Part shown: piece after piece, positions 1-64,000 of the stretch
How positions within the stretch are numbered: position 1 is the first letter of the stretch
How the letters are laid out: every line of letters begins with the position of its first letter
Origin: Variovorax sp. WS11
GTDB lineage: Bacteria; Pseudomonadota; Gammaproteobacteria; Burkholderiales; Burkholderiaceae_C
Assembly (NCBI RefSeq): GCF_010499245.1
Contig: NZ_JAAGOW010000004.1
Coordinates: 744,001-808,000, forward strand
Direction: 5' to 3'
Length of the DNA stretch: 64,000 bases
Position numbers and translations under genes: made by a program
Notes under the pieces: model-generated
The model's input: the letters and a program-made list of their open reading frames with translations, nothing else
Database searches by the model: none
Told to the model about the DNA's origin: nothing

Positions 1-372
1 GCCCGAGAAATGCCCGCAGCGCTTGGGCGCCACCTGGTCCTCGAGCTGGATGCAGTCGGCGCCCGCGCGTTCCAGCACGCGAACGGTGTGGCGCACGTTC
101 AGCGCGTTGCCGAAGCCGGTGTCGGCATCGACGATCAAGGGGACGCTCACCGCATCGCGGATCCGCGCGGTGTGGTCGGCGATCTCGTGCAGGCCCATGA
201 AGCCTTGGTCCGGCATGCCGAACCACATGTTGGTGACGCCGGCGCCGGTGACGTAGATCGCCTCGAAACCCAGGTCTTCGATGACCTTGGCCGACAGGGC
301 ATTGAAGGCGCCGGGCACGAGGACGCCGCGACGGGCTTCGGCCAGGGACTTGAGGGTCTTGCGGGTGGACAT
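1..372 (-). CDS. isocitrate lyase/PEP mutase family protein (partial, C-terminus outside window)
   Basis: This is the N-terminal ~124 residues of an isocitrate lyase/phosphoenolpyruvate mutase family enzyme; the gene runs off the left edge. The VDADTGFG segment (Mg-binding aspartates) and the APKRCGH segment (the K-[KR]-C-G-H catalytic cysteine motif) are both visible. It lies directly downstream of prpF and reads in the same direction, so it is probably the last gene of the 2-methylcitrate operon. It would then supply the 2-methylisocitrate lyase step, giving pyruvate and succinate. The N-terminus is only loosely like E. coli PrpB, so a 2,3-dimethylmalate lyase or oxaloacetate decarboxylase activity cannot be excluded. 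Confidence 0.8.
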   Translation of the reverse strand, partial: MSTRKTLKSLAEARRGVLVPGAFNALSAKVIEDLGFEAIYVTGAGVTNMWFGMPDQGFMGLHEIADHTARIRDAVSVPLIVDADTGFGNALNVRHTVRVLERAGADCIQLEDQVAPKRCGHFSG

Positions 373-387
373 ACCTGAAACTTCCAA

Positions 388-1581
388 TCAGAAACTGTCG
401 CCGGGCACGCGCACCCAGCCTTCCATCAACACACGGGCACTGCGGCTCATGAGCGCCTTCGTCACGACCCATCGGCCACCGACCTGCGTGGCCTCGGCGC
501 CGACGCGCAACGTTCCCGAGGGATGGCCGAAGCGCACGGCGGTGCGTCCGCCAGCTCCAGCCGCCAGATTCACCAGCGTGCCGGGGATCGCCGCGGCGGT
601 GCCGATGGCCACGGCTGCCGTGCCCATCATGGCGTGATGCAGCTTGCCCATGGATAGCGCGCGCACCAGAAGGTCGACGTCGCCCGCGTCCACCGGTTTG
701 CCGCTGGACGCCACATACGCCTTGGGCGCTGCGACGAACGCGACCTTGGGCGTGTGCTGACGCTTGGCAGCCTCGCCGATGTCCTTGATCAGGCCCATGC
801 GCAGCGCACCTTGGGCACGGATGCTCTCGAACATGGCCAGCGCCTTGGCGTCGCCGTTGACGGCATCCTGCAGTTCGGTGCCCGTGTAGCCGATCGCCTC
901 GGCGTCGACAAAGATCGTCGGAATGCCCGCATTGATCAGCGTGGCCTTGAGCGTGCCGACGCCTGGCACCTCCAGGTCATCGACGACATGGCCCGTCGGA
1001 AACATGGCCCCGCCTGCCTCGCCGTCGCCCTCGTCCGCTGGGTCCAGGAACTCCAGCTGCACTTCGGCGGCCGGAAAGGTGACGCCATCCAGCTCGAAAT
1101 CGCCGGTCTCTTGCACTGCGCCGCCGACGATCGGCACGTGCGCCACGATGGTCTTGCCGATATTGGCCTGCCAGATGCGCACGGTGCAGATACCGTCTCG
1201 CGGAATGCGACCGGCATCGATCAGGCCGTTGCCGATGGCAAACGGACCGACGGCGGCCGACAGGTTTCCGCAGTTGCCGCTCCAGTCGACGAAGGGCTGG
1301 TCGATCGACACCTGGCCGAACAGGTAGTCGACGTCGTGGCCGGGCCGCGTGCTCTTCGACAGGATGACGGTCTTGCTGGTGCTCGACGTCGCGGCGCCCA
1401 TGCCGTCGATCTGCTTGCCGTACGGATCGGGGCTGCCGATCACGCGCAGCAGCAGCGCATCGCGCGCGGCGCCCGGTGCCTGCGCAGCCTCGGGCAGGTC
1501 TTGAAGGCGGAAGAACACGCCCTTGCTGGTGCCGCCACGCATGTACGCGGCCGGGATCTTGATCTGTGGCATGTGTGGCAT
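388..1581 (-). CDS. prpF: 2-methylaconitate cis-trans isomerase PrpF
   Basis: This 397-residue protein belongs to the PrpF/DUF453 family of diaminopimelate-epimerase-fold isomerases. It converts the trans/cis 2-methylaconitate intermediate so that AcnD can act in the AcnD-PrpF version of the methylcitrate cycle. The N-terminal MRGGTSKGVFF motif and the WSGNCGNLSAAVGPFA segment (catalytic cysteine region) are characteristic. The start codon shares one base with the acnD stop (TGATG), implying translational coupling. The reading frame stays open upstream inside acnD, but that extension is only a shadow of acnD. Confidence 0.95.
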   Translation of the reverse strand: MPHMPQIKIPAAYMRGGTSKGVFFRLQDLPEAAQAPGAARDALLLRVIGSPDPYGKQIDGMGAATSSTSKTVILSKSTRPGHDVDYLFGQVSIDQPFVDWSGNCGNLSAAVGPFAIGNGLIDAGRIPRDGICTVRIWQANIGKTIVAHVPIVGGAVQETGDFELDGVTFPAAEVQLEFLDPADEGDGEAGGAMFPTGHVVDDLEVPGVGTLKATLINAGIPTIFVDAEAIGYTGTELQDAVNGDAKALAMFESIRAQGALRMGLIKDIGEAAKRQHTPKVAFVAAPKAYVASSGKPVDAGDVDLLVRALSMGKLHHAMMGTAAVAIGTAAAIPGTLVNLAAGAGGRTAVRFGHPSGTLRVGAEATQVGGRWVVTKALMSRSARVLMEGWVRVPGDSF

Positions 1582-4175
1582 CAGGCGGATTGTGTGGAGG
1601 CTAGAAAGTCCTGCGCAAAGCGCTGCAGCACGCCGCCGGCCTCGTAGATCGAGACCTCCTCGGCCGTGTCGAGCCGGCAGGTCATGGGCACCTCGACATG
1701 TTCGCCGTTCCTGCGCCGGACCACCAGTGTCAGGTCTGCACGCGGCCGGCGTTCGCCCACCACGTCGTAGGTCTCGGTGCCGTCCAGACCCAGCGTCAGC
1801 CGATTGACGCCGGGCTTGAACTCCAGGGGCAGCACACCCATGCCGATCAGGTTGGTGCGGTGGATGCGCTCGAAGCCCTCCGCCGCGATGGCCTCCACGC
1901 CCGCCAGCCGCACGCCCTTGGCCGCCCAGTCGCGCGAGCTGCCCTGGCCGTAGTCGGCACCGGCGATGATGATCAAGGGCTGCTTGCGCTGCATGTAGGT
2001 CTCGATGCCCTCCCACATGCGCACCACATGGCCCTCGGGTTCGATGCGGGTCAGCGAACCCTTCTTCACCTCGCCGTCGACCACGGCCATCTCGTTGACG
2101 AGCTGCGGGTTGGCAAAGGTCGCGCGCTGCGCCGTCAGGTGGTCGCCGCGGTGCGTGGCGTAGGAGTTGAAGTCTTCCTCGGGCAAGCCCATCTTGTGCA
2201 GGTATTCGCCGGCCGCACTGTCCGGCAGGATGGCGTTGGACGGCGACAGGTGGTCGGTCGTGATGTTGTCGGGCAGCACGGCCAGCGGGCGCAGGCCGCG
2301 CAGCGTGCGCTCGCCGGCCAGCGCGCCTTCCCAGTAGGGCGGGCGGCGGATGTAGGTGCTCTGCGGCCGCCAGTCGTACAGCGGGCTGATGGACTCGCCG
2401 CTGGCCACGCCGATCTTGAACATCGGGTCGTAGACCCGCCGAAAATGCTCGGGCTTGACGCTGCTGGCGACAATCGCGTCGATCTCGGCATCGCTGGGCC
2501 AGATGTCCTTCAAGGTCACGGGCTGGCCGGCGGCATCGAGCCCCAGCACATCCTTCTCGATGTCGAAGCGAACGGTGCCGGCGATCGCATAGGCCACGAC
2601 CAGCGGCGGCGAGGCCAGGAAGGCCTGCTTGGCATAGGGGTGGATGCGGCCGTCGAAGTTGCGGTTGCCCGACAACACGGCCGTGGCGTACAGGTCGCGT
2701 TCGATCACCTCCCGCTGGATCACCGGGTCGAGCGCACCGGACATGCCATTGCAGGTGGTGCAGGCAAAGGCCACGATACCGAAGCCCAGCTTCTCGAGCT
2801 CGGACAACAGGCCCGCTTCTTCCAGGTACAGCTGCACGGCCTTGGAGCCGGGTGCCAGCGAGGACTTGACCCAGGGCTTGCGCACCAGGCCACGCGCGTT
2901 GGCGTTGCGCGCCAGCAGGCCGGCGGCGATCACGTTGCGCGGGTTGCTGGTGTTGGTGCAGCTGGTGATCGCCGCGATGATCACGGCGCCGTCGGGCATC
3001 CGGCCGGGCACTTCCTCCCACGGGGCCGCGATGCCGCGCGCGGCGAGCTGGGAGGTCGGCAGGCGCTTGTGCGGATTGGACGGTCCGGCCATGTTGCGCA
3101 CGACCGAGGACAGGTCGAAACGCAGCACCCGTTCATACTCGGCGGTGGCCAGTGCGTCCGACCACAGGCCCGCTTCCTTGGCATAGACCTCGACCAGGCG
3201 GACCTGCTCGTCCTCGCGCCCGGTCAGACGCAGGTAGTCGATGGTCATCCGGTCGATGGAGAACATCGCCGCCGTGGCGCCGAACTCCGGCGTCATGTTG
3301 GAGATGGTCGCTCGGTCGCCCAGCGTCAATGCCGAGGTGCCTTCGCCATGGAACTCCAGGTAGGCGCCGACCACTTTCTGGTGGCGCAGGAATTCGGTCA
3401 GCGCCAGCACGATGTCGGTCGCGGTGATGTGGGGCTGCGGCTTGCCGGTCAGCTCCACGCCGATGATGTCGGGCAGCCTCATCCAGGACGCGCGGCCCAG
3501 CATCACGCTCTCGGCTTCGAGGCCGCCCACGCCGATCGCGATCACGCCGAGCGCGTCGACATGGGGGGTGTGGCTGTCGGTCCCGACCAGCGTGTCGGGG
3601 AAGGCCACGCCGTCCTTGGCATGGACCACCGGCGACATCCGCTCCAGGTTGATCTGATGCATGATCCCGTTGCCCGGCGGGATCACTTCGACGTTCTTGA
3701 AGGCCTTCTTGGTCCACTCGATGAAGTGGAAACGGTCCTCGTTGCGACGGTCTTCGATCGCGCGGTTCTTGGCGAACGCATCCGGATCGAAGCCGGCAAA
3801 TTCAACCGCCAGCGAATGATCCACGATCAACTGGGTCTGCACGACGGGGTTCACCTGGGCCGGATCGCCGCCCATGTCGGCGATGGCGTCGCGCAGGCCG
3901 GCCAGGTCCACCAGCGCGGTCTGGCCCAGGATGTCATGGCAGACGACGCGCGCCGGGAACCACGGGAAGTCGCGCTCGCGCTTTCGCTCGATCAACTGCG
4001 ACAGCGATTCGTTCAGGATGGCCGGGTCGCAGCGGCGCACCAGGTTCTCGGCATGCACGCGCGAGGTGTAGGGCAATCGGTCGTATGCGCCGGGTGCGAT
4101 GGCATCGACGGCGGCGCGGGCGTCGAAGTAGTCCAGCGCGGTGCCGGGCAGGTTCTTTCGGTAGGAGGCGTTCAT
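1581..4175 (-). CDS. acnD: Fe/S-dependent 2-methylisocitrate dehydratase AcnD
   Basis: This is a full-length (864 aa) aconitase-family enzyme that dehydrates 2-methylcitrate to 2-methylaconitate. The 4Fe-4S ligand motifs SCTNTSNP and ACTTCNGMSG are both present, as is the C-terminal swivel domain with a YGQGSSRDWAAKG loop. Its placement between prpC and prpF distinguishes it from AcnA and AcnB. A GTAGGAGG ribosome site lies just before the ATG. It begins 21 bp after the prpC stop, so it is co-transcribed with prpC. Confidence 0.95.
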   Translation of the reverse strand: MNASYRKNLPGTALDYFDARAAVDAIAPGAYDRLPYTSRVHAENLVRRCDPAILNESLSQLIERKRERDFPWFPARVVCHDILGQTALVDLAGLRDAIADMGGDPAQVNPVVQTQLIVDHSLAVEFAGFDPDAFAKNRAIEDRRNEDRFHFIEWTKKAFKNVEVIPPGNGIMHQINLERMSPVVHAKDGVAFPDTLVGTDSHTPHVDALGVIAIGVGGLEAESVMLGRASWMRLPDIIGVELTGKPQPHITATDIVLALTEFLRHQKVVGAYLEFHGEGTSALTLGDRATISNMTPEFGATAAMFSIDRMTIDYLRLTGREDEQVRLVEVYAKEAGLWSDALATAEYERVLRFDLSSVVRNMAGPSNPHKRLPTSQLAARGIAAPWEEVPGRMPDGAVIIAAITSCTNTSNPRNVIAAGLLARNANARGLVRKPWVKSSLAPGSKAVQLYLEEAGLLSELEKLGFGIVAFACTTCNGMSGALDPVIQREVIERDLYATAVLSGNRNFDGRIHPYAKQAFLASPPLVVAYAIAGTVRFDIEKDVLGLDAAGQPVTLKDIWPSDAEIDAIVASSVKPEHFRRVYDPMFKIGVASGESISPLYDWRPQSTYIRRPPYWEGALAGERTLRGLRPLAVLPDNITTDHLSPSNAILPDSAAGEYLHKMGLPEEDFNSYATHRGDHLTAQRATFANPQLVNEMAVVDGEVKKGSLTRIEPEGHVVRMWEGIETYMQRKQPLIIIAGADYGQGSSRDWAAKGVRLAGVEAIAAEGFERIHRTNLIGMGVLPLEFKPGVNRLTLGLDGTETYDVVGERRPRADLTLVVRRRNGEHVEVPMTCRLDTAEEVSIYEAGGVLQRFAQDFLASTQSA

Positions 4176-4196
4176 GCGTGGGCGCGAAAAGGGCTT

Positions 4197-5351
4197 CTAG
4201 CGGCGATCCTGGATGGGCAGGAATGCCTGGTCTTCGGGGCCGGTGTAGTTGGCGCTCGGACGAATGATCTTGTTGTCGATGCGCTGCTCGATGACGTGCG
4301 CGGCCCAGCCGCTGGTGCGGGCGATCACGAACAGCGGCGTGAACATGGCCGTCGGCACCCCCATCATGTGGTAGCTCACTGCGCTGAACCAGTCCAGGTT
4401 GGGGAACATCTTCTTGGCGTCCCACATCACCGACTCGAGGCGCTCCGCGATGTCGTACATCTTGGTCGCGCCCGCTTCATCGGACAAGGACCGGGCCACG
4501 CCCTTGATGACCACGTTGCGCGGGTCGCTCACCGTGTAGACGGGGTGCCCGAAGCCGATCACGACCTCCTTGGCTTCGACGCGGCGGCGGATGTCGGCTT
4601 CCGCCTCGTCCGGGCTGTCGTAGCGCTTCTGGATTTCGAACGCGACCTCGTTGGCACCCCCATGCTTGGGCCCGCGCAGCGCGCCGATGGCGCCCGCGAT
4701 GGCCGAGTACATGTCGCTGCCGGTCCCGGCGATCACGCGCGCGGCGAAGGTCGAGGCGTTGAACTCATGCTCGGCGTACAGGTTCAGCGAAGTGTGCATG
4801 GCCCGCTCCCACGCGGCGCCGGGCCTGGCGCCATGCAGCAGGTGCAGGAAGTGCGCGCCGATCGAGTCGTCGTCGGTTTCCAGTTCGATGCGCCTGCCCT
4901 GGGTGGACCAGTGGTACCAGTACAGCAGCATGGAGCCCAGCGAGGCCATCAGCCGATCGGCGATGTCGCGCGCGCCCGGCGTGTTGTGGTCGTCCTTTTC
5001 GGGCAGCGTGCATCCCAGGGCGGACACGCCGGTGCGCATCACGTCCATGGGATGCGCACCGGCGGGGATCTGCTCCAGTGCCGTCTTCACACTGGCAGGC
5101 ACGCCGCGCATCGCTTTGAGCCTGGCCTTGTAGGCGCGCAGCTCGGCGGCGGTGGGCAACTTGCCGTGCACCAGCAGGTGGGCAATTTCCTCGAACTCGC
5201 AGACCTCGGCGATGTCGAGGATGTCGTAGCCGCGGTAATGCAGGTCGTTGCCGGTACGGCCCACGGTGCAAAGCGCGGTGTTGCCGGCGGTCACACCGGA
5301 CAGCGCCACGGATTTCTTCGGCTTGAAGGGTGAAATGGAGATTTCGGTCAT
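4197..5351 (-). CDS. prpC: 2-methylcitrate synthase PrpC
   Basis: This 384-residue citrate-synthase-family enzyme condenses propionyl-CoA with oxaloacetate. The length matches PrpC rather than the longer TCA-cycle citrate synthase, and the segment around GFGHPVYT (catalytic histidine region) is typical of methylcitrate synthases. I chose the ATG that yields MTEISISPF; the frame is open further upstream, but only antisense to the regulator gene. It is the first gene of prpC-acnD-prpF-lyase and is transcribed away from the regulator at 5493. Confidence 0.95.
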
Positions 5352-5390
5352 CGCATGGCTCTCTAAGGTCTCGACGGTGCGGGTGTTGTG

Positions 5391-5482
5391 TTTGCAATCT
5401 TCGCAGGGGACAATCAGCCTGACCAGGGCTGAATTGGCGAAGATTTGCGAAGCCGTTGAGCCAAGTTGCAATGTTTGCGAAG
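5391..5482. promoter_or_regulatory. repeated operator-like motif between prpC and its regulator
   Basis: The core TTGCGAAGAT occurs three times in this divergent intergenic region: intact at 5476-5484, as GGCGAAGATTTGCGAA at 5437-5451, and inverted (TTTGCAATCTTCGCA) at 5391-5405. TTGCAA/TTTGCG-rich sites are typical of RamB/ScfR-family regulators. Inferred role: binding site for the neighbouring regulator controlling both prpC and itself. Confidence 0.6.
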
Positions 5483-5492
5483 ATCCCCCACG

Positions 5493-6971
5493 ATGCACAA
5501 GACCTACATGGGCGTGCGGCTGAAGACCCTGCGAGAGCAGCGCGGTCTCACCCAGGCGGCACTGGCGCATGCCCTGAAGCTGTCGCCCAGCTATCTGAAT
5601 CAGATCGAGAACAATCAGCGGCCCCTGACCGTGCCGGTGCTGCTGCGGCTGCAATCGAGCCTCGGGATCGATCTGCAGTTTTTCTCGGAAGATGAAGAGG
5701 CCCGACTCATCTCTGAAGTGCGGGAGGTGGTGGCCGAGGCAGGCGGGCAGGAGCCGGTTTCCATGGCCGAGGTGCAGGCCATGGTCGGCCAGTTGCCGGT
5801 CATGGCGCAAGTGCTGGTGCGGCTGCACAAGCGTTGCCGCACCGCCGAGGAACGTCTGATGCTCCTGGCGGATGGCATCGACGGGGACCACAACCCCCAG
5901 CGATCCGCGGCCCCGCTGCAGCCGTATGAAGAGGTGCGCGATTTCTTCTACGAGCGGCACAACCACATGGCCGTGCTCGACGAACGCGCCGAGCAATTGT
6001 TCGAGCGGCTGCACCGCGACGCCAAGGCAGACCCGGCCGCTGCCGGCGGTGAGCTGGTTGCGCTGTTGGAAAGACATCTCTCCGAGGTGCACGGCGTCGC
6101 GACGATCAACGCACGCCGCGTCGGCGATAGCGCCGATGTGGTCCGTGCTTTCAATGCGTCCAACCGCACCTTAAGCCTCTCGGCCGACATCGAGCCGGGC
6201 CAGCGGGCGTTTCAGCTCGCCACACAGATCGCGCGGCTGGACGCGGCCGACCTGATCGAGTCGTTCGCCAACCATGAGAGCTTCGCCAGTGACGAAGCCC
6301 GCGCGCTGGCCAGAATCGGCTTCGCGAGCTACTTTGCCGGCGCCTTGCTGCTGCCTTATCGCCGCTTTCTGGCGGAAGCCGAGGCTTTGCGCTATGACAT
6401 CGAGCTGCTGAGCCAGCAATTCAGGGTGAGCTTCGAAACTGTTTGCCACCGGCTCTCCACGATGCAGCGGCCCGATGCCAAGGGTATTCCGTTCTTCTTC
6501 GTGCGCGTGGATCGCGCGGGCAACATCTCCAAGCGCCAGTCGGCGACGGACTTCCATTTCTCGCGGACAGGCGGCACCTGCCCGCTTTGGAATGTGTATG
6601 AGGCATTTGCACAGCCGGGCAAGATCCTGACGCAACTCGCCCAGATGCCCGACGGGCGCACCTACCTCTGGATCGCGCGCTGCATCTCACGCCGCCGCGG
6701 CGGGTTCGCAGCACCCGCACGCACCTTCGCGGTGGCGCTGGGATGCGATGTGCGGCATGCACATCGGCTTGTGTATGCAACGGGGCTCGACCTGAACGAC
6801 CCCGCCGCCGCAACGCCGATTGGCGCCGGCTGCAAGGTCTGCGATCGGGAGAACTGTGCCCAACGTGCCTTCCCGGCCATCGGGCGGGAACTGCAGGTCA
6901 ACGAGAACATGCGCCAGTTCGCGCCCTACGCCAATGCGTGGCAGATCGTGCGGAACGTGCAGGGGGCTTGA
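5493..6971 (+). CDS. short-chain fatty acyl-CoA responsive regulator (ScfR/RamB/PrpR-like)
   Basis: This 492-residue regulator has an N-terminal XRE helix-turn-helix (about residues 9-63, [17 protein letters not shown] then [15 protein letters not shown]). A central ImmA/IrrE-like domain (about 150-330) and a C-terminal DUF2083 domain follow, the latter ending in a Cys cluster ([15 protein letters not shown]). This architecture defines the short-chain fatty acyl transcriptional regulators that govern methylcitrate or glyoxylate genes. It is divergent from prpC, so it is very probably the propionate-pathway regulator. I chose [10 protein letters not shown] as the start; an ATG 27 bp upstream lies inside the third operator-like repeat. 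A deleted copy of this gene lies at 46313-46686. Confidence 0.88.
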
Positions 6972-7184
6972 AGCGCGGGAGTTGCGCTAACGGAGATCGA
7001 GCATGAGAGGGCGGTCAGTGCTGCTGCAGCGTCGCGGCAGCAGTTCGTCGATGCTGCTATGTGGCTCGCCAGCTTTGATGGGTCAGGTGTCAAGACGGAA
7101 GGGGCGTGAACAAGGTCGCGAGTCTCGAGTGGGTTGTGCCATCAACTGCGGGCGCTGTAGGGTCGTCGAACCGCCCCGCACCAC

Positions 7185-8192
7185 TCAATCTTCGTCGAGC
7201 ATCCGGCTGACCTTGCTGCCCAGCGCGCTTTCGGCGCGGAAGTAGCCCATCACGGTCGCCACGCTGTGATGCCCGGTCATGGCCATCGTCTCGGGCAGCG
7301 ACATGTTTTGTCGGCCGGCTTCGGTCACGAACCCGGCCCTGAGCGAGTGCGCAGAAAACTTACCCTCCACCCCCGCCAACGTACATCGCGCCTTCACGAT
7401 GTCGCGCACGGCCGCTGGCGCGAGCGGCTCCCCCAGATGACCGCCCTTGCGGATGCGGCGGAAGAGGGCGCCTTCCTGGATGCCTCTTTCCGCTAGCACG
7501 GCGAGCCACGCCTGCATGGCCTGCGCCGCACTGCCCACCAGGGGCTTCACGTCCTCGGGGCGCTGGGCGCCGGCCTGGTTGGTCTTGGAGTGCGCGAGCG
7601 TGTAGAGATAGGCGTTGGCATCGACACGTTGAAGGTTCTCGAGCGTGGCCGAGGCGACCTCGGAGCGCCGTCGCCCGCCGGTGGCCCATGCGAACAGGAG
7701 GAGGGCGCGATCGCGTTTTCCGCGCAGGGTGTCGTCGCAGGTCGCCAGCACCGCTTGCAGCGGGTCCTTGGTGAGCGCGCGCTGCTTGCGCGGCCGCGCG
7801 CCGCGCTTGGCGTAGGCGCGGCGCGTCTGGGCAAGGAGCTCGCGCACCAGCGGGTCGGCGCAAGGGTTCGGCGCCTTGGCCAGCTGGTGCGCCTTGGACA
7901 GCACCGCAATGCGGTGCACGAGCGTGTTGAGCGCCGGCACGCCGAGCCGCGTTTTGTAGCCGTTGGCCACCAGCGCCTGGTCGATGTCTGGCGGCAGCTC
8001 GCTCACCAATCCAGTCGACAGGCCAGCCTTGGAATCCGCATCCGCCGTGCGCGCGGCGTGGTCGACGATGAACTGGACGACCACGGGGACCGGAACGGGC
8101 ATTCGCAGCACCTGGCCATAGCGCGCGGCGTACCAGGCGCACCAGTAGCGCATCGCCGAGGCATAGGAGGCGTACGAGTCGGTGGTCTGCAT
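7185..8192 (-). CDS. tyrosine-type site-specific recombinase
   Basis: This 335-residue phage-integrase-family protein shows all the catalytic landmarks: Arg in TGGRRRSEVAS, HxxR in AHSLRAGF, His in TGHHSVATV and Tyr in VMGYFRAES. The N-terminal ~100 residues are a SAM-like core-binding domain. The gene points toward the 3' end of the regulator and its start codon abuts a divergent TniQ-like fragment, so it probably belongs to a mobile segment. A short homologous piece (EVASATLDNLRRV) survives at 47287-47375. The exact start is uncertain because the frame remains open upstream. Confidence 0.85.
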   Translation of the reverse strand: MQTTDSYASYASAMRYWCAWYAARYGQVLRMPVPVPVVVQFIVDHAARTADADSKAGLSTGLVSELPPDIDQALVANGYKTRLGVPALNTLVHRIAVLSKAHQLAKAPNPCADPLVRELLAQTRRAYAKRGARPRKQRALTKDPLQAVLATCDDTLRGKRDRALLLFAWATGGRRRSEVASATLENLQRVDANAYLYTLAHSKTNQAGAQRPEDVKPLVGSAAQAMQAWLAVLAERGIQEGALFRRIRKGGHLGEPLAPAAVRDIVKARCTLAGVEGKFSAHSLRAGFVTEAGRQNMSLPETMAMTGHHSVATVMGYFRAESALGSKVSRMLDED

Positions 8193-8667
8193 GCTATGGA
8201 AGTTCGCCCGCACGAATCGGCTGGCAGGGTACTTTCTGGGAAAGCAGCTGCGGGCCAACCCAGTGGACCCGTACCTGGGCCTCGCCCCGGGGGACATTGA
8301 GGTACCTATCGTCGCCCGTCTGCTCGGCGTGACACAGCGCAGCGTGCGCGAGGGGATGGACGCGGCGGCGCTGGATGGTTGCCGCTTCCTGCGATACTGC
8401 CCGCGCTGCATGTCGCTCGGCTATCACACGGTGGTGCACCAGCGCGAGCGCCACGACCGATGTCCGATTCATCGTGAGCCGCTTCTCGCAGCCTGCCGGC
8501 ATTGTGGTGAAGCATCGGCGTACCGGCTCGATGCACAACTGCTGGATGCGCCGTTTCGCTGTCGGCACTGCCGGCGGTACTACGGTTCCAACTCCCCGCC
8601 ACCGCTGCAGTGCACCGCGTTGACGCGCGAGCGTCGTATCGCGGTGACGCGAGCGGCGATAGGGTAG
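8191..8667 (+). CDS. TniQ-like zinc-ribbon protein, probably truncated
   Basis: This encodes about 158 residues with ARTNRLAGYFLG at the N-terminus and two CxxC pairs (CPRCMSLGYH and CRHCGEAS, then CRHCRRYYG), the layout of TniQ/TnsD-type target-selection proteins. Full TniQ proteins are much longer, so this looks like an N-terminal piece. It is divergent from, and overlaps by 2 bp, the tyrosine recombinase. Transposon-end-like repeats lie just downstream, supporting an origin in a Tn5053/Tn7-like transposon. Function is inferred from the zinc-ribbon pattern only. Confidence 0.5.
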   Translation: MLWKFARTNRLAGYFLGKQLRANPVDPYLGLAPGDIEVPIVARLLGVTQRSVREGMDAAALDGCRFLRYCPRCMSLGYHTVVHQRERHDRCPIHREPLLAACRHCGEASAYRLDAQLLDAPFRCRHCRRYYGSNSPPPLQCTALTRERRIAVTRAAIG

Positions 8668-8697
8668 GGCGGCAGAAGCGCCCCCAGAGCTCCGGCG

Positions 8698-8827
8698 GTG
8701 ACACATTGTCTTTGCACGTCTGGCGGTGAAGAGCGAGTGACACATTTCCTTCGCAAATTGCGCAAACCCTGGCTGGATGCGGCTTTGCCACCGATCGGCC
8801 CGTGCCCAGAAGACAAGTGACACATTT
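8698..8827. repeat. three direct repeats starting GTGACACATT
   Basis: Near-identical repeats begin at 8698, 8737 and 8817 (GTGACACATT followed by NTTTGC, CCTTCGC and GCCTGCGC). Multiple short direct repeats near one end are typical of transposons whose transposase is Mu/TnsB-like. They lie immediately after the TniQ-like fragment and before an IS110, so they are read as a relic transposon end. Confidence 0.5.
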
Positions 8828-8955
8828 GCCTGCGCAAGAGTGAATGAAAGGGGCCTCCCCCTCCCGATTAAGCCGCTGCTTGTTGCGGCTGCCGGCAACT
8901 GAGTGCCACGATGGGGTTGCGAACTCCCATCTACTAACTCGGAAAGGAGAAGCCC

Positions 8956-9300
8956 ATGACTATTCTGTACGTTGGTATCGATCTGGCCAAGTCTGTTTTT
9001 GCCATCCACGGGGTCAATGAAGCGGGCAAGCCCGAACTCATATCTCCCAAGGTGACACGGGCCAAGCTGGTGGAACTGATCGCGTCGCTACCGCCCTGCG
9101 TGATTGGGATAGAGGCGTGCTCCGGTGCGCACCACTGGGCGCGCCAGTTCATGGCGCACGGGCACACGGTGCGCCTGATGGCGCCCAAGTTCGTCAGCCC
9201 CTATCGAATGTCCGGCAAGCATGGCAAGAACGACGCCGCAGACGCGGCGGCGATCTGCGAGGCAGTGCAGCGCCCGAACATGCGCTTCGTGCCCATCAAG
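8956..9300 (+). pseudogene. IS110-family transposase, N-terminal part (interrupted)
   Basis: This is the first ~115 residues of an IS110 transposase (DEDD/RuvC-like domain): YVGIDLAKSVFAIHG, then GIEACSGAHHWARQ and the GKNDAADAAAIC motif. A GAAAGGAGAAG ribosome site precedes the ATG. The gene stops matching the family at VPIK, and the missing part resumes at 12219; joining 9300 to 12219 restores an uninterrupted frame (VPIK-SLEQQSQLSVHR). The break is the insertion of the serine-recombinase element at 9301-12218. About 130 bp upstream is noncoding and may belong to the IS. Confidence 0.9.
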
Positions 9301-9337
9301 ACGGACATCTCATACTGCACCTTGTGCTGATGCACTT

Positions 9338-9613
9338 GTAGACAGGGCAAGTATCCGTCACCCATTTCACCCGCTGTTCGCCAAGACCTTCGACGTAGTC
9401 AAGCGCCGACGCGTGTCCGGTGTGGACACGCTGACGCTGCGGCATTCTGAGCACGGCACGCTGACGGTTCCACGCGAGTGGACAGACCTGGCCGATCCGG
9501 ACCCCTTGGTCACACCAGGGCAAACCGCGGCGCGCCTGAACGCGCGTCGCTTGCTCGAGCTGGCTGCGTTGCTGCGAGAACTCAACGCTCGCGAACCCGC
9601 CGCCGAGACTTGA
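9338..9613 (+). CDS. DUF5372-like small protein of element A
   Basis: This encodes about 90 residues containing IRHPFHPLFAKTFDVVKRR, GVDTLTLRH and EWTDLADPDP. It aligns along its length with the protein at 21875-22156 (IRHPFHP, GVDTLILRD, EWTDLAAPNP). No ATG, GTG or TTG lies in frame near the homologous N-terminus, so the start is uncertain; translation may rely on an unusual start or on the interrupted host frame. Proteins of this kind accompany DUF6788 and large serine recombinases. Its biochemical role is unknown. Confidence 0.55.
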   Translation, partial: VDRASIRHPFHPLFAKTFDVVKRRRVSGVDTLTLRHSEHGTLTVPREWTDLADPDPLVTPGQTAARLNARRLLELAALLRELNAREPAAET

Positions 9614-9669
9614 CGGGGAGCGCACAATGGTGGCACTATCAGTACAGTCTTATACGTGTTCTGACAAAG

Positions 9670-10002
9670 ATGGAGAACAAGACCTCCTCCTCTCTTCGGA
9701 GACGCCGTGCGCAGCTGCTACGCACGCTGCCGTCCATGGAACACCTGTTGCGCGGCTCGATCATCGAGCGCTACCTGCGTTGTGGGAAACCAGGGTGCAA
9801 GTGCGCCCAAGGCGAAGGTCACGGTCCCAAGTACTACCTCTCGGTGAGTTTCCCTGGCCAGCGTCCGCAGATGAGCTACGTGCCCCAGGGCGACTACGAG
9901 GCAGTCAGCCAGCACCTGTCGAACTACCAGCTGCTTCGCACCGCCATCGAAGAGATCTGCGAGATCAATCGCGAACTACTGCGCCGCAGAGAGGCGCTCT
10001 GA
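9670..10002 (+). CDS. DUF6788-like protein of element A
   Basis: This 110-residue protein has a basic N-terminus, GSIIERYLRCGKPGCKCAQG (a Cx4CxC cluster), then GHGPKYYLSVSF and a helical C-terminus ending in ELLRRREAL. The protein at 22205-22537 has the same length and the same motifs. The cysteine cluster suggests metal binding and a DNA-binding accessory role for the recombinase; this is inference, as the family has no assigned function that I know of. Confidence 0.75.
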   Translation: MENKTSSSLRRRRAQLLRTLPSMEHLLRGSIIERYLRCGKPGCKCAQGEGHGPKYYLSVSFPGQRPQMSYVPQGDYEAVSQHLSNYQLLRTAIEEICEINRELLRRREAL

Positions 10003-10020
10003 GATGCCGGGGCGGACGAG

Positions 10021-10141
10021 TTGAACCGTCGAGCCGCCCCCGCAATCGATACCGTAGCCGCTGGCGTGGTGCTCACCAGCATGGTCCAGAGTTGGCTCGA
10101 CGCTCACCGCAACTGCGATCCATTGGCGACGGAGGCGAGCG
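10021..10141 (+). other. conserved small frame between DUF6788 and the recombinase (element A)
   Basis: A frame beginning with TTG at 10021 is open through this interval and continues in a second frame over the start of the recombinase as far as 10632. Its first ~40 codons (AIDTVAAGVVLTSMVQSWL, then EASDE) resemble the equivalent stretch of element B at 22547-22676 (PIDLSVGATLLANMLIAMI, then EACDE). Conservation in a spacer suggests a real small protein, but the evidence is only this one comparison. Confidence 0.35.
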
Positions 10142-12205
10142 ATGAACGGCAAGATCACCGAGGAGCACCGGCGCAAGCCGGCGTACGTGTACATACGTCA
10201 ATCGACCCCGAGTCAGGTGCGTCATCATCAGGAGAGCACCCAGCGCCAGTACGCGCTGCGGGAACGGGCGTTGGAACTGGGATGGGAGGAGAGTGCGATA
10301 CGGGTGCTCGATCGGGACCTGGGCCGCTCGGCGCAGACGGCGGGTCGGGAGGACTTCAAGACCTTGGTGGCAGACGTGTCGATGGGACAGGTGGGAGCGG
10401 TGTTTGCTCTGGAGGCGTCGAGACTGGCCCGCTCCAACGTGGATTGGCACCGCCTGCTACAACTTTGCGCGTTCACCGACACGCTGGTCATCGACGCGGA
10501 CGGCTGCTACAACCCTGCCGACTTCAACGACGGGCTGTTGCTCGGGCTCAAGGGCACCATGGCGCAAGCCGAACTGCACTTCTTGCGCGCCCGCCTCCAG
10601 GGTGGCAAGCTGAACAAGGCCAAGCGCGGTGAACTGCGTGTCCCACTGCCGGTGGGACTTTGCTACGACGCACGAGGCCAGGTCGTTGTGGATTCGGATC
10701 AGGAGGTGCGTGGCGCCATTGCACTGATCTTCCGGCAGTTCCAGGCAAGCGGCAGTGCCCACGCGGTGATGCAGTGGTTCGTCACCCACCAGCTTCGCTT
10801 CCCCAAGAGGCGCCACGGCGGCGTGTGGAACGGCAAGCTGGAATGGGGAGATCTGACTTACGAGCGCACCTTGCAAGTGTTGAAGAACCCGTCCTATGCG
10901 GGGGCCTACACCTTCGGTCGGCATCAATGCCAGCGGGGGCTCACGCCCGACGGGGAAGTTCGCAGCCATATCAAGACGGTCGAGCGCTCACAGTGGCGGG
11001 TGCTGTTGCTCAACCATCATGAAGGATTTGTTGACTGGGAGCAGTTCGAGCGCAATCAACTGCGCTTGGAAAAGAACCGTACCAGCGTGCCGCCGATGAT
11101 TCCGGGAGGAGCGCCACGCGAAGGTGCCGCGCTGTTGCAAGGCCTGCTGATGTGCGGCAAATGCGGGCGTCGGCTGTGCGTGCGCTACAGCGGCAATGGC
11201 GGGCTCTACCCCACCTATCTCTGCGGCGCCAAGCACCGCGAAGGCCTGTCAACCAAAGACTGCATGAGCGTACGGTGCGACCCCCTAGATGTGGCCGTTG
11301 CCGAGCAGGTGCTCGACGCACTACAACCAGCCGAATTGGAACTCGCCATGAGCGTGCTGACGAATCTGGAGGGACGTGATCAAGCGCTCATGCACCAATG
11401 GAGAATGCGCCTCGAGCGCGCCGAGTACGAGGCAGCCCTGGCGGAGCGGCGATACCAGGAGGCCGATCCCAGCAATCGTCTGGTCACCAGTACCTTGGAG
11501 CGTTGGTGGAATGAGGCGCTATTGCGCGTGGAAGAAATAAAACATCAGAAAGCCGAGGCCCAACATCGCACGGCGCAGGTGATCACCGAGGAGCAAAGAG
11601 CTGAGGTGATGACGCTGGCGCGGGAGCTGCCGCGCCTATGGAATGCCCCCAGCACTTCAGCCAAGGATCGCAAGCGAATGCTACGTTTGCTAATCAAAGA
11701 TATTACCGTCGAGAAACGTCTGGCGCCCAAGCAGGCGGTGCTGCACATCCGATGGCAAGGCGGCGCCTGCAGCGACGTGACCGTAGAACTGCCGTTGCCG
11801 CTTGCCGACCGCGTTCGCTGCTGCGAAGTTACAGTAGCTCGTGTGCGAGCGCTTGCGCGCAATCTGAGCGATGCGCTGATTGCGCAGCAACTCAACCGAG
11901 AGAGAGTCAGAAGCCCACTTGGCAAGGTATTTAACGACTCGATGGTCAGATGGATTCGCTGGCGCCACGCAATCCCCGCACCTATGCTCAAGAAGGCCGA
12001 GGAATTGACTGTTCCGCAGATCGCAAAGCGCTTCGGAGTCAGCGTCAGCAAGGTCCATTATTGGATTGCACGCAAGATACTCGCTGCACGTCAGCTGAAG
12101 TCGAGAGGGCCATACTGGATCACGCTCGATGAGCTCACCGAGCGAAAGCTACGAGCGAGCCAACCGCAAGGATCGAAAAGCGCTGCTGTGAGAGGTGCAA
12201 TATGA
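10142..12205 (+). CDS. large serine recombinase of element A
   Basis: This 687-residue recombinase has the resolvase catalytic domain first (YIRQSTPSQV carries the nucleophile Ser; DRDLGRSA and ALEASRLARS follow). Next come the recombinase domain (about 185-290), a zinc ribbon (CGKCGRRLCVR with a distal C), a coiled-coil region and a C-terminal helix-turn-helix (LTVPQIAKRFGVSVSKVHYW). It is the only obvious enzyme of element A and is expected to integrate and excise it. It is clearly paralogous to the recombinase at 22677-24773. The stop codon lies only 13 bp from the element's right boundary. Confidence 0.93.
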   Translation: MNGKITEEHRRKPAYVYIRQSTPSQVRHHQESTQRQYALRERALELGWEESAIRVLDRDLGRSAQTAGREDFKTLVADVSMGQVGAVFALEASRLARSNVDWHRLLQLCAFTDTLVIDADGCYNPADFNDGLLLGLKGTMAQAELHFLRARLQGGKLNKAKRGELRVPLPVGLCYDARGQVVVDSDQEVRGAIALIFRQFQASGSAHAVMQWFVTHQLRFPKRRHGGVWNGKLEWGDLTYERTLQVLKNPSYAGAYTFGRHQCQRGLTPDGEVRSHIKTVERSQWRVLLLNHHEGFVDWEQFERNQLRLEKNRTSVPPMIPGGAPREGAALLQGLLMCGKCGRRLCVRYSGNGGLYPTYLCGAKHREGLSTKDCMSVRCDPLDVAVAEQVLDALQPAELELAMSVLTNLEGRDQALMHQWRMRLERAEYEAALAERRYQEADPSNRLVTSTLERWWNEALLRVEEIKHQKAEAQHRTAQVITEEQRAEVMTLARELPRLWNAPSTSAKDRKRMLRLLIKDITVEKRLAPKQAVLHIRWQGGACSDVTVELPLPLADRVRCCEVTVARVRALARNLSDALIAQQLNRERVRSPLGKVFNDSMVRWIRWRHAIPAPMLKKAEELTVPQIAKRFGVSVSKVHYWIARKILAARQLKSRGPYWITLDELTERKLRASQPQGSKSAAVRGAI

Positions 12206-12218
12206 AATCATCGTCAAG

Positions 12219-12890
12219 AGCCTGGAGCAGCAATCGCAACTGAGCGTGCATCGAGTGCGACAGGGATTTGTCGAGCAGCGCACCGCAACCATCAACCGAA
12301 TTCGCGGGTTACTCAGCGAGTTCGGCATCGTGCTCCCGCTCAAGGCGTCGACGGTGCGCAGCCAAGCCATGGCGTGCCTGGAGGATCTGCCCGGCTGGAG
12401 CAATACCGTCGTCGGCGATCTGCTCAGCGAATTGACGCGGCTGGACGAGCGGATCGCGCTCTATGACCGACACATCGGACAGATGGCGCGCGCCGATGCC
12501 CGAGCTCAGCAACTCATGCTTCTGCCAGGGATCGGCCAAACCACCGCCACTGCAATGGTTGCGATGATCGGCAACGGTCATGAGTTCAGGTGTGGTCGCC
12601 AGTTTGCCGCCTGGCTTGGCCTAGTGCCCAGCCAGTACAGCTCGGGCGGCAAGGCGCGACTGGGGCACATCACGAAGACAGGGGACTCGTACATGCGATC
12701 GCTGCTGGTTCTGGGTGCCCGTGCGGTACTCCATGCTGCTCAGAACAAAACCGACGGCCTCAGCCGATGGGCGGCGGCGCTGTTCTCGCGACGCGGCTAC
12801 TGGCGTGCGATCGTGGCCATCGCTGCAAAGAACGCGCGTATGGCCTGGGCCGTACTCTCCCGAAGGGAGCAGTTCACGATGCTGTTGTAG
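12219..12890 (+). pseudogene. IS110-family transposase, C-terminal part (interrupted)
   Basis: This is the remaining ~223 residues of the transposase that begins at 8956: SLEQQSQLSVHRVRQGFVEQ, a central coiled-coil region, then the Tnp_IS116/IS110/IS902 domain with LMLLPGIGQTTATAM, FAAWLGLVPSQYSSGGK and LGHITKTGDSYMRSLL. The catalytic serine region (SSGGK) is intact, so the gene would be whole if element A were excised precisely. An apparent ATG at 12203 is an artefact of the junction. Confidence 0.88.
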
Positions 12891-13265
12891 CCTCGGATCG
12901 CCATTCCCACGGGGGCATCGAAACCCCCATTTCCACCGCCGCTTGACGGCTCGTCGTGATGAACCAAGGTTGGACCTGCGCGGGGAGTGCCTGAAACTGT
13001 GTCGGAGGGTCAACGCCATCCTCGAAGAGTGAGTGAACGAGGTCTCCGCGCGCGTCTTTCATCAGGGTCCGCAGCAAAAATGCATGCTGCAACATGACCG
13101 TTTGTAGACCAGCCAGTCCGCACCCTTGTCTCGCGTCCGCCTGTTCAACGGCCCTACTCGTCGATCCCACTCCCCAGCGATCGCGCATGCGTGATTGCTG
13201 TGCCGAATATTGCTTGCAATTGGGTGAGGCCCTTGTAGACCACAGTTGGTTTTTGCTACGGTTGA
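12891..13265. other. non-coding stretch downstream of IS110
   Basis: No convincing gene is visible here. It probably contains the right end of the IS110 and the promoter-distal flank of the catabolic operon that ends at 13266. Short open frames exist on both strands but none has a recognisable domain or ribosome site. Confidence 0.4.
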
Positions 13266-14057
13266 CTATTGTGCTGTCCATCCTCCGTCCATCGCCAAGC
13301 TGACGCCTGTTATGTTGTCGGCAGCAGAACTGACCAGGAAGCGAACTGCGCCGGCAACTTGGTCTGTGGTCGTGAATCGGCAAGTCGGTTCCTTTTCGGA
13401 CAGCATCGAGCTGACCACCTCGTCTCGGCCGCTGTTCGATCGCTCCATCCGCAGAGCGATCTGGGCCTCGACCAGGGGCGTCAGAACCCAACCGGGACAG
13501 ATGGCGTTGCAGGTGATACCGGCTTTCGCATTCTCAAGCGCAGTGGCCTTGGTCAAGCCCACCACCCCATGCTTCGCTGCGACATAGGCAGCTTTCTCCT
13601 GCGAGGCAACGAGACCGTGCACGGAGGCAATGTTGACAATGCGGCCATAGCCTTTCGCCTGCATTGCGGGCAGCGCCGCTCGCGTGGCGTGGAACACCGC
13701 GCTGAGATTGATGGCCAGCACGTCGTCCCAGCTTTCCGGGGAGAAGCTCTCGATCCTGTCGATGTGCTGGATGCCAGCGTTGTTCACCAAAAGATCCAGG
13801 CTTCCGTAGGTTTCCTGAATCCCCCGGACGAGTCTGCGTGTCTCTTGCGGATCCCGCATGTCGGCATCGAAATGCCTCACGGGAAACTTCGCCCGCGCGT
13901 TCGTTGCATCCAGCGCCGCTTGGACTTGAATCGGATTGCCCTTTCCGTGCAGAGCCACTATCCAGCCATTCTCGGCCAAGGACTTCGAGATCTCCAACCC
14001 GATTCCGCTGGTGGAGCCGGTGACCAACGCCACCCGGGCATTTGCTTGCTCTGTCAT
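13266..14057 (-). CDS. SDR-family oxidoreductase, 3-hydroxybutyrate dehydrogenase-like
   Basis: This 263-residue classical short-chain dehydrogenase has the cofactor motif TGSTSGIGLEI, NNAG (NNAGIQHID), a catalytic Ser in NIASVHGL and an intact YVAAK catalytic Tyr/Lys. The pattern closely resembles D-3-hydroxybutyrate dehydrogenases (CNAICPGWVLTPLVE, then a GR.EVVSSMLSEKEP-like lid). It is the last gene of the minus-strand operon that starts with a Bug-type binding protein and ends 1 bp from the preceding gene. It would oxidise a 3-hydroxyacid formed in the pathway; the substrate is inferred. Confidence 0.82.
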   Translation of the reverse strand: MTEQANARVALVTGSTSGIGLEISKSLAENGWIVALHGKGNPIQVQAALDATNARAKFPVRHFDADMRDPQETRRLVRGIQETYGSLDLLVNNAGIQHIDRIESFSPESWDDVLAINLSAVFHATRAALPAMQAKGYGRIVNIASVHGLVASQEKAAYVAAKHGVVGLTKATALENAKAGITCNAICPGWVLTPLVEAQIALRMERSNSGRDEVVSSMLSEKEPTCRFTTTDQVAGAVRFLVSSAADNITGVSLAMDGGWTAQ

Positions 14058-14058
14058 C

Positions 14059-15054
14059 TCACTGGTCCGATACCTGCACTATCACGGCGCCTGACCTGTT
14101 GCCGGACTCGACGATCTCGTGCGCCCGTGCGCATTCTTTGAGAGGAATGACGGTTGAAACAGCCACGTCAAGCGCGCCGGTCGAGAGCAACTGGTTGATG
14201 CGGTCGGCCGCCGCGCCCCTTTCCTGATTCGTCAGGAGGTAGACCAGCAGAAGCTCCAGCCGCACCCCCTTGAACATCAAGGTGTAGAAAGGCAACTCGG
14301 GCTTTTGTGTCTTGGCGGAGCCGTACGCGACAACGGTGCTTCGTTCGGACAGAAGATCCGCGACGGCCTGGATGTTGTCGCCGAACTCCACTTCGACCAC
14401 ATGGTCGAGGGATCGGCCGTCTGTGGCGCGAAGCACCTCTTCGACCAGGTGAGCGCTTTTGTAGTCCACGAACGCATGTGCACCCAGTCGAAGAATCCGC
14501 TCCCTGTCGGTCAGGCTTCCCGATGCCACCACGAAGGCTCCCGACTGCCTGGCGAACTGAACCGCGAGACTGCCGACCGTGCCACCGCCTCCACTCACCA
14601 GCACGACTTTGCCTTCGACAGGTCTGTAGCCTGCGACGGCGTGGCAGGCAGTCAGTGCCGGGATGCCCAGTGCTGCCCCGACGTCGAAGGGCACAGAGTC
14701 GGGCAAGGAGAAAGCCAGGGATTCGTCGATGACGAGGAACTCCGCTGCTGTGCCCCGGGCACGTCTCCACTGGGCATTGGCGACCCAGACACGGTCACCC
14801 GGGGTGAAGCGGCTCGACGGCCCGCCCAGCTCCTCGATGATCCCGGCGCCGTCGCTGTGCGGAATGATCTGCGGGTAGGCCATGGAACTCTTGCCGCCCC
14901 GCAGGCCAGCACGGGCCTTGACGTCGGAGGGGTTGACGCCCGATGCGCGAAGCCGCACCAGAACTTCGCCAGGCCCCGGCGTCGGCATCGGTCTTTCGCC
15001 GTACTGCAGCACGGTGCGCGCAGGCCCTACGTTTTCATACCAGACTGCTTTCAT
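14059..15054 (-). CDS. NADPH:quinone oxidoreductase-like MDR protein
   Basis: This 331-residue zinc-independent medium-chain dehydrogenase/reductase has an N-terminal GroES-like domain (ASGVNPSDVKARAG). A Rossmann domain with SGGGGTVGSLAVQFARQ binds NADPH, and no structural-zinc cysteine cluster is present. Family members reduce quinones or the double bond of enones. It sits between the SDR and the fumarylacetoacetase with gaps of 1 and 12 bp, so it belongs to the same transcript and probably handles an unsaturated ketone intermediate. Confidence 0.85.
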   Translation of the reverse strand: MKAVWYENVGPARTVLQYGERPMPTPGPGEVLVRLRASGVNPSDVKARAGLRGGKSSMAYPQIIPHSDGAGIIEELGGPSSRFTPGDRVWVANAQWRRARGTAAEFLVIDESLAFSLPDSVPFDVGAALGIPALTACHAVAGYRPVEGKVVLVSGGGGTVGSLAVQFARQSGAFVVASGSLTDRERILRLGAHAFVDYKSAHLVEEVLRATDGRSLDHVVEVEFGDNIQAVADLLSERSTVVAYGSAKTQKPELPFYTLMFKGVRLELLLVYLLTNQERGAAADRINQLLSTGALDVAVSTVIPLKECARAHEIVESGNRSGAVIVQVSDQ

Positions 15055-15066
15055 CGTATCAGCACC

Positions 15067-16389
15067 TTAAATTTGCCGTGCAGGGGTGACGGTTGCGAAG
15101 TTGGACCCGAAGCCAATGCGCCGAAAGTCCCCGCGTTCGCACCATCCCTGCAGGATGATTTTGTCGCCGTCTTCCACGAAGCTGCGCTCCTCGCCATTGC
15201 CCAGATCGAGGGGCTTGCGGCCCGCTTGGCTCAGCTCTATGAGCGATCCAGCGTTCTCGGGTTGCGGATCCGATATCGTGCCTGTTCCCAGCAAGTCGCC
15301 CACGCGCAGATTGCATCCTCCCGCCGTGTGGTGGGTGAGCATCTGCGCGACTGTCCAGTACTGATGAGCGAAGTTGGTCGTGCACAACACGCGCGGATCG
15401 GAGCCGGATGCACGCATCGCAGCGGTCTCGACCGACACCTTCAGGCGAATGTCGAATGCACCTCGTTCTCTGTTGGCGGGACTGTCGAGATAGGGGAGCA
15501 CCGCAGGGCCGTCGAGCACCCTCTCCACAGCGCTCCTGAAGGGTGCGAGCGCTTCCAGCGTCACGATCCACGGTGATAGGGTGCTTGCGAAATTCTTTGC
15601 CTGGAACGGTCCCAGCGGGGTCATCTCCCAAGCCTGGATGTCGCGCGCCGACCAATCGTTCAACAGGCAGATTCCGAACACGCTGTCCTCGGCCTCGGTG
15701 ATCCCGACAGGCTCTCCTAAGGCGTTCTCCCGGCCGACGAAGACGCCCAGTTCGAGTTCGAAGTCCAAGCGGCGGGTCGGACGATACACAGGGGTCCCCG
15801 TGGTCTCATCAAGGACCTGACCGTGGGGTCGGGGGAACTGGTGGCCCGTCATCCCGATTGAGGATGCGCGGCCATGGTAGGCCATGGGCAGCCACTGGAA
15901 GGCGCGCGCCAATTTGTACGCGGGGTCCAGCAGGAGCCCCCCATTGATTGCGTGATGGATCGACGTGAAGTAGTCAGTGTAGTCGCCAATCGCGACCGGC
16001 ACCGCATGTTCCACTGCTGTCTGCAATACGAGGCATTTGCGAGCGGCGTCGACGGTCTCCGGCGCCGCGTTCGCGTTCAGAAGGTCGAACGCAGCATGTC
16101 GAAGCGCCTGCCAAGCCGGAGCGCCCATCGCCATGAAGCGGTTGAGCGTCGCATCGAGGCATGCGCTGGCGGCTTGCAGCGCCAGCCCATCGAGGAGTCC
16201 GCTGGCATGCAGCCGTCCGAGGTCGAGCACGCTGTCGCCGATCGCAACGCCCGCGTGGAACGGCTCCTGGCTGCTGGTGCGAAAAACGCCGTACGGCAGG
16301 TTTTGGATCGGGAAATCGCAAAGCGGCTCGTTTGCAGCAGCCACCCAGCTTCGCGCCCCGGGATCGTGGGTTCGATTCAGCGAGTTCAT
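15067..16389 (-). CDS. fahA: fumarylacetoacetase-type hydrolase
   Basis: This 440-residue protein matches full-length fumarylacetoacetate hydrolase. The N-terminal SH3-like domain includes LPYGVF; the catalytic part includes DYTDYFTSIHHA (metal Asp and general-base His), ELELGVFVG and LLNDWSARDIQAWE. It cleaves a C-C bond in a beta-diketo acid to give an acid and acetoacetate. No homogentisate dioxygenase or maleylacetoacetate isomerase is nearby, so the substrate may be a different beta-diketone. I chose the ATG giving MNSLNRTHD, 5 bp after the upstream stop; a TTG 9 bp earlier overlaps that stop. Confidence 0.88.
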   Translation of the reverse strand: MNSLNRTHDPGARSWVAAANEPLCDFPIQNLPYGVFRTSSQEPFHAGVAIGDSVLDLGRLHASGLLDGLALQAASACLDATLNRFMAMGAPAWQALRHAAFDLLNANAAPETVDAARKCLVLQTAVEHAVPVAIGDYTDYFTSIHHAINGGLLLDPAYKLARAFQWLPMAYHGRASSIGMTGHQFPRPHGQVLDETTGTPVYRPTRRLDFELELGVFVGRENALGEPVGITEAEDSVFGICLLNDWSARDIQAWEMTPLGPFQAKNFASTLSPWIVTLEALAPFRSAVERVLDGPAVLPYLDSPANRERGAFDIRLKVSVETAAMRASGSDPRVLCTTNFAHQYWTVAQMLTHHTAGGCNLRVGDLLGTGTISDPQPENAGSLIELSQAGRKPLDLGNGEERSFVEDGDKIILQGWCERGDFRRIGFGSNFATVTPARQI

Positions 16390-16394
16390 GGCAT

Positions 16395-17624
16395 TCAATC
16401 GAAAGCTCCCGCCGCACTGCGCCGCGAGCGGAGTACGCCACTGGCCCGCAAGCTATCAATGTCCGCAGGGTTCCAGCCCAGTTCATGAAGAATGTCCTCG
16501 TTGCTCTCGCCCTGAAAATAGGGAAGACCCGGGGCCGGCAGCACTGCATCGCCGAAGCGCCAGGGTGCGCCGGGCATGCGCAGCCTGCCTCCGTTGCGGT
16601 CGTCGACTTCGACCACGGCGCCCCAATGGGCGGCCCACTCAGATTCGGCGAGTTCAGCGGTAGTACGCACTACGCCGATCGCCAGGCCTGCTTCACTCAC
16701 CTGGGCCTGCAGTTCGTCGAGATCGGAGAAGGTCAGGATCCAAGCGCGAACCTCATCCAGCAGCGGCTTGAGATTCTGGGCTCGAAGCTCTGGGGTAGCG
16801 TACTCCGGTCTCTTCAGCAGGTCGGTGCGTCGCATCATCGCGCAGTAGCTCAGGAACGTAGGGGTGAACACGGGGCTGGACGCGATCGTCAGTCTTCGCC
16901 CGTCTGGAAGCTCGAAGATCGGGGACTCGGGCGCGCCCAGCGCATATGGTTCGCCATTCGTCTCAAGCCCGGACATCAGCGCACCCGCGCGCTCATTAGC
17001 AGACAGCATCGTGGCGGCCATCGATACATCGACGTGCTGGCCCCGGCCGGTCCGCTCTCGATGCTGTAGCCCTGCAAGCACCGCGATCACGCCTTGCAAA
17101 CCGGTGTACACGTCCGCATGGCTGCACGAGTCGTTGCGAACATCGGCAAGCGCATCGCCGTAGTGATCGACGTTGATGGCTGTGAGGCCCGTTTCCGCCT
17201 GAACCGTTGGTGCAAAAGCTGGGCGATTGCGCCAAGGACCGGATTGCCCGTAGCCGCTCATCGAAACGTACACCGCCCTCGGATTCGTTTGCACAATGTC
17301 CTCGAAGCCCAGGCCGAAGCGTGCCAGTGTGCCCGGTCGGAAGTTCTCGACGATGACGTCGGCGGATCGGCAAAGCTCCTTGACGACTTCTCGTGCTTCG
17401 GGATAGTTCAGATCCAGGCTGATGTTGCGCTTGCCCGCGTTCTGTTGAACGAAGTACAGCGACATGTTGTCGACGTATGGAACCCCGGCACGGCCCACGT
17501 CGCCGGCTGGAGGTTCGATCTTGATGACGTCTGCGCCCAGATCGCGCAACGTCTTCGTGCAGTGGGGACCGGCCAGCACCCGTGTGAAGTCGACGACACG
17601 GATGCCCGAGAGGGGAGCGCTCAT
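16395..17624 (-). CDS. CaiB/BaiF (family III) CoA-transferase
   Basis: This 409-residue family III CoA-transferase begins MSAPLSGIRVVDFTRVLAGP with the family's typical N-terminal fold. The catalytic Asp is kept in HADVYTGLQG, and FRPGTLARFGLG and GRGQHVDVS are family motifs. It should activate the operon's organic acid as a CoA thioester by transfer from another acyl-CoA. It starts 1 bp after the enoyl-CoA hydratase stop. The acid is unknown; a second, different family member lies at 56035. Confidence 0.9.
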   Translation of the reverse strand: MSAPLSGIRVVDFTRVLAGPHCTKTLRDLGADVIKIEPPAGDVGRAGVPYVDNMSLYFVQQNAGKRNISLDLNYPEAREVVKELCRSADVIVENFRPGTLARFGLGFEDIVQTNPRAVYVSMSGYGQSGPWRNRPAFAPTVQAETGLTAINVDHYGDALADVRNDSCSHADVYTGLQGVIAVLAGLQHRERTGRGQHVDVSMAATMLSANERAGALMSGLETNGEPYALGAPESPIFELPDGRRLTIASSPVFTPTFLSYCAMMRRTDLLKRPEYATPELRAQNLKPLLDEVRAWILTFSDLDELQAQVSEAGLAIGVVRTTAELAESEWAAHWGAVVEVDDRNGGRLRMPGAPWRFGDAVLPAPGLPYFQGESNEDILHELGWNPADIDSLRASGVLRSRRSAAGAFD

Positions 17625-17625
17625 G

Positions 17626-18387
17626 TCAGTTCCCCTCGAACGTTGCAGTGGCAGGGCGTCCGTCGCGGGCGAACGCGGCAAGGCCTCGCCGTTGGTCTTC
17701 GGATCGCCACATCCACTCGTTGACCTCATACTGCTTGGCGTCGGCGGACTTGCTCCCGCCTCTGACGGACAGATCGGCCAGGAGCTTGATGCCGCGATAC
17801 GCGACTGTGGGCCCAGCTGCCAGTTGCCGCGCCCACGACATCGACACCGCGGCGAGTTCCTGCTCCGGCGTCACCAAATTGATGGCGCCCCATCGTTCCA
17901 TGGCCTTTGGGTCGTGGCGGCGTCCGAACATCGCGAGTTCCTTGGCGCGCGCGGGTCCGACGCGCTGCGCGATGCGCTGCACCCCGCCTAGTAGCGGCAG
18001 CAAGCCAAGGGAAGCCTCTGCCATGGCGAAGGTCGCGGTGTCGGCTGCGATGATCATGTCGCACATGAGGGCCAGTTCCAGTCCTCCCCCGAGTGCTGCA
18101 CCTTGGACCGCTGCCACGATGGGCAGCGGAATGTCTTCAAACTTCGCCCACAGCGCTTGGAGTGCCTCCTCGTTCGGCCTCTCTTCGTAGATGACGTTCA
18201 GGTCGGCGCCCGCGCAGAAGTGGCGCATGGAGCTGCGCAGCAGAATCGATCTGGAGCCGCTGTCCACACCTTTTTGGAGCGCCTCCCCCAAATCGGCGAG
18301 CGACGCCATGTTCATGAGGTTGTGAGGGGGCTTGCACATGGTGACGACGCCGACAGCGCCGTCTTGCTCGAAAGTGACAGTGTTCAT
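17626..18387 (-). CDS. enoyl-CoA hydratase/isomerase family protein
   Basis: This 253-residue crotonase-fold enzyme has the oxyanion-hole motif in FCAGADLN and AALGGGLELALMCDM, plus a glutamate in MAEASLGLLPLLGG at the usual catalytic position. It would hydrate or isomerise an enoyl-CoA produced after CoA transfer. It lies between the Bug binding protein and the CoA-transferase in the minus-strand operon. Crotonase-fold proteins also catalyse hydrolysis or decarboxylation, so the exact reaction is open. Confidence 0.88.
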   Translation of the reverse strand: MNTVTFEQDGAVGVVTMCKPPHNLMNMASLADLGEALQKGVDSGSRSILLRSSMRHFCAGADLNVIYEERPNEEALQALWAKFEDIPLPIVAAVQGAALGGGLELALMCDMIIAADTATFAMAEASLGLLPLLGGVQRIAQRVGPARAKELAMFGRRHDPKAMERWGAINLVTPEQELAAVSMSWARQLAAGPTVAYRGIKLLADLSVRGGSKSADAKQYEVNEWMWRSEDQRRGLAAFARDGRPATATFEGN

Positions 18388-18422
18388 GATGTGGGAAGGG
18401 GATGGGTTGCTGGGAAGGGATA

Positions 18423-19412
18423 TCAGTTGGTGTCGAAGCGCACGACCTTGGCTGCGGCCTCAACCTTCTTGATCTCGGCCGCGAAGAAGTCCTCGGTTTG
18501 TTTGACGTCCTTCAGATCAAAGACGGTGGCTCCGACCGTGACTTGGCGGCCACGCCATTCCGGGGACAAAGTGTGCGCGCCGAACACCTTGTTCAGGCGT
18601 TGGATCACTGCTTCCGGAACTTGCTTTGATGCAAATACGCCCGACCAGATGGTGTAGGCGAAGTCCTTCACTGCAGCGCTCTCGTTGATAGTCGGAACGT
18701 CGGGCAGTTGGGCGCTCCGGGTATTGGCTGCGAGGGCGATGGGCTTGACATGGCCGGCCTGGATAAACCCGAGCAAGGGGCCGGCCAAAGGGAAGAAGGT
18801 CAGGTCTACGTTGCCGCTGGTCAGGTCAGGCAGGACAGGTGCTGCACCCCTGTAGGGGACTTGGAGCAAATTGATGCCGGCCCGGGCGGCGAAGTCGGCG
18901 CCCGCGACATGGGTGATGGAGCCGTTCCCCCAATGACCGATCGAGAGTGGCTTGCCGGGGTTCGCCTTCGCATATCGAACGAGGTCGTCGACCTTCTTGA
19001 ACGCATGCTTGGGGCTGCTGATGAGCACCAGTTCCGATTGCTGCGTGATGGCGACGGCACGGAAGTCATCAGGCTTGAACCGCGCGGAAGGCACGATCTT
19101 CGGCGCGAGGATCAGGTCGCTCGCCACGATGCCCAACAAGGTATGGCCGTCCGGGGCTGCCTGCAGAACACTCATTGCGGCGATTGAGCCGTTCGCGCCA
19201 CTGACATTCTCGACTACCGCCGGCTGGCCAAGTTGTTGAGGAAGCGACGGTGTGTAGTCGCGAATGGCAACGTCCGCGGGACCTCCCGCCGGGTACGCCA
19301 CCTTGATGACGACCGGCTTGGTGGGGAAAGTCTGAGTGTGTCCCGCCAGCGGCACGAGCAAGGCAAGGGCCGGGATAATGAACTTCATCAATACCTGACG
19401 TGACGTGAACAT
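18423..19412 (-). CDS. Bug/TctC-family periplasmic solute-binding protein
   Basis: This encodes 329 residues with a signal peptide (about 1-27, hydrophobic IIPALALLVPLAGHTQT) and the Bug hallmarks: VIKVAYPAGGPADVAIRDY, VENVSGANG, and the DLTFFPLAGP ligand-binding region. Such proteins capture small carboxylates for tripartite tricarboxylate transporters or act as sensors. No TctA/TctB membrane genes are in the window, as is usual for Burkholderiales. As the first gene of the operon it probably binds the acid that the downstream enzymes degrade. Confidence 0.88.
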   Translation of the reverse strand: MFTSRQVLMKFIIPALALLVPLAGHTQTFPTKPVVIKVAYPAGGPADVAIRDYTPSLPQQLGQPAVVENVSGANGSIAAMSVLQAAPDGHTLLGIVASDLILAPKIVPSARFKPDDFRAVAITQQSELVLISSPKHAFKKVDDLVRYAKANPGKPLSIGHWGNGSITHVAGADFAARAGINLLQVPYRGAAPVLPDLTSGNVDLTFFPLAGPLLGFIQAGHVKPIALAANTRSAQLPDVPTINESAAVKDFAYTIWSGVFASKQVPEAVIQRLNKVFGAHTLSPEWRGRQVTVGATVFDLKDVKQTEDFFAAEIKKVEAAAKVVRFDTN

Positions 19413-19426
19413 GAAGGTCTCCTTTT

Positions 19427-19487
19427 GGTAAGCATTGTTAACCTCAAGTCTACTGTTGGCTGTCGCTTCTGGTTATCAGTGCTTACC
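19427..19487. promoter_or_regulatory. pair of inverted operator copies for the divergent TetR regulator
   Basis: GGTAAGCATTGTTAACC (19427-19443) recurs in inverted orientation as GGTTATCAGTGCTTACC (19471-19487); 15 of 17 bases agree with the first site. The two sites lie between the Bug operon (start 19412) and the TetR gene (start 19680), centred 44 bp apart. They are strong candidates for the TetR-family binding sites. Confidence 0.65.
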
Positions 19488-19679
19488 CGGAGTGAGGCGC
19501 ATACGCCTGCGGCAGCCGCGACTGGCGATCGCATCCGACTCAACGATGTCTCTCGGGGTGAGGGGAGATGTTGCAGGCGGCATCACCACGGACCAAGCCG
19601 TCGTCGGCAGCGCAGCGTGTCTGCTTGCGGCAAAACCAGTTAATCTGACACGTTCAACAACATTCGAACTAGGCTTGAG

Positions 19680-20318
19680 ATGACCGGCAGGAAGAAAAGT
19701 ACAGGAAGAGCAAACAGCAACGGCGAGATGGGTCTACGCGACGCCCTCGTTGCCGAAGGCCGCAAGATGTTTGAGGAAGAGGGCGCCAAGGAGATCAGCT
19801 TGCGAGCTCTGGCCCGTCGGCTCGGTGTTTCCGAAGCTGCGCCGTTCAAGCACTTCTCCGGAAAGGAGGAGTTTCTTGCCGCTATTGCGAGCAGCGGCTT
19901 TCATGAACTACGGGACAAACGGCGGAGGATCGAGGCGCGCGAGAAGGATTCCTTCACGCGGTCGCGCGCCATGATGCTCAGCTATATCAAGTACGCGATG
20001 TCCCATGAGGGATTGTTCAACCTGATGATTGGGCCGCGACTTGCCGAGTTCCGAGACGGCGAGTTCGGAACGGCCGGGCTGGAATCATTCAACATGTTCT
20101 CGAACGCCATTCATTCGCTGGCAGTTGAGCATGGTTGGCCGAAGGAGTCGCTGGAGTTGCTGTCTCACACGGCCTGGGGGCTGGAGCACGGCATTGCTGC
20201 GCTGTTGTTGGCAGGCGTCGTTCCACAAAAGGAAAGCTCGCTCAATGTCGACGAGCTTGTTCGGTTTGCGATCGACCTCCTCCTTCGCGCTATTGAGGCC
20301 GGTCCGCCAGAGGCATGA
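19680..20318 (+). CDS. TetR-family transcriptional regulator
   Basis: This 212-residue regulator has a basic N-terminal tail (GRKKSTGRANSNG) and a TetR helix-turn-helix (EISLRALARRLGVSEAAPFKHF, residues about 40-60). The C-terminal domain resembles the WHG type, with IKYAMSHEGLFNLMIGPRL. It is divergent from the Bug-CoA-transferase operon and probably represses it, responding to a pathway acyl-CoA or acid. Two matching inverted sequence motifs lie in the shared promoter region. Confidence 0.9.
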   Translation: MTGRKKSTGRANSNGEMGLRDALVAEGRKMFEEEGAKEISLRALARRLGVSEAAPFKHFSGKEEFLAAIASSGFHELRDKRRRIEAREKDSFTRSRAMMLSYIKYAMSHEGLFNLMIGPRLAEFRDGEFGTAGLESFNMFSNAIHSLAVEHGWPKESLELLSHTAWGLEHGIAALLLAGVVPQKESSLNVDELVRFAIDLLLRAIEAGPPEA

Positions 20319-20703
20319 ATTCGATGCATCGAAGAAGCTGATCGAGTTCGCTGAACAACAGACCAAAGCGTGTGTGCCTGCACTCCCCGTCGCGGTCGCG
20401 TGCGGCGTCGTAAAACCACCTATGCGCAAAGGTCGAGGCGATGTGCTGACGCTCACGCCGACCCCTTGCCGGGGCGTACCACGGCATGGGTTTGCCCAAC
20501 CCTGGCTTGTCAACGAGCACCGAGCCTTGGGCGTGGCGTTGTACGCAGCCCATTTGGTGGCGCGGTAGTAGCGCGTGCTGGCCTGGGTTCATTCATGCGA
20601 CGCGGCTACCAGCGCGGCCGGACGCCGCTACCAGCGCAGTCGCGCCGGGCGCCTGGCCCACGCGGCGCGTTCACGCCGTTGGCGCCAGCGTCGCCAAGAG
20701 TGC
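20319..20703. other. degenerate mobile-element debris
   Basis: No intact gene is visible. On the plus strand at about 20620-20700 a basic stretch (RRYQRSRAGRLAHAARSRR) resembles the small zinc-finger-like proteins often found beside transposases. It has no complete start or finger and is taken as debris. The rest holds no recognisable feature. Confidence 0.35.
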
Positions 20704-20957
20704 TCATCTGAGCAGCGCACCGATCGGTCGGCGCATGCGCGAGCTGCGGTCTTGGTACCGCGTGAGGTGAACTTCGGCGAGATCACTAAAGGCTACACGC
20801 TGACTGGCAAGCCGGCGGTCAAACGCCAGCGCATGCCGCGCCTTGAGATAGACGACGGTGGCCACGTACTGCTTGGCAATCAGCGACGTGACCCACGGCT
20901 CGAGGTGCGCCGCCAAAGGCCCGGTGGCGAGACTGGCGAGCGCACCGGCGCTCTCAT
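20704..20957 (-). pseudogene. integrase fragment, second part (split by IS630)
   Basis: This encodes about 80 residues (LEPWVTSLIAKQYVATVVY, then HALAFDRRLASQRVAFSDL and a basic end) that look like the N-terminal core-binding domain of a tyrosine recombinase. The frame runs without a stop into the piece at 26697-26806 if the IS630 between them is removed: ...NILERT joined to YESAGALASL, across a TA dinucleotide. It is truncated after ~115 residues, so the catalytic domain is missing. Confidence 0.6.
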
Positions 20958-20984
20958 AGTGTAGTGCGCCACTCAGATATGTAC

Positions 20985-21362
20985 TTATCTTTTGCTTCTT
21001 GCCAGCGCCGCCTTGGCGCGCGTGACCTTGGCCAGAATGTCGTTGGCGCTGGCGGTCCAGATGAACGGCTTGGGGTTGCCGTTGTGGTGCTCGACGTAGA
21101 GATCGATCGCCAACTCCAGTTCAGGCACGCTGGTGAAGCTGTCGCGTCGGATGCGGTTCTCGGAGATGTCGCGGAAGAAGCGCTCGACCATGTTGAGTCA
21201 CGACGCGCTGGTAGGCGTGAAGTGCATGACGAAGCGCGGGTGCTTGGCCAGCCAGGCCTGCACGTCGGGGTGCGTGTGCGTGCCGTAGTTGTCCACGATC
21301 AGGTGCAGCTGCAGGTGCTTGGGCGTCTTGCGCTGGATCAGGCGCAGGAACTGCAGCCACTT
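20985..21362 (-). pseudogene. IS630-family transposase, C-terminal part with a nonsense codon
   Basis: Read on the minus strand this encodes WLQFLRLIQRKTPKHLQLH, the DNYGTHTHPDVQAWL segment (second DDE aspartate) and then PTSAS-stop-LNMVERFFRDI. The final catalytic glutamate is in the VERFF segment. The in-frame TGA at 21200-21198 replaces the tryptophan normally found in SWLNMVERF. Together with 25920-26627 this makes one full transposase, so the copy is inactive for two reasons: insertion and nonsense mutation. Confidence 0.85.
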
Positions 21363-21382
21363 CTATGGGGACTTCTATGGGG

Positions 21383-21740
21383 ACTCTTTTGTCAAGTCTT
21401 TTTTAAGATCGAATCGATAAGAAGTGGTATTTCATGGCGGCGCCCGGGTGTTGGTGAGCGGATGAAGACGGTGGCCGTGACATTGGTGATCCATCCTGGG
21501 GTATGGCGAGCGTTCGAGCCAGTGCTCGGACGAACTTCTATCCGTGCAGGGCGTGGACGCTCTGCACCTCATGCTGCATGCGCGCGTAGCGCACTGGCAA
21601 ACCCCCGTTACCGGCGCGCCCCATCTCTTGGGACGGTCACCATGCAGTGACCCGTGGCTGCAGCGGGCGCGTCGACCTTTGATCATGATGATGTGTTCCT
21701 TGGCCACCGTGCGTTTTTTAGAACAGGGCTGCTCGGGATT
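21383..21740. other. long non-coding end of the IS110-like element (candidate bridge-RNA region)
   Basis: About 360 bp lie between the transposase stop (21741) and the IS edge, while the other side has only ~70 bp. IS1111-group elements encode their structured guide (bridge) RNA in the non-coding end downstream of the transposase, so this is where one would expect it. An open frame on the minus strand (21432-21707) has no family resemblance and no ribosome site. The RNA itself is inferred. Confidence 0.35.
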
Positions 21741-21840
21741 TCAAGCATTGGCCGGCTTGAGCAAGGCCCCGGCCGGGATCTCGCCGTACTGCAGATAGCG
21801 CCACAGCGCGATGACCAGTTTTCTCGCAAGGGCCACCACG
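21741..21840 (-). pseudogene. IS110-family transposase, C-terminal tail
   Basis: The minus strand reads VALARKLVIALWRYLQYGEI then PAGALLKPANA and a stop, the usual C-terminal end of IS110/IS1111 transposases. It completes the gene whose main part is at 24797-25840; joining the shared CACG (21837-21840 and 24797-24800) restores RVGIV-VALARK. Element B separates the two. Confidence 0.85.
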
Positions 21841-21874
21841 GTTAACGTCAACTGCACTCTCGTCCAACCAGTCG

Positions 21875-22156
21875 TTGGGTTGGGCCGAGATTCGGCATCC
21901 GTTTCATCCACGTAGGGGGCAGCGCTTTGCTGTACTGAAGGCGCGATACGTTGCGGGTGTGGACACGCTGATCCTTCGGGATGATGGCGAGCGCCTCAGC
22001 TTCGCCATCGCTCGCGAATGGACCGACCTCGCCGCGCCCAATCCATCCCAGCGAGTTGACGGCTCGACGGCTCGGCTTGACCTGGGCTCGCTGTGCGATC
22101 TGGTCGCGCTGCTTGAGATCCTGGCAGCTCGCTCGTGCGGAGGGCTTGTCAAATGA
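21875..22156 (+). CDS. DUF5372-like small protein of element B
   Basis: This 93-residue protein probably starts at TTG (MGWAEIRHPFHPRRGQ) and contains RYVAGVDTLILRD and EWTDLAAPNP. It is homologous to the first ORF of element A, with the same position and strand. No catalytic motif is evident. Constant association with DUF6788 and the recombinase suggests an accessory role in integration or its control. Confidence 0.6.
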   Translation: MGWAEIRHPFHPRRGQRFAVLKARYVAGVDTLILRDDGERLSFAIAREWTDLAAPNPSQRVDGSTARLDLGSLCDLVALLEILAARSCGGLVK

Positions 22157-22204
22157 GCGTTCATGAACTATTGTCGGACCAGTTATATCTGTGGTCCGTC
22201 AAGA

Positions 22205-22537
22205 ATGACAGAGCCGACCTCTTCAGCCCTCAAGCGACGCCGCAGGCAACTGCTGCGCAAGATGCCGCCGCTGGACGCTGTGCTTCGGGGCTCCTTGATC
22301 GAACGCTACAAGCGCTGCGGCAATCCAAACTGCAAGTGCGCAGAGGGTCCCGGACACGGACCCAAGTACTACCTCTCGGTGAGCTACTCGGGCAGGTCGC
22401 CTCAAATGGACTACGTCCCCCAGGCCGAGCACGCGCAGGTATGCGAGCACCTGGCCAACTACGCCCAAGTGCGCGAGATCTTGGAGGAGATCTCCGAGAT
22501 CAACCACGAACTGCTGCGTCGGCGAGAGCCACTCTGA
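22205..22537 (+). CDS. DUF6788-like protein of element B
   Basis: This 110-residue protein is equal in length to its counterpart in element A and keeps GSLIERYKRCGNPNCKCAEG, GHGPKYYLSVSY and the closing ELLRRREPL. I chose the ATG giving MTEPTSSALKRRRRQ because it matches the other copy; the frame is open 14 codons upstream. The Cx4CxC cluster suggests a metal-binding fold, and the very basic N-terminus suggests nucleic-acid contact. Confidence 0.75.
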   Translation: MTEPTSSALKRRRRQLLRKMPPLDAVLRGSLIERYKRCGNPNCKCAEGPGHGPKYYLSVSYSGRSPQMDYVPQAEHAQVCEHLANYAQVREILEEISEINHELLRRREPL

Positions 22538-22546
22538 GGTGCAACG

Positions 22547-22676
22547 GTGAGCCAGGTATCACCCCTGTCGCCCACCGTCCCCATCGATCTCTCAGTTGGC
22601 GCGACTCTGTTGGCCAACATGCTGATCGCCATGATCGAGGCCGACCCGACGCTCATGTCCAGTGTGGAGGCCTGCG
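22547..22676 (+). other. conserved small frame between DUF6788 and the recombinase (element B)
   Basis: A GTG-initiated frame (SQVSPLSPTVPIDLSVGATL) fills this spacer and continues over the recombinase start in a different frame to 23170. Its N-terminal ~40 codons resemble the equivalent region of element A, including an acidic DE near the recombinase ATG. It may encode a small fourth protein of the element; support is limited to this pair. Confidence 0.35.
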
Positions 22677-24773
22677 ATGAACACGACCATCACTCAAGCG
22701 CACCTGAGCAAACCGGCGTACATCTACGTGCGGCAGTCGACACCGGGTCAGGTGCGTCACAACCAGGAGAGCACCGAGCGCCAATATGCGCTGCAGGACA
22801 AGGCACGGGCCATGGGGTGGCCGCAGGGGTCGATCCGCGTGCTGGATCGGGACCTGGGCCGCTCGGGGGCACAGATCGCCGGTCGCGAGGACTTCAAGAC
22901 GTTGGTGGCGGATGTCTCGATGAGCCAGGTCGGAGCGGTGTTTGCCCTGGAGGTGTCGCGCCTGGCGCGCTCGAGCCTCGACTGGCATCGGCTCCTGGAA
23001 CTGTGTGCCCTGACGCACACCCTGGTGATCGATACCGATGGCTGCTACGACCCCGCGGACTTCAACGACGGACTGGTGCTCGGAATCAAGGGCACGATGG
23101 CCCAGGCCGAACTGCATTTCTTGCGCGGGCGCCTCCTGGGCGGCAAGCTGAACAAGGCGCAGAAGGGTGAGTTGCGCTTCCCCTTGCCGGTAGGCTTTTG
23201 CTTTGACGACCACGACCGCATCGTCATGGATCCCGACGACGAAGTGCGGGGGGCCGTGCAACTGGCGTTTCGAGTGTTCCGGGAAACGGGCAGTGCCTAC
23301 GCCGTTGTCCAACGCTTTGCAAGGGACGGCCTGCGCTTCCCAAAGCGCGCCAATGGAGGTGTGTGGGCTACCAAGCTCGTTTGGGGTCGACTCAGCCAGA
23401 GTCGTATTCTGACCCTGCTGAGGAACCCGATGTATGCCGGCAGCTACGTTTTCGGCCGCCGCCAGTACGCCAGAAGCATCACCCCCGAGGGCGAGGTGCG
23501 CAAGAATGTGCGGGCGGTCCCCATGCCGGAGTGGCGTGTCCACTTGCGTGAACACCACGAGGGCTACCTCACCGTGGAGGAGTTCGATCAGAACCAGCGG
23601 CGCCTGGCGAATAACCGCAATAACGCGGAAGGGACCGTGCTCAGCGGTCCGGCACGCGAAGGCCTTGCGTTGCTCCAGGGAATGCTGTTGTGCGGCACCT
23701 GCGGGCGGGCGGTCCTAGTGCGCTATCAAGGCAACGGCGGCATCTATCCCACCTACCAATGCACTTGGAGGCGCCGCGAAGGGCTGGCCACGAAGAACTG
23801 CTTCAGTGTGCGCACCGAGCTGCTCGACGACGCCATCTGCGCAGAGGTATTCAAGGCCCTGAAGCCAGCCGAACTCGAGTTGGCCTTGGCAGCCTTGAAC
23901 GACCTTGAGCAGCGCAACCAAGCCGTCATGCGTCAGTGGCACATGCGAATCGAGCGCGCCGAGTATGACTGCGCATTGGCCAAACGCCGCTATGAAGAAG
24001 TCGACCCGTCCAATCGCCTGGTCGCCGCAAGCCTTGAGCGCCGCTGGAACGAAGCCATGTTGCACATTGACGAAGTCAAGTCCGAAGCCGCAAATTTCCA
24101 GACCCAGAAGGCCCACGTCGTGACGCCCGAGCAGAAGACGAAGGTTCTGGCTCTGGCTCGTGATCTGCCGCGCGTCTGGCGCGCTGCGACGACCCAGTCG
24201 AAGGATCGCAAGCGGATGCTGCGACTGCTCATCCGCGACATCACGGTCGAGAAACTCACTGATGCGAGACAGGTCGTTCTGCACGTTCGCTGGCAAGGGG
24301 GTGCCTGCACCGACACCACGATTCCTCTCCCAAGCCCGATCGCAGACCAAATGCTTTACCCGCGCCAGATCATCGAACGCATACGAGAACTGTCCAGCCG
24401 GCTCTCCAATCAACAGATCGTCCAGGCCTTGAATGAAGAGGGCCTTCGCAGTCCGCGTGGACTGCCAATTACGCGGGCAATGATCAAATGGATCCGCATT
24501 CGCTACGCCGTGCCTTCCGTCTGTCTGATGCGTCCAGAAGAGCTCACAGCCGGGCAACTTGCTGATCGCCTATCCGTGAGTGTCTATTTTGTTCGCTACT
24601 GGATAAAGCGCGGAGTTATTGATGCACGCCATCTCGGCGCACAGGGCCCCTGGTGGATCACGATCACCGACCAACAGGAGCAGCAACTCCGTGATCGCAT
24701 ACGCACCTCAGGTCACTTGAAGAACCATCGCGAGACGCTACCCGACGTCTATCATCCCAACTCTCAGCTGTGA
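22677..24773 (+). CDS. large serine recombinase of element B
   Basis: This 698-residue paralogue of the recombinase at 10142-12205 starts at the ATG giving MNTTITQAHLSKPAY, which matches the other copy. The nucleophile Ser is in YVRQSTPGQV, with DRDLGRSG and ALEVSRLARS following. The zinc ribbon is CGTCGRAVLVR with a distal C, and the C-terminal helix-turn-helix is LTAGQLADRLSVSVYFVRYW. No frameshift or stop is seen, so it looks functional. Strong divergence from copy A argues for separate arrival rather than recent duplication. Confidence 0.93.
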   Translation: MNTTITQAHLSKPAYIYVRQSTPGQVRHNQESTERQYALQDKARAMGWPQGSIRVLDRDLGRSGAQIAGREDFKTLVADVSMSQVGAVFALEVSRLARSSLDWHRLLELCALTHTLVIDTDGCYDPADFNDGLVLGIKGTMAQAELHFLRGRLLGGKLNKAQKGELRFPLPVGFCFDDHDRIVMDPDDEVRGAVQLAFRVFRETGSAYAVVQRFARDGLRFPKRANGGVWATKLVWGRLSQSRILTLLRNPMYAGSYVFGRRQYARSITPEGEVRKNVRAVPMPEWRVHLREHHEGYLTVEEFDQNQRRLANNRNNAEGTVLSGPAREGLALLQGMLLCGTCGRAVLVRYQGNGGIYPTYQCTWRRREGLATKNCFSVRTELLDDAICAEVFKALKPAELELALAALNDLEQRNQAVMRQWHMRIERAEYDCALAKRRYEEVDPSNRLVAASLERRWNEAMLHIDEVKSEAANFQTQKAHVVTPEQKTKVLALARDLPRVWRAATTQSKDRKRMLRLLIRDITVEKLTDARQVVLHVRWQGGACTDTTIPLPSPIADQMLYPRQIIERIRELSSRLSNQQIVQALNEEGLRSPRGLPITRAMIKWIRIRYAVPSVCLMRPEELTAGQLADRLSVSVYFVRYWIKRGVIDARHLGAQGPWWITITDQQEQQLRDRIRTSGHLKNHRETLPDVYHPNSQL

Positions 24774-24796
24774 GGAGTGCTTTATGAAGCCACCAT

Positions 24797-25840
24797 CACG
24801 ATGCCTACGCGACGCATGCGCTGGCCCCCACCAGCGAAGCGCCGGTTGAACCACTGGGTCAAGGCGCTGTCGGGCTGCCAGCGCAGCCAGCACCAAGCGA
24901 GTTCGACCAGCAACGCACGCGCTCGCTTGTTGCCCGCCTTGCTGATGCCTTGCTCGATCTGGCTGTCGCCGCTGGCATACGGCGTGGGTGCCAACCCCAA
25001 GCAGCCGGCCAGCTCGCGTCGGTTGGCGAAGCGCCGCCAGCCAAACACCTCCTTGACCAATACCCAGGCGCCCTTGGGTCCGATGGCGCGCAGCTGCGCC
25101 AATTGCGCCACCTGTGGCTGTTTGCCATCGGCCAGTTCCTGGCGCCGCTCGGCTTCCATCGCCTTGACCTGAAGCCTGACCAGCGCCAGCCGCGCGCTCT
25201 CGCGCTCGATCTCGGCGCGCAACACAGGCGGCACTTGCTCGCCATGGCGCGCCCACCAGGCGGGCCAGTCGCGACCGCCGATGATGACGTGCGGACGCAG
25301 GTTATGTAGCACCAGCAGCGAGGCGATGCGATTCACGTGCGAGGTGCGCTCCTGCGTCAGCCGGGCGAGCTCGCGGTGTGTGCGGCGCGCGTCTTCGTCC
25401 TCGGGCGTGGGCTCATGCACCACCGACCACACCTGTTCGCCGCGATGATGGCGCAGCAGCATCGCCAACAGCTTGTCGCCATCGAGCCGGTCGGTCTTGG
25501 CCCGCCTGGCGTGTCGGTTCACTTCAATGCTGGAGGAGTCGACCACGATGTCGTCGACACCCTGCCCGATTAGCCAGCGGTGCAGCCACCAGCCGTCGCG
25601 CCCTGCTTCGTAGCAGGAATGCACCGTGGCCTGCGGCTCGAGCTTGCAGCGCTCCAGGGCCTTGCAGATGCAGTGCGCAACGGCGGCCGTGTCGCCGGCG
25701 TCCAAGTTGTACCGGCTCGGGCCCCGGTGGCCATCGCTCGCCGTCACCTTCCAGGATTTGTCGCCGAGCTCGAAGCTCATGTACAACTCGCCCGCGATCG
25801 CCGTATCCTTCACTTGTGGGACTGTCTGAGTTGTCGACAT
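24797..25840 (-). pseudogene. IS110-family transposase, main part (truncated by element B)
   Basis: This is the first ~347 residues of an IS110/IS1111-type transposase: MSFELGDKSWKVTASDG, SSSIEVNRHARRAKTDRLDG (DEDD domain), then RAIGPKGAWVLVKEVFGWRR and LAPTPYASGDSQIEQGISKAG, with the catalytic-serine region SGDS. The AAAGGAG ribosome site abuts an upstream ATG, so the ATG at 25840 (6-base spacing) is the likelier start. The C-terminal tail is at 21741-21840. The gene is otherwise intact. Confidence 0.88.
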
Positions 25841-25919
25841 TTCCATCTCCTTTTGTCACGAGGTTGAGGAAATCCCGTTTTAGCTAAACGGGTCCCGCTC
25901 GGGTAGTCCCACATAGCAT

Positions 25920-26627
25920 CTCCGCGTGCCTGTGCTGCGGCTGGCACATCGTGATGACCGTCCCATCCAGCGTGTTCAAGGCGGCGAACAGGGTGGTCGT
26001 GCCGTGGCGCTTGTAATCATGGGTGACGGTGCCGGCGCGGCCTTTCTTCATCGGCAAGCCCGGTTGGGTGCGGTTGAGCGCCTGAATCTGACTCTTTTCA
26101 TCGCAGCTCAGAACCAGGGCGCGCTCGGGTGGGTTGAGATACAGCCCCACGACGTCCAGCAGCTTGTCCTCGAAGCGCGGGTCCCGCGAGAGCTTGAAGC
26201 TGCTTTGCCGATGCGGCTTCAGGCCGTTGCGCTGCCACACGCGGCGAATCGTCGTCGGCCCCACCCCGAGCTGCGCGGCCAGCGTGCGCGTGCTCCAGTG
26301 CGTGGCGGCAATGGGCTTGTCGTGAAGCGTCTTGTCCACGATGCTCGACTCCACCTCGGCGGTCACGCTGGGGGTGCGCCCGGGGCGCGGTGCATCGTGC
26401 ATGAGGGCCTCCACCCCGCCTTCCAGGAAGCGCTGGCGCCACAAGGCGACCTGGCGCCGATCCAGATCAACCTCGACGGCGATGTCCTTGTTCTGCCAGC
26501 CCTGGGCGGCGAGCAATACGACCTTGGCCCTTTGCTGCACACGCGCCTCGACGCGGCCTCGCCGCGCCAAGGCCGCCAACTCTCGTTGGGCAACAGCATC
26601 CAGTTCGATCCTTGGGGCAATGCGCAT
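25920..26627 (-). pseudogene. IS630-family transposase, N-terminal part (interrupted)
   Basis: This is about the first 236 residues of an IS630 transposase: RVQQRAKVVLLAAQGWQNKD (HTH), VALWRQRFLEGGVEAL, LGVGPTTIRRVWQRNGL and LSCDEKSQIQALNR (first DDE aspartate), ending at CQPQHRHAE where the IS110-like element starts. A GGAGG ribosome site supports the ATG at 26627 (MRIAPRIEL). The rest of the gene is at 20985-21362. Confidence 0.9.
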
Positions 26628-26696
26628 GGCTGCGACCTCCATCAAGGTCGGAGTGTGCCGCATCAAATAAGTTCAACTATTTCGAGCGCACTGCAA

Positions 26697-26806
26697 TAGG
26701 TTCGTTCCAAGATGTTCTCCTTGCGGGCGGTAGTGCCCGCAAGGAAGATTGCTATGTCCGGCGCGGAAGACCCACAGTTGATTTTTGCTGCGCCAACCAG
26801 GGCCAT
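26697..26806 (-). pseudogene. integrase fragment, first part (split by IS630)
   Basis: An ATG with a GGAGG site 10 bases upstream starts MALVGAAKINCGSSAPDIAI, then ARKENILERT, up to the IS630 edge. The frame continues in the piece at 20704-20957 once the IS630 is removed. It is interpreted as the N-terminus of a tyrosine-recombinase-like protein. The match to that family is by general pattern only. Confidence 0.55.
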
Positions 26807-27193
26807 GTCAGCGCCTCCTTCGAGCTGACTACGATGGCTCGTGCATCCGTGCATCAGCAGCGGCCTCAGATATGCACCGCCGCGCCTGCTGATGCCAAGC
26901 TGCCTGACTCGGCCGCCAGTGCCGGTCTGCCGCGGAGCCGAGCCAATCCACGGCCAGGCTTGCACCGTTCTTGTTGCGCACACGGGCGACCGTGGTGTAC
27001 AGGGACAGGGCGGTGCGCTTCGACAGATTGTGTACGCAACTGGGGGCAAGCTTGCTGGCTTTCGGGTCGGGCGTAAATGACGACGGCAGGTTGTAGTCGT
27101 TCTTGACTTGCGAGTAGGCCAGGCGGATCAAGCCAGGCCCGACGTGGACCGTGTCGCCGACCAGGCAGCGAGCCGCGTTTCGCGGAGGAAAAT
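26807..27193 (-). pseudogene. degenerate IS110-like transposase remnant and flanking debris
   Basis: On the minus strand GSLGISRRGGAYLRPLLMHG (about 26850-26910) matches the C-terminal signature of IS110 transposases (G-x-I-S-K-R-G-D-x-Y-L-R-x-L-L). Flanking residues need frameshifts to extend the match. Nothing else recognisable lies between here and the MarR gene at 27194. Confidence 0.5.
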
Positions 27194-27832
27194 TCAGGTG
27201 CGCGTCTCGTCCTGCGCATCGCCCGGGTCAGGCCCCAGCTCCGGCGCATTGGCCGTCATCATTTGGCTCAGCAAGCCGGACAGCACATTGCGCTGTGTGG
27301 CATCGAACATGCGCAGCAGGTGCAGCTCGGCTGCTGCGTGTCGCGGCATCGCCTCGTCGGCCAGGCGAATGCCTTTCGCCGTGAGCTTGACCAGCACGCC
27401 GCGCCGGTCGTCCGGGTCGATCGAGCGCCTGATCCAGCCTTCCTTTTCGAGCCGCTTGAGCAGGTTCGACAACCCGCCGGAGGTGAAGAGCAGCGTGCTC
27501 TGCAGGCGCGAAGGCGAAAGCCGATAGGGCGCTCCCGCCACCCGCAGCGTGGCGAGCACCGCGTACTCGTGGTACTTCAGGCCGAAGGGCTCCAGCACGA
27601 AGTTGAGCGTGCGCAACACGACTTCCTCGAGCCGTAGGAGGCGCCCGACCACGGCCTTGCCGCTGCTGTCGATGTCGGGCCGCTCGCGCTGCCACTGCCG
27701 GATGCCGCGCTCGACCAGGTCGCCGCCAGTCGCGGACGCCTCGTTCGAGCGGCCCAGGTCGGCGGCATTGTCGCGATGCAATGCATCGCCTTGGGGCGGA
27801 TGCCGGTTCGATGCTTCTTTCTTGTGCGCCAT
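27194..27832 (-). CDS. MarR-family transcriptional regulator
   Basis: This 212-residue winged-helix regulator has an unusual ~60-residue N-terminal extension. The MarR core follows: FGLKYHEYAVLATLRVAG, LLFTSGGLSNLLKRLEKEGW (recognition helix) and RRSIDPDDRRGVLVKLTAKG (wing). It is divergent from the ABC-transporter operon at 27994, and palindromes typical of MarR sites lie between them, so it likely controls that operon. The start giving MAHKKEAS was chosen; another ATG 9 bases upstream is possible. Confidence 0.88.
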   Translation of the reverse strand: MAHKKEASNRHPPQGDALHRDNAADLGRSNEASATGGDLVERGIRQWQRERPDIDSSGKAVVGRLLRLEEVVLRTLNFVLEPFGLKYHEYAVLATLRVAGAPYRLSPSRLQSTLLFTSGGLSNLLKRLEKEGWIRRSIDPDDRRGVLVKLTAKGIRLADEAMPRHAAAELHLLRMFDATQRNVLSGLLSQMMTANAPELGPDPGDAQDETRT

Positions 27833-27911
27833 GACGTGCATTCCCTGAAAAAGTGAAGGCCAAGCGCTGCCATTGTGGTGCCGTGCAGCGACGCGGGTTT
27901 GCACCCATCTT

Positions 27912-27945
27912 AAATGCCTTGCATTTATCTTTCACGAAAGATAAA
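27912..27945. promoter_or_regulatory. adjacent perfect palindromes, probable MarR operator
   Basis: Two dyads abut: AAATGC-CTT-GCATTT (27912-27926), and 10-bp perfect arms TTTATCTTTC and GAAAGATAAA separated by two bases (27924-27945). They lie in the divergent region between the MarR gene and the ABC transporter. A 22-bp perfect palindrome of this form is a typical MarR-dimer site. Confidence 0.65.
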
Positions 27946-27993
27946 GTGAACTCCAACGCAGCCTTTCGATCCTCTGCTTCACAGGAGCTCACC

Positions 27994-29019
27994 ATGAAAC
28001 CGATGTTCTCGCGCTGTCTTGTCTCTACCCTCATGGCGGCATTCCTATGCGGCATTGCACAAGCCGAGGAACTGGTGGTCGGCATCTTCGGCGGCTCCTT
28101 CGCCGACGACTCGAAGACCTGCCACATTGCCGCCTTCGAGAAGGCGACGGGCGCCAAGGTGTCGCTGAAGCTGGGCAGTTCTTCGCAGTTCGCGGCCGGG
28201 ATCCGCGCCACCGGCGGCAAGTCCGACTTCGACGTGGTCTACATCGACAACTCGCTGGCGTCGCAACTCAAGAACGAGAAGCTGCTGGAGGCCATCGACA
28301 AGTCCAAGCTGTCCAACGCGCCCGACATCTCCCCACGTGCTTTCGACAAGGACGGGCAGTACGTGGTCTTCATGACGGGTGCCACCGTCATCGTCTACGA
28401 CACCAAGCAGGTCAAGACGCCGCCGACCTCCTGGGCCGACCTGGCCAAGCCGGAATTCGCGGGGCGGCTCGCGATCGGCGACATCAGCGGCACCTCGGGC
28501 TCGCAGTTCCTGATGGCGCTCAACCGCATGAAGGGCGGCACGCTCGACAACATGAACCCCGGCTTCGAGGCGATCAAGCCGCTGGCGAAGTCCTCGGTCA
28601 CGCTGTACACGCAGGCCGACCAGATCGTGTCGCTCTTCGAGCGGCAGGAGATCGCGGCGGCGGTCTGGTACCCCGACCGCGCCGGCTCGGCCATCGACAA
28701 GGGCCTGCCCCTGGCCATCGTGTACCCCCAGGAAGGCGCGGTCGGCATCCTGCCGGCGCTGGTGATTCCCAAGGGCGCCAAGTCGCCGGCGCTGGCCCTG
28801 AAGTACATCGACCAGGTGCTGTCGAAGGACGGCCAGACCTGCTTTGCCGAGCGCAAGTACGCCGGGCCGGTCAACACCCAGGTCAAGCTCAGCGACAAGG
28901 CCGCGAAGATCGTTCCCTACAAGGAGAGCTTCGACAAGCTGTGGCTGCCCGATCCCGAGGCGGTGGCGAAGTCGCTGCCCGAGTGGACCAAGCGCTGGCA
29001 GCGCGAAGTCGCCCGCTGA
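27994..29019 (+). CDS. ABC-transporter extracellular binding protein (PotD/spermidine-putrescine type)
   Basis: This encodes 341 residues with a signal peptide (MFSRCLVSTLMAAFLCGIAQA). The mature part has the family-1 binding-protein pattern (LVVGIFGGSFADD, DFDVVYIDNSLASQL, EIAAAVWYPDRAGS). Such proteins deliver polyamine-like or other organic solutes to the PotA/B/C-type importer encoded next. An AGGAGCT ribosome site supports this ATG. The operon context (deacetylase and amidase) suggests an amide-containing ligand rather than a polyamine. Confidence 0.88.
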   Translation: MKPMFSRCLVSTLMAAFLCGIAQAEELVVGIFGGSFADDSKTCHIAAFEKATGAKVSLKLGSSSQFAAGIRATGGKSDFDVVYIDNSLASQLKNEKLLEAIDKSKLSNAPDISPRAFDKDGQYVVFMTGATVIVYDTKQVKTPPTSWADLAKPEFAGRLAIGDISGTSGSQFLMALNRMKGGTLDNMNPGFEAIKPLAKSSVTLYTQADQIVSLFERQEIAAAVWYPDRAGSAIDKGLPLAIVYPQEGAVGILPALVIPKGAKSPALALKYIDQVLSKDGQTCFAERKYAGPVNTQVKLSDKAAKIVPYKESFDKLWLPDPEAVAKSLPEWTKRWQREVAR

Positions 29020-29047
29020 GCCCCGCTCATCCACGCGGGGCCCTGAC

Positions 29048-30142
29048 ATGCCAGCACTCACGCTCGATCGCCTGGAGAAGCGCTACCCCGGCGGGCATAC
29101 CGCCGCGTCGTCAGTGTCCCTGTCCGTCAAGGACGGCGAGTTCATCTCGCTGCTGGGCCCCTCGGGGTGCGGCAAGACGACCGTGCTGCGCATGGTGGCG
29201 GGGCTGATCCAGCCGACCAGCGGCCGCATCCTCATCGACGAGCGCGACGTGACGCAGCTACCGGCCAACAAGCGTCGCATCGGGCTGGTGTTCCAGTCCT
29301 ATGCGCTGTTCCCGCACATGAGCGTGTTCGAGAACGTCGCCTTCGGCCTGCGCCGCCAGGGCGTGGAGGGCGGCGAGCTGAAACGGCGCGTCGAGCAGGC
29401 GCTGGCCAGCGTGCGCTTGTCCGCCTACGGCGAGCGCCTGCCGCGCCAGCTCTCCGGCGGCCAGCAGCAGCGCGTCGCGGTGGCGCGCTCGATCGCGCCA
29501 CGGCCCAGCATCCTGCTGTTCGACGAGCCGCTGTCCAACCTCGATGCGTCGCTGCGCGACGAGATGCAGATCGAGCTCAAGCGCTTGCAGCGGGAGGTCG
29601 GCATCACCACGCTGTTCGTGACGCACGACCAGGGTGAGGCGATGTCCATGTCCGACCGTGTCTGCGTGCTGGCCCATGGCGTGGTGCAGCAGTTCGCAAC
29701 CCCGGAGGAGATCTACCATCGGCCGGCCACCGGCTTCGTCGCCAGCTTCATCGGGCGGCCGAACCGCCTGCGCGGGCGTTTGGTGCGGCCGGCCGGCGCG
29801 CCGCCTGCGGTGCAGATCGACGGCGGCGGCCCGACGCTCGCCCTCGCGGCGGTCGATGGCATCGCCGATGGCGCGGCCGTGGATGTCGTGGTGCGCCAGG
29901 AGGACATCCGCTTCCTCGGTGCGGGGGAGGATGCAGGCTTCGCCCTCGACGGGCGCGTGGCGCTGCGTTCCTTCGTCGGATCGCGCGTGCAGTACGTGCT
30001 CGGCTTCGGCGGCATCGAACTCATCGCCGAGGCGCCGACCAACGGCGGCTTTGCCGGGCTGGGCGCGGGCGCGCCGGTGCGTGTGGCCATCGAGCCGCAG
30101 CATGTGTACGTCAACGCGGCGCAGGGGCCGGGCGCGGCATGA
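29048..30142 (+). CDS. ABC-transporter ATPase (PotA-like)
   Basis: This 364-residue ATPase shows Walker A in LLGPSGCGKTTVLRM, the Q-loop in VFQSYALFPHM, the LSGGQQQRVAVAR signature, Walker B in ILLFDEPLSNLDA and the H-loop histidine in FVTHDQGEA. A C-terminal TOBE regulatory domain (about 280-355) follows. It powers uptake with the two permeases that overlap downstream (4-bp overlap with the first). Confidence 0.93.
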   Translation: MPALTLDRLEKRYPGGHTAASSVSLSVKDGEFISLLGPSGCGKTTVLRMVAGLIQPTSGRILIDERDVTQLPANKRRIGLVFQSYALFPHMSVFENVAFGLRRQGVEGGELKRRVEQALASVRLSAYGERLPRQLSGGQQQRVAVARSIAPRPSILLFDEPLSNLDASLRDEMQIELKRLQREVGITTLFVTHDQGEAMSMSDRVCVLAHGVVQQFATPEEIYHRPATGFVASFIGRPNRLRGRLVRPAGAPPAVQIDGGGPTLALAAVDGIADGAAVDVVVRQEDIRFLGAGEDAGFALDGRVALRSFVGSRVQYVLGFGGIELIAEAPTNGGFAGLGAGAPVRVAIEPQHVYVNAAQGPGAA

Positions 30143-30990
30143 ACCCGAGGACGCTCCCGGGCCTCCTGCTGGCCTCGCCGCTGCTGCTCGTGCTGCTTCT
30201 CGTCTTCGCCGCGCCGGTGCTGCTGATGGTGCCGCTGAGCCTGCACGAGTACGTGGCGGGCACGGGCATCTCCAGCAACTGGACGCTGGCCAACTACACC
30301 AGCATCGTCACCGACGAGTACTACCGCGAGGTGGTGCTGCGCACGCTGGTGCTCGGCTTCGGCGTCACGGCGATCTGCCTGCTGCTGGGCTACCCGCTCG
30401 CCTACTACATCGCCAGCGCGGGCCCGGCGATGCGCCTGGCGCTCACCATGCTCGTCATCTTCCCGATGCTGCTGAACCTGGTGGTGCGTTCCTTCGGCTG
30501 GATCGCGCTGCTGGCCAACCGCGGCCTCGTCAACAACCTGCTGGTGGACCTCGGGCTGATCGAGCGCCCGATCCGGATGATGTTCAACCTCTTCGGCCTG
30601 CTGGTCGGCATGTCGCACATCTTCCTGCCCTTCATGGTGCTGATGCTGGTGCCGGCGATCCAGGCCATCCCGAAGGACGTCCAGGCCGCGGCCTACACGC
30701 TGTCGGCGAGCAGGCCGCGGGTCTTCTGGTCGATCACGCTGCCCATGAGCGCGCCGGGCATCCTGTCCGGCTCCATCCTCGTCTTCGTGCTCAGCATCAG
30801 CGCCCTGGTCACGCCGCGCATGCTGGGCGGGCCAACCTACAAGGTCATGGCCACGCTGATCTACGACGATTTCCTGCAGACGCTGGACTGGCCCGCCGGT
30901 GCGGCGATGTCCTTCGCGCTGACGGCGCTGACCCTGCTGGTGATCGGCCTTTCGAGCCGGGTGCTCAAGCGGTGGGGAGGCGCGGCATGA
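30139..30990 (+). CDS. ABC-transporter permease 1 (PotB-like)
   Basis: This 283-residue inner-membrane permease has about six transmembrane segments. The first is very hydrophobic (LLLASPLLLVLLLVFAAPV), and the EAA-type coupling loop reads AAAYTLSASRPRVFWSITLP. It starts inside the ATPase stop (ATGA) and overlaps the next permease by 4 bp, so all four transporter genes are translationally coupled. Confidence 0.9.
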   Translation: MNPRTLPGLLLASPLLLVLLLVFAAPVLLMVPLSLHEYVAGTGISSNWTLANYTSIVTDEYYREVVLRTLVLGFGVTAICLLLGYPLAYYIASAGPAMRLALTMLVIFPMLLNLVVRSFGWIALLANRGLVNNLLVDLGLIERPIRMMFNLFGLLVGMSHIFLPFMVLMLVPAIQAIPKDVQAAAYTLSASRPRVFWSITLPMSAPGILSGSILVFVLSISALVTPRMLGGPTYKVMATLIYDDFLQTLDWPAGAAMSFALTALTLLVIGLSSRVLKRWGGAA

Positions 30991-31778
30991 GCGAAGAGCG
31001 TGCGCCGGGGTGGTGGCTGGCGGCCACCGCCATCGGCGTGGTCGTCTTCCTGCAGATCCCCGTGCTGGTGGTCGTGCTCGCGGCCTTCAGCAAGACGGCC
31101 TACCTCACGATTCCGCCCAAGGGGCTGACGCTGCACTGGTTCGAGGTGGTGCTGCGCGACCCCGAATACCTGAGTGCCGCCTGGACCAGCCTCTGGCTCG
31201 CCGCCGGCTCGACCGCGGCCTCGCTGGTGCTGGGGCTGATTGCGGCCTATGCGATCCACCGGCGCATGCTGCCGGGTGCCGCGGCGCTCGGTTCGCTGTT
31301 CATGGCGCCCCTGATCCTGCCCTCGGTGGTGCTGGGCGTCGCGCTGCTTCAGTACTACACGCTGACCGGGCTGCGCGGCAACTCCTTCGGCCTCTGGCTG
31401 GCCCATGTGGTCATCACCGTGCCCTACGTGGTGCGCGCGAGCCTGGGCAGCCTCTCCTCGGTGGACGAGGCGCTGGAGGACGCGGCCCGCGTGCTCGGCG
31501 CCGACGGCTCTACCGCCTTCCGGTTGGTCACGCTGCCGCTGGTCAAGCCCGGCCTGGTCGCCGGCGGCCTGTTCGCCTTCATCACCTCGCTGGACAACGT
31601 GCCGGTGTCCGTCTTCCTGCTCTCGGCCAGCCAGACCACGCTGCCGGTGAAGATCTTCACCTCGGTGGAGCAAGGCGTAGACCCCAGCGTCGCGGCGGTC
31701 TCGACGCTGCTGATCGTCGCCACCGGCATCGCGCTGCTGCTGGCCGAGCGCTGGACCGGCTTCCACAAACACGTCTGA
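30987..31778 (+). CDS. ABC-transporter permease 2 (PotC-like)
   Basis: This 263-residue permease has about six membrane segments and the coupling loop EDAARVLGADGSTAFRLVTLP. It pairs with the permease upstream to form the channel of the importer. It ends 19 bp before the polysaccharide-deacetylase-like gene, suggesting that uptake and first hydrolysis are co-expressed. Confidence 0.9.
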   Translation: MSEERAPGWWLAATAIGVVVFLQIPVLVVVLAAFSKTAYLTIPPKGLTLHWFEVVLRDPEYLSAAWTSLWLAAGSTAASLVLGLIAAYAIHRRMLPGAAALGSLFMAPLILPSVVLGVALLQYYTLTGLRGNSFGLWLAHVVITVPYVVRASLGSLSSVDEALEDAARVLGADGSTAFRLVTLPLVKPGLVAGGLFAFITSLDNVPVSVFLLSASQTTLPVKIFTSVEQGVDPSVAAVSTLLIVATGIALLLAERWTGFHKHV

Positions 31779-31797
31779 TTTCGCCAAGGAGATCTCC

Positions 31798-32622
31798 ATG
31801 CCCACCACGAGCCGTGGCTTCCCGCTGATGCTGACCTTCGACCTGGATGCCGAGACGATGTGGACCGGGCGCGACCCCGCCAATGCCGCGCGTCCGATCC
31901 TGATGTCGCAAGGCGCCTACGGATGGAAGGTGGGCATGCCGCGCGTGCTGGCGCTGCTGGCGCGCTACGGCATCCAGTCCACCTTTTTCATCCCTGGCGA
32001 GGTGGCCGAGAAGCATCCGGAACTGGTGCGCGAGGTCGTCGATCAGGGGCACGAAGTTGCCCACCACAGCTACAGCCACCGCTGGATCGTCACCCTGAAG
32101 CCCGAGGAGGAGCGCGAGGAGATGGAGAAGGGCATGGAAGTCCTCACCCGGCTCGCCGGCAGCCGCCCGCGCGGCTGGCGCTCGCCCGCGGCGGAGTTCA
32201 GCGCCATCACGCTGGATTTGATCCAGGAATACGGCTTCGACTATTCGTCCAACTTCTTTGACGACGACTCGCCCTACCTGCTGGAGATCGGCGGCCGGCG
32301 CACCGACATCGTCGAGCTGCCCTTCCGCTGGGTGCTGGACGACGCGCCCTTCTTCCAGTATTCGATCGTGCTGCCGGGACGGACGCTGCAGGCGCCCTCG
32401 GCCGTTCTCGAGGCCTGGAAGAGCGAGTTCGACGTGCTCTACGCCGAGGACCGCATGATGATGGTCGGCATGCATCCGCAGATCATCGGCCAGCCCTCGC
32501 GCATCAAGGTGCTCGAAGGCCTGATCGAGCATGCGCTCGCGCATTCCGATGTGTGGATCGACCGCTGCGACCGCATCAGCGACGACATGCGCCCGCGTCT
32601 GAAGGCCGCGGCGGCGTCATGA
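31798..32622 (+). CDS. polysaccharide-deacetylase-fold hydrolase, cyclic imidase/PuuE-like
   Basis: This 274-residue NodB-homology protein has no signal peptide, so it is cytoplasmic. LTFDLDAETMW carries the metal Asp, QSTFFIPGEVAEKHPELVRE and the GHEVAHHSYSH histidines follow, and GWRSPAAEFS is the arginine motif. The lack of a secretion signal and the overall layout match the PuuE allantoinase/cyclic-imide hydrolase branch rather than wall deacetylases. With the downstream amidase it could open a cyclic imide or similar ring; the substrate is inferred. Confidence 0.82.
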   Translation: MPTTSRGFPLMLTFDLDAETMWTGRDPANAARPILMSQGAYGWKVGMPRVLALLARYGIQSTFFIPGEVAEKHPELVREVVDQGHEVAHHSYSHRWIVTLKPEEEREEMEKGMEVLTRLAGSRPRGWRSPAAEFSAITLDLIQEYGFDYSSNFFDDDSPYLLEIGGRRTDIVELPFRWVLDDAPFFQYSIVLPGRTLQAPSAVLEAWKSEFDVLYAEDRMMMVGMHPQIIGQPSRIKVLEGLIEHALAHSDVWIDRCDRISDDMRPRLKAAAAS

Positions 32623-33374
32623 GCGAGTTGCATGATCGCCGCTTCCTGGTGACCGGCGCTGCCAGCGGCATCGGCCTGGCGGTGGCGCGGCTGGCGGTGG
32701 CGCGCGGCGCGCGGGTCGGGCTGCTGGACCGCGATGAGATGGCGCTGGGCCGGGCGTGCGAGGCCCTGGGCGAGGCGGCGGTGGCCGTGGTGTGCGATGT
32801 CGCCGATGCGGCGGCGGTCCGGCAGGCGGTCGATGGCGTGGCCGGCTGGGCGGGCGGCCTCGATGCGGTGGTGAATTCAGCCGGCGTCGATGCACTCGTC
32901 CCTCTCGAGGCCATGAGCGATGCGCAATGGGCCGGCGCCCTTGCGGTCAACCTCACCGGGCCGATGCTGGTGTGCCGCGCTGCGATGCCGCATCTGCGCA
33001 GCGCCGGCGGCGGCAGCATCGTGAACGTGGCCTCGGCCGCCGGGCTCAGCCCGCTGCGCCATCGCAGCGCCTACTGCGCGACCAAGGCCGGCGTGATCAT
33101 GTTCGGCAAGGCCCTGGCCATCGAGGCCGCAGCCGACGGCGTCCGGGTGAACGCGGTGTGTCCCGGTGCGATCGACACGCCGCTGTTCCGCAGCAGCTAC
33201 GAGCACAGCGACAACCCGGAACACGAGCTCGAGGCCATCCGGCAGCGCTATGCGCTGCGGCGAGTGGCTGCGCCCGAGGAAGTGGCCGAGGCGGTGCTGT
33301 ACCTCTGCGGCCCGGGCGCCAGCTACATCACCGGGGTCGCGCTCGCCGTCGACGGTGGGCGCAGCTTTCATTGA
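32619..33374 (+). CDS. SDR-family oxidoreductase
   Basis: This 251-residue classical SDR has a TGAASGIGLAVARLA cofactor motif, a Ser in NVASAAGLSPL and the catalytic YCATK. NSAGVDALVPLEA replaces the usual NNAG with a conservative change. It starts within the stop of the deacetylase-like gene (ATGA overlap). It probably interconverts an alcohol and ketone in the pathway. Confidence 0.88.
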   Translation: MSELHDRRFLVTGAASGIGLAVARLAVARGARVGLLDRDEMALGRACEALGEAAVAVVCDVADAAAVRQAVDGVAGWAGGLDAVVNSAGVDALVPLEAMSDAQWAGALAVNLTGPMLVCRAAMPHLRSAGGGSIVNVASAAGLSPLRHRSAYCATKAGVIMFGKALAIEAAADGVRVNAVCPGAIDTPLFRSSYEHSDNPEHELEAIRQRYALRRVAAPEEVAEAVLYLCGPGASYITGVALAVDGGRSFH

Positions 33375-33397
33375 ACACGAAGCACGAGGGGGTCAAC

Positions 33398-34150
33398 ATG
33401 GGATTCGATGACCGGGTGGCCGTGGTGACCGGAGGCGGACAGGGGATCGGTGCCGCCGCGGTGCTGGACCTCCTCGCGCATGGCGCGCGCGTGGCGGTGC
33501 TGGACCTTGATGTGGCCGCGCTCTTGCAACAACTGTCCGCGATGGGCCATGCAGGATCGTGCTGCCTCTGCGTGACCGGCGACTGCACCGATGCCGCCGT
33601 GGTCTCGGCCTTCTTCGATCGGGTGGAGGCCGAGCTCGGGCCGGTCGACATCCTCTTCAACAACGTGGGGCAGAGCGCGCGCGAGCGCGGCGGACCCTTT
33701 GCCGAATCGGAAGAAGCCGTCTGGCGCTTCGTGCTGGAGGTGTCGCTGCTGACCGCCATGCGCGCCTCCCGGCGCGTGGCGCCTGGCATGAAGGCGCGTG
33801 GCTACGGCCGTATCGTCAACATGAGCTCGGATGCGGCCTTCGCCGGCGACGTGGGCCTGGCCGACTATGCCGCGGCCAAGATGGGTGTGCTCGGCTTCAC
33901 CCGCTCGCTGGCACGCGAGCTGGCGCCGCATGGCGTGACCGTCAACGCGGTGTGCCCCGGCGCCATCCGCACGCGCGCCCACGATCGGCTCAAGCCCGAG
34001 GTGCTGGCGCAGATCGTGGCGGGCACGCCGGCAGGCTTCATCGGTGCCCCCGAGGACGTCGCTGCCGCCGTGCGCTTCCTGGCGAGCGACGAGGCCCGCT
34101 TCATCACCGGCCAGACGCTGCTGATCGACGGCGGCCGCTGGATGCTATAG
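33398..34150 (+). CDS. SDR-family oxidoreductase
   Basis: This 250-residue classical SDR has TGGGQGIGAAAVLDL, NNVGQSARER, a Ser in NMSSDAAFAG and catalytic YAAAK. It is only distantly similar to the SDR just upstream, so the pair probably acts on different intermediates. A GAGGGGG stretch precedes the ATG. It is in the same operon as the amidase that follows. Confidence 0.88.
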   Translation: MGFDDRVAVVTGGGQGIGAAAVLDLLAHGARVAVLDLDVAALLQQLSAMGHAGSCCLCVTGDCTDAAVVSAFFDRVEAELGPVDILFNNVGQSARERGGPFAESEEAVWRFVLEVSLLTAMRASRRVAPGMKARGYGRIVNMSSDAAFAGDVGLADYAAAKMGVLGFTRSLARELAPHGVTVNAVCPGAIRTRAHDRLKPEVLAQIVAGTPAGFIGAPEDVAAAVRFLASDEARFITGQTLLIDGGRWML

Positions 34151-34167
34151 ACCCCGGAGGACGAACC

Positions 34168-35544
34168 ATGGACTTGATGGACCACAGCGCGCGCGAACTG
34201 GCATCGCTCATCCGGCGCAAGCAGGTTTCGCCGGTGGAGGCCGTGCAGGCGGCGCTCGACCGCATCGGGGCGCGCCGCGAGCTCAATGCCTTCATCACCG
34301 TCACCGCCGAGCAGGCAATGACAGCCGCGCGCCAGGCGGAAGCCGAGGTAATGGCCGGCGGCACGCTGCCGCCGCTGCATGGCGTGCCTTACTCGGCCAA
34401 GGACCTGATCCTGACGGCCGGCGTACGCACCACCATGGGCTCCGCGATCTACGAGGACTTCGTGCCCAAGGAAGATGCCGTGGCGGTGGCGCGGGCCAAG
34501 GCGGCAGGCGCGATCCTGATCGGCAAGACCACCACGCCCGAGTTCGGCCACAAACAGGTACCGACCGCGCCGCTCTTCGGGCGCACGCTGAGTCCCATCG
34601 ACCCGAGGTACACGCCCGGCGCGTCGAGCAGCGGTGCGGCTGTGGCCGTCGCGGCCGGCATGGGGCCGCTCGCCTTGGGCACCGACGGCGGCGGGTCGAT
34701 CCGCATCCCGGCCTCCTGCTGCGGCATCGTGGGCCTGAAGCCGACGCTGGGCGTGGTGCCGCACCTGCAGGCGCCGGACCTCTATTCGGCGAACTCCTTC
34801 ACCGGCCCGATGGCGCGCGACGTGGAGGACGCTCGCTTGCTGTTCGAGGTGATCCGGGGCTTCGACACGCGCGATCCCTGGGGACAGGCGGGGCCCGCGC
34901 CGCTGCGCCCAGGCCCCGTCACGCTTCGTGGCCTGAAAGTGGCCTGGCTACCGAGTGCGGGCAACCCAGTCGATCCCGAGGTGGAGGCCGCCACCACCGC
35001 CGCCGTCCGGCGCATGGAGGGCGAAGGCGCGATCGTCGAGACTGTGCAGCTGGACTTCGTCTCGCTCGAGAGGCATTTCCTGGTGGTGCTGCAGTCGATG
35101 CTGGCGGTGCGGGTCGGCAACAACCTGGAGCGCTTCGGGCAGCGCCTCGATGCCACGCTGATCGAGGCAGTCGAGAAGGGCAGGCGGCACAGCGCCGTGG
35201 CACTGCACGAGGCCACGTTCGCCAAGACGCGTTGCTTCGGCGCGCTGCAGTCGCTGTTCGAGCGCTTCGACGTGCTGGTCTCGCCCACCGTGTCGGCGCC
35301 GCCACTACCCATAGGCATGGACGTCAGCGGCGAGATCGAGATTGCTGGCCGGCCCGCGGGCACGATCCGAGGCGCCTGGTATCCGTACACCTACCCGATG
35401 AATCTGACGGGCCACCCCGCGCTTTCGATGCCCTGCGGCAAGAGCGCGCTCGGCCTGCCCATCGGGCTCCAACTCGCGGGCCGCTGGTACGACGACAAGT
35501 ATTTGCTGGCGATCGCGCGGCTCGTGGAGCAGGCGCTCGGCTGA
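34168..35544 (+). CDS. amidase (amidase-signature family)
   Basis: This 458-residue enzyme has a complete Ser-cisSer-Lys triad context: Lys in HGVPYSAKDLI, Ser in TPGASSSGAAVAVAAGM, and the nucleophile Ser in GTDGGGSIRIPASCCGIVGL. It hydrolyses an amide to an acid and ammonia in the cytoplasm. It is the last gene of the ABC-importer operon. After a cyclic imide is opened to a half-amide, an amidase of this kind would be the next step; that link is inferred. Confidence 0.92.
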   Translation: MDLMDHSARELASLIRRKQVSPVEAVQAALDRIGARRELNAFITVTAEQAMTAARQAEAEVMAGGTLPPLHGVPYSAKDLILTAGVRTTMGSAIYEDFVPKEDAVAVARAKAAGAILIGKTTTPEFGHKQVPTAPLFGRTLSPIDPRYTPGASSSGAAVAVAAGMGPLALGTDGGGSIRIPASCCGIVGLKPTLGVVPHLQAPDLYSANSFTGPMARDVEDARLLFEVIRGFDTRDPWGQAGPAPLRPGPVTLRGLKVAWLPSAGNPVDPEVEAATTAAVRRMEGEGAIVETVQLDFVSLERHFLVVLQSMLAVRVGNNLERFGQRLDATLIEAVEKGRRHSAVALHEATFAKTRCFGALQSLFERFDVLVSPTVSAPPLPIGMDVSGEIEIAGRPAGTIRGAWYPYTYPMNLTGHPALSMPCGKSALGLPIGLQLAGRWYDDKYLLAIARLVEQALG

Positions 35545-35640
35545 AGTTCTCCCTTGAAGGATCTCGGCATCGACTTCGTCAGGCTCGTCGTGGTGAACAG
35601 GCGGTCACGATCCACGCAGCGCTGCCCGTCGGCCACCGTG

Positions 35641-36051
35641 ACCGGCCGTAGCCGCGTCACGCGGATCGTGGACGACTTTCAGCAGCGTGCAGCGGGCCGG
35701 GGACGTGTCTTCGAAGACGTCGAATTGGCGATCGCGAAGCACGCGCGTCGCGCGGCTTTCTTCTACAAGTGGCTGACCGAGAAGCGGCTGGACGTCCCGG
35801 ATCGGACCGGCGGGACCTACGTCGAACTCATGGAACTGGTGCAGATCGATCACACTCAGTCGGACCTGGTTGTCGTGGACGAGCGTTGGCGCAAGCCCAT
35901 CGGCCGGCCTTGGATCACGCTGGCCATCGACATTGCCAGCCGGTGCGTCGTCGGCGTCTACATCGCCATGGAACGCCCTAGCGCTGCGACCGTGGCTTTG
36001 CTCCTCACCCGCGTCGCACTCCCGAAAGCTCCCTGGCTCGCCAGCTGTTGA
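35641..36051 (+). pseudogene. Mu/TnsB-like transposase fragment
   Basis: The frame includes LVQIDHTQSDLVVVD and RPWITLAIDIASRCVVGVYI, which is the first-aspartate region of rve-fold Mu/TniA-type transposases. It ends at PWLASC, before the second aspartate and the glutamate, and its N-terminus lacks the usual DNA-binding domains. It is a relic, possibly of the same transposon family as the TniQ-like fragment at 8191. Confidence 0.75.
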
Positions 36052-36126
36052 GGGAAGCCGTTAAACGCGCCGGGAGGTCAGTTGCCAAGGCCAGGACACC
36101 CGTTGCACGACAATCCAAGGGCGGTT

Positions 36127-37224
36127 TCAAGTCCGAAGCGCAACACCGGGGTCAATGAACTGAAGTTGATGGCTTATGAGAGCTGGCCAGCGTTTGTGCG
36201 AACACCTCCAGCGGTGTGCGCCAGTTGTGCGTAGCACGCGGCCTGGTGTTCAGACTATCGGCGATGGCGTCGAGCTCTTGCTGCGTGTACACCGACAGGT
36301 CGGTACCCTTGGGCAGGTACTGACGCAGCAGCCCGTTGGTGTTCTCGCAGGTGCCGCGCTGCCAGGGGCTGTGCGGGTCGCAGAAGTAGACCCGCACGCC
36401 GGTGTTGGCCGCCAGCTCGGCGTGACGCGCCATCTCCTTGCCCTGGTCGTAGGTCAGGCTTTGGCGCAGGGGCGCGGCGATTGCATTGAGCTTGACCGTG
36501 AAGCCGGCCAGCGCCGCGGCGGCGGTGGCATCCTCCATGCGCGCGAGCAGCACCAGACGGCTGCTGCGCTCGACGAGAACGCCCACCGAGGACTTGTTGC
36601 CTGTGCCCTTGATGAAGTCACCTTCCCAGTGTCCGGGCATGACCCGATCGTCGATCTCGGGCGGGCGCACATGAATGCTGACCATGTCCGGGATCTGGCC
36701 GCGCCGATCCGTGCCGCGGCTGCGCGGCAAGCGCGTACTGCGGCCCTGACGCAGGCAGGCGATGAGCTGACGGCGCAACTCGCCACGCGGTTGCGCGTAG
36801 ATGGCCGTGTAGATCGTCTCGTGAGAGACGTGGCGCTGAGGTTCGTCGGGGTACACACGCCTGAGCGTAGCGGCAATCTGCTGGGGCGACCACTTCCAGC
36901 TCAGCAAGGTCAGCACGACGCCCCAGGTAACGCTGCTCACATCGAGCTTGACCATCGGCCTGGCGGTGCGGCGGCGTCGCGCCTGCAGAGCCGTGGCGGT
37001 GTCGCTCGCGTAGCCGAGCTCAGCGCAGCTGTTGCGCCGCAGTTCGCGACTGACCGTGGAGGCCGGCCGCGCGAGCACGCGGGCGATCGCCCGCGTGCTC
37101 GCGCCCTGCAACTTCATGCTCGCGATCGTCATTCGTTCCTCAGGCATCAGCTGCCTGTACGTTGCTCGTCTTTCTTCCACTACAGCACCTTACATGGAGT
37201 GAGGTGTTGCACTTCAGATTTGAG
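36127..37224 (-). mobile_element. IS30-family insertion sequence
   Basis: Imperfect terminal inverted repeats are visible: TCAAGTCCGAAGCGCAACAC at 36127-36146 and, on the other strand, TCAAATCTGAAGTGCAACAC ending at 37223 (17 of 20 match). They frame one complete transposase gene. The ~1.1-kb size is normal for IS30. It is the only insertion sequence in the window that looks intact. Confidence 0.85.
36152..37180 (-). CDS. IS30-family transposase
   Basis: This 342-residue transposase appears complete. The N-terminal helix-turn-helix reads RMTIASMKLQGASTRAIARV; the DDE domain has GHWEGDFIKG (first Asp), LTYDQGKEMARH (second Asp) and HSPWQRGTCENTNGLLRQYL (Glu). It begins with GTG at 37180; the ATG at MPEERMTI is an alternative. 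No frame break is present. Confidence 0.93.
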   Translation of the reverse strand: MEERRATYRQLMPEERMTIASMKLQGASTRAIARVLARPASTVSRELRRNSCAELGYASDTATALQARRRRTARPMVKLDVSSVTWGVVLTLLSWKWSPQQIAATLRRVYPDEPQRHVSHETIYTAIYAQPRGELRRQLIACLRQGRSTRLPRSRGTDRRGQIPDMVSIHVRPPEIDDRVMPGHWEGDFIKGTGNKSSVGVLVERSSRLVLLARMEDATAAAALAGFTVKLNAIAAPLRQSLTYDQGKEMARHAELAANTGVRVYFCDPHSPWQRGTCENTNGLLRQYLPKGTDLSVYTQQELDAIADSLNTRPRATHNWRTPLEVFAQTLASSHKPSTSVH

Positions 37225-37259
37225 GCCGCCAAGGAAATTGCTTTTGAGCAAGAGCCTCG

Positions 37260-37732
37260 AGCTCGTTGTTTAAGAGCGCCACTCGAACCTGGACTATGGC
37301 GTGAGCCCCGAGACGACTCCAGCGCATGTGCTGGCTCTTGCACATTCGGCGACCCACTATGCGATTTATGGAGGCGCCGGGAGACCGGCAAGGAGTAAAG
37401 GGTGCAAGTCCCTGACAACAAAGATGTAGCGAATCATGTTGTCCCCGAGTCATGCGCGGCGCATCGCGAGATGCGGCGTGAAGCGTTGACAGGGGTACGC
37501 ACAGGCCAGCCATTGAGCCACGATAGATGCTTATTCTGGGTGCCGACGCTGTTCCATAGGCGGAAGGCAACACGGACGAGTGCGTTTCACGCAAGCGCTC
37601 GCCTGACCCGGCGCGGTCGTAGAACCTGGCATATGTGCACGCTCCTTGTACGGGAACCGGGAGATCTCGGGTTTGACCAGCCGCCGTATTGGGCTGGCCC
37701 GCATCGGGAAGGCGAGGAGCCGTAGCCGAGAG
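37260..37732 (+). mobile_element. probable 5' fragment of a group II intron
   Basis: No protein is encoded here. The motif AAGGGTGCAAGTCCCTGAC (around 37400) and the stretch TGTACGGGAACCGGGAGATC (around 37647), followed by GGGAAGGCGAGGAGCCGTAG, resemble conserved domain I and pre-ORF regions of bacterial group II introns. The reverse-transcriptase gene that should follow is missing, replaced by an IS110 fragment. Identification is from sequence recall only. Confidence 0.4.
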
Positions 37733-37893
37733 CTGTTTCAGCTGCCCAACCAGAACGGCACGTCCGCTCTCGTCGTTGTTCACCCGAAGCGCAGCAACGG
37801 GGGGCTGGCCAGAGGCCGCGCAAGGCAACTGCGCCACGTCCAACTAGGCTTTGCACACGTCGATGCCGATAAAGATTCCTGCTTCCAATGAGC
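37733..37893 (-). pseudogene. IS110-family transposase N-terminal fragment
   Basis: The minus strand reads EAGIFIGIDVCKA, an in-frame TAG, then LDVAQLPC and RVNNDESGRAVLVGQLKQL, an IS110 N-terminal DEDD domain with a nonsense codon and an internal loss. It abuts the group II intron-like sequence directly. Confidence 0.65.
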
Positions 37894-38557
37894 CAGCGCC
37901 CTTCCTTGTGTTCGATGCGGTCTCGTGGACCTCACAACCGTTCGGGCTGCCTATTCGCGGCGAGCCGAGAGCGGCCGGCACGACCCTCGCTCTCCCTCGG
38001 CATGGCAATGAATGTCTACCCTGCCTGGGCTCATCGGCCTGTGCCGGCCAGGTGCTACTTTGCTACATACAAGGGCTTTGGCTGGGCGGCGATACAGCAG
38101 GGCGACCGAGGTCGCGCGTAAGTTCCTGCGCCGGCTCGGGCTCGTGTCGTTCTGCAAGACCAGTGGGCGGCAAAGGCCCGCACGTGGTGGTGCCAGTTCG
38201 CAGCAGCACGACTGGGATACCTCGAAGGATTCGTGAGGCGTTGTGCAGCACTGGCCAGGACCTGCGGATCGTGATGACGTGGCCATCCAATCGAGCGGCG
38301 ATCGGTCCATCAGATTCGATTTGCGGTAAAGAGGAAGTTCACGCTCCGAAGTCCACGGTCGAGGATGGGCCCATATGGCATTTCGGTCCTTCGGCAGCTG
38401 ACATTCGAAGGCCTTCGACGCCGGATGGCGCCGACTGCTGCTTCCGCAGGTACCAGCAGTTCGTGGCGCGCCGACGCCGCATGCAGATGGATGTGGATGG
38501 GGTGGGGCAAAGCGCTCACGCGCCTTACCTCATAGGGACGGGTAAACCCCAATCTCA
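37894..38557. other. no recognisable gene
   Basis: Open frames exist on both strands, the longest on the plus strand to 38564, but they show no domain, no ribosome site and mixed codon use. The stretch is taken as decayed mobile DNA between the IS fragments and the TetR-led operon. Confidence 0.4.
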
Positions 38558-38585
38558 TTCTTAAGACGACTGGTCATACTAAGAA
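38558..38585. promoter_or_regulatory. inverted repeat upstream of TetR gene
   Basis: TTCTTA (38558-38563) and TAAGAA (38580-38585) form a dyad 18 bp before the TetR start codon, flanking GACTGGTC. It is a candidate autoregulatory site. Confidence 0.35.
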
Positions 38586-38603
38586 CCATCGAAAGGCCAA
38601 CAC

Positions 38604-39206
38604 ATGCCAAGAAAGAAAAGTAATCCCGCGGAAAACGAGACGAAGCGCAAGCTGCTAGTTGCCGGCTTGGCCGAGTTCCACGCCCATGGCTTCCACGGCA
38701 CTGGCGTGGACCAGGTTGCCAAGAGCGCCAACGTCCCAAAGGGCTCGTTCTACAACCATTTCGAAAGCAAACACGCTTTTGGTGCGGAGGTGGTGGACTG
38801 CTATTTCGAGAGGCATCTGGTCAAGCTCAGGCATTTCCTCCTGGATCTAGAAGTGGCGCCACTTCAGCGTCTGGAGAACTATTTCGACGAACGCGTTGCG
38901 TTCTTCGCCGAGCGCGGCTGCCGCAACGGGTGCCTGATGGGGAACCTAAGCCTGGAGCTCGCGGACACCGAGGAGCGGGTTCGCGAACGGCTGGCGGATC
39001 GTTTTGCCGAATGGTCGTTGATGTTCCGCGAGTGCCTCGCGCAAGCACAGGACGCGGGACAGATCAACGCTCAAGCTGACATCGACTCTCTTGCGGACTT
39101 CGTCCTCAACAGCTGGGAGGGCGCAATCCTGCGGATGAAGGTGGAGCGATCCACCGCGCCGCTGGAAACTGCACGCCGGCTGATCTTCACCTCCATCCTC
39201 CGCTAA
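38604..39206 (+). CDS. TetR-family regulator (AcuR/NemR-like)
   Basis: This 200-residue regulator has an HTH formed by FHGTGVDQVAKSANVPKGSF followed by YNHFESKHAFG, and a C-terminal domain with RGCRNGCLMGNLSLELAD, the conserved Cys-containing segment of the AcuR/NemR subgroup. Cysteines in this segment can sense electrophiles in that subgroup. It is the first gene of, and only 14 bp from, a catabolic operon running to about 46.0 kb, which it probably represses. Confidence 0.9.
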   Translation: MPRKKSNPAENETKRKLLVAGLAEFHAHGFHGTGVDQVAKSANVPKGSFYNHFESKHAFGAEVVDCYFERHLVKLRHFLLDLEVAPLQRLENYFDERVAFFAERGCRNGCLMGNLSLELADTEERVRERLADRFAEWSLMFRECLAQAQDAGQINAQADIDSLADFVLNSWEGAILRMKVERSTAPLETARRLIFTSILR

Positions 39207-39220
39207 ACGAAAGGACTGCC

Positions 39221-39652
39221 ATGTCCGGGAATAACCAAGCCATTGTCGAGGCGTGTCGCCTCGCCTACACCGGGTTCGAGAACAACCGACGCGAGCCCCT
39301 GCTCGAGTTTCTGGCACCAGACGTGACCTTCGAGTTTCCAAAGTCGCTGCCATATGGCGGCACTTACCGCGGGCTTGCGGAGTTCAAGGCGTTTTGGGAT
39401 GACCTGTACGAGAACTACTACGAATTTTTCAACTACGACGCGCACGACGTCCTTGACTGCGGCTCGCATATCGTCGTGCCCGTGGTTGCTCGCGCCAGGG
39501 CGAAGAACGGCAAGACGATGGAGAACGAACACTGCTTCCTCTTCCGCGTCGAGGGGGGAAAGATCGTCTACGGCCGCATCTATGCTGACACCGCCAAAGG
39601 ACGCGACGTCCTGCAGGGATTGCAGATGCATCCGTCCCGCGCCTCGGCCTAG
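39221..39652 (+). CDS. SnoaL-like (NTF2-fold) protein
   Basis: This 143-residue single-domain protein of the NTF2/SnoaL superfamily has EACRLAYTGFENNRREPLL at the first helices, PDVTFEFP and RGLAEFKAFWDDLYE, and a beta-sheet end with GKIVYGRIYAD. Members are small isomerases, hydratases or ligand carriers. The AACGAAAGGAC leader provides a ribosome site. Its place before a tautomerase hints at an isomerisation or hydration step; the reaction is unknown. Confidence 0.75.
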   Translation: MSGNNQAIVEACRLAYTGFENNRREPLLEFLAPDVTFEFPKSLPYGGTYRGLAEFKAFWDDLYENYYEFFNYDAHDVLDCGSHIVVPVVARARAKNGKTMENEHCFLFRVEGGKIVYGRIYADTAKGRDVLQGLQMHPSRASA

Positions 39653-39680
39653 TCTCAACACCCAAACCTGGAGCCATCCT

Positions 39681-40139
39681 ATGCCCATGATCGAACTTTC
39701 GTTCTCCGCAGGCGCGCTGCCGGAGCCGAACCTGAAGGCCCTGCTGCATCGTGCGACCAAGGTGCTGATGTGGTGGGAGAAGATTCCTGACACCGAAGCT
39801 GCGCGCCACGTGGCATGGACGTTTGCTCAGGAATTTCCGGAAGGGCGACTCAACATTGGGGGCATGGGGCCAGGAAAGCCGCGCTATCGCTACACCGTTT
39901 CGACCATCGAAGGTTTGATGGACGACCGTGCCAAACAGGGCGTGATGCGCGACCTTGTTCGTATCACGCTGGAAGCCGAAGGGGTGCCGCACGATCACGA
40001 AAACGCCGCGAGGGTGTGGTGTCTGTTCAACGACGTACCGCGGTCCAACTGGGGGATTGGTGGCGTTCCGTTCGCGCCCTCCGGATACCTTAGCTGCCTG
40101 AGTGAGATCCAGACCGGTGCTGACAAGCCGGTTCGGTAA
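39681..40139 (+). CDS. tautomerase-superfamily protein with N-terminal proline
   Basis: This 152-residue protein starts MPMIELSFSAG; removal of Met exposes the catalytic Pro-1 typical of 4-oxalocrotonate-tautomerase-like and MIF-like enzymes. The length fits a fused two-repeat tautomerase: the second half begins PRYRYTVSTIEGLMDD. Such enzymes tautomerise enol/keto acids or hydrate or dehalogenate unsaturated acids. The ATG two codons upstream of the second Met was chosen because only it gives Pro-1. Confidence 0.72.
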   Translation: MPMIELSFSAGALPEPNLKALLHRATKVLMWWEKIPDTEAARHVAWTFAQEFPEGRLNIGGMGPGKPRYRYTVSTIEGLMDDRAKQGVMRDLVRITLEAEGVPHDHENAARVWCLFNDVPRSNWGIGGVPFAPSGYLSCLSEIQTGADKPVR

Positions 40140-40163
40140 CTGACCACACAAAAGGAGACATTC

Positions 40164-40928
40164 ATGCTCGGCTATACCTCGATCGGCCAAGGTCCGATTC
40201 GCATCCTCGCTGCACACACCTGGCTTTGCGATCACCAGACGTACGCACCGATGATGCCTTTCGTCGACCCGGACAAGTTCACTGTGGTTCTCCCCGACTT
40301 TCGCGGGTATGGCAAGTCGCGCGACCAGAAGGGCGAGTTCACGGTTCGTGAGATGGGTAGCGATCTGCTGGAGTTAGCCGAGCAACTCGACTGGCGCGAG
40401 TTCCACTTGGTGGGAAACTCTATGGGAGGGCAGGCAGCCCAGTGGGCTGTTTTCCAGAAGGCAGCCTTCGAAAAAGTGCGTAGCCTGACCCTCCTTTGCA
40501 GCGTCCCGGCGCAGGGCTTTCCTCTGGACGAACAGGGCGCTGCCTTCTTTGGCTCGGCAGCCGACGACGTAGAAGTGCGTGGCCAGTGCGCGGCGGCCGT
40601 GACCAGCGGAAGGCTCGGGGCGGGTTTCGCCCGCCACGTTGCCAAGCTGTCGCTTGGGACCGCAACCACGGACGCGATTCGCCGGTATCTGAACGCTTGG
40701 ACGCAGGAAGACGTGAGTGCTGAGGCGCGCGACTTCAAGGGCGTGGTGAATGTGTTCGTGGGCGCACATGATCCCGTGCTCACGGAAGCTGTGATGCGTG
40801 AGAAGGTTCTGCCGCTGTTTCCCCAAGCGACCTTGGCGACGATCGAGGGTGCGGGTCACTATCCCGCGCTTGAGGCCCCCGCTCGGACCGCAGAGCTGAT
40901 CTGCGCGGGCGCGAGCCAAGCGCAGTAA
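40164..40928 (+). CDS. alpha/beta-fold hydrolase
   Basis: This 254-residue hydrolase has the nucleophile elbow LVGNSMGGQAAQ, an oxyanion-side AAHTWLCDHQTYAPMM segment, an Asp in VFVGAHDPVLTEA and a His in EGAGHYPALEAP, completing the triad. It resembles meta-cleavage product or 3-oxoadipate enol-lactone hydrolases but is not close enough to name. An AAAAGGAGA site precedes the ATG. It probably cleaves a lactone or C-C bond in the same pathway as the tautomerase. Confidence 0.88.
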   Translation: MLGYTSIGQGPIRILAAHTWLCDHQTYAPMMPFVDPDKFTVVLPDFRGYGKSRDQKGEFTVREMGSDLLELAEQLDWREFHLVGNSMGGQAAQWAVFQKAAFEKVRSLTLLCSVPAQGFPLDEQGAAFFGSAADDVEVRGQCAAAVTSGRLGAGFARHVAKLSLGTATTDAIRRYLNAWTQEDVSAEARDFKGVVNVFVGAHDPVLTEAVMREKVLPLFPQATLATIEGAGHYPALEAPARTAELICAGASQAQ

Positions 40929-40954
40929 CAACTGCACGCCCTGCCGACAACGGA

Positions 40955-40968
40955 CCGCCCAAAGGCGG
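40955..40968. terminator. weak hairpin after the hydrolase gene
   Basis: CCGCC-CAAA-GGCGG forms a short GC-rich stem downstream of the hydrolase. The T-rich tail is poor, so this may only be an attenuator or a chance repeat. Confidence 0.25.
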
Positions 40969-41020
40969 GCCCGCCGGGCAGTGCTTTCTTCGAGTTTCTT
41001 CAGCCTGAAAGTGTGCCGCC

Positions 41021-41578
41021 ATGAACACATGCATCGTGCCCAAGCCGGGCGCGGCGGGCGGAGCTTTGTCTAAAGCCGCCTGCTCGTTGTACCCCAGCCC
41101 GTCCATGCTCGTGGACGAAAGTCTGACCCTTCACCGCGCATTCGAGTTGGCAGGCGTTCCCATGGCCACGGATGGGACGCTGGAAGTCCATGCGATCGAG
41201 CCCTTCAGCAGGGCTGAGCCGGCGCCGGCGAAGGCGGGAGAAACCTCCACGTCTGCGCTCCGTGTGCGCCGTCTCGGTATCCGCGGCAACGGTCCTATCG
41301 ATTGGGCAGCGGAGGTCACAGTTGACCTCGCTGCTTGGATGCTCTCTTCGCCTCCTCCGCGCGGCAGCGTGATCGATGTCGTGGTGCCCGCAGCGCCGGG
41401 AAGCACAGCCCCGCGACTCGCAAACGGCCTTGTCGACTCTCGGCACATCTGGATCTCGGCGCGCGACGAACAAGTGCGACACGACGAACGTGACGCCCTA
41501 CGCGCGTGGGCACGCAATGCGGTGGAAGTCATGCGCTTACGGTGGTCTGTTTCCGGTGCGGCCTGCCCCTGCTGCTGA
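41021..41578 (+). CDS. hypothetical protein
   Basis: A 185-codon frame with mostly G/C third positions lies in the otherwise unexplained gap between the hydrolase and the BKACE gene. Central text reads IDWAAEVTVDLAAWMLSS and SVIDVVVPAAPGS, with a Cys-rich end (GAACPCC). I recognise no family. The start could be this ATG or MLVDESLTLHRAF at 41107. Codon bias and position in the operon favour a real gene, but antisense frames are also open. Confidence 0.4.
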   Translation: MNTCIVPKPGAAGGALSKAACSLYPSPSMLVDESLTLHRAFELAGVPMATDGTLEVHAIEPFSRAEPAPAKAGETSTSALRVRRLGIRGNGPIDWAAEVTVDLAAWMLSSPPPRGSVIDVVVPAAPGSTAPRLANGLVDSRHIWISARDEQVRHDERDALRAWARNAVEVMRLRWSVSGAACPCC

Positions 41579-41628
41579 ATCCGGAATTTTCATTCTTCTT
41601 AAACAGCTTTCCTATAGGAGATCAAGCA

Positions 41629-42624
41629 ATGACTAAAGTGAACTGGGACAAGGTGCAAGCGGGTGTTGACCGCGAGCGCAACAAGATGCTCTGGCGTCCT
41701 TATGGTGCGCCACAGATTCTCAATCTGGAGAACTCGGCACTCCACGACGCACCCATCTCCGTGCCGTGGGACATCCCTGAAAAGCTGGTCGTCTCAGTGG
41801 CCATCACCGGTGCATTCTTCAGGCATGACCAAAACCCGCACCAACCGCTCACGCCTACCGCGATCCGCGACTCAGCTATGGAAGTGCTCGATGCCGGAGC
41901 CAGCACGGTGCACATCCACGTCCGAGATGACCAGGGATACAACGTCGTCTCGCTGGAGCGTTTCCGCGCAGTGATTGACCCGCTGAAGAAGAAGTACCCG
42001 GACCTCGCCGTCGACGGCTGTTTGGTGCCCGCCCTTGATGGGGAGTGGGACGAGATGAAGCGTGTGCTGGACTCGAAACTGCTCGATGCCGCTCCGGTGA
42101 ACGCCACCGCGACTTACATCGGTGATTCGCTGTTTGCCAAACCTGCGCCCATACTCATGGAGAAAACCCGGCTGATCGCCGAGTCGGGAGCTGTTCCTGA
42201 GATCGCTGTCTATACCGACGGCGACGTGTCCAACGCCGATCGATTCCTCATTCGTAGCGGCCTCATCAAGACGCCGGCTGTCTGGCTGGTGCTTCCCGCA
42301 TTGCCTGGCTGCAGCCCTATGGACAACCCGCGTCAGATGATCGAAGGTCTCACGCGTTCGGTGGGGGCCATCCGTGATATTGATCCCGATGCCTTCATCA
42401 TGGTTTGTGCTGCCGGACGTGCTGCGATGTACGTGGCAACCATGGCCGCTCTCATGGGGCTGCACATTCGCATCGGAATGGAGGATACATACTGGCTGTG
42501 GCCGCATCGCGACGACCGCATTGAGTCCAACTTGCAAGCTTACGGCGTCGCCTCGAAGCTGGCGGATGTGGTCGGCCGGCCGGTCGCAACACCGGCCGAC
42601 TACCGAAGGATGATCGGCGCATGA
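41629..42624 (+). CDS. BKACE-family beta-keto acid cleavage enzyme
   Basis: This 331-residue protein is of the 3-keto-5-aminohexanoate cleavage enzyme family (PF05853). The zinc-binding HIHVRDDQG motif, the C-terminal RIGMEDTYWLWPH motif and VVSVAITGAF at strand 1 are typical. The enzymes condense a beta-keto acid with acetyl-CoA to yield acetoacetate and a new acyl-CoA. A TAGGAGATC site supports the start. It overlaps the CoA ligase downstream by 4 bp. Confidence 0.92.
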   Translation: MTKVNWDKVQAGVDRERNKMLWRPYGAPQILNLENSALHDAPISVPWDIPEKLVVSVAITGAFFRHDQNPHQPLTPTAIRDSAMEVLDAGASTVHIHVRDDQGYNVVSLERFRAVIDPLKKKYPDLAVDGCLVPALDGEWDEMKRVLDSKLLDAAPVNATATYIGDSLFAKPAPILMEKTRLIAESGAVPEIAVYTDGDVSNADRFLIRSGLIKTPAVWLVLPALPGCSPMDNPRQMIEGLTRSVGAIRDIDPDAFIMVCAAGRAAMYVATMAALMGLHIRIGMEDTYWLWPHRDDRIESNLQAYGVASKLADVVGRPVATPADYRRMIGA

Positions 42625-44288
42625 GCTCCGCCGCCGGCATCCCGCAGCGCGGGGACTTTGACAAAATGCCCCGGACGACGCCCGATGGTCAGCATTGGCA
42701 CGTCCCGCCGCAGGTAAATCGAGTCGCTGACGTTAGCGTGTTTGGCGACCGGCGAGTTCCAGTGTACGAGAGGCGCCCTCGCAGTTACGACGCGATGTTT
42801 CGCGCGTCGGTCGCGCGCGCTCCACATGCCGAGGCGGTGGTCTGCGGCGATCGGCGCCTGACTTACGCAGAACTAGACTCGTTGATAGAACGCACGGCTT
42901 TTGGTCTGAAGCAAGCTGGCTTGGCGAACGGCCAGCGTGTGGCAGTCATGCTGGACAACCGGCTCGAGTACGTTGTGGCTATGCTCGCCTGCGTTCGCGC
43001 CGGTGGAGTGGCCGTCCCGATGGGAACACGTCTCGGGCCAGCCGACGTGGCTCACATAGTGTCCCACTGCGAGCCGGCCTTCGTCGTTACGGCGCACGAC
43101 TGGGCGGATCGATTCCCTTTGTCATCTTCAGTTCAACGCACGTGGCTGGTGTCGGATTCAGACAGAGAGAAGGACTTCGAGCGCCTCGCTGACGCGCCGG
43201 CAACGGTCCTGCCCGAACTGGCCGAAGAAGACACGATGATGATCGTGTACACGTCCGGTACGACGGGAAAGCCGAAGGGGGCGTGCCTCACTCACCTGAA
43301 TTTCGCCCATACCTGCCTGCACTACCTCTACGCATTGGGCATTGACGCCCCCCAGCGTGCACTGCTGGTCGTGCCAGGCACGCACATTGCGGGCTTCGGC
43401 CCGGTGCTTTCGGTCACGCTTGCGAGCGGGGGCGCCCTCGTGCTGATGCGCGAGTTCAAGTCGACTCTTGTTCTCCAGGTACTGGAGCGCGAGCGCATTA
43501 CTTACTCGGTGATGGTGCCTGCCATGATCCAGCTCTGCCAGATGGATCGAACACTCGGCGAGCGCGACCTGTCCGCCTGGCGCTACTGCATCTACGGCGG
43601 CGCCATCATGCCAGCGGCGGTGATCGGGCGCTTCTCGGAGGTGCTGCCCAGTCTCCAGTTGGTGAATGCCTACGGGGCGACTGAAACCTGCGCGGTGTGC
43701 AGCATGATGCCGGCCGAACTCACCGCGCAAACTCCCGACAGCGTTGGTCTGGTGCTGGAGTGCGATGTCATCATCATCGTAGACGAGCAAGGGAATGAAG
43801 TTCCCCCCGGGACCAGCGGCGAACTTCTGGTCAGCGGCCCCAACGTGTTCCCGCGCTACTGGAACGACCCCGATGAAACGGCGCGTGCATTCCGCAATGG
43901 CTATTGGCGAAGCGGTGACATCGCGAAGAAGGATTCGGCTGGCCGTATCTACGTGCTTGACCGCCTCAAGGACATGATCAACCGTGGCGGCTTCAAGGTC
44001 TTCAGTGCCGAGGTGGAGAACTCCCTGCTGCAACACCCGGGTGTTGCCGACTGTGCAGTGGTTGGTGTTCCGGACCCGGTTCTTGGAGAGAGGACCTTCG
44101 CTTTGGTGCAGTCGAAGGACGCAGCCACGACGAGCGAAGAGTTGGCTGCGTTCCTGGCCGCCCGCATTGCGGATTACAAGCGTCCGGACTTCTGGAAGCT
44201 CACGTGCGAGCCGCTTCCACGCAACCAGAATGGCAAGCTCCAGAAGAACCAGGTCAAAGCTCTCGCGCAGCACGAATTCGGCGCGTGA
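42621..44288 (+). CDS. AMP-dependent acyl-CoA synthetase
   Basis: This 555-residue ANL-superfamily ligase has P-loop IVYTSGTTGKPKGACL, YGATETCAV, RSGDIAKKDSAGR, DRLKDMINRGGFKVFSAEVE and the C-terminal catalytic Lys in RNQNGKLQKN. It activates a carboxylic acid to its CoA thioester through an acyl-adenylate. It overlaps the BKACE gene (ATGA), so the ligase may feed or relieve the BKACE step. The acid cannot be named. Confidence 0.92.
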   Translation: MSSAAGIPQRGDFDKMPRTTPDGQHWHVPPQVNRVADVSVFGDRRVPVYERRPRSYDAMFRASVARAPHAEAVVCGDRRLTYAELDSLIERTAFGLKQAGLANGQRVAVMLDNRLEYVVAMLACVRAGGVAVPMGTRLGPADVAHIVSHCEPAFVVTAHDWADRFPLSSSVQRTWLVSDSDREKDFERLADAPATVLPELAEEDTMMIVYTSGTTGKPKGACLTHLNFAHTCLHYLYALGIDAPQRALLVVPGTHIAGFGPVLSVTLASGGALVLMREFKSTLVLQVLERERITYSVMVPAMIQLCQMDRTLGERDLSAWRYCIYGGAIMPAAVIGRFSEVLPSLQLVNAYGATETCAVCSMMPAELTAQTPDSVGLVLECDVIIIVDEQGNEVPPGTSGELLVSGPNVFPRYWNDPDETARAFRNGYWRSGDIAKKDSAGRIYVLDRLKDMINRGGFKVFSAEVENSLLQHPGVADCAVVGVPDPVLGERTFALVQSKDAATTSEELAAFLAARIADYKRPDFWKLTCEPLPRNQNGKLQKNQVKALAQHEFGA

Positions 44289-44305
44289 CTGGACGGACAG
44301 GCTCC

Positions 44306-44989
44306 ATGGACCTTGCTAAACCTGGCCTCGATGTCGGCATGTTCACCGAACGGCTGGATTCCCAAACTGCGTTCTGGAGCGACGTGGCGAAGCTTCCCTC
44401 TGAGGCGATGCAGAAGCTCGGCGACGGCATCCATCAGCACCGGTTTGTAGCCGGTATCAGCGTAATCAAGGTGAACAACTCGCGTCACGCCTTGACCGGG
44501 CAAGGAAGTGGGATCGCCGGCATCTCCCTGATCCGAAAAGGTCTGCCAAGGTGCATCGTCGTGCGCGACCCGGATGGCCAACCAGTCATGCTGCAGCCGG
44601 CTGCAGACGGCGATCATGTGGAGCTTGTAGTGCACCTGGAGGTATCCAACCTTGCAGCGCATCAGGCGTTTTGGCATTCCGTCATGCAGTTGCCCGCTTG
44701 CGGCGACGGGTACTTGTGCGGCACTACCAAGTTGCAACTGAAAGAGACCGACACGCCGCGGCGCCCCCAGAGTTGGAAGGTGCGCGGATGGAGCTACCTG
44801 ACGGTGCAGGTGCGCGATTGCGTGAGCGAACACGCTGCCGCACTGCGCAGGGGCGCACGCGAAGGGGAGCCGCCCCGACTCATAGGTGACTCCGCAGTCA
44901 TCTCGTTTGTTCGAGACCCCGACGGGAACTTCATCGAGTTATCCCAGAAAGCCGAGTTGGTCGGACCCTTTGGGTCTGCCCCGCATTGA
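44306..44989 (+). CDS. VOC-superfamily (glyoxalase/dioxygenase fold) protein
   Basis: This 227-residue protein has two beta-alpha-beta-beta-beta modules: PGLDVGMFTERLDSQTAFW with CIVVRDPDGQPVML, and HLEVSNLAAHQAFWHSV with VISFVRDPDGNFIELS. Repeated RDPDG-x-x-x-x-L/E strands are diagnostic of the vicinal-oxygen-chelate fold. It could be a lyase, epimerase or extradiol-type dioxygenase. It follows the CoA ligase by 17 bp in the same operon. Confidence 0.8.
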   Translation: MDLAKPGLDVGMFTERLDSQTAFWSDVAKLPSEAMQKLGDGIHQHRFVAGISVIKVNNSRHALTGQGSGIAGISLIRKGLPRCIVVRDPDGQPVMLQPAADGDHVELVVHLEVSNLAAHQAFWHSVMQLPACGDGYLCGTTKLQLKETDTPRRPQSWKVRGWSYLTVQVRDCVSEHAAALRRGAREGEPPRLIGDSAVISFVRDPDGNFIELSQKAELVGPFGSAPH

Positions 44990-45017
44990 CCGCCCTCATC
45001 AACCAGGAGACAAGCTC

Positions 45018-46007
45018 ATGACAAACCGCAATTCACTCTCGCGTAGATCGGCCGTACAGACGCTGGCTGCGCTCTTCAGCCCCCCAGCTCTCCCGTCGTG
45101 GAGTCAGTCAGCCCGGTCGATATCGCTGAAAGTGGCATATTCGGCCGGTGGTCCCGCCGATACCGCCGCGCGGCAGATGCAGGTTCCCTTGCAGGCCGCG
45201 CTGGAACAGACGGTCATAGTCGAGAACGCGCCCGGCGCAGGAGGCTCGCTGGCGACAATGGCCTATCTCGCCACGCCTCCCAATGGAACGACGTTGCTGG
45301 TCTTGACAGGCAACGACGCGGTTCTCAACCCGCTGTCACTGAGCTCCGCAAAATACAGGTCCGAACACTTGCGACCGATCCACCCGCTGATCGTTTCGGA
45401 ATTCGTGCTTGTGACCGGCAACCCTCAGCCCCCAAGCGGGATCGATGCGTTAGTCGCTCACGCAAAGGCGGCCCCCAAAGAACTTTCGTTCGGCAACTGG
45501 GGCATTGGATCTTCTCCGCACCTCATCACCGAAGACCTGCGCGCCCAGACCGGCATCAAGCTCCTGGACGTTCCGTATAAGGGGGTGGCCCCGATGGTGC
45601 AGGATCTCATCGGTCGACAGCTCGATTACGCATTCCTTCCACTCGCCGGGACGACGCAGGGAATGATCGAGAGCGGCAAGCTGAAGGCGGTTGCAATGGC
45701 GTCACCCACGCGCACCGTCAATCTGCCCGACGTCCCGGCGGCGGGCGAGAGCAAGCTCCTGAAGGGCTTCGACTATACCGTCTGGCCTGGCGTTTTCGTT
45801 CATGCTGCCACCCCGGAAGCCGTGGTCAAGAAACTGCATCAGCACATCTCGACGATCGTGGGCAGTGCGGCCTATCAGAAGTGGTCACGTGAGACGGGCA
45901 ACAAGTCACTGTCGGCGATGTCACTCAACGAGGTGACCGCTCTTTACGCGTCCGAACAAAGCCGCAGCAAGCGCTTGGCCGCGGCCATGAAACTCGCGCC
46001 GCAGTAA
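45018..46007 (+). CDS. Bug/TctC-family periplasmic solute-binding protein
   Basis: This encodes 329 residues with a Tat-like signal (NSLSRRSAVQTLAALF) and Bug features: LKVAYSAGGPADTAARQ, VENAPGAGGSL and LDYAFLPLAGT. It is distantly similar to the protein at 18423. It closes the TetR-led operon and probably binds the acid degraded by it. An ACCAGGAGAC site lies ahead of the ATG. Confidence 0.88.
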   Translation: MTNRNSLSRRSAVQTLAALFSPPALPSWSQSARSISLKVAYSAGGPADTAARQMQVPLQAALEQTVIVENAPGAGGSLATMAYLATPPNGTTLLVLTGNDAVLNPLSLSSAKYRSEHLRPIHPLIVSEFVLVTGNPQPPSGIDALVAHAKAAPKELSFGNWGIGSSPHLITEDLRAQTGIKLLDVPYKGVAPMVQDLIGRQLDYAFLPLAGTTQGMIESGKLKAVAMASPTRTVNLPDVPAAGESKLLKGFDYTVWPGVFVHAATPEAVVKKLHQHISTIVGSAAYQKWSRETGNKSLSAMSLNEVTALYASEQSRSKRLAAAMKLAPQ

Positions 46008-46062
46008 AGGGCCCACGATGCGCAGCGATTGGCCAGGGTCGGAGCCCGCATCGGAGCCTGAG

Positions 46063-46209
46063 ATGACCTTTATTTTCTGCGCCGACCACTCCATCTACTG
46101 GCTACCGACCGACCAGCTTCCGGAATACCTTCGTGGGCAGTGGTATGGGATCGCGTTGGCCGCCATGGCTGGCGTAGCCTTACTTGCGTGGTTGGAGATT
46201 TGGGGCTAG
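46063..46209 (+). CDS. possible small membrane protein
   Basis: A 48-codon frame, MTFIFCADHSIYWLPTDQLP followed by a hydrophobic helix (GIALAAMAGVALLAWLEIW), lies just after the Bug gene. There is no clear ribosome site and I recognise no family. It could equally be chance. Confidence 0.2.
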   Translation: MTFIFCADHSIYWLPTDQLPEYLRGQWYGIALAAMAGVALLAWLEIWG

Positions 46210-46312
46210 GGCAGCGCTTCAACGACTGCCTCTCAATGATCGGATCGATGACGTTTAGGCTTGAGTCAAGGTGTTCATCTCCGCTGCGTGCGCACAGGAA
46301 GCTTCGGTTTCA

Positions 46313-46686
46313 TCAGGCGCCGGGCTTCCGATCAATCTGCTTCGCATTGGCATATGGCGCGAACTGGCGCAAGTCTTCGCTGACCTGCAGTTCTCGGCCA
46401 ATGGCCGGGAAGGCACGTTGAGCGCAGTTCTCCCGATCGCAGTCCTTGCAATCTGCGCCGATCGGCGTTGCGGCGCCGGGGGTGTTGTCGCCGACGCGGC
46501 GTGCGTTGATCGTGGACACGCCGTGCACATCTAACAGATGTCTTCGCCGCCCGCAGCCGGCGGCGCCTGCCTTGTCGCAGTGCAGTTGCTGGAACAACAG
46601 CTCGGCGCGTTCGTCGAGCACGGCCATGTGGTTGTGTCGTTCGTAGAAGAAGTCACGTACCTCCTCGTACGGCTGCAGTGGGGTCA
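46313..46686 (-). pseudogene. internally deleted copy of the ScfR-type regulator
   Basis: The minus strand reads [31 protein letters not shown] and then jumps to [19 protein letters not shown] and [12 protein letters not shown]. These match residues of the regulator at 5493-6971 that lie about 245 residues apart. The N-terminal HTH and the domain core are missing. Sequence differences from the intact gene show it is not a recent copy. Confidence 0.85.
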
Positions 46687-47286
46687 ACGGCTCGGTCGCG
46701 CGCCGGGCTTGCGTGGGCGCCTGATCATCATTGCTGCCTTCGGCCTGGCCAGAGGACCAGATTGCGGGTGCCAGCCCAACCTGGTGTTCGTGGACGAGGA
46801 CAACCGGATTGAGGAGGAGCGCCGCCTCCAGCGAAGCTGTTCCTGCCTGCACGCGCCAGCGGCACTGATTTCCTTTACTTCCAACGGCCTGCGGCCGCTC
46901 CACGGATCGGACTTGAACATGCCAAACGCTTCCGCCCCACCGACCTGTGCACGCCCTACGGCACGCTGCCGGTCGTCTCGCCGCCGTCATCGCGCAAGCC
47001 TCCGAGCCTGCCGCACCTGGCGGACCTGCACGCGCGCGGCGAGAAGGAGCGTCATGCTGATCGCCTACGACGCACCTTCGCCGCCGTGGCCGATGCCGCG
47101 GGTGTGGAGTGCCTGTCTCGCGGACTGCGCGGTGCCCCCGGGGCAACGCGTAGCCGATCTCCGATCTGCCTTTCGGCAACTGAGACCGTGCGCTTCTTGG
47201 TGAACGAGGCATTCCGGCGTGCGCGCAACCTCGGGCTCACGCCGCAGACGGTGCATGCGCTGGGCGGCTACTGTGTACAGAGCAAA
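46687..47286. other. decayed DNA without a recognisable gene
   Basis: Several frames are open, including a plus-strand text TDLCTPYGTLPVVSPP and HLADLHARGEKERHADRLRR that reads like protein, but no frame holds for a whole domain. It is flanked by two pseudogene fragments, so decay is likely. Confidence 0.35.
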
Positions 47287-47375
47287 GAGGACGAGGCGGG
47301 CGACGCGCCGAAGATTGTCCAGCGTGGCCGAGGCTACCTCCAAGCGGCGCCGCCAACCGGTCGTCCACGTGCAAG
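47287..47375 (-). pseudogene. tyrosine recombinase fragment
   Basis: The minus strand reads WTTGWRRRLEVASATLDNLR, corresponding to WATGGRRRSEVASATLENLQ around the catalytic Arg of the recombinase at 7185-8192. Only ~30 residues remain. Confidence 0.65.
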
Positions 47376-47531
47376 CGCCTTTCGGTGGGTCGGTAGCCAG
47401 TGCTGCAAAGCTTAAGGGTCATGCGCGCTTGGCGGCTCAAAATGTACAGGGAGTCCTCAAAAGTCGACCTTTGCGTCTCAGTGGCCCTCGAAATGGCCTG
47501 AACTTGAGTTTTGGATATGGTGTAGTAAGAT

Positions 47532-47541
47532 GTGTATACAC
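47532..47541. promoter_or_regulatory. palindrome upstream of MarR gene
   Basis: GTGTATACAC is a perfect 10-bp palindrome 23 bp before the MarR start. It resembles the centre of the larger palindrome at 54157-54176 (GTGTGTACGCAC). Likely a MarR operator. Confidence 0.45.
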
Positions 47542-47564
47542 GTTGTTTATGTGGAGATATCCGC

Positions 47565-48107
47565 TTGACGAATCCGTTGCCAGTCCAAGAACGCCCTGAT
47601 GTACCTGGAGCGCGAAGCGCGCGCAAATCCAAGGAGGCAGACCTGCTTGAGCAATGCGCGCTTTTTGATCTTCACAGGGCTTCGAGAGTGTTGACCACTC
47701 TCTACAACTCGCACCTGCGGTCCACGGGTATGACGATGGCCCAGTTCACGCTGCTGAGAAACATTGCTGCGCTGTCACCCGCCGGGGTCACCCAAATCGC
47801 AGATGCGATGCTGATGGATCGCACGAGCGTCACGCGTCTGATCGAACCTTTGATCAAGAGTGGATACCTGATTTCGAAGCCGGGTGAGGACGATCGGCGG
47901 ATCCGAAACGTCAGCATTACCCAGGAAGGGCTTGATGCTTTGGCGCGCACTCATCAGGCGTGGCGGCAGGCACAGAAGGAGCTGTATGACATCATCGGTC
48001 CTGACCAGTGGATTGTTGTGCGCCGTGCCTTGAGGGATACGGTACACATCGTCCGACATTGGCAGCAGGACTTAGGCAAAGAGGGCGGACGCGAACTGGC
48101 GGCCTGA
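47565..48107 (+). CDS. MarR-family transcriptional regulator
   Basis: This 180-residue winged-helix regulator contains MTMAQFTLLRNIAALSPAG, ADAMLMDRTSVTRLIEPL (recognition helix) and SKPGEDDRRIRNVSITQEG (wing). A TTG start is chosen at 47565 because GGAG lies 8 bases upstream; the only earlier in-frame start (GTG at 47532) falls inside a palindrome. It probably regulates the divergent catabolic locus at 51-64 kb, since a related palindrome occurs there, and perhaps itself. Confidence 0.85.
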   Translation: MTNPLPVQERPDVPGARSARKSKEADLLEQCALFDLHRASRVLTTLYNSHLRSTGMTMAQFTLLRNIAALSPAGVTQIADAMLMDRTSVTRLIEPLIKSGYLISKPGEDDRRIRNVSITQEGLDALARTHQAWRQAQKELYDIIGPDQWIVVRRALRDTVHIVRHWQQDLGKEGGRELAA

Positions 48108-48123
48108 CGAGGGGTCTCGATCG

Positions 48124-49549
48124 TCATTCGATCGCCTTGCCCATGTCCTCGACCACCTTCTTGGCGTCGCCAAAGACCATCATGGTCTTATCCATGTAGA
48201 ACAGCTCGTTGTCCAGACCGGCATAACCCGCAGCCATCGAACGCTTGTTCACGATCACCGTTTTGGCCTTGTACGCCTCCAGGATGGGCATGCCGTAGAT
48301 CGGGCTGCCCTTGGTGAGCGCCGCCGGGTTCACCACATCGTTGGCGCCCAGGATGATCGCCACGTCGGCCTGCGCGAACTCGCCGTTGATGTCTTCCATC
48401 TCGAAGACCTGGTCGTAGGGTACTTCCGCTTCGGCCAGGAGCACGTTCATGTGCCCCGGCATGCGCCCGGCCACCGGGTGGATCGCGTACTTCACCGTCA
48501 CGCCCTTGTGCGTGAGCTTCTCGGCCAGCTCGTTGACCGCGTGCTGGGCCCGCGCCACCGCCAGGCCGTAGCCCGGTACGATGATCACGGTGTCGGCATT
48601 GCTCAGCATGTAGGCCGCGTCGTCCGCGCTGCCGCTCTTGACCGGCCGCTGCTCCTTGGCCCCGCCCGTGGCCGCGGCCGTCTCGCCGCCGAAGCCGCCC
48701 AGGATCACGTTGAAGAACGAAACGGTTCATCGCCTTGCACATGATGTAGCTCAGGATCGCACCCGAGGAGCCCACCAGCGAGCCGGCGACGATCAGCATC
48801 GCGTTGTTCAAGCTGAAGCCGATGCCGGCCGCGGCCCAGCCCGAATAGCTGTTGAGCATCGAGACCACCACCGGCATGTCGGCGCCGCCGATCGGGATGA
48901 TGATCAGCACGCCCATCACGAAGGACAGCAGCACCATCAGGAAGAAGGCGGTCCAGCTCTCGGTGAAGACGAACACCAGGCCGAGCGCGATGGTCAGCAA
49001 GCCCTGTGCCAGGTTCAGCATGTGCTGGCCCTTGAACTGGACCGGCGCGCCCTGGAACAGGCGGAACTTGTACTTGCCCGAGAGCTTGCCGAAGGCGATG
49101 ACCGAGCCGCTGAAGGTGATGGCGCCGATGGCCGCGCCCAGGAAGAGCTCGAGCCGGTTGCCCGCGGGGATGAGCTCGCCCTTGGCAACGATGCCGAAGG
49201 CCCAGGGCTCGACCACGGCCGCGACGGCGATGAAGACGGCCGCCAGGCCGATCATGCTGTGGAAGAAGGCCACCAGCTCGGGCATCTGGGTCATCTCGAC
49301 GGTCTTGGCGCGCCAGGCGCCGTAGCCGCCGCCGACCACCAGGCCCAGCAGCACCCAGGCCATGCCGATGGCCTTGCCGTCGGAGAGCTGCACGATCAGC
49401 GCGGCGGTGGTGAGGATGGCGATGGCCATGCCGGCCATGCCGAAGAGGTTGCCGCGGATGGAGGTGGTGGGGTGGCTCAGGCCCTTCAAGGACTGGATGA
49501 AGCAGATCGAGGCGATCAGGTACAGCAGGGTGACGACGTTCATCGACAT
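48124..49549 (-). pseudogene. pntB: NAD(P) transhydrogenase beta subunit PntB with a one-base frameshift
   Basis: The N-terminal membrane part (about nine helices from MSMNVVTLLYLIASICFIQ to AILSYIMCKAMNR) and the C-terminal NADP-binding domain (TVIIVPGYGLAVARAQHAV to VEDMGKAIE) lie in different frames. The switch is at 48720-48722, where AAA replaces the AA expected from the family text MNRSFFNVILGGFGG. Only this one base prevents a full-length PntB (~475 aa). It may be a real mutation or a sequencing error in a homopolymer. The subunit couples proton flow to NADPH formation. Confidence 0.88.
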
Positions 49550-49551
49550 GG

Positions 49552-49875
49552 TCAGTGGCCCTCCGCCTTGGCAGGGGCCGCTTTCTTGTCCTTCTTCCTG
49601 AACATCTCGAGCATGCGCCGCGTGACGAGGAAGCCGCCGAAGACGTTGACCGCGGCCAGCGCCACGGCCAGCACGCCCATGGTCTTGCCGAGGCCCGTCT
49701 CGGTGAGCGCGGCGGCGAGCATGGCGCCGACGATGACGATGGCCGAGATGGCGTTGGTCACGGCCATCAGCGGCGTGTGCAGCGCGGGCGTGACGGTCCA
49801 GACCACGTGGTAGCCGACGTAGATGGCCAGCACGAAGATGATCAGGTTGATGACGGTGTGGGACACGGGATCCAT
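49552..49875 (-). CDS. pntAB: NAD(P) transhydrogenase subunit alpha part 2 (PntAB)
   Basis: This 107-residue membrane subunit has three to four hydrophobic helices (VINLIIFVLAIYVGYHVVW, PLMAVTNAISAIVIVGAML, MGVLAVALAAVNVFGGFLV). It is the separate membrane part of the alpha subunit found in three-gene transhydrogenases. It lies between pntAA and pntB, with only 2 bp before pntB, and is itself undamaged. Confidence 0.92.
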   Translation of the reverse strand: MDPVSHTVINLIIFVLAIYVGYHVVWTVTPALHTPLMAVTNAISAIVIVGAMLAAALTETGLGKTMGVLAVALAAVNVFGGFLVTRRMLEMFRKKDKKAAPAKAEGH

Positions 49876-49907
49876 GAGCTTCTTCTCCTCGCTTGTCTTG
49901 CTGACTG

Positions 49908-51037
49908 CTATTTCTTGGTGACTTGGCCGTCCTGCGTCATGCGGCAGGCGGCGACGATGTCGTCTTCGAGGTCGATGTTGAGCGTGCCTTCCTTGCTCAC
50001 GATGAGCTTCAGGAAGTCGAGCACGTTGCGCGCGTAGAGCGAGGAGGCATCGGCGGCGACCAGCGCGGGCAGGTTGGTTTCGCCGACGATGGTGACGCCG
50101 TGCTTGATGACGGTGCGGTCGGCCTCGGACAAGGGGCAGTTGCCGCCCACGCCCTCCGGGCCCTTGCCGGCGGCGATGTCGATGATGACGGAGCCCGGCT
50201 TCATCGACCTGACCATGTCTTCGGTGATGAGGGTGGGCGCGGCGCGGCCGGGGATGAGCGCGGTGCTGATGACGATGTCGGCGGCAGCGACGCGCTTGGC
50301 GACTTCGATCTTCTGGCGGTCCAGCCAGCTCTGGGGCATGGGCTTGGCGTAGCCGCCGACACCGACTGCGGCTTCCTTCTCTTCATCGGTGTCGTAGGAG
50401 ACTTCGATGAATTTGCCACCGAGGGATTCGATCTGCTCCTTGACCGAGGGGCGTACGTCCGAGGCCTCGATGACGGCGCCGAGCCGCTTGGCGGTGGCGA
50501 TGGCCTGCAGGCCTGCAACGCCGACGCCGAGGATCACGACGCGCGCCGCCTTCACGGTGCCCGCGGCGGTCATGAGCATGGGGAAGAAGCGCTGGTATTT
50601 GTCGGCGGCGATCATGACGGCCTTGCAGCCGGCGATGTTGGCCTGGCTGGAAAGCACGTCCATGCTCTGCGCGCGGGTGGTGCGCGGCGCGGCCTCGAGG
50701 GCGAAACCGGTGAGACCGGCGCTCGCGATTCTCTGCAGGCCATCGGCATCGAAGGGGTTGAGCATGCCGATGACGACGCTGCCGGGCTTCATGAGCGCCG
50801 CCTCGGCGTCGCTGGGCGCGCGTACCTTGGCCACGATCTCGCAGCCGAAGGCGCCTGCCGCATCTGTGATCTCGGTACCCGCTGCCTGGTAGGCCGCATC
50901 GGTGACGCTGGCGGTAACGCCGCGCCGGACTGGACGCGCACGGTATGCCCCTGCGCAGTGAGTTTCTTGGCCGTCTCCGCAGTGACGGCCACTCGGGTTT
51001 CGCCTGGCGCAGTTTCGGCCGGCACACCTATCAGCAT
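49908..51037 (-). pseudogene. pntAA: NAD(P) transhydrogenase subunit alpha part 1 (PntAA) with a one-base frameshift
   Basis: The N-terminus MLIGVPAETAPGETRVAVTA to VRVQSGA is in one frame; the rest (KVRAPSDAEAALMKPGSVVI, VVILGVGVAGLQAIATAKRL with the NAD motif, ending DGQVTKK) is in another. The shift falls at 50920-50921, where CC replaces an expected CCC; restoring it gives QSGAGVTASVTDAAYQAAG. This is the second frameshift in the same operon. The intact protein would be ~376 residues and bind NAD(H). Confidence 0.88.
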
Positions 51038-51157
51038 GTTGTGTATCTTCTTAGTGCGATGCGCCAAGCAGCTATGTACCTATCCACACCTGATCAATGA
51101 AACTCCACGCCACGTCCACGTGGACCGGTGAGTGAGGCTGCCAAACGGTTGGGCCCT

Positions 51158-51439
51158 TCAGTGTCCATCACGATGCCAAGTCGATGATGTGCACGGCATG
51201 GCAGCGTCGCAATGCGCATCCGAACCGCGCCGCAAGCCAAGCATTTCGACACTGCGCTTCTGTAGCAACTCTGAGTCACTCCTCAGAGCACGTTGCAGGC
51301 ACTCGTCGATGTAGGCCTTGTCGCTCTGCAGGCGTGACAGATCGACCCACCAGCCCATGCCAGCCATCAGCCATTTGAAGTCGACCAGATTGAAAAAGCG
51401 GTCGCTTCCATCCAGGTCTTTGATGTGTGCCGTACTCAT
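51158..51439 (-). CDS. small conserved-looking hypothetical protein
   Basis: This 93-residue protein (FFNLVDFKWLMAGMGWWVDL, SRLQSDKAYIDECLQRALRS) has a GGAGG site 13 bp before the ATG. The body looks like a folded helical protein and I have an impression of similar small proteins in Burkholderiales, but I cannot assign a function. It lies downstream of the thiolase gene in the same direction. Confidence 0.55.
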   Translation of the reverse strand: MSTAHIKDLDGSDRFFNLVDFKWLMAGMGWWVDLSRLQSDKAYIDECLQRALRSDSELLQKRSVEMLGLRRGSDAHCDAAMPCTSSTWHRDGH

Positions 51440-51509
51440 AAGTACAACAACCTCCAGGGCCGATCACGCGTTGCCGGCGCCGTTAGAGCGCTGGGGGCGT
51501 GTTGCGGAA

Positions 51510-52697
51510 CTACGCGCGTTCATAGACTGCTGCGATCCCCTGTCCTCCACCAATGCACATGGTCGCCAGGGCATACCTACCTCCGATGCGCTGCAGCTCA
51601 TGCACGGCCTTGGTCGAAATGATCGCTCCCGTTGCGCCAATCGGATGGCCCAGCGAGATGCCGGAGCCATTGGGGTTGACCTTCTCAGGATCGAGATCAA
51701 GCTCGTTGCTGACCGCGCATGCCTGCGCCGCGAACGCTTCGTTGGCCTCAATCAGCGACAGGTCCGCGACCTTAAGCCCAGCGCGCGCCAGTGCTTGCCG
51801 TGCGGCCGGCACCGAGCCGATTCCCATGATCAGCGGATCTACGCCGGCGTGGCCGTAGGAGACCAACCTTGCCAGCGGCTTCAGGCCGAAATCTTTCACA
51901 GCCTGTGCACTCGCAAGCACTAGCGCTGCTGCGCCGTCGTTGACGCCAGACGAGTTGCCGGCAGTCACCGCACCATCTTTCTTGAAGGCAGCCTTCATCG
52001 AGTTCAGTACAGCAACGGTCGTTGCCGCCTTGACATGCTCGTCTATGTCGAACATCACCAATTTCTTCTTCTCAGAGATTTCCACAGGCACCAGCTGGGT
52101 CTTGAAGCGACCGTCAGCGATGGCCCGCGCGCCGCGTTGGTGACTGGCCGCCGCAAGCTCGTCCATCATCTCTCGCGTCACGCCGTACTTGTCCGCCACG
52201 TTCTCGCCGGTCACTCCCATGTGAATGCCATGGAACGGGTCGTGGAGCACGCCGACCATGTAGTCGAGCATCTGCGTGTCACCCATGCGGCTGCCCCAGC
52301 GCATCGCCTTGCTCAGGTAAGGACCGCGGGACATGGACTCTGCACCTGCTCCGATCGCGATCTCGCAATCACCAAGCATGATGGACTGTGCGGCGGAGAT
52401 GACAGCTTGAAGGCCTGATCCACAGAGCCGGTTGACATTGAATGCTGGGGTCCCCTCCGGAAGTCCGGCGTTGATCGCCGCAATACGGCTGAGATACGCA
52501 TCGCGCGGTTCGGTCGGAATGACATTGCCTAGCGCAACGTGCCCGACGCTGTCCAATGGAACCGAACTCCGCTCAAGCGCTGTCTTCATGACCAGAGTGG
52601 CAAGATCGGCCAGCGGCACATCTCGCAGGCTCCCGCCGAAAGTACCAATGGGGGTACGCAGGGCGGAAACAACGAATACTTCTCGGCGGTTGCTCAT
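51510..52697 (-). CDS. acetyl-CoA acetyltransferase family thiolase
   Basis: This 395-residue thiolase has the nucleophilic Cys in NVNRLCGSGLQAVISAAQ, the EANEAFAAQACAV segment, NPNGSGISLGHPIGATGA (catalytic His) and the second Cys in TMCIGGGQGIAAVYE. It cleaves a 3-ketoacyl-CoA or makes acetoacetyl-CoA. It is third in the minus-strand operon with an SDR and a DsbA-like isomerase, suggesting the last step of ring or side-chain degradation. Confidence 0.93.
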   Translation of the reverse strand: MSNRREVFVVSALRTPIGTFGGSLRDVPLADLATLVMKTALERSSVPLDSVGHVALGNVIPTEPRDAYLSRIAAINAGLPEGTPAFNVNRLCGSGLQAVISAAQSIMLGDCEIAIGAGAESMSRGPYLSKAMRWGSRMGDTQMLDYMVGVLHDPFHGIHMGVTGENVADKYGVTREMMDELAAASHQRGARAIADGRFKTQLVPVEISEKKKLVMFDIDEHVKAATTVAVLNSMKAAFKKDGAVTAGNSSGVNDGAAALVLASAQAVKDFGLKPLARLVSYGHAGVDPLIMGIGSVPAARQALARAGLKVADLSLIEANEAFAAQACAVSNELDLDPEKVNPNGSGISLGHPIGATGAIISTKAVHELQRIGGRYALATMCIGGGQGIAAVYERA

Positions 52698-52755
52698 AGA
52701 AAAATCTCCAATCGGTTTGAGAGGGGGGACAACGACATGGCGAACGTCGACTTGC

Positions 52756-53346
52756 TCAGCGAGTCGCAGCCACCAGTTCCTCGACGAACTGCACCCGGTC
52801 TTGGCCGAAGAACATCTGCGAGCCTACAAAGACTGTCGGCGCACCAAAGAGACCTCGCTTGCTCGCTTCTTCTGTCGCTGCTTTGAGTGAGTCCTTGACG
52901 GCCGGCTCCTGCGTCGCTTCGATGATCCTGCGTCCGTCGAGTCCCGCATCCTTTAGCGTCTGGGCGATGACGGCGACGTCACCGAGATTCTTCGCGTCCA
53001 CCCACATGGCCTTGAAGATCGCATCCGAGTAGGGAACCAGAAACCCCTCGCGCTGGGCGTACATAGCTCCGCGCATCAGATGCAGTGTGTTGATGGGGAA
53101 ATGCGGATTGAACTGGAACGCAACGCCATAGCGCTTCGCGAAGAACTTCATGTCTTCCAGCATCCAGTCGCGCTTCGCCGGGATCTCCATCGGCGAGCGG
53201 TTCTGCGTTGCCTGGTAGACGCCACCCAGAAGGAACGGCTTGTAGTTGATCGTTGCACCGGTGCGCTTCGCCACCCCGGGCATCTGAACGTAGGCAAGAT
53301 AGCTGGTCGGGCTGCCATAGTCGAAGAAAAAGTCGATGATGCTCAT
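52756..53346 (-). CDS. DsbA-like/kappa-GST family isomerase (2-hydroxychromene-2-carboxylate isomerase-like)
   Basis: This 196-residue thioredoxin-fold protein has FFFDYGSPTSYLAYVQMP (Ser in the active-site loop instead of a CxxC), NYKPFLLGGVYQATQN, FFAKRYGVAFQFNPHFPINT and RGLFGAPTVFVGSQMFFGQD. This is the pattern of 2-hydroxychromene-2-carboxylate isomerase and kappa-class GST, which use glutathione as a cofactor. With a GST on the facing operon it points to glutathione-dependent chemistry in the pathway. Confidence 0.88.
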   Translation of the reverse strand: MSIIDFFFDYGSPTSYLAYVQMPGVAKRTGATINYKPFLLGGVYQATQNRSPMEIPAKRDWMLEDMKFFAKRYGVAFQFNPHFPINTLHLMRGAMYAQREGFLVPYSDAIFKAMWVDAKNLGDVAVIAQTLKDAGLDGRRIIEATQEPAVKDSLKAATEEASKRGLFGAPTVFVGSQMFFGQDRVQFVEELVAATR

Positions 53347-53368
53347 GATCTGGTCTCCTTGTCTGTGG

Positions 53369-54136
53369 TCAAAAATTGGTGATGGGCTCTAGCCAGGGGC
53401 GAAGGTCAAACTCGAAGGTCCACGCGCTGCGCTTTTGTTGATGGACGAGCCAATAGGTGTCAGCGATATCGTCTGGCGCGAGCAAGCCATCGGCCGGACG
53501 CTGGGCGACAAGCTCAGGAAAGCGCTCGCGCACAAAGGGTGTATCAATCGGCCCGTCGATCACGGGGTGCACGACGTGGATGCCCTGCTTGCCAAGCTCG
53601 CGTGCCATGCTCTGCGCCAGGGAGCGCAGGCCATGCTTGGCGCCCGCGAACGCGGCGAAGCCCTCCGCGCCCCGGATGCTGGCTGTGGCGCCGGTGAAGA
53701 AGATCGTCCCGTGGCCGCGGGGCACCATGTGTTTTGCAGCCTCCCGACCGGTGAGAAAGCCAGAGAAGCACGCCATCTCCCAGACCTTGTAGTACTTCTG
53801 AGCCGTGGTCTCGCGGATGTTGAACTGCACGTTCGCGCCAATGTTGAACACAACGATCTCGATGGGGCCAATGTCGCGCTCGATGGATTCGAACAGCGCG
53901 ATCACTTGCTCTTCCTTCCGAGCGTCGCATCCGAACGCGTGAGCCTTTCCGCCTTCCGAGGTGATGCTGTCCACTAAGGGAGCGAGTTGATCCGCGTTGC
54001 GACGGGCAACGCAGACCTCGAAGCCTTCGCGTGCGAATCGCCGCGAAAGGGCAGAGCCAAGACTGTCACCGGCGCCGACGATCAGCGCTGTCTTTGGCTT
54101 TTGTGGGCTGCTGTCTGGTGAAGTAGGGGTATTCAC
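53369..54136 (-). CDS. SDR-fold protein lacking the catalytic tyrosine
   Basis: This 255-residue SDR-fold protein has VGAGDSLGSALSRRFAREGF (cofactor loop, Gly-x-x-x-Gly-x-Gly altered), FNIGANVQFN and TGATASIRGAEGFAAFAGAK. The position of the usual YxxxK tyrosine is Phe (FAGAK). I chose a GTG start (NTPTSPDSSPQKP) because an AAGGAGAC site lies 8 bases upstream; an ATG further upstream would fall in the operator palindrome. Its paralogue is divergently transcribed at 54468. Activity is uncertain. Confidence 0.85.
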   Translation of the reverse strand: MNTPTSPDSSPQKPKTALIVGAGDSLGSALSRRFAREGFEVCVARRNADQLAPLVDSITSEGGKAHAFGCDARKEEQVIALFESIERDIGPIEIVVFNIGANVQFNIRETTAQKYYKVWEMACFSGFLTGREAAKHMVPRGHGTIFFTGATASIRGAEGFAAFAGAKHGLRSLAQSMARELGKQGIHVVHPVIDGPIDTPFVRERFPELVAQRPADGLLAPDDIADTYWLVHQQKRSAWTFEFDLRPWLEPITNF

Positions 54137-54156
54137 GGGGTACTGTCTCCTTGTAT

Positions 54157-54176
54157 ATAGGTGTGTACGCACCTAT
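54157..54176. promoter_or_regulatory. 20-bp near-perfect palindrome at the divergent promoter
   Basis: ATAGGTGTGTACGCACCTAT matches its reverse complement at 18 of 20 positions and lies 21 bp before the SDR start codon of the minus-strand operon. The remaining ~290 bp to the facing SDR (54468) shows no gene and must hold that promoter. Likely bound by the MarR protein encoded at 47565. Confidence 0.6.
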
Positions 54177-54467
54177 CATATTTGTACCGAAGCGAATTTG
54201 CAATCCCATGAAACCGAAAACCGTAGGCGTATACCCCAGATCAGCAGTCGGGAGACTGCGCGGATTCGGGCTCCAACTGTCGCCGCCGGAACGCGCGTTT
54301 CAGCTTGGGCGGTTCGCTGCTCGGCGTTCCGTCGAGCCATCAGCATCGCCCGGGCATTTGGTGGGTCTGCAGGCTGGTCCGTGCGAGTCGGCTGCGCCGA
54401 TCCGAAGTGCGCAGATCGACTGAGAAGCGCGTAATTTCAACTGGTAAGTTTTCTCTCGGAGACATCA

Positions 54468-55202
54468 ATGACTGCAAATGACAAACCAATTACCGTCGTC
54501 GCCGGCGTGGGCGAAGGTGTGGGTGGCGGGATCGCACGCCGGTTCGCCAAAGCTGGGCATCACGTCATCATGCTGGCGCGCAGCGAAGACAAGCTTCAAG
54601 GCTACGCAGAAGAGATTCGCTCGAATGGCGGCACCGCGACCGGTATGAAGGTCGACCTGCGCTCCGAGCAGGAAGTGATCGAGGCGCTCAACCGGATCGA
54701 GAAAGACGCTGGTCCGGTCAGCGTGGCTGTCTACAACGCCGGCGCTCAGCACCGCAAGCCGCTGCTGGACATCACTGGAGATCAGTTCGAAAAGGTTTGG
54801 CGCCTCGGCTGCTTTGGCGCATTCGTCTTTGGGCGAGAGTCGATAAGGCACATGGTGACGCGCAGATCCGGCACTTTGCTGTTCACGGGAGCCACTTCGG
54901 CGCTGCGCGGTGGGCCTCACTTCGCGGCCTTCGCGTCCGCCAAGTTCGGAGTGCGCGCCATATCACAGAGCATGGCGCGAGAGTTCGGCCCCCAGGGAAT
55001 CCACGTGGCGACCGTCATCATCGACGGTGCGGTCGACATGCCCGCGATCCACAAGATGATGCCTGACCTGGTCAAGTCGCTGCCGCCTGACGGAATGCTC
55101 AAGACGGACGCTGTGGCGGAAGCCTACTTCCAATTGTCCCAGCAGCACCGCAGTGCCTGGACCCTCGAACTCGACGTGCGGCCTTACAGCGAAAAATTCT
55201 GA
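54468..55202 (+). CDS. SDR-fold protein lacking the catalytic tyrosine
   Basis: This 244-residue paralogue of the protein at 53369-54136 has VAGVGEGVGGGIARRFAKAG, YNAGAQHRKPLLDITGDQF and TGATSALRGGPHFAAFASAK, again with Phe (FASAK) in place of the tyrosine of YxxxK. Both paralogues end similarly (RSAWTFEFDLRPW and RSAWTLELDVRPY). It is the first gene of the rightward operon. The shared substitution suggests a common non-canonical activity or a structural or binding role. Confidence 0.87.
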   Translation: MTANDKPITVVAGVGEGVGGGIARRFAKAGHHVIMLARSEDKLQGYAEEIRSNGGTATGMKVDLRSEQEVIEALNRIEKDAGPVSVAVYNAGAQHRKPLLDITGDQFEKVWRLGCFGAFVFGRESIRHMVTRRSGTLLFTGATSALRGGPHFAAFASAKFGVRAISQSMAREFGPQGIHVATVIIDGAVDMPAIHKMMPDLVKSLPPDGMLKTDAVAEAYFQLSQQHRSAWTLELDVRPYSEKF

Positions 55203-55242
55203 GAGGCCTGCAACGCCCCTGCGTCAAATAAAGGAGACAAAA

Positions 55243-55965
55243 ATGACAAAGATTGACCTGACTCTGTGGGGTATGGGAACGGTACGCAATCTCCGCGTCC
55301 ACTGGATGCTCGCGGAGATGGGCCTGCCTTATACATTCCACGCGGTGCACCCTCGTGGCGGGCAGACGCAGGACCCCGAGTTTCTGAAATTGAATCCACG
55401 GCACAAGGTTCCCGTCATCCGCCATGGTGACTTGGTGCTCACTGAGAGCGCCGCGATCATTGCCTATCTAAGCGAGGCGTTCGACCCCCCCGCAGGCTTT
55501 CACGTCCCGCGCGATGCGCGTGGTCGTGCAAAGCTCAACGAATGGTCGTACTTCATCATGACCGAGTTCGACGCCCATACGCTTTACGTTATCCGTCGCC
55601 ACACCACTTTCAAGAGCCTGTACGGCGAGGCGCCGGTGGCGGTGAAAGCTGCCGAGGAATACTTTCTCGACCAGCTCTTCGCGATCACACCACTGATCAA
55701 CGCGGGGGAGGCGCAGTTCCTCCTCGGAGACAAGATGAGTACGGCTGACATCCTCTTGGCGACCTGTCTGGACTGGGCTGTGGAGTATGAGATCGAAATG
55801 CCGAAACCGATTTGCGAATACCACCAGCGGCTGATCAACCGCGCGGCCTACAAGGAGGCCTTGAAGCGGGCCTTCTGTGACCCGTCGAGCGTGCCGCTAC
55901 TGGTGAGGCCCAACTCGGGTCTTTTCCAGATGCCGCTGCCCGTTTCCGGCGGTGCCCCGCACTGA
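55243..55965 (+). CDS. glutathione S-transferase family protein
   Basis: This 240-residue protein has an N-terminal thioredoxin-like domain (LTLWGMGTVRNLRVHWMLAE, then KVPVIRHGDLVLTESAAIIA with the glutathione-binding E-S) and a C-terminal helical domain. AAATAAAGGAGAC gives a strong ribosome site. In a catabolic operon it may conjugate glutathione to, or remove it from, an electrophilic intermediate, together with the kappa-like isomerase on the other operon. Confidence 0.88.
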   Translation: MTKIDLTLWGMGTVRNLRVHWMLAEMGLPYTFHAVHPRGGQTQDPEFLKLNPRHKVPVIRHGDLVLTESAAIIAYLSEAFDPPAGFHVPRDARGRAKLNEWSYFIMTEFDAHTLYVIRRHTTFKSLYGEAPVAVKAAEEYFLDQLFAITPLINAGEAQFLLGDKMSTADILLATCLDWAVEYEIEMPKPICEYHQRLINRAAYKEALKRAFCDPSSVPLLVRPNSGLFQMPLPVSGGAPH

Positions 55966-56034
55966 CTCGCGATCCAAACTATTCCAACCTAACGGTGCCG
56001 CAGCGCGGCACCAGTGCATGACAGGAGAAAGCAG

Positions 56035-57234
56035 ATGTCCGGACCATTGAGTGGTGTGAAGGTGCTCGATCTTTCGAGCGTTGTATCTGGGCCATTGGCC
56101 GCAATGCATCTCGCCGACCAGGGCGCAGAGGTCATCAAGGTCGAGCCGCCGGGTGGCGACATCAACCGCCGCAGTCGCCAGAAGATCAGTGCGAACGGCG
56201 AATTCTCGGCACTCTTCGTATCCACAAATCATGGTAAGCGTTCGATTGCCCTTGACCTGAAGAAACCCGAGGCCATGGAAGTGTTGGGCGAACTGATCAA
56301 GCGCTCGGATGTCCTGATCCAGAACTTCCGCCCGGGAACGATGGAGCGTCTGGGTATCGGCCCGGAAGACGTCAAGAAGATCAATCCGCGGCTCATCTAC
56401 GTCTCGATCAATGGCGTTGGCACTTCCGGCCCGTACGTCAAGAAGCGCATCTATGACCCGATGATCCAAGCGCTCTCCGGACTTGCCGACATCCAATCCG
56501 ACCAGAAGACCCAGCGTCCCCAGATGATCCGAACGATTCTGGCCGACAAGACGACCTCGATCTTCACGGCCCAGGCCATCACCGCCGCGCTCTACGCGCG
56601 CGAAAAATCGGGCAAGGGGCAGCACGTGCAGCTGTCACTGCTCGGGACGATGCTGTCCTTCCTCTGGCCCGAGGCGATGATGCAGTACACCGTCGTGGGC
56701 CGGGAGAAGACAGCCGCAGCCACCAATGCAGGGCCCGACCTTGTCTTTGAAACAACAGATGGCTACATGACAGTCGGCACCATCACCGACGCGGAATGGC
56801 AAGGCTTCTGCGACGCTGTCGAAAGGCCCGATCTCAAGACGGACGAGCGATTCAGCACGGCCGAGCGACGCTCGCTCAACTCGGCGACGCGCATCGACGC
56901 CATGGCCGCGATCCTCAAGGGTCAAGCCCGGGATCTCTGGCTAGAGCGCCTCGACAAGGCGGACGTGCCGTGCGCACCAGTGTTGCGGCGCAGCGAGATT
57001 GTCGACAACGCACAGGTGCTTGCCATGAAGCTGATTGAAGGCTTGGAGCAGCCAGAGGTTGGTGCTGTCCGGCAGCCCAAGCCGGCCGCCGAGTTTGACG
57101 GCACGCCTTCGGCCATTCAAGGCCCTGCTCCCGGCATCGGAGAGCACACCGACGTGATTCTCGCCGAGCTGGGATTCGATGCCGCACGTATCGCCCGCCT
57201 CAAGGAAGCCGGCGCAGCGAAAGCACCAGCCTGA
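56035..57234 (+). CDS. CaiB/BaiF (family III) CoA-transferase
   Basis: This 399-residue enzyme has the SGPLSGVKVLDLSSVVSGPL start, the catalytic-Asp segment ILADKTTSIFTAQ and the SGKGQHVQLSLLGTML segment. It transfers CoA to the pathway's acid. The Bug-operon enzyme at 16395 has a different active-site neighbourhood, so the two probably act on different acids. It lies between the GST and the Liv importer. Confidence 0.9.
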   Translation: MSGPLSGVKVLDLSSVVSGPLAAMHLADQGAEVIKVEPPGGDINRRSRQKISANGEFSALFVSTNHGKRSIALDLKKPEAMEVLGELIKRSDVLIQNFRPGTMERLGIGPEDVKKINPRLIYVSINGVGTSGPYVKKRIYDPMIQALSGLADIQSDQKTQRPQMIRTILADKTTSIFTAQAITAALYAREKSGKGQHVQLSLLGTMLSFLWPEAMMQYTVVGREKTAAATNAGPDLVFETTDGYMTVGTITDAEWQGFCDAVERPDLKTDERFSTAERRSLNSATRIDAMAAILKGQARDLWLERLDKADVPCAPVLRRSEIVDNAQVLAMKLIEGLEQPEVGAVRQPKPAAEFDGTPSAIQGPAPGIGEHTDVILAELGFDAARIARLKEAGAAKAPA

Positions 57235-57263
57235 ACGTCCGACAAACATCAAAGGAGACAACC

Positions 57264-58448
57264 ATGAAAAAGCTGACCATGACCTTCGCCGGCCTCATCC
57301 TGGGCCTTGCCGCCGCGGCGGTGCAAGCGCAGCCCGTGAAGATCGGCCTGCTGCTACCGTACCGCGGTGCGTACGCATCTGGCGCGGCTACCGCCGATAA
57401 GGGCTTCGAGCTCGCGGTGCAGGAGGTCGGCGGGAAAGTTGCCGGAAGGCCCATCGAGATTGTGCGGGCCGACGATGAACTGACCCCCGCGGTCGGGGTG
57501 CAGAAATTCAATAAGCTGATCCACTCGGACAAGGTCGACGTCGTTGCCGGCGTGATCCATTCGGGCGTGGCCATCGCGCTGACCGAACTGGCCGAGAAAT
57601 CCAAGACGCCGCTCGTGGTTGGGCTCGCGTTCGCCGATGAGATCACCGGCAAATTCTGCAACCCCTACGTCGCACGCACTTCGTACAGTGCCAACGCCTA
57701 CCACTACGCGGCCGGGCAATACTGGGCCAGGCAGGGGATGAAGCCAGCGGTCACGCTCGGTCCGGACTACGCCGCAGGACGGGCGTTCCTGAATGCGTTC
57801 AAGCGCGGTTTCGAAGACGGCGGCGGCAAGGTCAGCAGCCAACTCTGGAGCCCGTTCCAGACCACCAAGGATTGGAGCGGCTATCTGGCGACTGCAAAGG
57901 CGACCGGTGCCCAGTTCATCTATTCGTTCTATGCGGGCGCCGAAGCCGTCCAAGTGGTCAAGCAGCATGCGGAGTTCGGCATGCGCTCCACCATGCCGCT
58001 GATCGGCGATCAGTTCCTGTATGACGAAACCCTGTGGCCGGCTTGGGGCGACCTCGTGATTGGAACCAAGCACGTCACGATCCACACGCCGGACATTCCC
58101 AGCGATGCCAACAAGGCATTTGTCTCGGCCTATACAAAGAAGTACGGCGCGGCCCCCGACGTCTACGCGGCGCTTGGCTACGACAATGCGAGAAGCATCA
58201 TTCTGGCGCTCGAAAAGGTCAACGGAAACTCGAAGGATGGTGCCGCATTCATGCGGGCGCTCAACACTGTTTCGTTCGCAGCACCGCGGGGCCACATCAA
58301 GTTCAACAAGGACAATGACGCCGTTCTCGAGAAGCTCTACCTTGTCGAAGTGGTCAAGGGAGATGACGGAAAGCCTGTGCGGAAGATGCGTGACAGCCTG
58401 CCAGGCGCGGCCGATCTTCCGGGATGCACGAAGCCAGTTGCGCCCTGA
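57264..58448 (+). CDS. branched-chain amino-acid-type ABC binding protein
   Basis: This 394-residue family-5/6 periplasmic binding protein has a signal peptide (MKKLTMTFAGLILGLAAAAV) cut after VQA, then KIGLLLPYRGAYASGAATAD and an HSGVAIALTELAEKSK ligand region. It is the first gene of a five-gene Liv-type importer. In catabolic clusters these systems often take up aromatic or other organic acids rather than amino acids. Confidence 0.88.
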   Translation: MKKLTMTFAGLILGLAAAAVQAQPVKIGLLLPYRGAYASGAATADKGFELAVQEVGGKVAGRPIEIVRADDELTPAVGVQKFNKLIHSDKVDVVAGVIHSGVAIALTELAEKSKTPLVVGLAFADEITGKFCNPYVARTSYSANAYHYAAGQYWARQGMKPAVTLGPDYAAGRAFLNAFKRGFEDGGGKVSSQLWSPFQTTKDWSGYLATAKATGAQFIYSFYAGAEAVQVVKQHAEFGMRSTMPLIGDQFLYDETLWPAWGDLVIGTKHVTIHTPDIPSDANKAFVSAYTKKYGAAPDVYAALGYDNARSIILALEKVNGNSKDGAAFMRALNTVSFAAPRGHIKFNKDNDAVLEKLYLVEVVKGDDGKPVRKMRDSLPGAADLPGCTKPVAP

Positions 58449-58481
58449 CCCTGTCCGGCATACCTCGATCGGAGTCTCCAG

Positions 58482-59360
58482 GTGGATCTGTTTCTATTCA
58501 CGCTTCTCAACGGGCTGCAGCTCAGCATGCTCGTCTACATGCTCGCCGTTGGCTTGACGCTGATCTTCGGATTGATGAACGTTCTGAACCTGGCCCACGG
58601 CGCCTTCTACACGCTGGGTGCCTACGCGGGATACGTGGTCGCCAAGGCCACCGGCTCGTTCTGGCTCGCTCTCCTTCTCGCTCCACTCTTACCATTCACG
58701 CTCGGAGTGCTATTTCAGCGGCTGGTGTTGCAGCCATTGAGCGAAAAAGGCCGATCAGCGCATCTGGACCTGGCGCTGCTGACGTTCGGCCTGCTGTTCG
58801 CCACGGCGGGAACTGTGGAGGTCGTGTTCGGCTCGGACTACTACTCGCTGGCGATCCCGCCGCTGCTCAATGGAGGCGTCAGTCTGCTGGGATTCACCTA
58901 TCCCGTCTACCGTCTCTTCGTGATCGGGGCGGGCTTGGCGTGCGCCGTGTTTGTCTGGGCGTTGCTGGAGCGCACGCTGATCGGCGCAACGGTTCGTGCC
59001 GGTGTCGATGACCGCGAGATGGTGAGCGCGATGGGGGTGAACATCCGCTGGGTTTTTGCGCTGGTGTTTGGGTTGGGCTGCGGCCTCGCAGGGCTTGGCG
59101 GCGTGATCGCCGCGCCGATTCTCAGCATCTACTCGCAGATGGGTGTGAGCATCCTCGTCCTCACCTTTGTTGTCGTTGTGCTCGGGGGACTCGGCAACGT
59201 GCGCGGCTCTTTCTATGCAGCGATTGTGGCGGGCATGCTAGATACGTTCGTGCAAACCTACTGGCCCGACGTGCAAATGTTTGCGCTCTACGCGCTGCTG
59301 GTCGTCATCATGACGTTCAAGCCCGCCGGCCTGTTCAAGAAAGAAATGAGGCAGGCGTGA
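58482..59360 (+). CDS. Liv-type ABC permease (LivH-like)
   Basis: This 292-residue permease has about eight membrane segments; LTLIFGLMNVLNLAHGAFY near the N-terminus is the classical LivH motif, and AGLGGVIAAPILSIYSQMG the later one. It starts at GTG with GGAGTCTCCAG upstream and overlaps the next permease in GTGA. Confidence 0.9.
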   Translation: MDLFLFTLLNGLQLSMLVYMLAVGLTLIFGLMNVLNLAHGAFYTLGAYAGYVVAKATGSFWLALLLAPLLPFTLGVLFQRLVLQPLSEKGRSAHLDLALLTFGLLFATAGTVEVVFGSDYYSLAIPPLLNGGVSLLGFTYPVYRLFVIGAGLACAVFVWALLERTLIGATVRAGVDDREMVSAMGVNIRWVFALVFGLGCGLAGLGGVIAAPILSIYSQMGVSILVLTFVVVVLGGLGNVRGSFYAAIVAGMLDTFVQTYWPDVQMFALYALLVVIMTFKPAGLFKKEMRQA

Positions 59361-60334
59361 AGAATCCACTTTCCTTGGCGGCAGCTGCAGCTTTGATCAT
59401 CGCAGCCATTGGGATGTCGCTCACGAACTCCTATGCGACGACGCTTGCCATCGAGATATTGATCGCTGGCGTTTTCGTCAGCGGGGTCAACCTTCTACTT
59501 GGTTACACGGGCCTTGTTCCCCTAGGCAACGCTATGTTCGTCGGGCTCGGCGCTTATGGTTACGCCGTCCTGACCAAGCTACTGGACGTCCCGATATGGG
59601 CGGCTTTCCCGCTGGCCGTTCTGATCGTGTTGCTCTTGTCGGTGATTGTTGGCTTCATCTGCACGCGCACGCGCGAGGTCGAGTTCCTCTTGATCACGCT
59701 GGCGTTCTGCCAGATGTTCTATGGACTTGCGGTGAAGTCCAAGCCCACAGGAGGCACTGACGGACTGACGGGCCTGTCGCGGCCGGACCTCGGCTGGCTG
59801 GGTGTCAGCGCGGATGCACCGCTTGTGTTCTATGCCTATGTAGCAGTCGTCGCGGCAGTCATGCTATTCCTGCTGTGGCGCATCGTGCGTTCCCCATTTG
59901 GCAGCGTGCTCGTTGGCATCAGGGAGAACGAGCGTCGCGTGCAGGCCATGGGCTACGGTGTTACTTACTACAAGGTGGGCGCGTTCGTGATTGCCGCTGT
60001 CTTCGCCGCCGTGTCAGGCGTTCTGAGCGCTCAGTACTCCTACTTCGTTAATCCAGAAATGATGACGTGGCAGGTGGGCGGCGAGGCAGTCTTGATGGTG
60101 ATCATCGGCGGGCGCCGCTACTTGTTCGGAGGGCTCGTCGGTGCGGCCATTTTCATTCTGGCAAAGCAAGGCCTCAGCATGCTCACCGAGAACTATCTGA
60201 TCTTCTTCGGTCTGTTCTTCATGCTGGTCGTCGTCTTCCTGCAGGACGGTGTGCTAGGTCTGCTGGACAGCAAACAAACGTCTCATCGGAAGGATGGCAA
60301 ATGGTGGAAAACGCGCTTGAAATCCGCGGCTTGA
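59357..60334 (+). CDS. Liv-type ABC permease (LivM-like)
   Basis: This 325-residue permease contains INLLLGYTGLVP-like text (VNLLLGYTGLVPLGNAMFVG), TGGTDGLTGLSRPDLGWLG and GSVLVGIRENERRVQAMGY, the usual LivM landmarks. It starts at a GTG overlapping the upstream stop and its 3' end overlaps the LivG-like gene by 34 bp. Confidence 0.9.
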   Translation: MKNPLSLAAAAALIIAAIGMSLTNSYATTLAIEILIAGVFVSGVNLLLGYTGLVPLGNAMFVGLGAYGYAVLTKLLDVPIWAAFPLAVLIVLLLSVIVGFICTRTREVEFLLITLAFCQMFYGLAVKSKPTGGTDGLTGLSRPDLGWLGVSADAPLVFYAYVAVVAAVMLFLLWRIVRSPFGSVLVGIRENERRVQAMGYGVTYYKVGAFVIAAVFAAVSGVLSAQYSYFVNPEMMTWQVGGEAVLMVIIGGRRYLFGGLVGAAIFILAKQGLSMLTENYLIFFGLFFMLVVVFLQDGVLGLLDSKQTSHRKDGKWWKTRLKSAA

Positions 60335-61095
60335 ACAAGTCGTTCGGGGCGCTGAAGGTCATCTGCAACTTCGACCTCAGCATCCCTACCGGCGCTCGTC
60401 ACGCCATCATCGGCCCCAACGGGGCGGGCAAGACGACACTGTTCAATCTTGTCACAGGGTGGGTAAGGCCAACATCGGGTACGGTGCTGGTGCACGGTCA
60501 ACCGCTCGAAATGAAGAGTCCGCAGGCGATCGTGCGCGCGGGCTTTGCGAGGTCTTTTCAGCGCAACATGTTGATGGAAGGCCTGACCGTTCTGGAGAAT
60601 CTTAGGCTTGCGTGCCAGGCGTTCAGCGCATCCCGGTGGCAGATGTTCCAGCGAGCAAGCGGTTGTCCTGATGTTGTCAAAAAGGCGAAGTCCATCGCCG
60701 AGCGGCTGGAGCTTGACAACGTGCTCACGAGACTCGTGCGCGAGCTCTCCTACGGACAGAAGCGGCAACTTGAGGTCGCGATTGCACTCTGCGCGGAGCC
60801 GCGCATTCTGCTGATGGACGAACCAGCCGCAGGTACCTCGCCGTCCGAGCGCAAACAGCTCATTGCATTGATCCGTGGCCTGTCCTCCGATCTCACCCTG
60901 CTTCTGGTCGACCATGACATGGATGTCGTATTCGAACTGTGCGGACAGATCACGGTGCTCAGCTATGGCAAGGTACTCGCGTCTGGCGACCGCGAAACCG
61001 TGAGCAATAACCCGAGCGTGCGCGAGGCTTACCTTGGCAAGCACGCGCGCGACCGCCAACCGCAGGCCGCTTCAGAGAACAGCGCGGTCCACTGA
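60301..61095 (+). CDS. Liv-type ABC ATPase (LivG-like)
   Basis: This 264-residue ATPase has Walker A IIGPNGAGKTTLFNL, signature ELSYGQKRQLEVAIAL, Walker B RILLMDEPAAGTSPSE and H-loop LLVDHDMDVVFELC. In Liv systems G and F form a heterodimer. The ATG at 60301 follows GGAAGG inside the end of the permease gene. Confidence 0.92.
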   Translation: MVENALEIRGLNKSFGALKVICNFDLSIPTGARHAIIGPNGAGKTTLFNLVTGWVRPTSGTVLVHGQPLEMKSPQAIVRAGFARSFQRNMLMEGLTVLENLRLACQAFSASRWQMFQRASGCPDVVKKAKSIAERLELDNVLTRLVRELSYGQKRQLEVAIALCAEPRILLMDEPAAGTSPSERKQLIALIRGLSSDLTLLLVDHDMDVVFELCGQITVLSYGKVLASGDRETVSNNPSVREAYLGKHARDRQPQAASENSAVH

Positions 61096-61116
61096 TCGAA
61101 CTAGAGGAGCCTCCAC

Positions 61117-61842
61117 ATGCTGCACGTCGACGCATTGCATACCTACTATGGCGACAGCCACATCCTTCACGGCGTGAGCCTGAACGTCGGCGCAGGGGAG
61201 TGCGTGGCACTGCTTGGACGCAATGGCGCGGGTAAGACGACCACGCTCAAGACCATACTCGGGCTCGCGACCGCCGCCAGGGGGAAGGTATCTCTCAAAG
61301 GGGTCGACATCACAAACGAACAGACCTTCCAGATCATCCGCCATGGTATCGGGTACGTGCCTGAGCACAGGGGCATATTCCCAACCCTGACCGTCGGCGA
61401 GCATCTTCGCCTGGCCGCTTCCAGTAAGGTAGCAAGGATCGGTCGAACGAAGTCACAACGCGTCAGAACCTACGTCACGGACGATGTGCTGAAGATGTTT
61501 CCGCGCATTGCCGGGAAACTCGACAATTTCGGTAGCCAACTCTCCGGCGGCGAGCAGCAAATGCTCGCAATAGCCAGGGCGCTGCTAGCAAACCCTGCGC
61601 TTCTGGTTCTTGACGAACCGAGTGAAGGACTGGCGCCGGCCATCGTCGATTTTCTCGAGGAACGATTGCTGGAAATAAAACGGGGTGGCACGCCGATCCT
61701 GGTGGTCGAACAGAATTATTACCTGGCGACGGCACTTGCCGATCGCGTCTACCTTCTTAGCCAGGGAGAGGTGAAGTTCAGCGGCACCACGGACCAATTG
61801 GCCGCGGCCGATCAGATCCGAGCCACCTATCTCAGCGTCTGA
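61117..61842 (+). CDS. Liv-type ABC ATPase (LivF-like)
   Basis: This 241-residue ATPase has Walker A LLGRNGAGKTTTLKTI, the LSGGEQQMLAIARALLANP signature, Walker B LLVLDEPSEGLAPAIVDFL and H-loop VVEQNYYLATALADR. It completes the importer encoded by 57264-61842. An AGAGGAGCC site precedes the ATG. Confidence 0.92.
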   Translation: MLHVDALHTYYGDSHILHGVSLNVGAGECVALLGRNGAGKTTTLKTILGLATAARGKVSLKGVDITNEQTFQIIRHGIGYVPEHRGIFPTLTVGEHLRLAASSKVARIGRTKSQRVRTYVTDDVLKMFPRIAGKLDNFGSQLSGGEQQMLAIARALLANPALLVLDEPSEGLAPAIVDFLEERLLEIKRGGTPILVVEQNYYLATALADRVYLLSQGEVKFSGTTDQLAAADQIRATYLSV

Positions 61843-61888
61843 GTCTGGACAACCATCAGGACAGCGTTGGCTTCCTAGGAGCAAACTC

Positions 61889-62602
61889 ATGAATGTACTT
61901 ATCGTCCACGCGCATCCCGAGCCGGGATCCTTCACCACTGCGATGAAGGATCTCGCGGTCGAGACACTCACCGGTGCCGGGCACCGTGTCGTGGTATCCG
62001 ACCTCTATGCAATGCACTTCGATCCTATCGCAAGCGCAGGCGATTTCGAGAGTCGGGTCAACGCCGACTATCTCGTTTATGCGCTGGAGCAGCGCAACGG
62101 GGATGCTTCCAAGACACTGGCGCCGGATATCCAGGCGGAGTTGGACAAACTGGTAGCGGCGGATCTGGTCATATTCAGCTTTCCAATTTTCTGGTTCTCA
62201 ACGCCCGCGATTCTGAAAGGATGGATCGACCGGGTGCTGGTTTCAGGGCGTTGCTACGGCGGCATGCGGTTCTACGACCGTGGTGGACTCGCCGGAAAGA
62301 AGGCTTTGGTGGCGTTGACGCTCGGCGGACAGTCGCACATGTTTGAACCCGATGGGGTGCATGGGCCACTGGAAGAGATGCTCAAGCATCTTCTTCGTGG
62401 AACGCTGGGTTACGTCGGCTTCGATGTTCTGCAGCCCTTCATTGGATGGCACGTTCCCTATGTAAGCCAGGAAACACGCGTTGCGCTCCTCGAAGAGTAT
62501 CGAGACCGGCTGCTCAACCTCGAATCCGAGCCGCCCATGGATTTCCCGACCCTCGGCGACTTCGATGAACTGCTGCGCCCTGTCCGCCGGGTTGCCAGCT
62601 AG
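61889..62602 (+). CDS. NAD(P)H dehydrogenase (quinone), NQO1/flavodoxin-like
   Basis: This 237-residue flavodoxin-like-fold protein of the NQO1/YwrO/MdaB type has VLIVHAHPEPGSFTTAMKD (FMN/FAD phosphate loop), VIFSFPIFWFSTPAILKGWI and LVALTLGGQSHMF. It reduces quinones by two electrons. In this operon it would keep a quinone-forming intermediate reduced. Confidence 0.88.
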   Translation: MNVLIVHAHPEPGSFTTAMKDLAVETLTGAGHRVVVSDLYAMHFDPIASAGDFESRVNADYLVYALEQRNGDASKTLAPDIQAELDKLVAADLVIFSFPIFWFSTPAILKGWIDRVLVSGRCYGGMRFYDRGGLAGKKALVALTLGGQSHMFEPDGVHGPLEEMLKHLLRGTLGYVGFDVLQPFIGWHVPYVSQETRVALLEEYRDRLLNLESEPPMDFPTLGDFDELLRPVRRVAS

Positions 62603-62617
62603 GCAGGAGCTGCCATC

Positions 62618-63466
62618 ATGCATTCGAGAACGCATTCTGCCGACGGTCAGGATAGCGTTTCCGCCCAGATCAGCTATCTCGTACCGATGAAGGACAAGCC
62701 GACGACATATGTTTGCGATCCGCCGGCGGGCAAACCGGCGCTCAATGCGACGTATGAATGGCAGCCTGCGGTTGTGCGCAATGCGAGGCCGCTGCGTGCT
62801 CGACTCTCGCTCGAACACGAAGGTTTTCTGCTCGCGGATCACACCAGTGCGACGTCGAATTTCTGGGACGACTCGCTCGTGCGTTCGGTCTACTTCCCGG
62901 AGGTTGAAGAGCTCGTCCGATCTCTCACCGGCGCACGCGAGGCGCTCGTCTTCGATCACACTCGCAGGCGCCGCACGGGCCGCGGGCCGCTGAACGGCAA
63001 TCAACTCACCTTCAGCGACGTCCGTGAGCCAGTGGGTAAAGCGCATGCAGACTTCACCGCCCGGTCGGCGGTAGCAAGGTTGAAGTTGGAAGTGGGAGCG
63101 CGAGCGGCCGAGCTGCAGGCCGGTAGATTCGCCATCATCAATGTGTGGCGGCCCCTGAATCGCGCTCCGATTCTTGATGCGCCTCTTGCTGTTCTCGATG
63201 CTGGAAGCATGCATGCCGAGGACCTAGTGGCAAGCGATCTGATTTATTCAGACCGGATCGGAGAGACATACAACCTCACCTACTCGCCCACCCATCGCTG
63301 GCACTATTTCCCTGAACAAAATAGGAACGAGGCGATCGTATTCAAGAACTTCGATAGTCAAAGCACCGCACCGTTTGCCCCTCATACGGCGTTCGACGAT
63401 CCCCATGCTCCGCCCGACGCGCCTTTGCGCGAAAGCATTGAGGCACGTGTGTTCGCGTTTTTCTAG
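62618..63466 (+). CDS. CmcJ/NvfI-family oxidoreductase
   Basis: This 282-residue protein resembles the CmcJ/NvfI (asaB-like) Fe(II)/2-oxoglutarate-type oxidoreductase family: REPVGKAHADFTARSAVARL, FAIINVWRPLNRAPILDAPL, DLIYSDRIGETYNLTYSP, HRWHYFPEQNRNEAIVFK and HTAFDDPHAPPDAPLRES. The conserved HxD and later histidine of the cupin-like core are present. It is an uncommon member of a bacterial catabolic operon; it could oxidise a ring or side chain. Confidence 0.85.
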   Translation: MHSRTHSADGQDSVSAQISYLVPMKDKPTTYVCDPPAGKPALNATYEWQPAVVRNARPLRARLSLEHEGFLLADHTSATSNFWDDSLVRSVYFPEVEELVRSLTGAREALVFDHTRRRRTGRGPLNGNQLTFSDVREPVGKAHADFTARSAVARLKLEVGARAAELQAGRFAIINVWRPLNRAPILDAPLAVLDAGSMHAEDLVASDLIYSDRIGETYNLTYSPTHRWHYFPEQNRNEAIVFKNFDSQSTAPFAPHTAFDDPHAPPDAPLRESIEARVFAFF

Positions 63467-63507
63467 TTCAGCGTCTCCCTCGCGCGCCGCATGATCCTGA
63501 CTGCGAC

Positions 63508-64000
63508 ATGTCCCGCGAATCATCGCGCTTCACGTTCGGTGACTGCGTCGGAGCTCAATCTGCGGAGCGCCAAGCCGTGCTAAAAGTCGCCCTGCTTGGG
63601 ATCGCCGTGCGGGCGGAGGAGCTGCGAGATGCCATTCGACGCCACGCGGGGGGCACCGCTGGAGAGATAGTAGGTTGGGCCGACCCTGCCGACGACGCCG
63701 CAGATGATTCATCGCATGGTGTGCTCGGCTTGATACTTCGGTCTCAGCCAGATGTCGTCCTCGAATGCGCCGATGCACGTGCAGTCCGTCGCTACGCGCC
63801 GGCCCTCGTGAAGACCGGCATCCCGCTGGTGATTACGTCCGTTGGCGCATTGATCGGAAGAGATGCAGCTTGCGTGCATGCAGCGCCAGGAAAGGTGAGC
63901 TTCCTGCCGCATAACATGCAGGCGTACGCGGAGCTCTTCTCGTTTCGAACGAAAGTTAGCGGCACTCTGACATATCAGGCCCGGAAGTCTCTTGAACAAT
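63508..64000 (+). CDS. aspartate dehydrogenase-like protein (partial, C-terminus outside window)
   Basis: The frame from ATG (63508) is open to the window end: 164 residues with KVALLGIAVRAEELRDAIRR, IVGWADPADDAAD, PDVVLECADARAVRRYAPAL and IPLVITSVGALIGRD. This resembles the NAD-binding half of L-aspartate dehydrogenases (V-E-A-x-x-x-x-x-x-x-Y-A-P and V-x-S-V-G-A). The glycine-rich loop is degenerate (GIAVRAEEL). The gene is in line with the preceding operon. The catalytic half is outside the window. Confidence 0.55.
   Translation, partial: MSRESSRFTFGDCVGAQSAERQAVLKVALLGIAVRAEELRDAIRRHAGGTAGEIVGWADPADDAADDSSHGVLGLILRSQPDVVLECADARAVRRYAPALVKTGIPLVITSVGALIGRDAACVHAAPGKVSFLPHNMQAYAELFSFRTKVSGTLTYQARKSLEQ

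Follow-up and report, generated by a model that had tools for sequence, protein, structure and literature searches.

Several mobile elements are known to use other mobile DNA as a landing place. IS4321 and IS5075 insert in Tn21-like inverted repeats, and the group II intron RmInt1 inserts in ISRm2011-2; to our knowledge, these depend on other enzymes and do not extend across many transposon families. Among serine recombinases, XisF excises a developmental element that interrupts a host gene, while IS607 enzymes are about 200 aa long and paired with TnpB. The Y4bA-D and Y4pH-K genes, which belong to the symbiotic plasmid of Sinorhizobium fredii NGR234, have lent their names to annotations that recur below. 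For large serine recombinases (LSRs), part of the account of Durrant et al. (2022, PMC10083194) describes attB sites inside coding sequence, target genes shared by related enzymes (for example a magnesium chelatase/protease gene and a prolyl isomerase), enriched target genes that are cellular (competence genes, chelatase) and DUF4368 in 63% of the multi-targeting/TndX-like clade. Here we describe two elements, A and B, in a 64,000-nucleotide window of Variovorax sp. WS11 (the whole stretch of DNA that was analysed), each very probably a minimal LSR element that uses a conserved coding motif of another mobile element as its attB site.

The initial annotation had proposed two diverged DUF5372-DUF6788-recombinase elements inside IS110 transposase genes. 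Pfam profile searches identified all three genes in both elements, and NCBIfam agreed on the IS110 hosts (Table 1). Element A is inserted in the sense direction of its host with IS110 halves on both sides (Pfam, NCBIfam): the open frame at 8956-9330 covers positions 1-119 of the transpos_IS110 profile NF033542, which resumes from position 114 in the open frame at 12195-12890 (NCBIfam). As proposed, the coordinates of its host parts place B in antisense, close to the C-terminal end of another IS110 gene, and the right-end sequence common to A and B is present and recurs in relatives. The recombinases are 59% identical, which rules out recent copying of B from A, again as first suggested. The YxRQS motif, which holds the catalytic serine of this recombinase class, is conserved in both.

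The proposed boundaries were exact for A, where TCAAG marks the limits (9296-9300 and 12214-12218), and related elements at two other loci (L026 and L039) have these same limits. Those of B shift by 3-4 bases: comparison of four occupied IS110 copies with a copy free of B puts the exchange at an AC dinucleotide (21835-21836 / 24798-24799). The inverted-repeat score of A was reached in 2 of 2000 shuffles; that of B's ends was reached in 1780 of 2000 and was not significant (one unseeded run), so terminal inverted repeats were rejected as a common rule. Of the three or four genes originally counted per element, three were recovered and the fourth is uncertain, being a 41-codon ORF with no family match. 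Judged by eye, B has an ORF similar to this one. The DUF5372 model of B (pLDDT 85.1) predicts an SH3-like barrel plus a helix, with weak SH3/KOW-like structure matches only (best E 0.013), and a barrel plus helix is likewise predicted for A from this model of B's copy. Alignment of DUF6788 revealed a conserved CG.P.C.CA.G.GHGPKYYLS motif, and its model gave no match in the PDB at E <= 0.001.

Table 1. Features of elements A and B and their split IS110 hosts (positions in the window).
Feature	Position	Strand	Evidence or remark
IS110 transposase 5' half, split by A	8956..9300	+	ends ...RFVPIK; DEDD_Tnp_IS110 (Pfam)
Element A, 2,918 bp	9301..12218	+	limits marked by TCAAG
Left end of A	9302..9331	+	imperfect inverted repeat vs right end, 18/30
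DUF5372 of A	9329..9613	+	PF17342 E 2.3e-18; annotated Y4bD/Y4pK in relatives
DUF6788 of A	9670..10002	+	PF20586 E 1.6e-30
Possible small fourth ORF, 41 codons	10020..10145	+	no Pfam family match
Large serine recombinase A, 687 aa	10142..12205	+	Pfam: Resolvase E 2e-18, Recombinase E 2.8e-14, Zn_ribbon_recom E 1.6e-10
Right end of A, GAGAGGTGCAATATGAAATCATCGTCAAG	12190..12218	+	matches family right-end consensus
IS110 transposase 3' half, split by A	12219..12890	+	Transposase_20 E 8.1e-26
IS110 C-terminal end, split by B (VALARKLVIALWRYL...)	21744..21836	-	alignment of four copies
Element B, 2,963 bp	about 21837..24799	+	antisense in IS110
DUF5372 of B	21875..22156	+	PF17342 E 1.1e-21
DUF6788 of B	22205..22537	+	PF20586 E 3.9e-34; model pLDDT 88.8
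Large serine recombinase B, 700 aa	22671..24773	+	Pfam: Resolvase E 1.2e-17, Recombinase E 6.3e-18, Zn_ribbon_recom E 1.2e-09; three full copies identical in protein
IS110 N-terminal part, split by B	24800..25846	-	Transposase_20, NF033542 8-313

The genome holds three full copies of B and one decayed copy. These occupy four mutually different IS110 genes, all at the same base, which is more than chance. The three full copies are ~100% identical and the decayed one 95-100% per 100 bp, and precisely where B ends, the identity of the adjoining IS110 DNA on the right drops to 66-96% per 100 bp. The closest relative found for A, L026, lies in an IS110 gene at A's position (host split at IS110 profile 115|116); its element DNA is 94% identical to A, whereas the flank protein (the tested IS110 half) is 47% identical. 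A-type IS110 sites are those of the window, L026 and L039, the latter two with the same flank. Lineages A and B are each found at a fixed IS110 site, and they use different IS110 motifs. The suggestion that insertion in transposase genes is no accident is upheld.

The initial annotation had proposed mapping the insertion sites of related elements. Genome searches were positive in 5 of 100 genomes of the genus (own genome included), in 1 of 399 of the family (own genome only) and in 10 of 398 of the phylum (own included), the last two under strict E limits, where only a few candidates in each genome were scored. As these were poor beyond the own genome, most of the 103 loci collected come from plasmids, which may be IS-rich, and the survey covers related elements only (about 2.5-3.4 kb). 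Seven loci with no recognisable right end were dropped (L032, L035, L037, L062, L070, L078 and L105), and merging of identical 100-bp right flanks left 87, or 86 distinct sites after removal of L109, which has no true right end. L025 was thus merged with L016, from which it differs further on, and L039 with L026. Nine loci have no left fragment (L027, L030, L034, L040, L060, L064, L108, L113 and L137), four are readable on the left only (L036, L041, L123 and L131), and the motif search mis-placed right ends in at least L036, L054, L075, L081, L109 and L131.

The sites were not scattered: 82 of the 86 were assigned to mobile-element genes, 59 of these through individual profile hits and 23 by reading junction translations together with pooled Pfam counts. 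The targets are IS21 IstA and IstB, group II intron reverse transcriptase, IS66, IS3/IS481, IS110, IS4 and others, with IS110 at only six of the 86, so there is no family-wide IS110 targeting. At the four non-mobile sites, the gene hit encodes DctP in L129, a peptidyl-prolyl isomerase in L130 and, judged by eye, a short-chain dehydrogenase in L021, while L020 has no match in Pfam. The labels of L021 (not mobile) and L108 (IS5) both come from reading translations; a CBS hit of L021 in Pfam came from a frame other than that read by eye. Specificity evidently leaks, since the element at L020 and L021 has its two other copies in IS21 and IS481. Outside the 86, L070 lies in IS91 and L078 in a group II reverse transcriptase (both mobile), and L062 adjoins a peptidase M15 gene (not mobile or unclear).

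Within each lineage, the position of insertion is fixed. It is IstA position 227 of 294 in 11/11 hosts that match the IS21 model as IstA (L018, L040, L060, L073, L082, L083, L093, L094, L101, L111 and L121), group II reverse transcriptase 70|71 (72 in L058) in 11/11 LGIP-type hosts with a hit, in both orientations, and IS66 position 341 of 387 in all four hosts tested; a twelfth LGIP-type host tested, L031, gave no group II reverse transcriptase profile hit. Smaller groups behave likewise: IstB 99|100 (L133, L135 and L138), 203 (L074 and L080) and 177-178 (L099 and L103), IS4 position 294 (L022 and L024) and IS3 position 351 (L140 and L114). One plasmid carries three identical elements in three IstB genes that are 27-31% identical, all at 99|100 in the Walker A loop. 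Around the exchange, the four C-type sites of the Variovorax genome have 13 of 36 bases in common, over a stretch chosen by eye, versus 1 of 84 outside. These positions bear on the safe harbour of the initial annotation, in which insertion is loose and survivors persist only in dispensable transposon genes. The disrupted genes are indeed dispensable and a few insertions in ordinary genes exist, but a safe harbour without sequence specificity leaves residue-exact positions unexplained, even in hosts as diverged as these IstB genes, and the IS sites have bases in common with the two C sites that are off target. We consider it unlikely, and the fixed profile positions reject it as the sole cause; survivorship may add to sequence specificity but cannot replace it.

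The motifs that are split (Walker A, the DDE glutamate region, YREK and reverse transcriptase LGIP^T) are catalytic or structural. This would suit elements kept because they silence active transposons, with a role in host protection or regulated gene integrity, but target conservation alone accounts for the choice of motif and a decayed copy exists, so that such a benefit is also unlikely.

A recombinase tree was built from 55 of the 103 proteins, leaving out truncated, broken, unlabelled or duplicate rows; its label DDE_E pools IstA and IS3/IS481 hosts split at the corresponding motif. The target label changes 20 times on this tree, versus a shuffled mean of 36.6, and was as low in 0 of 200 shuffles. 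A and B are nested in a clade of 11 rows, and the target of all nine others is group II intron reverse transcriptase; targeting of IS110 therefore probably evolved on two occasions. This makes it very unlikely that DUF5372-DUF6788-recombinase elements as a kind recognise IS110 DNA. The A-type hosts and the four B copies are in its favour, but the same three genes occur in L028-L030, L033 and L053-L058, where the host gene is the reverse transcriptase, and A and B sit at different motifs of an infrequent target. The initially suggested IS110 preference thus applies to lineages A and B, at their few sites, and is refuted by the survey as a family-wide rule. That the recombinase genes are passengers spread by their host IS, or by gene conversion between IS copies, is scarcely credible and is rejected as a general cause: L140-L142 have one common right flank, with which they may have moved together, and conversion among the related IS110 hosts is possible for B alone, but many pairs of elements are near 100% identical with right-flank DNA at 56-67%, which leaves little homology for conversion, and one same element occupies IS21 at L018 and IS481 at L019.

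Gene content, limits, residue-exact insertion and lineage-dependent target are all directly established, as is the independent insertion of near-identical elements into diverged hosts. The preferred reading is therefore of minimal LSR elements that use conserved motifs of mobile-element genes as attB, and most relatives examined behave as if they parasitised other mobile DNA, at one conserved spot per lineage. A and B would be ~3 kb integrative elements moved by their own recombinase, the likely integrase of both. They belong to a broad family whose shared design consists of a left end with an ACTGCAC variant, DUF5372 and a clade-dependent accessory gene, followed by the recombinase and the right end GAGGTGCA.TATGAA plus about 12 bp. 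In every lineage, attB would be the DNA that codes for a single conserved motif in a gene of some other mobile element. For A and B this gene is that of IS110, and for relatives it is group II intron reverse transcriptase, IS21 IstA/IstB, IS66, IS3/IS481 or IS4. We infer that the element is excised as a circle with attP rejoined, and that a single conservative crossover between the circle and the attB of a transposable element, made by the recombinase, would then split the host gene and in this way probably inactivate it. Because the motifs are conserved and multicopy, many low-cost targets would be available, both within a single cell and after arrival in a new host. DUF5372 and DUF6788 (or, in C-type elements, the HTH protein) might assist synapsis, directionality or target choice, although this is a guess.

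Taken together, we lean towards a wider interpretation in which a widespread DUF5372-bearing serine-recombinase superfamily has become specialised in hyperparasitism of other mobile DNA. The attB of each lineage would be an indispensable catalytic or structural motif (Walker A, the DDE glutamate region, YREK, the IS91 HUH region, reverse transcriptase LGIPT, and IS110 KxxEQQ and IVALAR), from which targets could not easily mutate away, and switching between transposon families would drive diversification. If true, this is a class of mobile element whose niche is the conserved genes of other mobile elements, one that antagonises IS elements and group II introns and has been retargeted repeatedly in evolution. 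Such a class would also provide a natural series of close LSRs whose attB sites differ and are precisely mapped, from which the reading of DNA by these enzymes could be learned, and may account for annotations of the type 'interrupted transposase + hypothetical + recombinase' in soil and symbiotic plasmids.

Like the surveyed LSR elements, A, B and their relatives would have attB in coding sequence, and L130 also lies in a prolyl isomerase gene; in contrast, the proposed attB sites here include transposase motifs, which are not among the targets met in that part of the account (PMC10083194). Both recombinases feature the resolvase, Recombinase and zinc ribbon domains of LSRs, and insertion is precise in the LSR manner, with a short core (AC for B, TCAAG for A) and no long target duplication. 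At E <= 0.01, Pfam gave no DUF4368 hit for A or B, which argues against membership of the multi-targeting/TndX-like clade. XisF, the fdxN-element excision recombinase, is the best NCBIfam match of both enzymes, but the scores, 57 and 81.1 bits, stay below the NF041201 cut-off of 375 and so argue against this identity. An IS607-type identity is likewise not supported: the recombinases are 687-700 aa long, and Pfam identified no TnpB in the set of A and B proteins submitted to it. Literature searches with the Y4bA/Y4bD names gave no description of element limits or targets, and those on DUF6788 and on serine-integrase attB sites in transposase genes, mostly covering papers outside subscription, gave no account of such elements. 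The gene set is already known as annotation, as plasmid records label the DUF5372 gene Y4bD/Y4pK, adjoining a 'recombinase family protein'. A and B resemble Tn4451/TnpX and the IS607-type serine transposons in being small elements driven by a serine recombinase, differing from Tn4451/TnpX in the absence of DUF4368 from their Pfam hits, and they resemble IS4321/IS5075 and RmInt1 in their use of fixed sites in multicopy mobile DNA.

The two recombinase elements of the window, A and B, share their gene content: both encode DUF5372 and DUF6788 proteins together with a 687-700 aa recombinase, in which Pfam identifies Resolvase, Recombinase and Zn_ribbon_recom domains. The two recombinases are 59% identical. 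Flank translation showed that A splits its IS110 host at KSLEQQ and B at RRVGIV/ALARKL. The sequence of the ends confirmed the limits of A in the initial annotation exactly, while those proposed for B were off by 3-4 bases and are amended here.

Recombinase elements of the window and the genes that they interrupt
Feature	Coordinates	Host gene	Evidence
Element A	9301-12218	interrupts IS110 gene in sense direction	Pfam/NCBIfam profile matches
Element B	21837-24799	interrupts different IS110 gene, antisense	Pfam/NCBIfam profile matches

A homology search of the same assembly recovered 11 full-length relatives besides a decayed one. A is present as a single copy, B as three copies and the decayed one, a C type as four and a D type as three. 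Within the element the B copies are ~100% identical, the decayed one matching at 95-100% per 100 bp, and the IS110 DNA to their right is just 66-96% identical per 100 bp, with a drop that coincides exactly with the element ends. An IS110 copy lacking B at B's site (L159, 79% identical) is continuous across the exchange point, which places the crossover of B at AC. The plain reading is that B entered IS110 four times at one base. D-type elements lie in IS4 transposases; in the two hosts tested, the break falls at position 294 of the 332-position profile. C-type hosts are an IS21 istA (L018) and an IS481 transposase (L019), interrupted at the corresponding codon motif, and ordinary or unknown genes at the other two loci (L020, L021). 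The four C sites share 13/36 bases near the exchange point versus 1/84 outside a window chosen by eye, so the C-type enzyme reads DNA, and the two non-mobile C sites are look-alikes.

The IS110 copy that lacks B, which is of the B-host type, is itself broken elsewhere, by three adjoining ORFs (L176:1211-4502; C1:936.7-940.0 kb). By eye, these resemble tyrosine recombinases of a recombinase-in-trio-like element, and would thus represent a different recombinase element likewise inside IS110. Another IS110 is broken by an IS256-like transposase gene, again by eye (L177:786-2096; C3:2871.6-2872.9 kb), and one more serine recombinase with a Recombinase domain (L178; C2:1062033) falls outside the family of these elements.

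A wider set of 103 loci was collected by recombinase homology, without using their surroundings as a criterion. Variants of GAGGTGCA.TATGAA are common to the right ends, and an ACTGCAC variant occurs at many left ends. DUF5372 lies upstream in 94 of the 103 at E <= 1e-3, seven of these weak (18-25 bits). The 19 loci with a DUF6788 hit all belong to the A, B or reverse-transcriptase type; L032 and L035, to which no target was assigned, are counted among them. The reverse-transcriptase loci L027, L031, L059, L061 and L137 gave no DUF6788 hit, and an annotated helix-turn-helix protein takes the place of DUF6788 in some C-type elements.

Targets were assigned by translating flanks up to the junction, pooled Pfam counts and single profile tests. 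With identical flanks merged into one site, this placed 82 of 86 distinct sites in mobile-element genes: IS21 IstA (19), group II intron reverse transcriptase (15), IS21 IstB (14), IS66 (9), IS3/IS481-type rve (7), IS110 (6), other IS3 (5), IS4 (3), and IS1380, IS5, IS91 and a tyrosine recombinase (one each); the remaining four are not mobile. The pooled counts were rve 23, IstB 12, RVT_1 6, Transposase_20 6 and DDE_Tnp_IS66 4 for 84 right fragments, and IstB 10, Mu-transpos_C_2 8, RVT_1 7, GIIM 6 and rve_3 6 for 75 left fragments. Single tests back 59/82 assignments, two weakly (L100, rve E 0.004; L127, E 1.6e-4). At a background of 0.5, a purposely high, unmeasured guess, 82/86 has a chance probability of 3e-20; the sites are not fully independent.

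Insertion positions are conserved within lineages. Three elements on one Sinorhizobium medicae plasmid (L133, L135, L138), identical over a rounded 2,542 bp, occupy three IstB genes that share 27-31% identity in local alignments of the halves tested; each gene is cut at the Walker A loop, with profile positions 99 and 100 on either side. Motif positions were computed here, and motif names such as Walker A are assigned from general background. Reverse-transcriptase hosts of LGIP type are split between TIGR04416 positions 70 and 71 (72 in L058) in 11/11 with a match; another, L031, gave no TIGR04416 match when tested. All 11 IstA hosts that were tested and match the IstA model end at position 227 of 294, IS66 hosts at 341 in 4/4 tested, and IS3 hosts at 351 (L140, L114) or 307-314 (L072, L096, L097, L128), while L026 splits IS110 between 115 and 116. 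In L070 (764-1012 and 3601-3867), an IS91-type transposase is split at the Y2_Tnp start, adjoining an HPHxH motif recognised by eye. Elements 94% identical lie in opposite orientations in IS66 transposase genes (L067, L068), and both orientations also occur among split reverse-transcriptase hosts, hinting at a palindromic core in those lineages. On a Microvirga lotononidis plasmid, identical elements lie inside istB genes (L103, L107); both L107 flanks are the same IstB half, each reading toward the element, which suggests inversion via recombination between element copies.

Targets are strongly clustered by recombinase phylogeny. A quick maximum-likelihood tree built from 55 recombinases (support by SH-aLRT only) needs 20 target changes, against a minimum of 18 and a mean of 36.6 after shuffling; none of 200 shuffles was as low. 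At 90% identity the recombinases form 56 clusters, and each multi-member cluster carries one motif label, non-mobile sites aside. A and B fall inside an 11-row clade whose other nine rows target reverse transcriptase, and B groups with four of the reverse-transcriptase-targeting rows (support 99). Together with their two different IS110 motifs, this placement makes it likely, though not proven, that the A and B lineages gained IS110 targeting separately.

Judging from domain content and established knowledge of the serine recombinase class, integration would be a single crossover of attP, carried on a circular form, with attB inside the target gene. DUF5372 is modelled as an SH3-like barrel plus helix, with weak fold matches, and the predicted structure of DUF6788 gave no fold match; roles for either are guesses.

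Plasmid records already annotate these genes as recombinase family protein, DUF6788, and either DUF5372 or Y4bD/Y4pK; at the sequence level the elements are therefore known. Titles and opening lines of abstracts from searches of an open literature library, and part of PMC10083194, gave no description of the target rule; in that part, the large serine recombinase target genes described by Durrant et al. (PMC10083194) are cellular.
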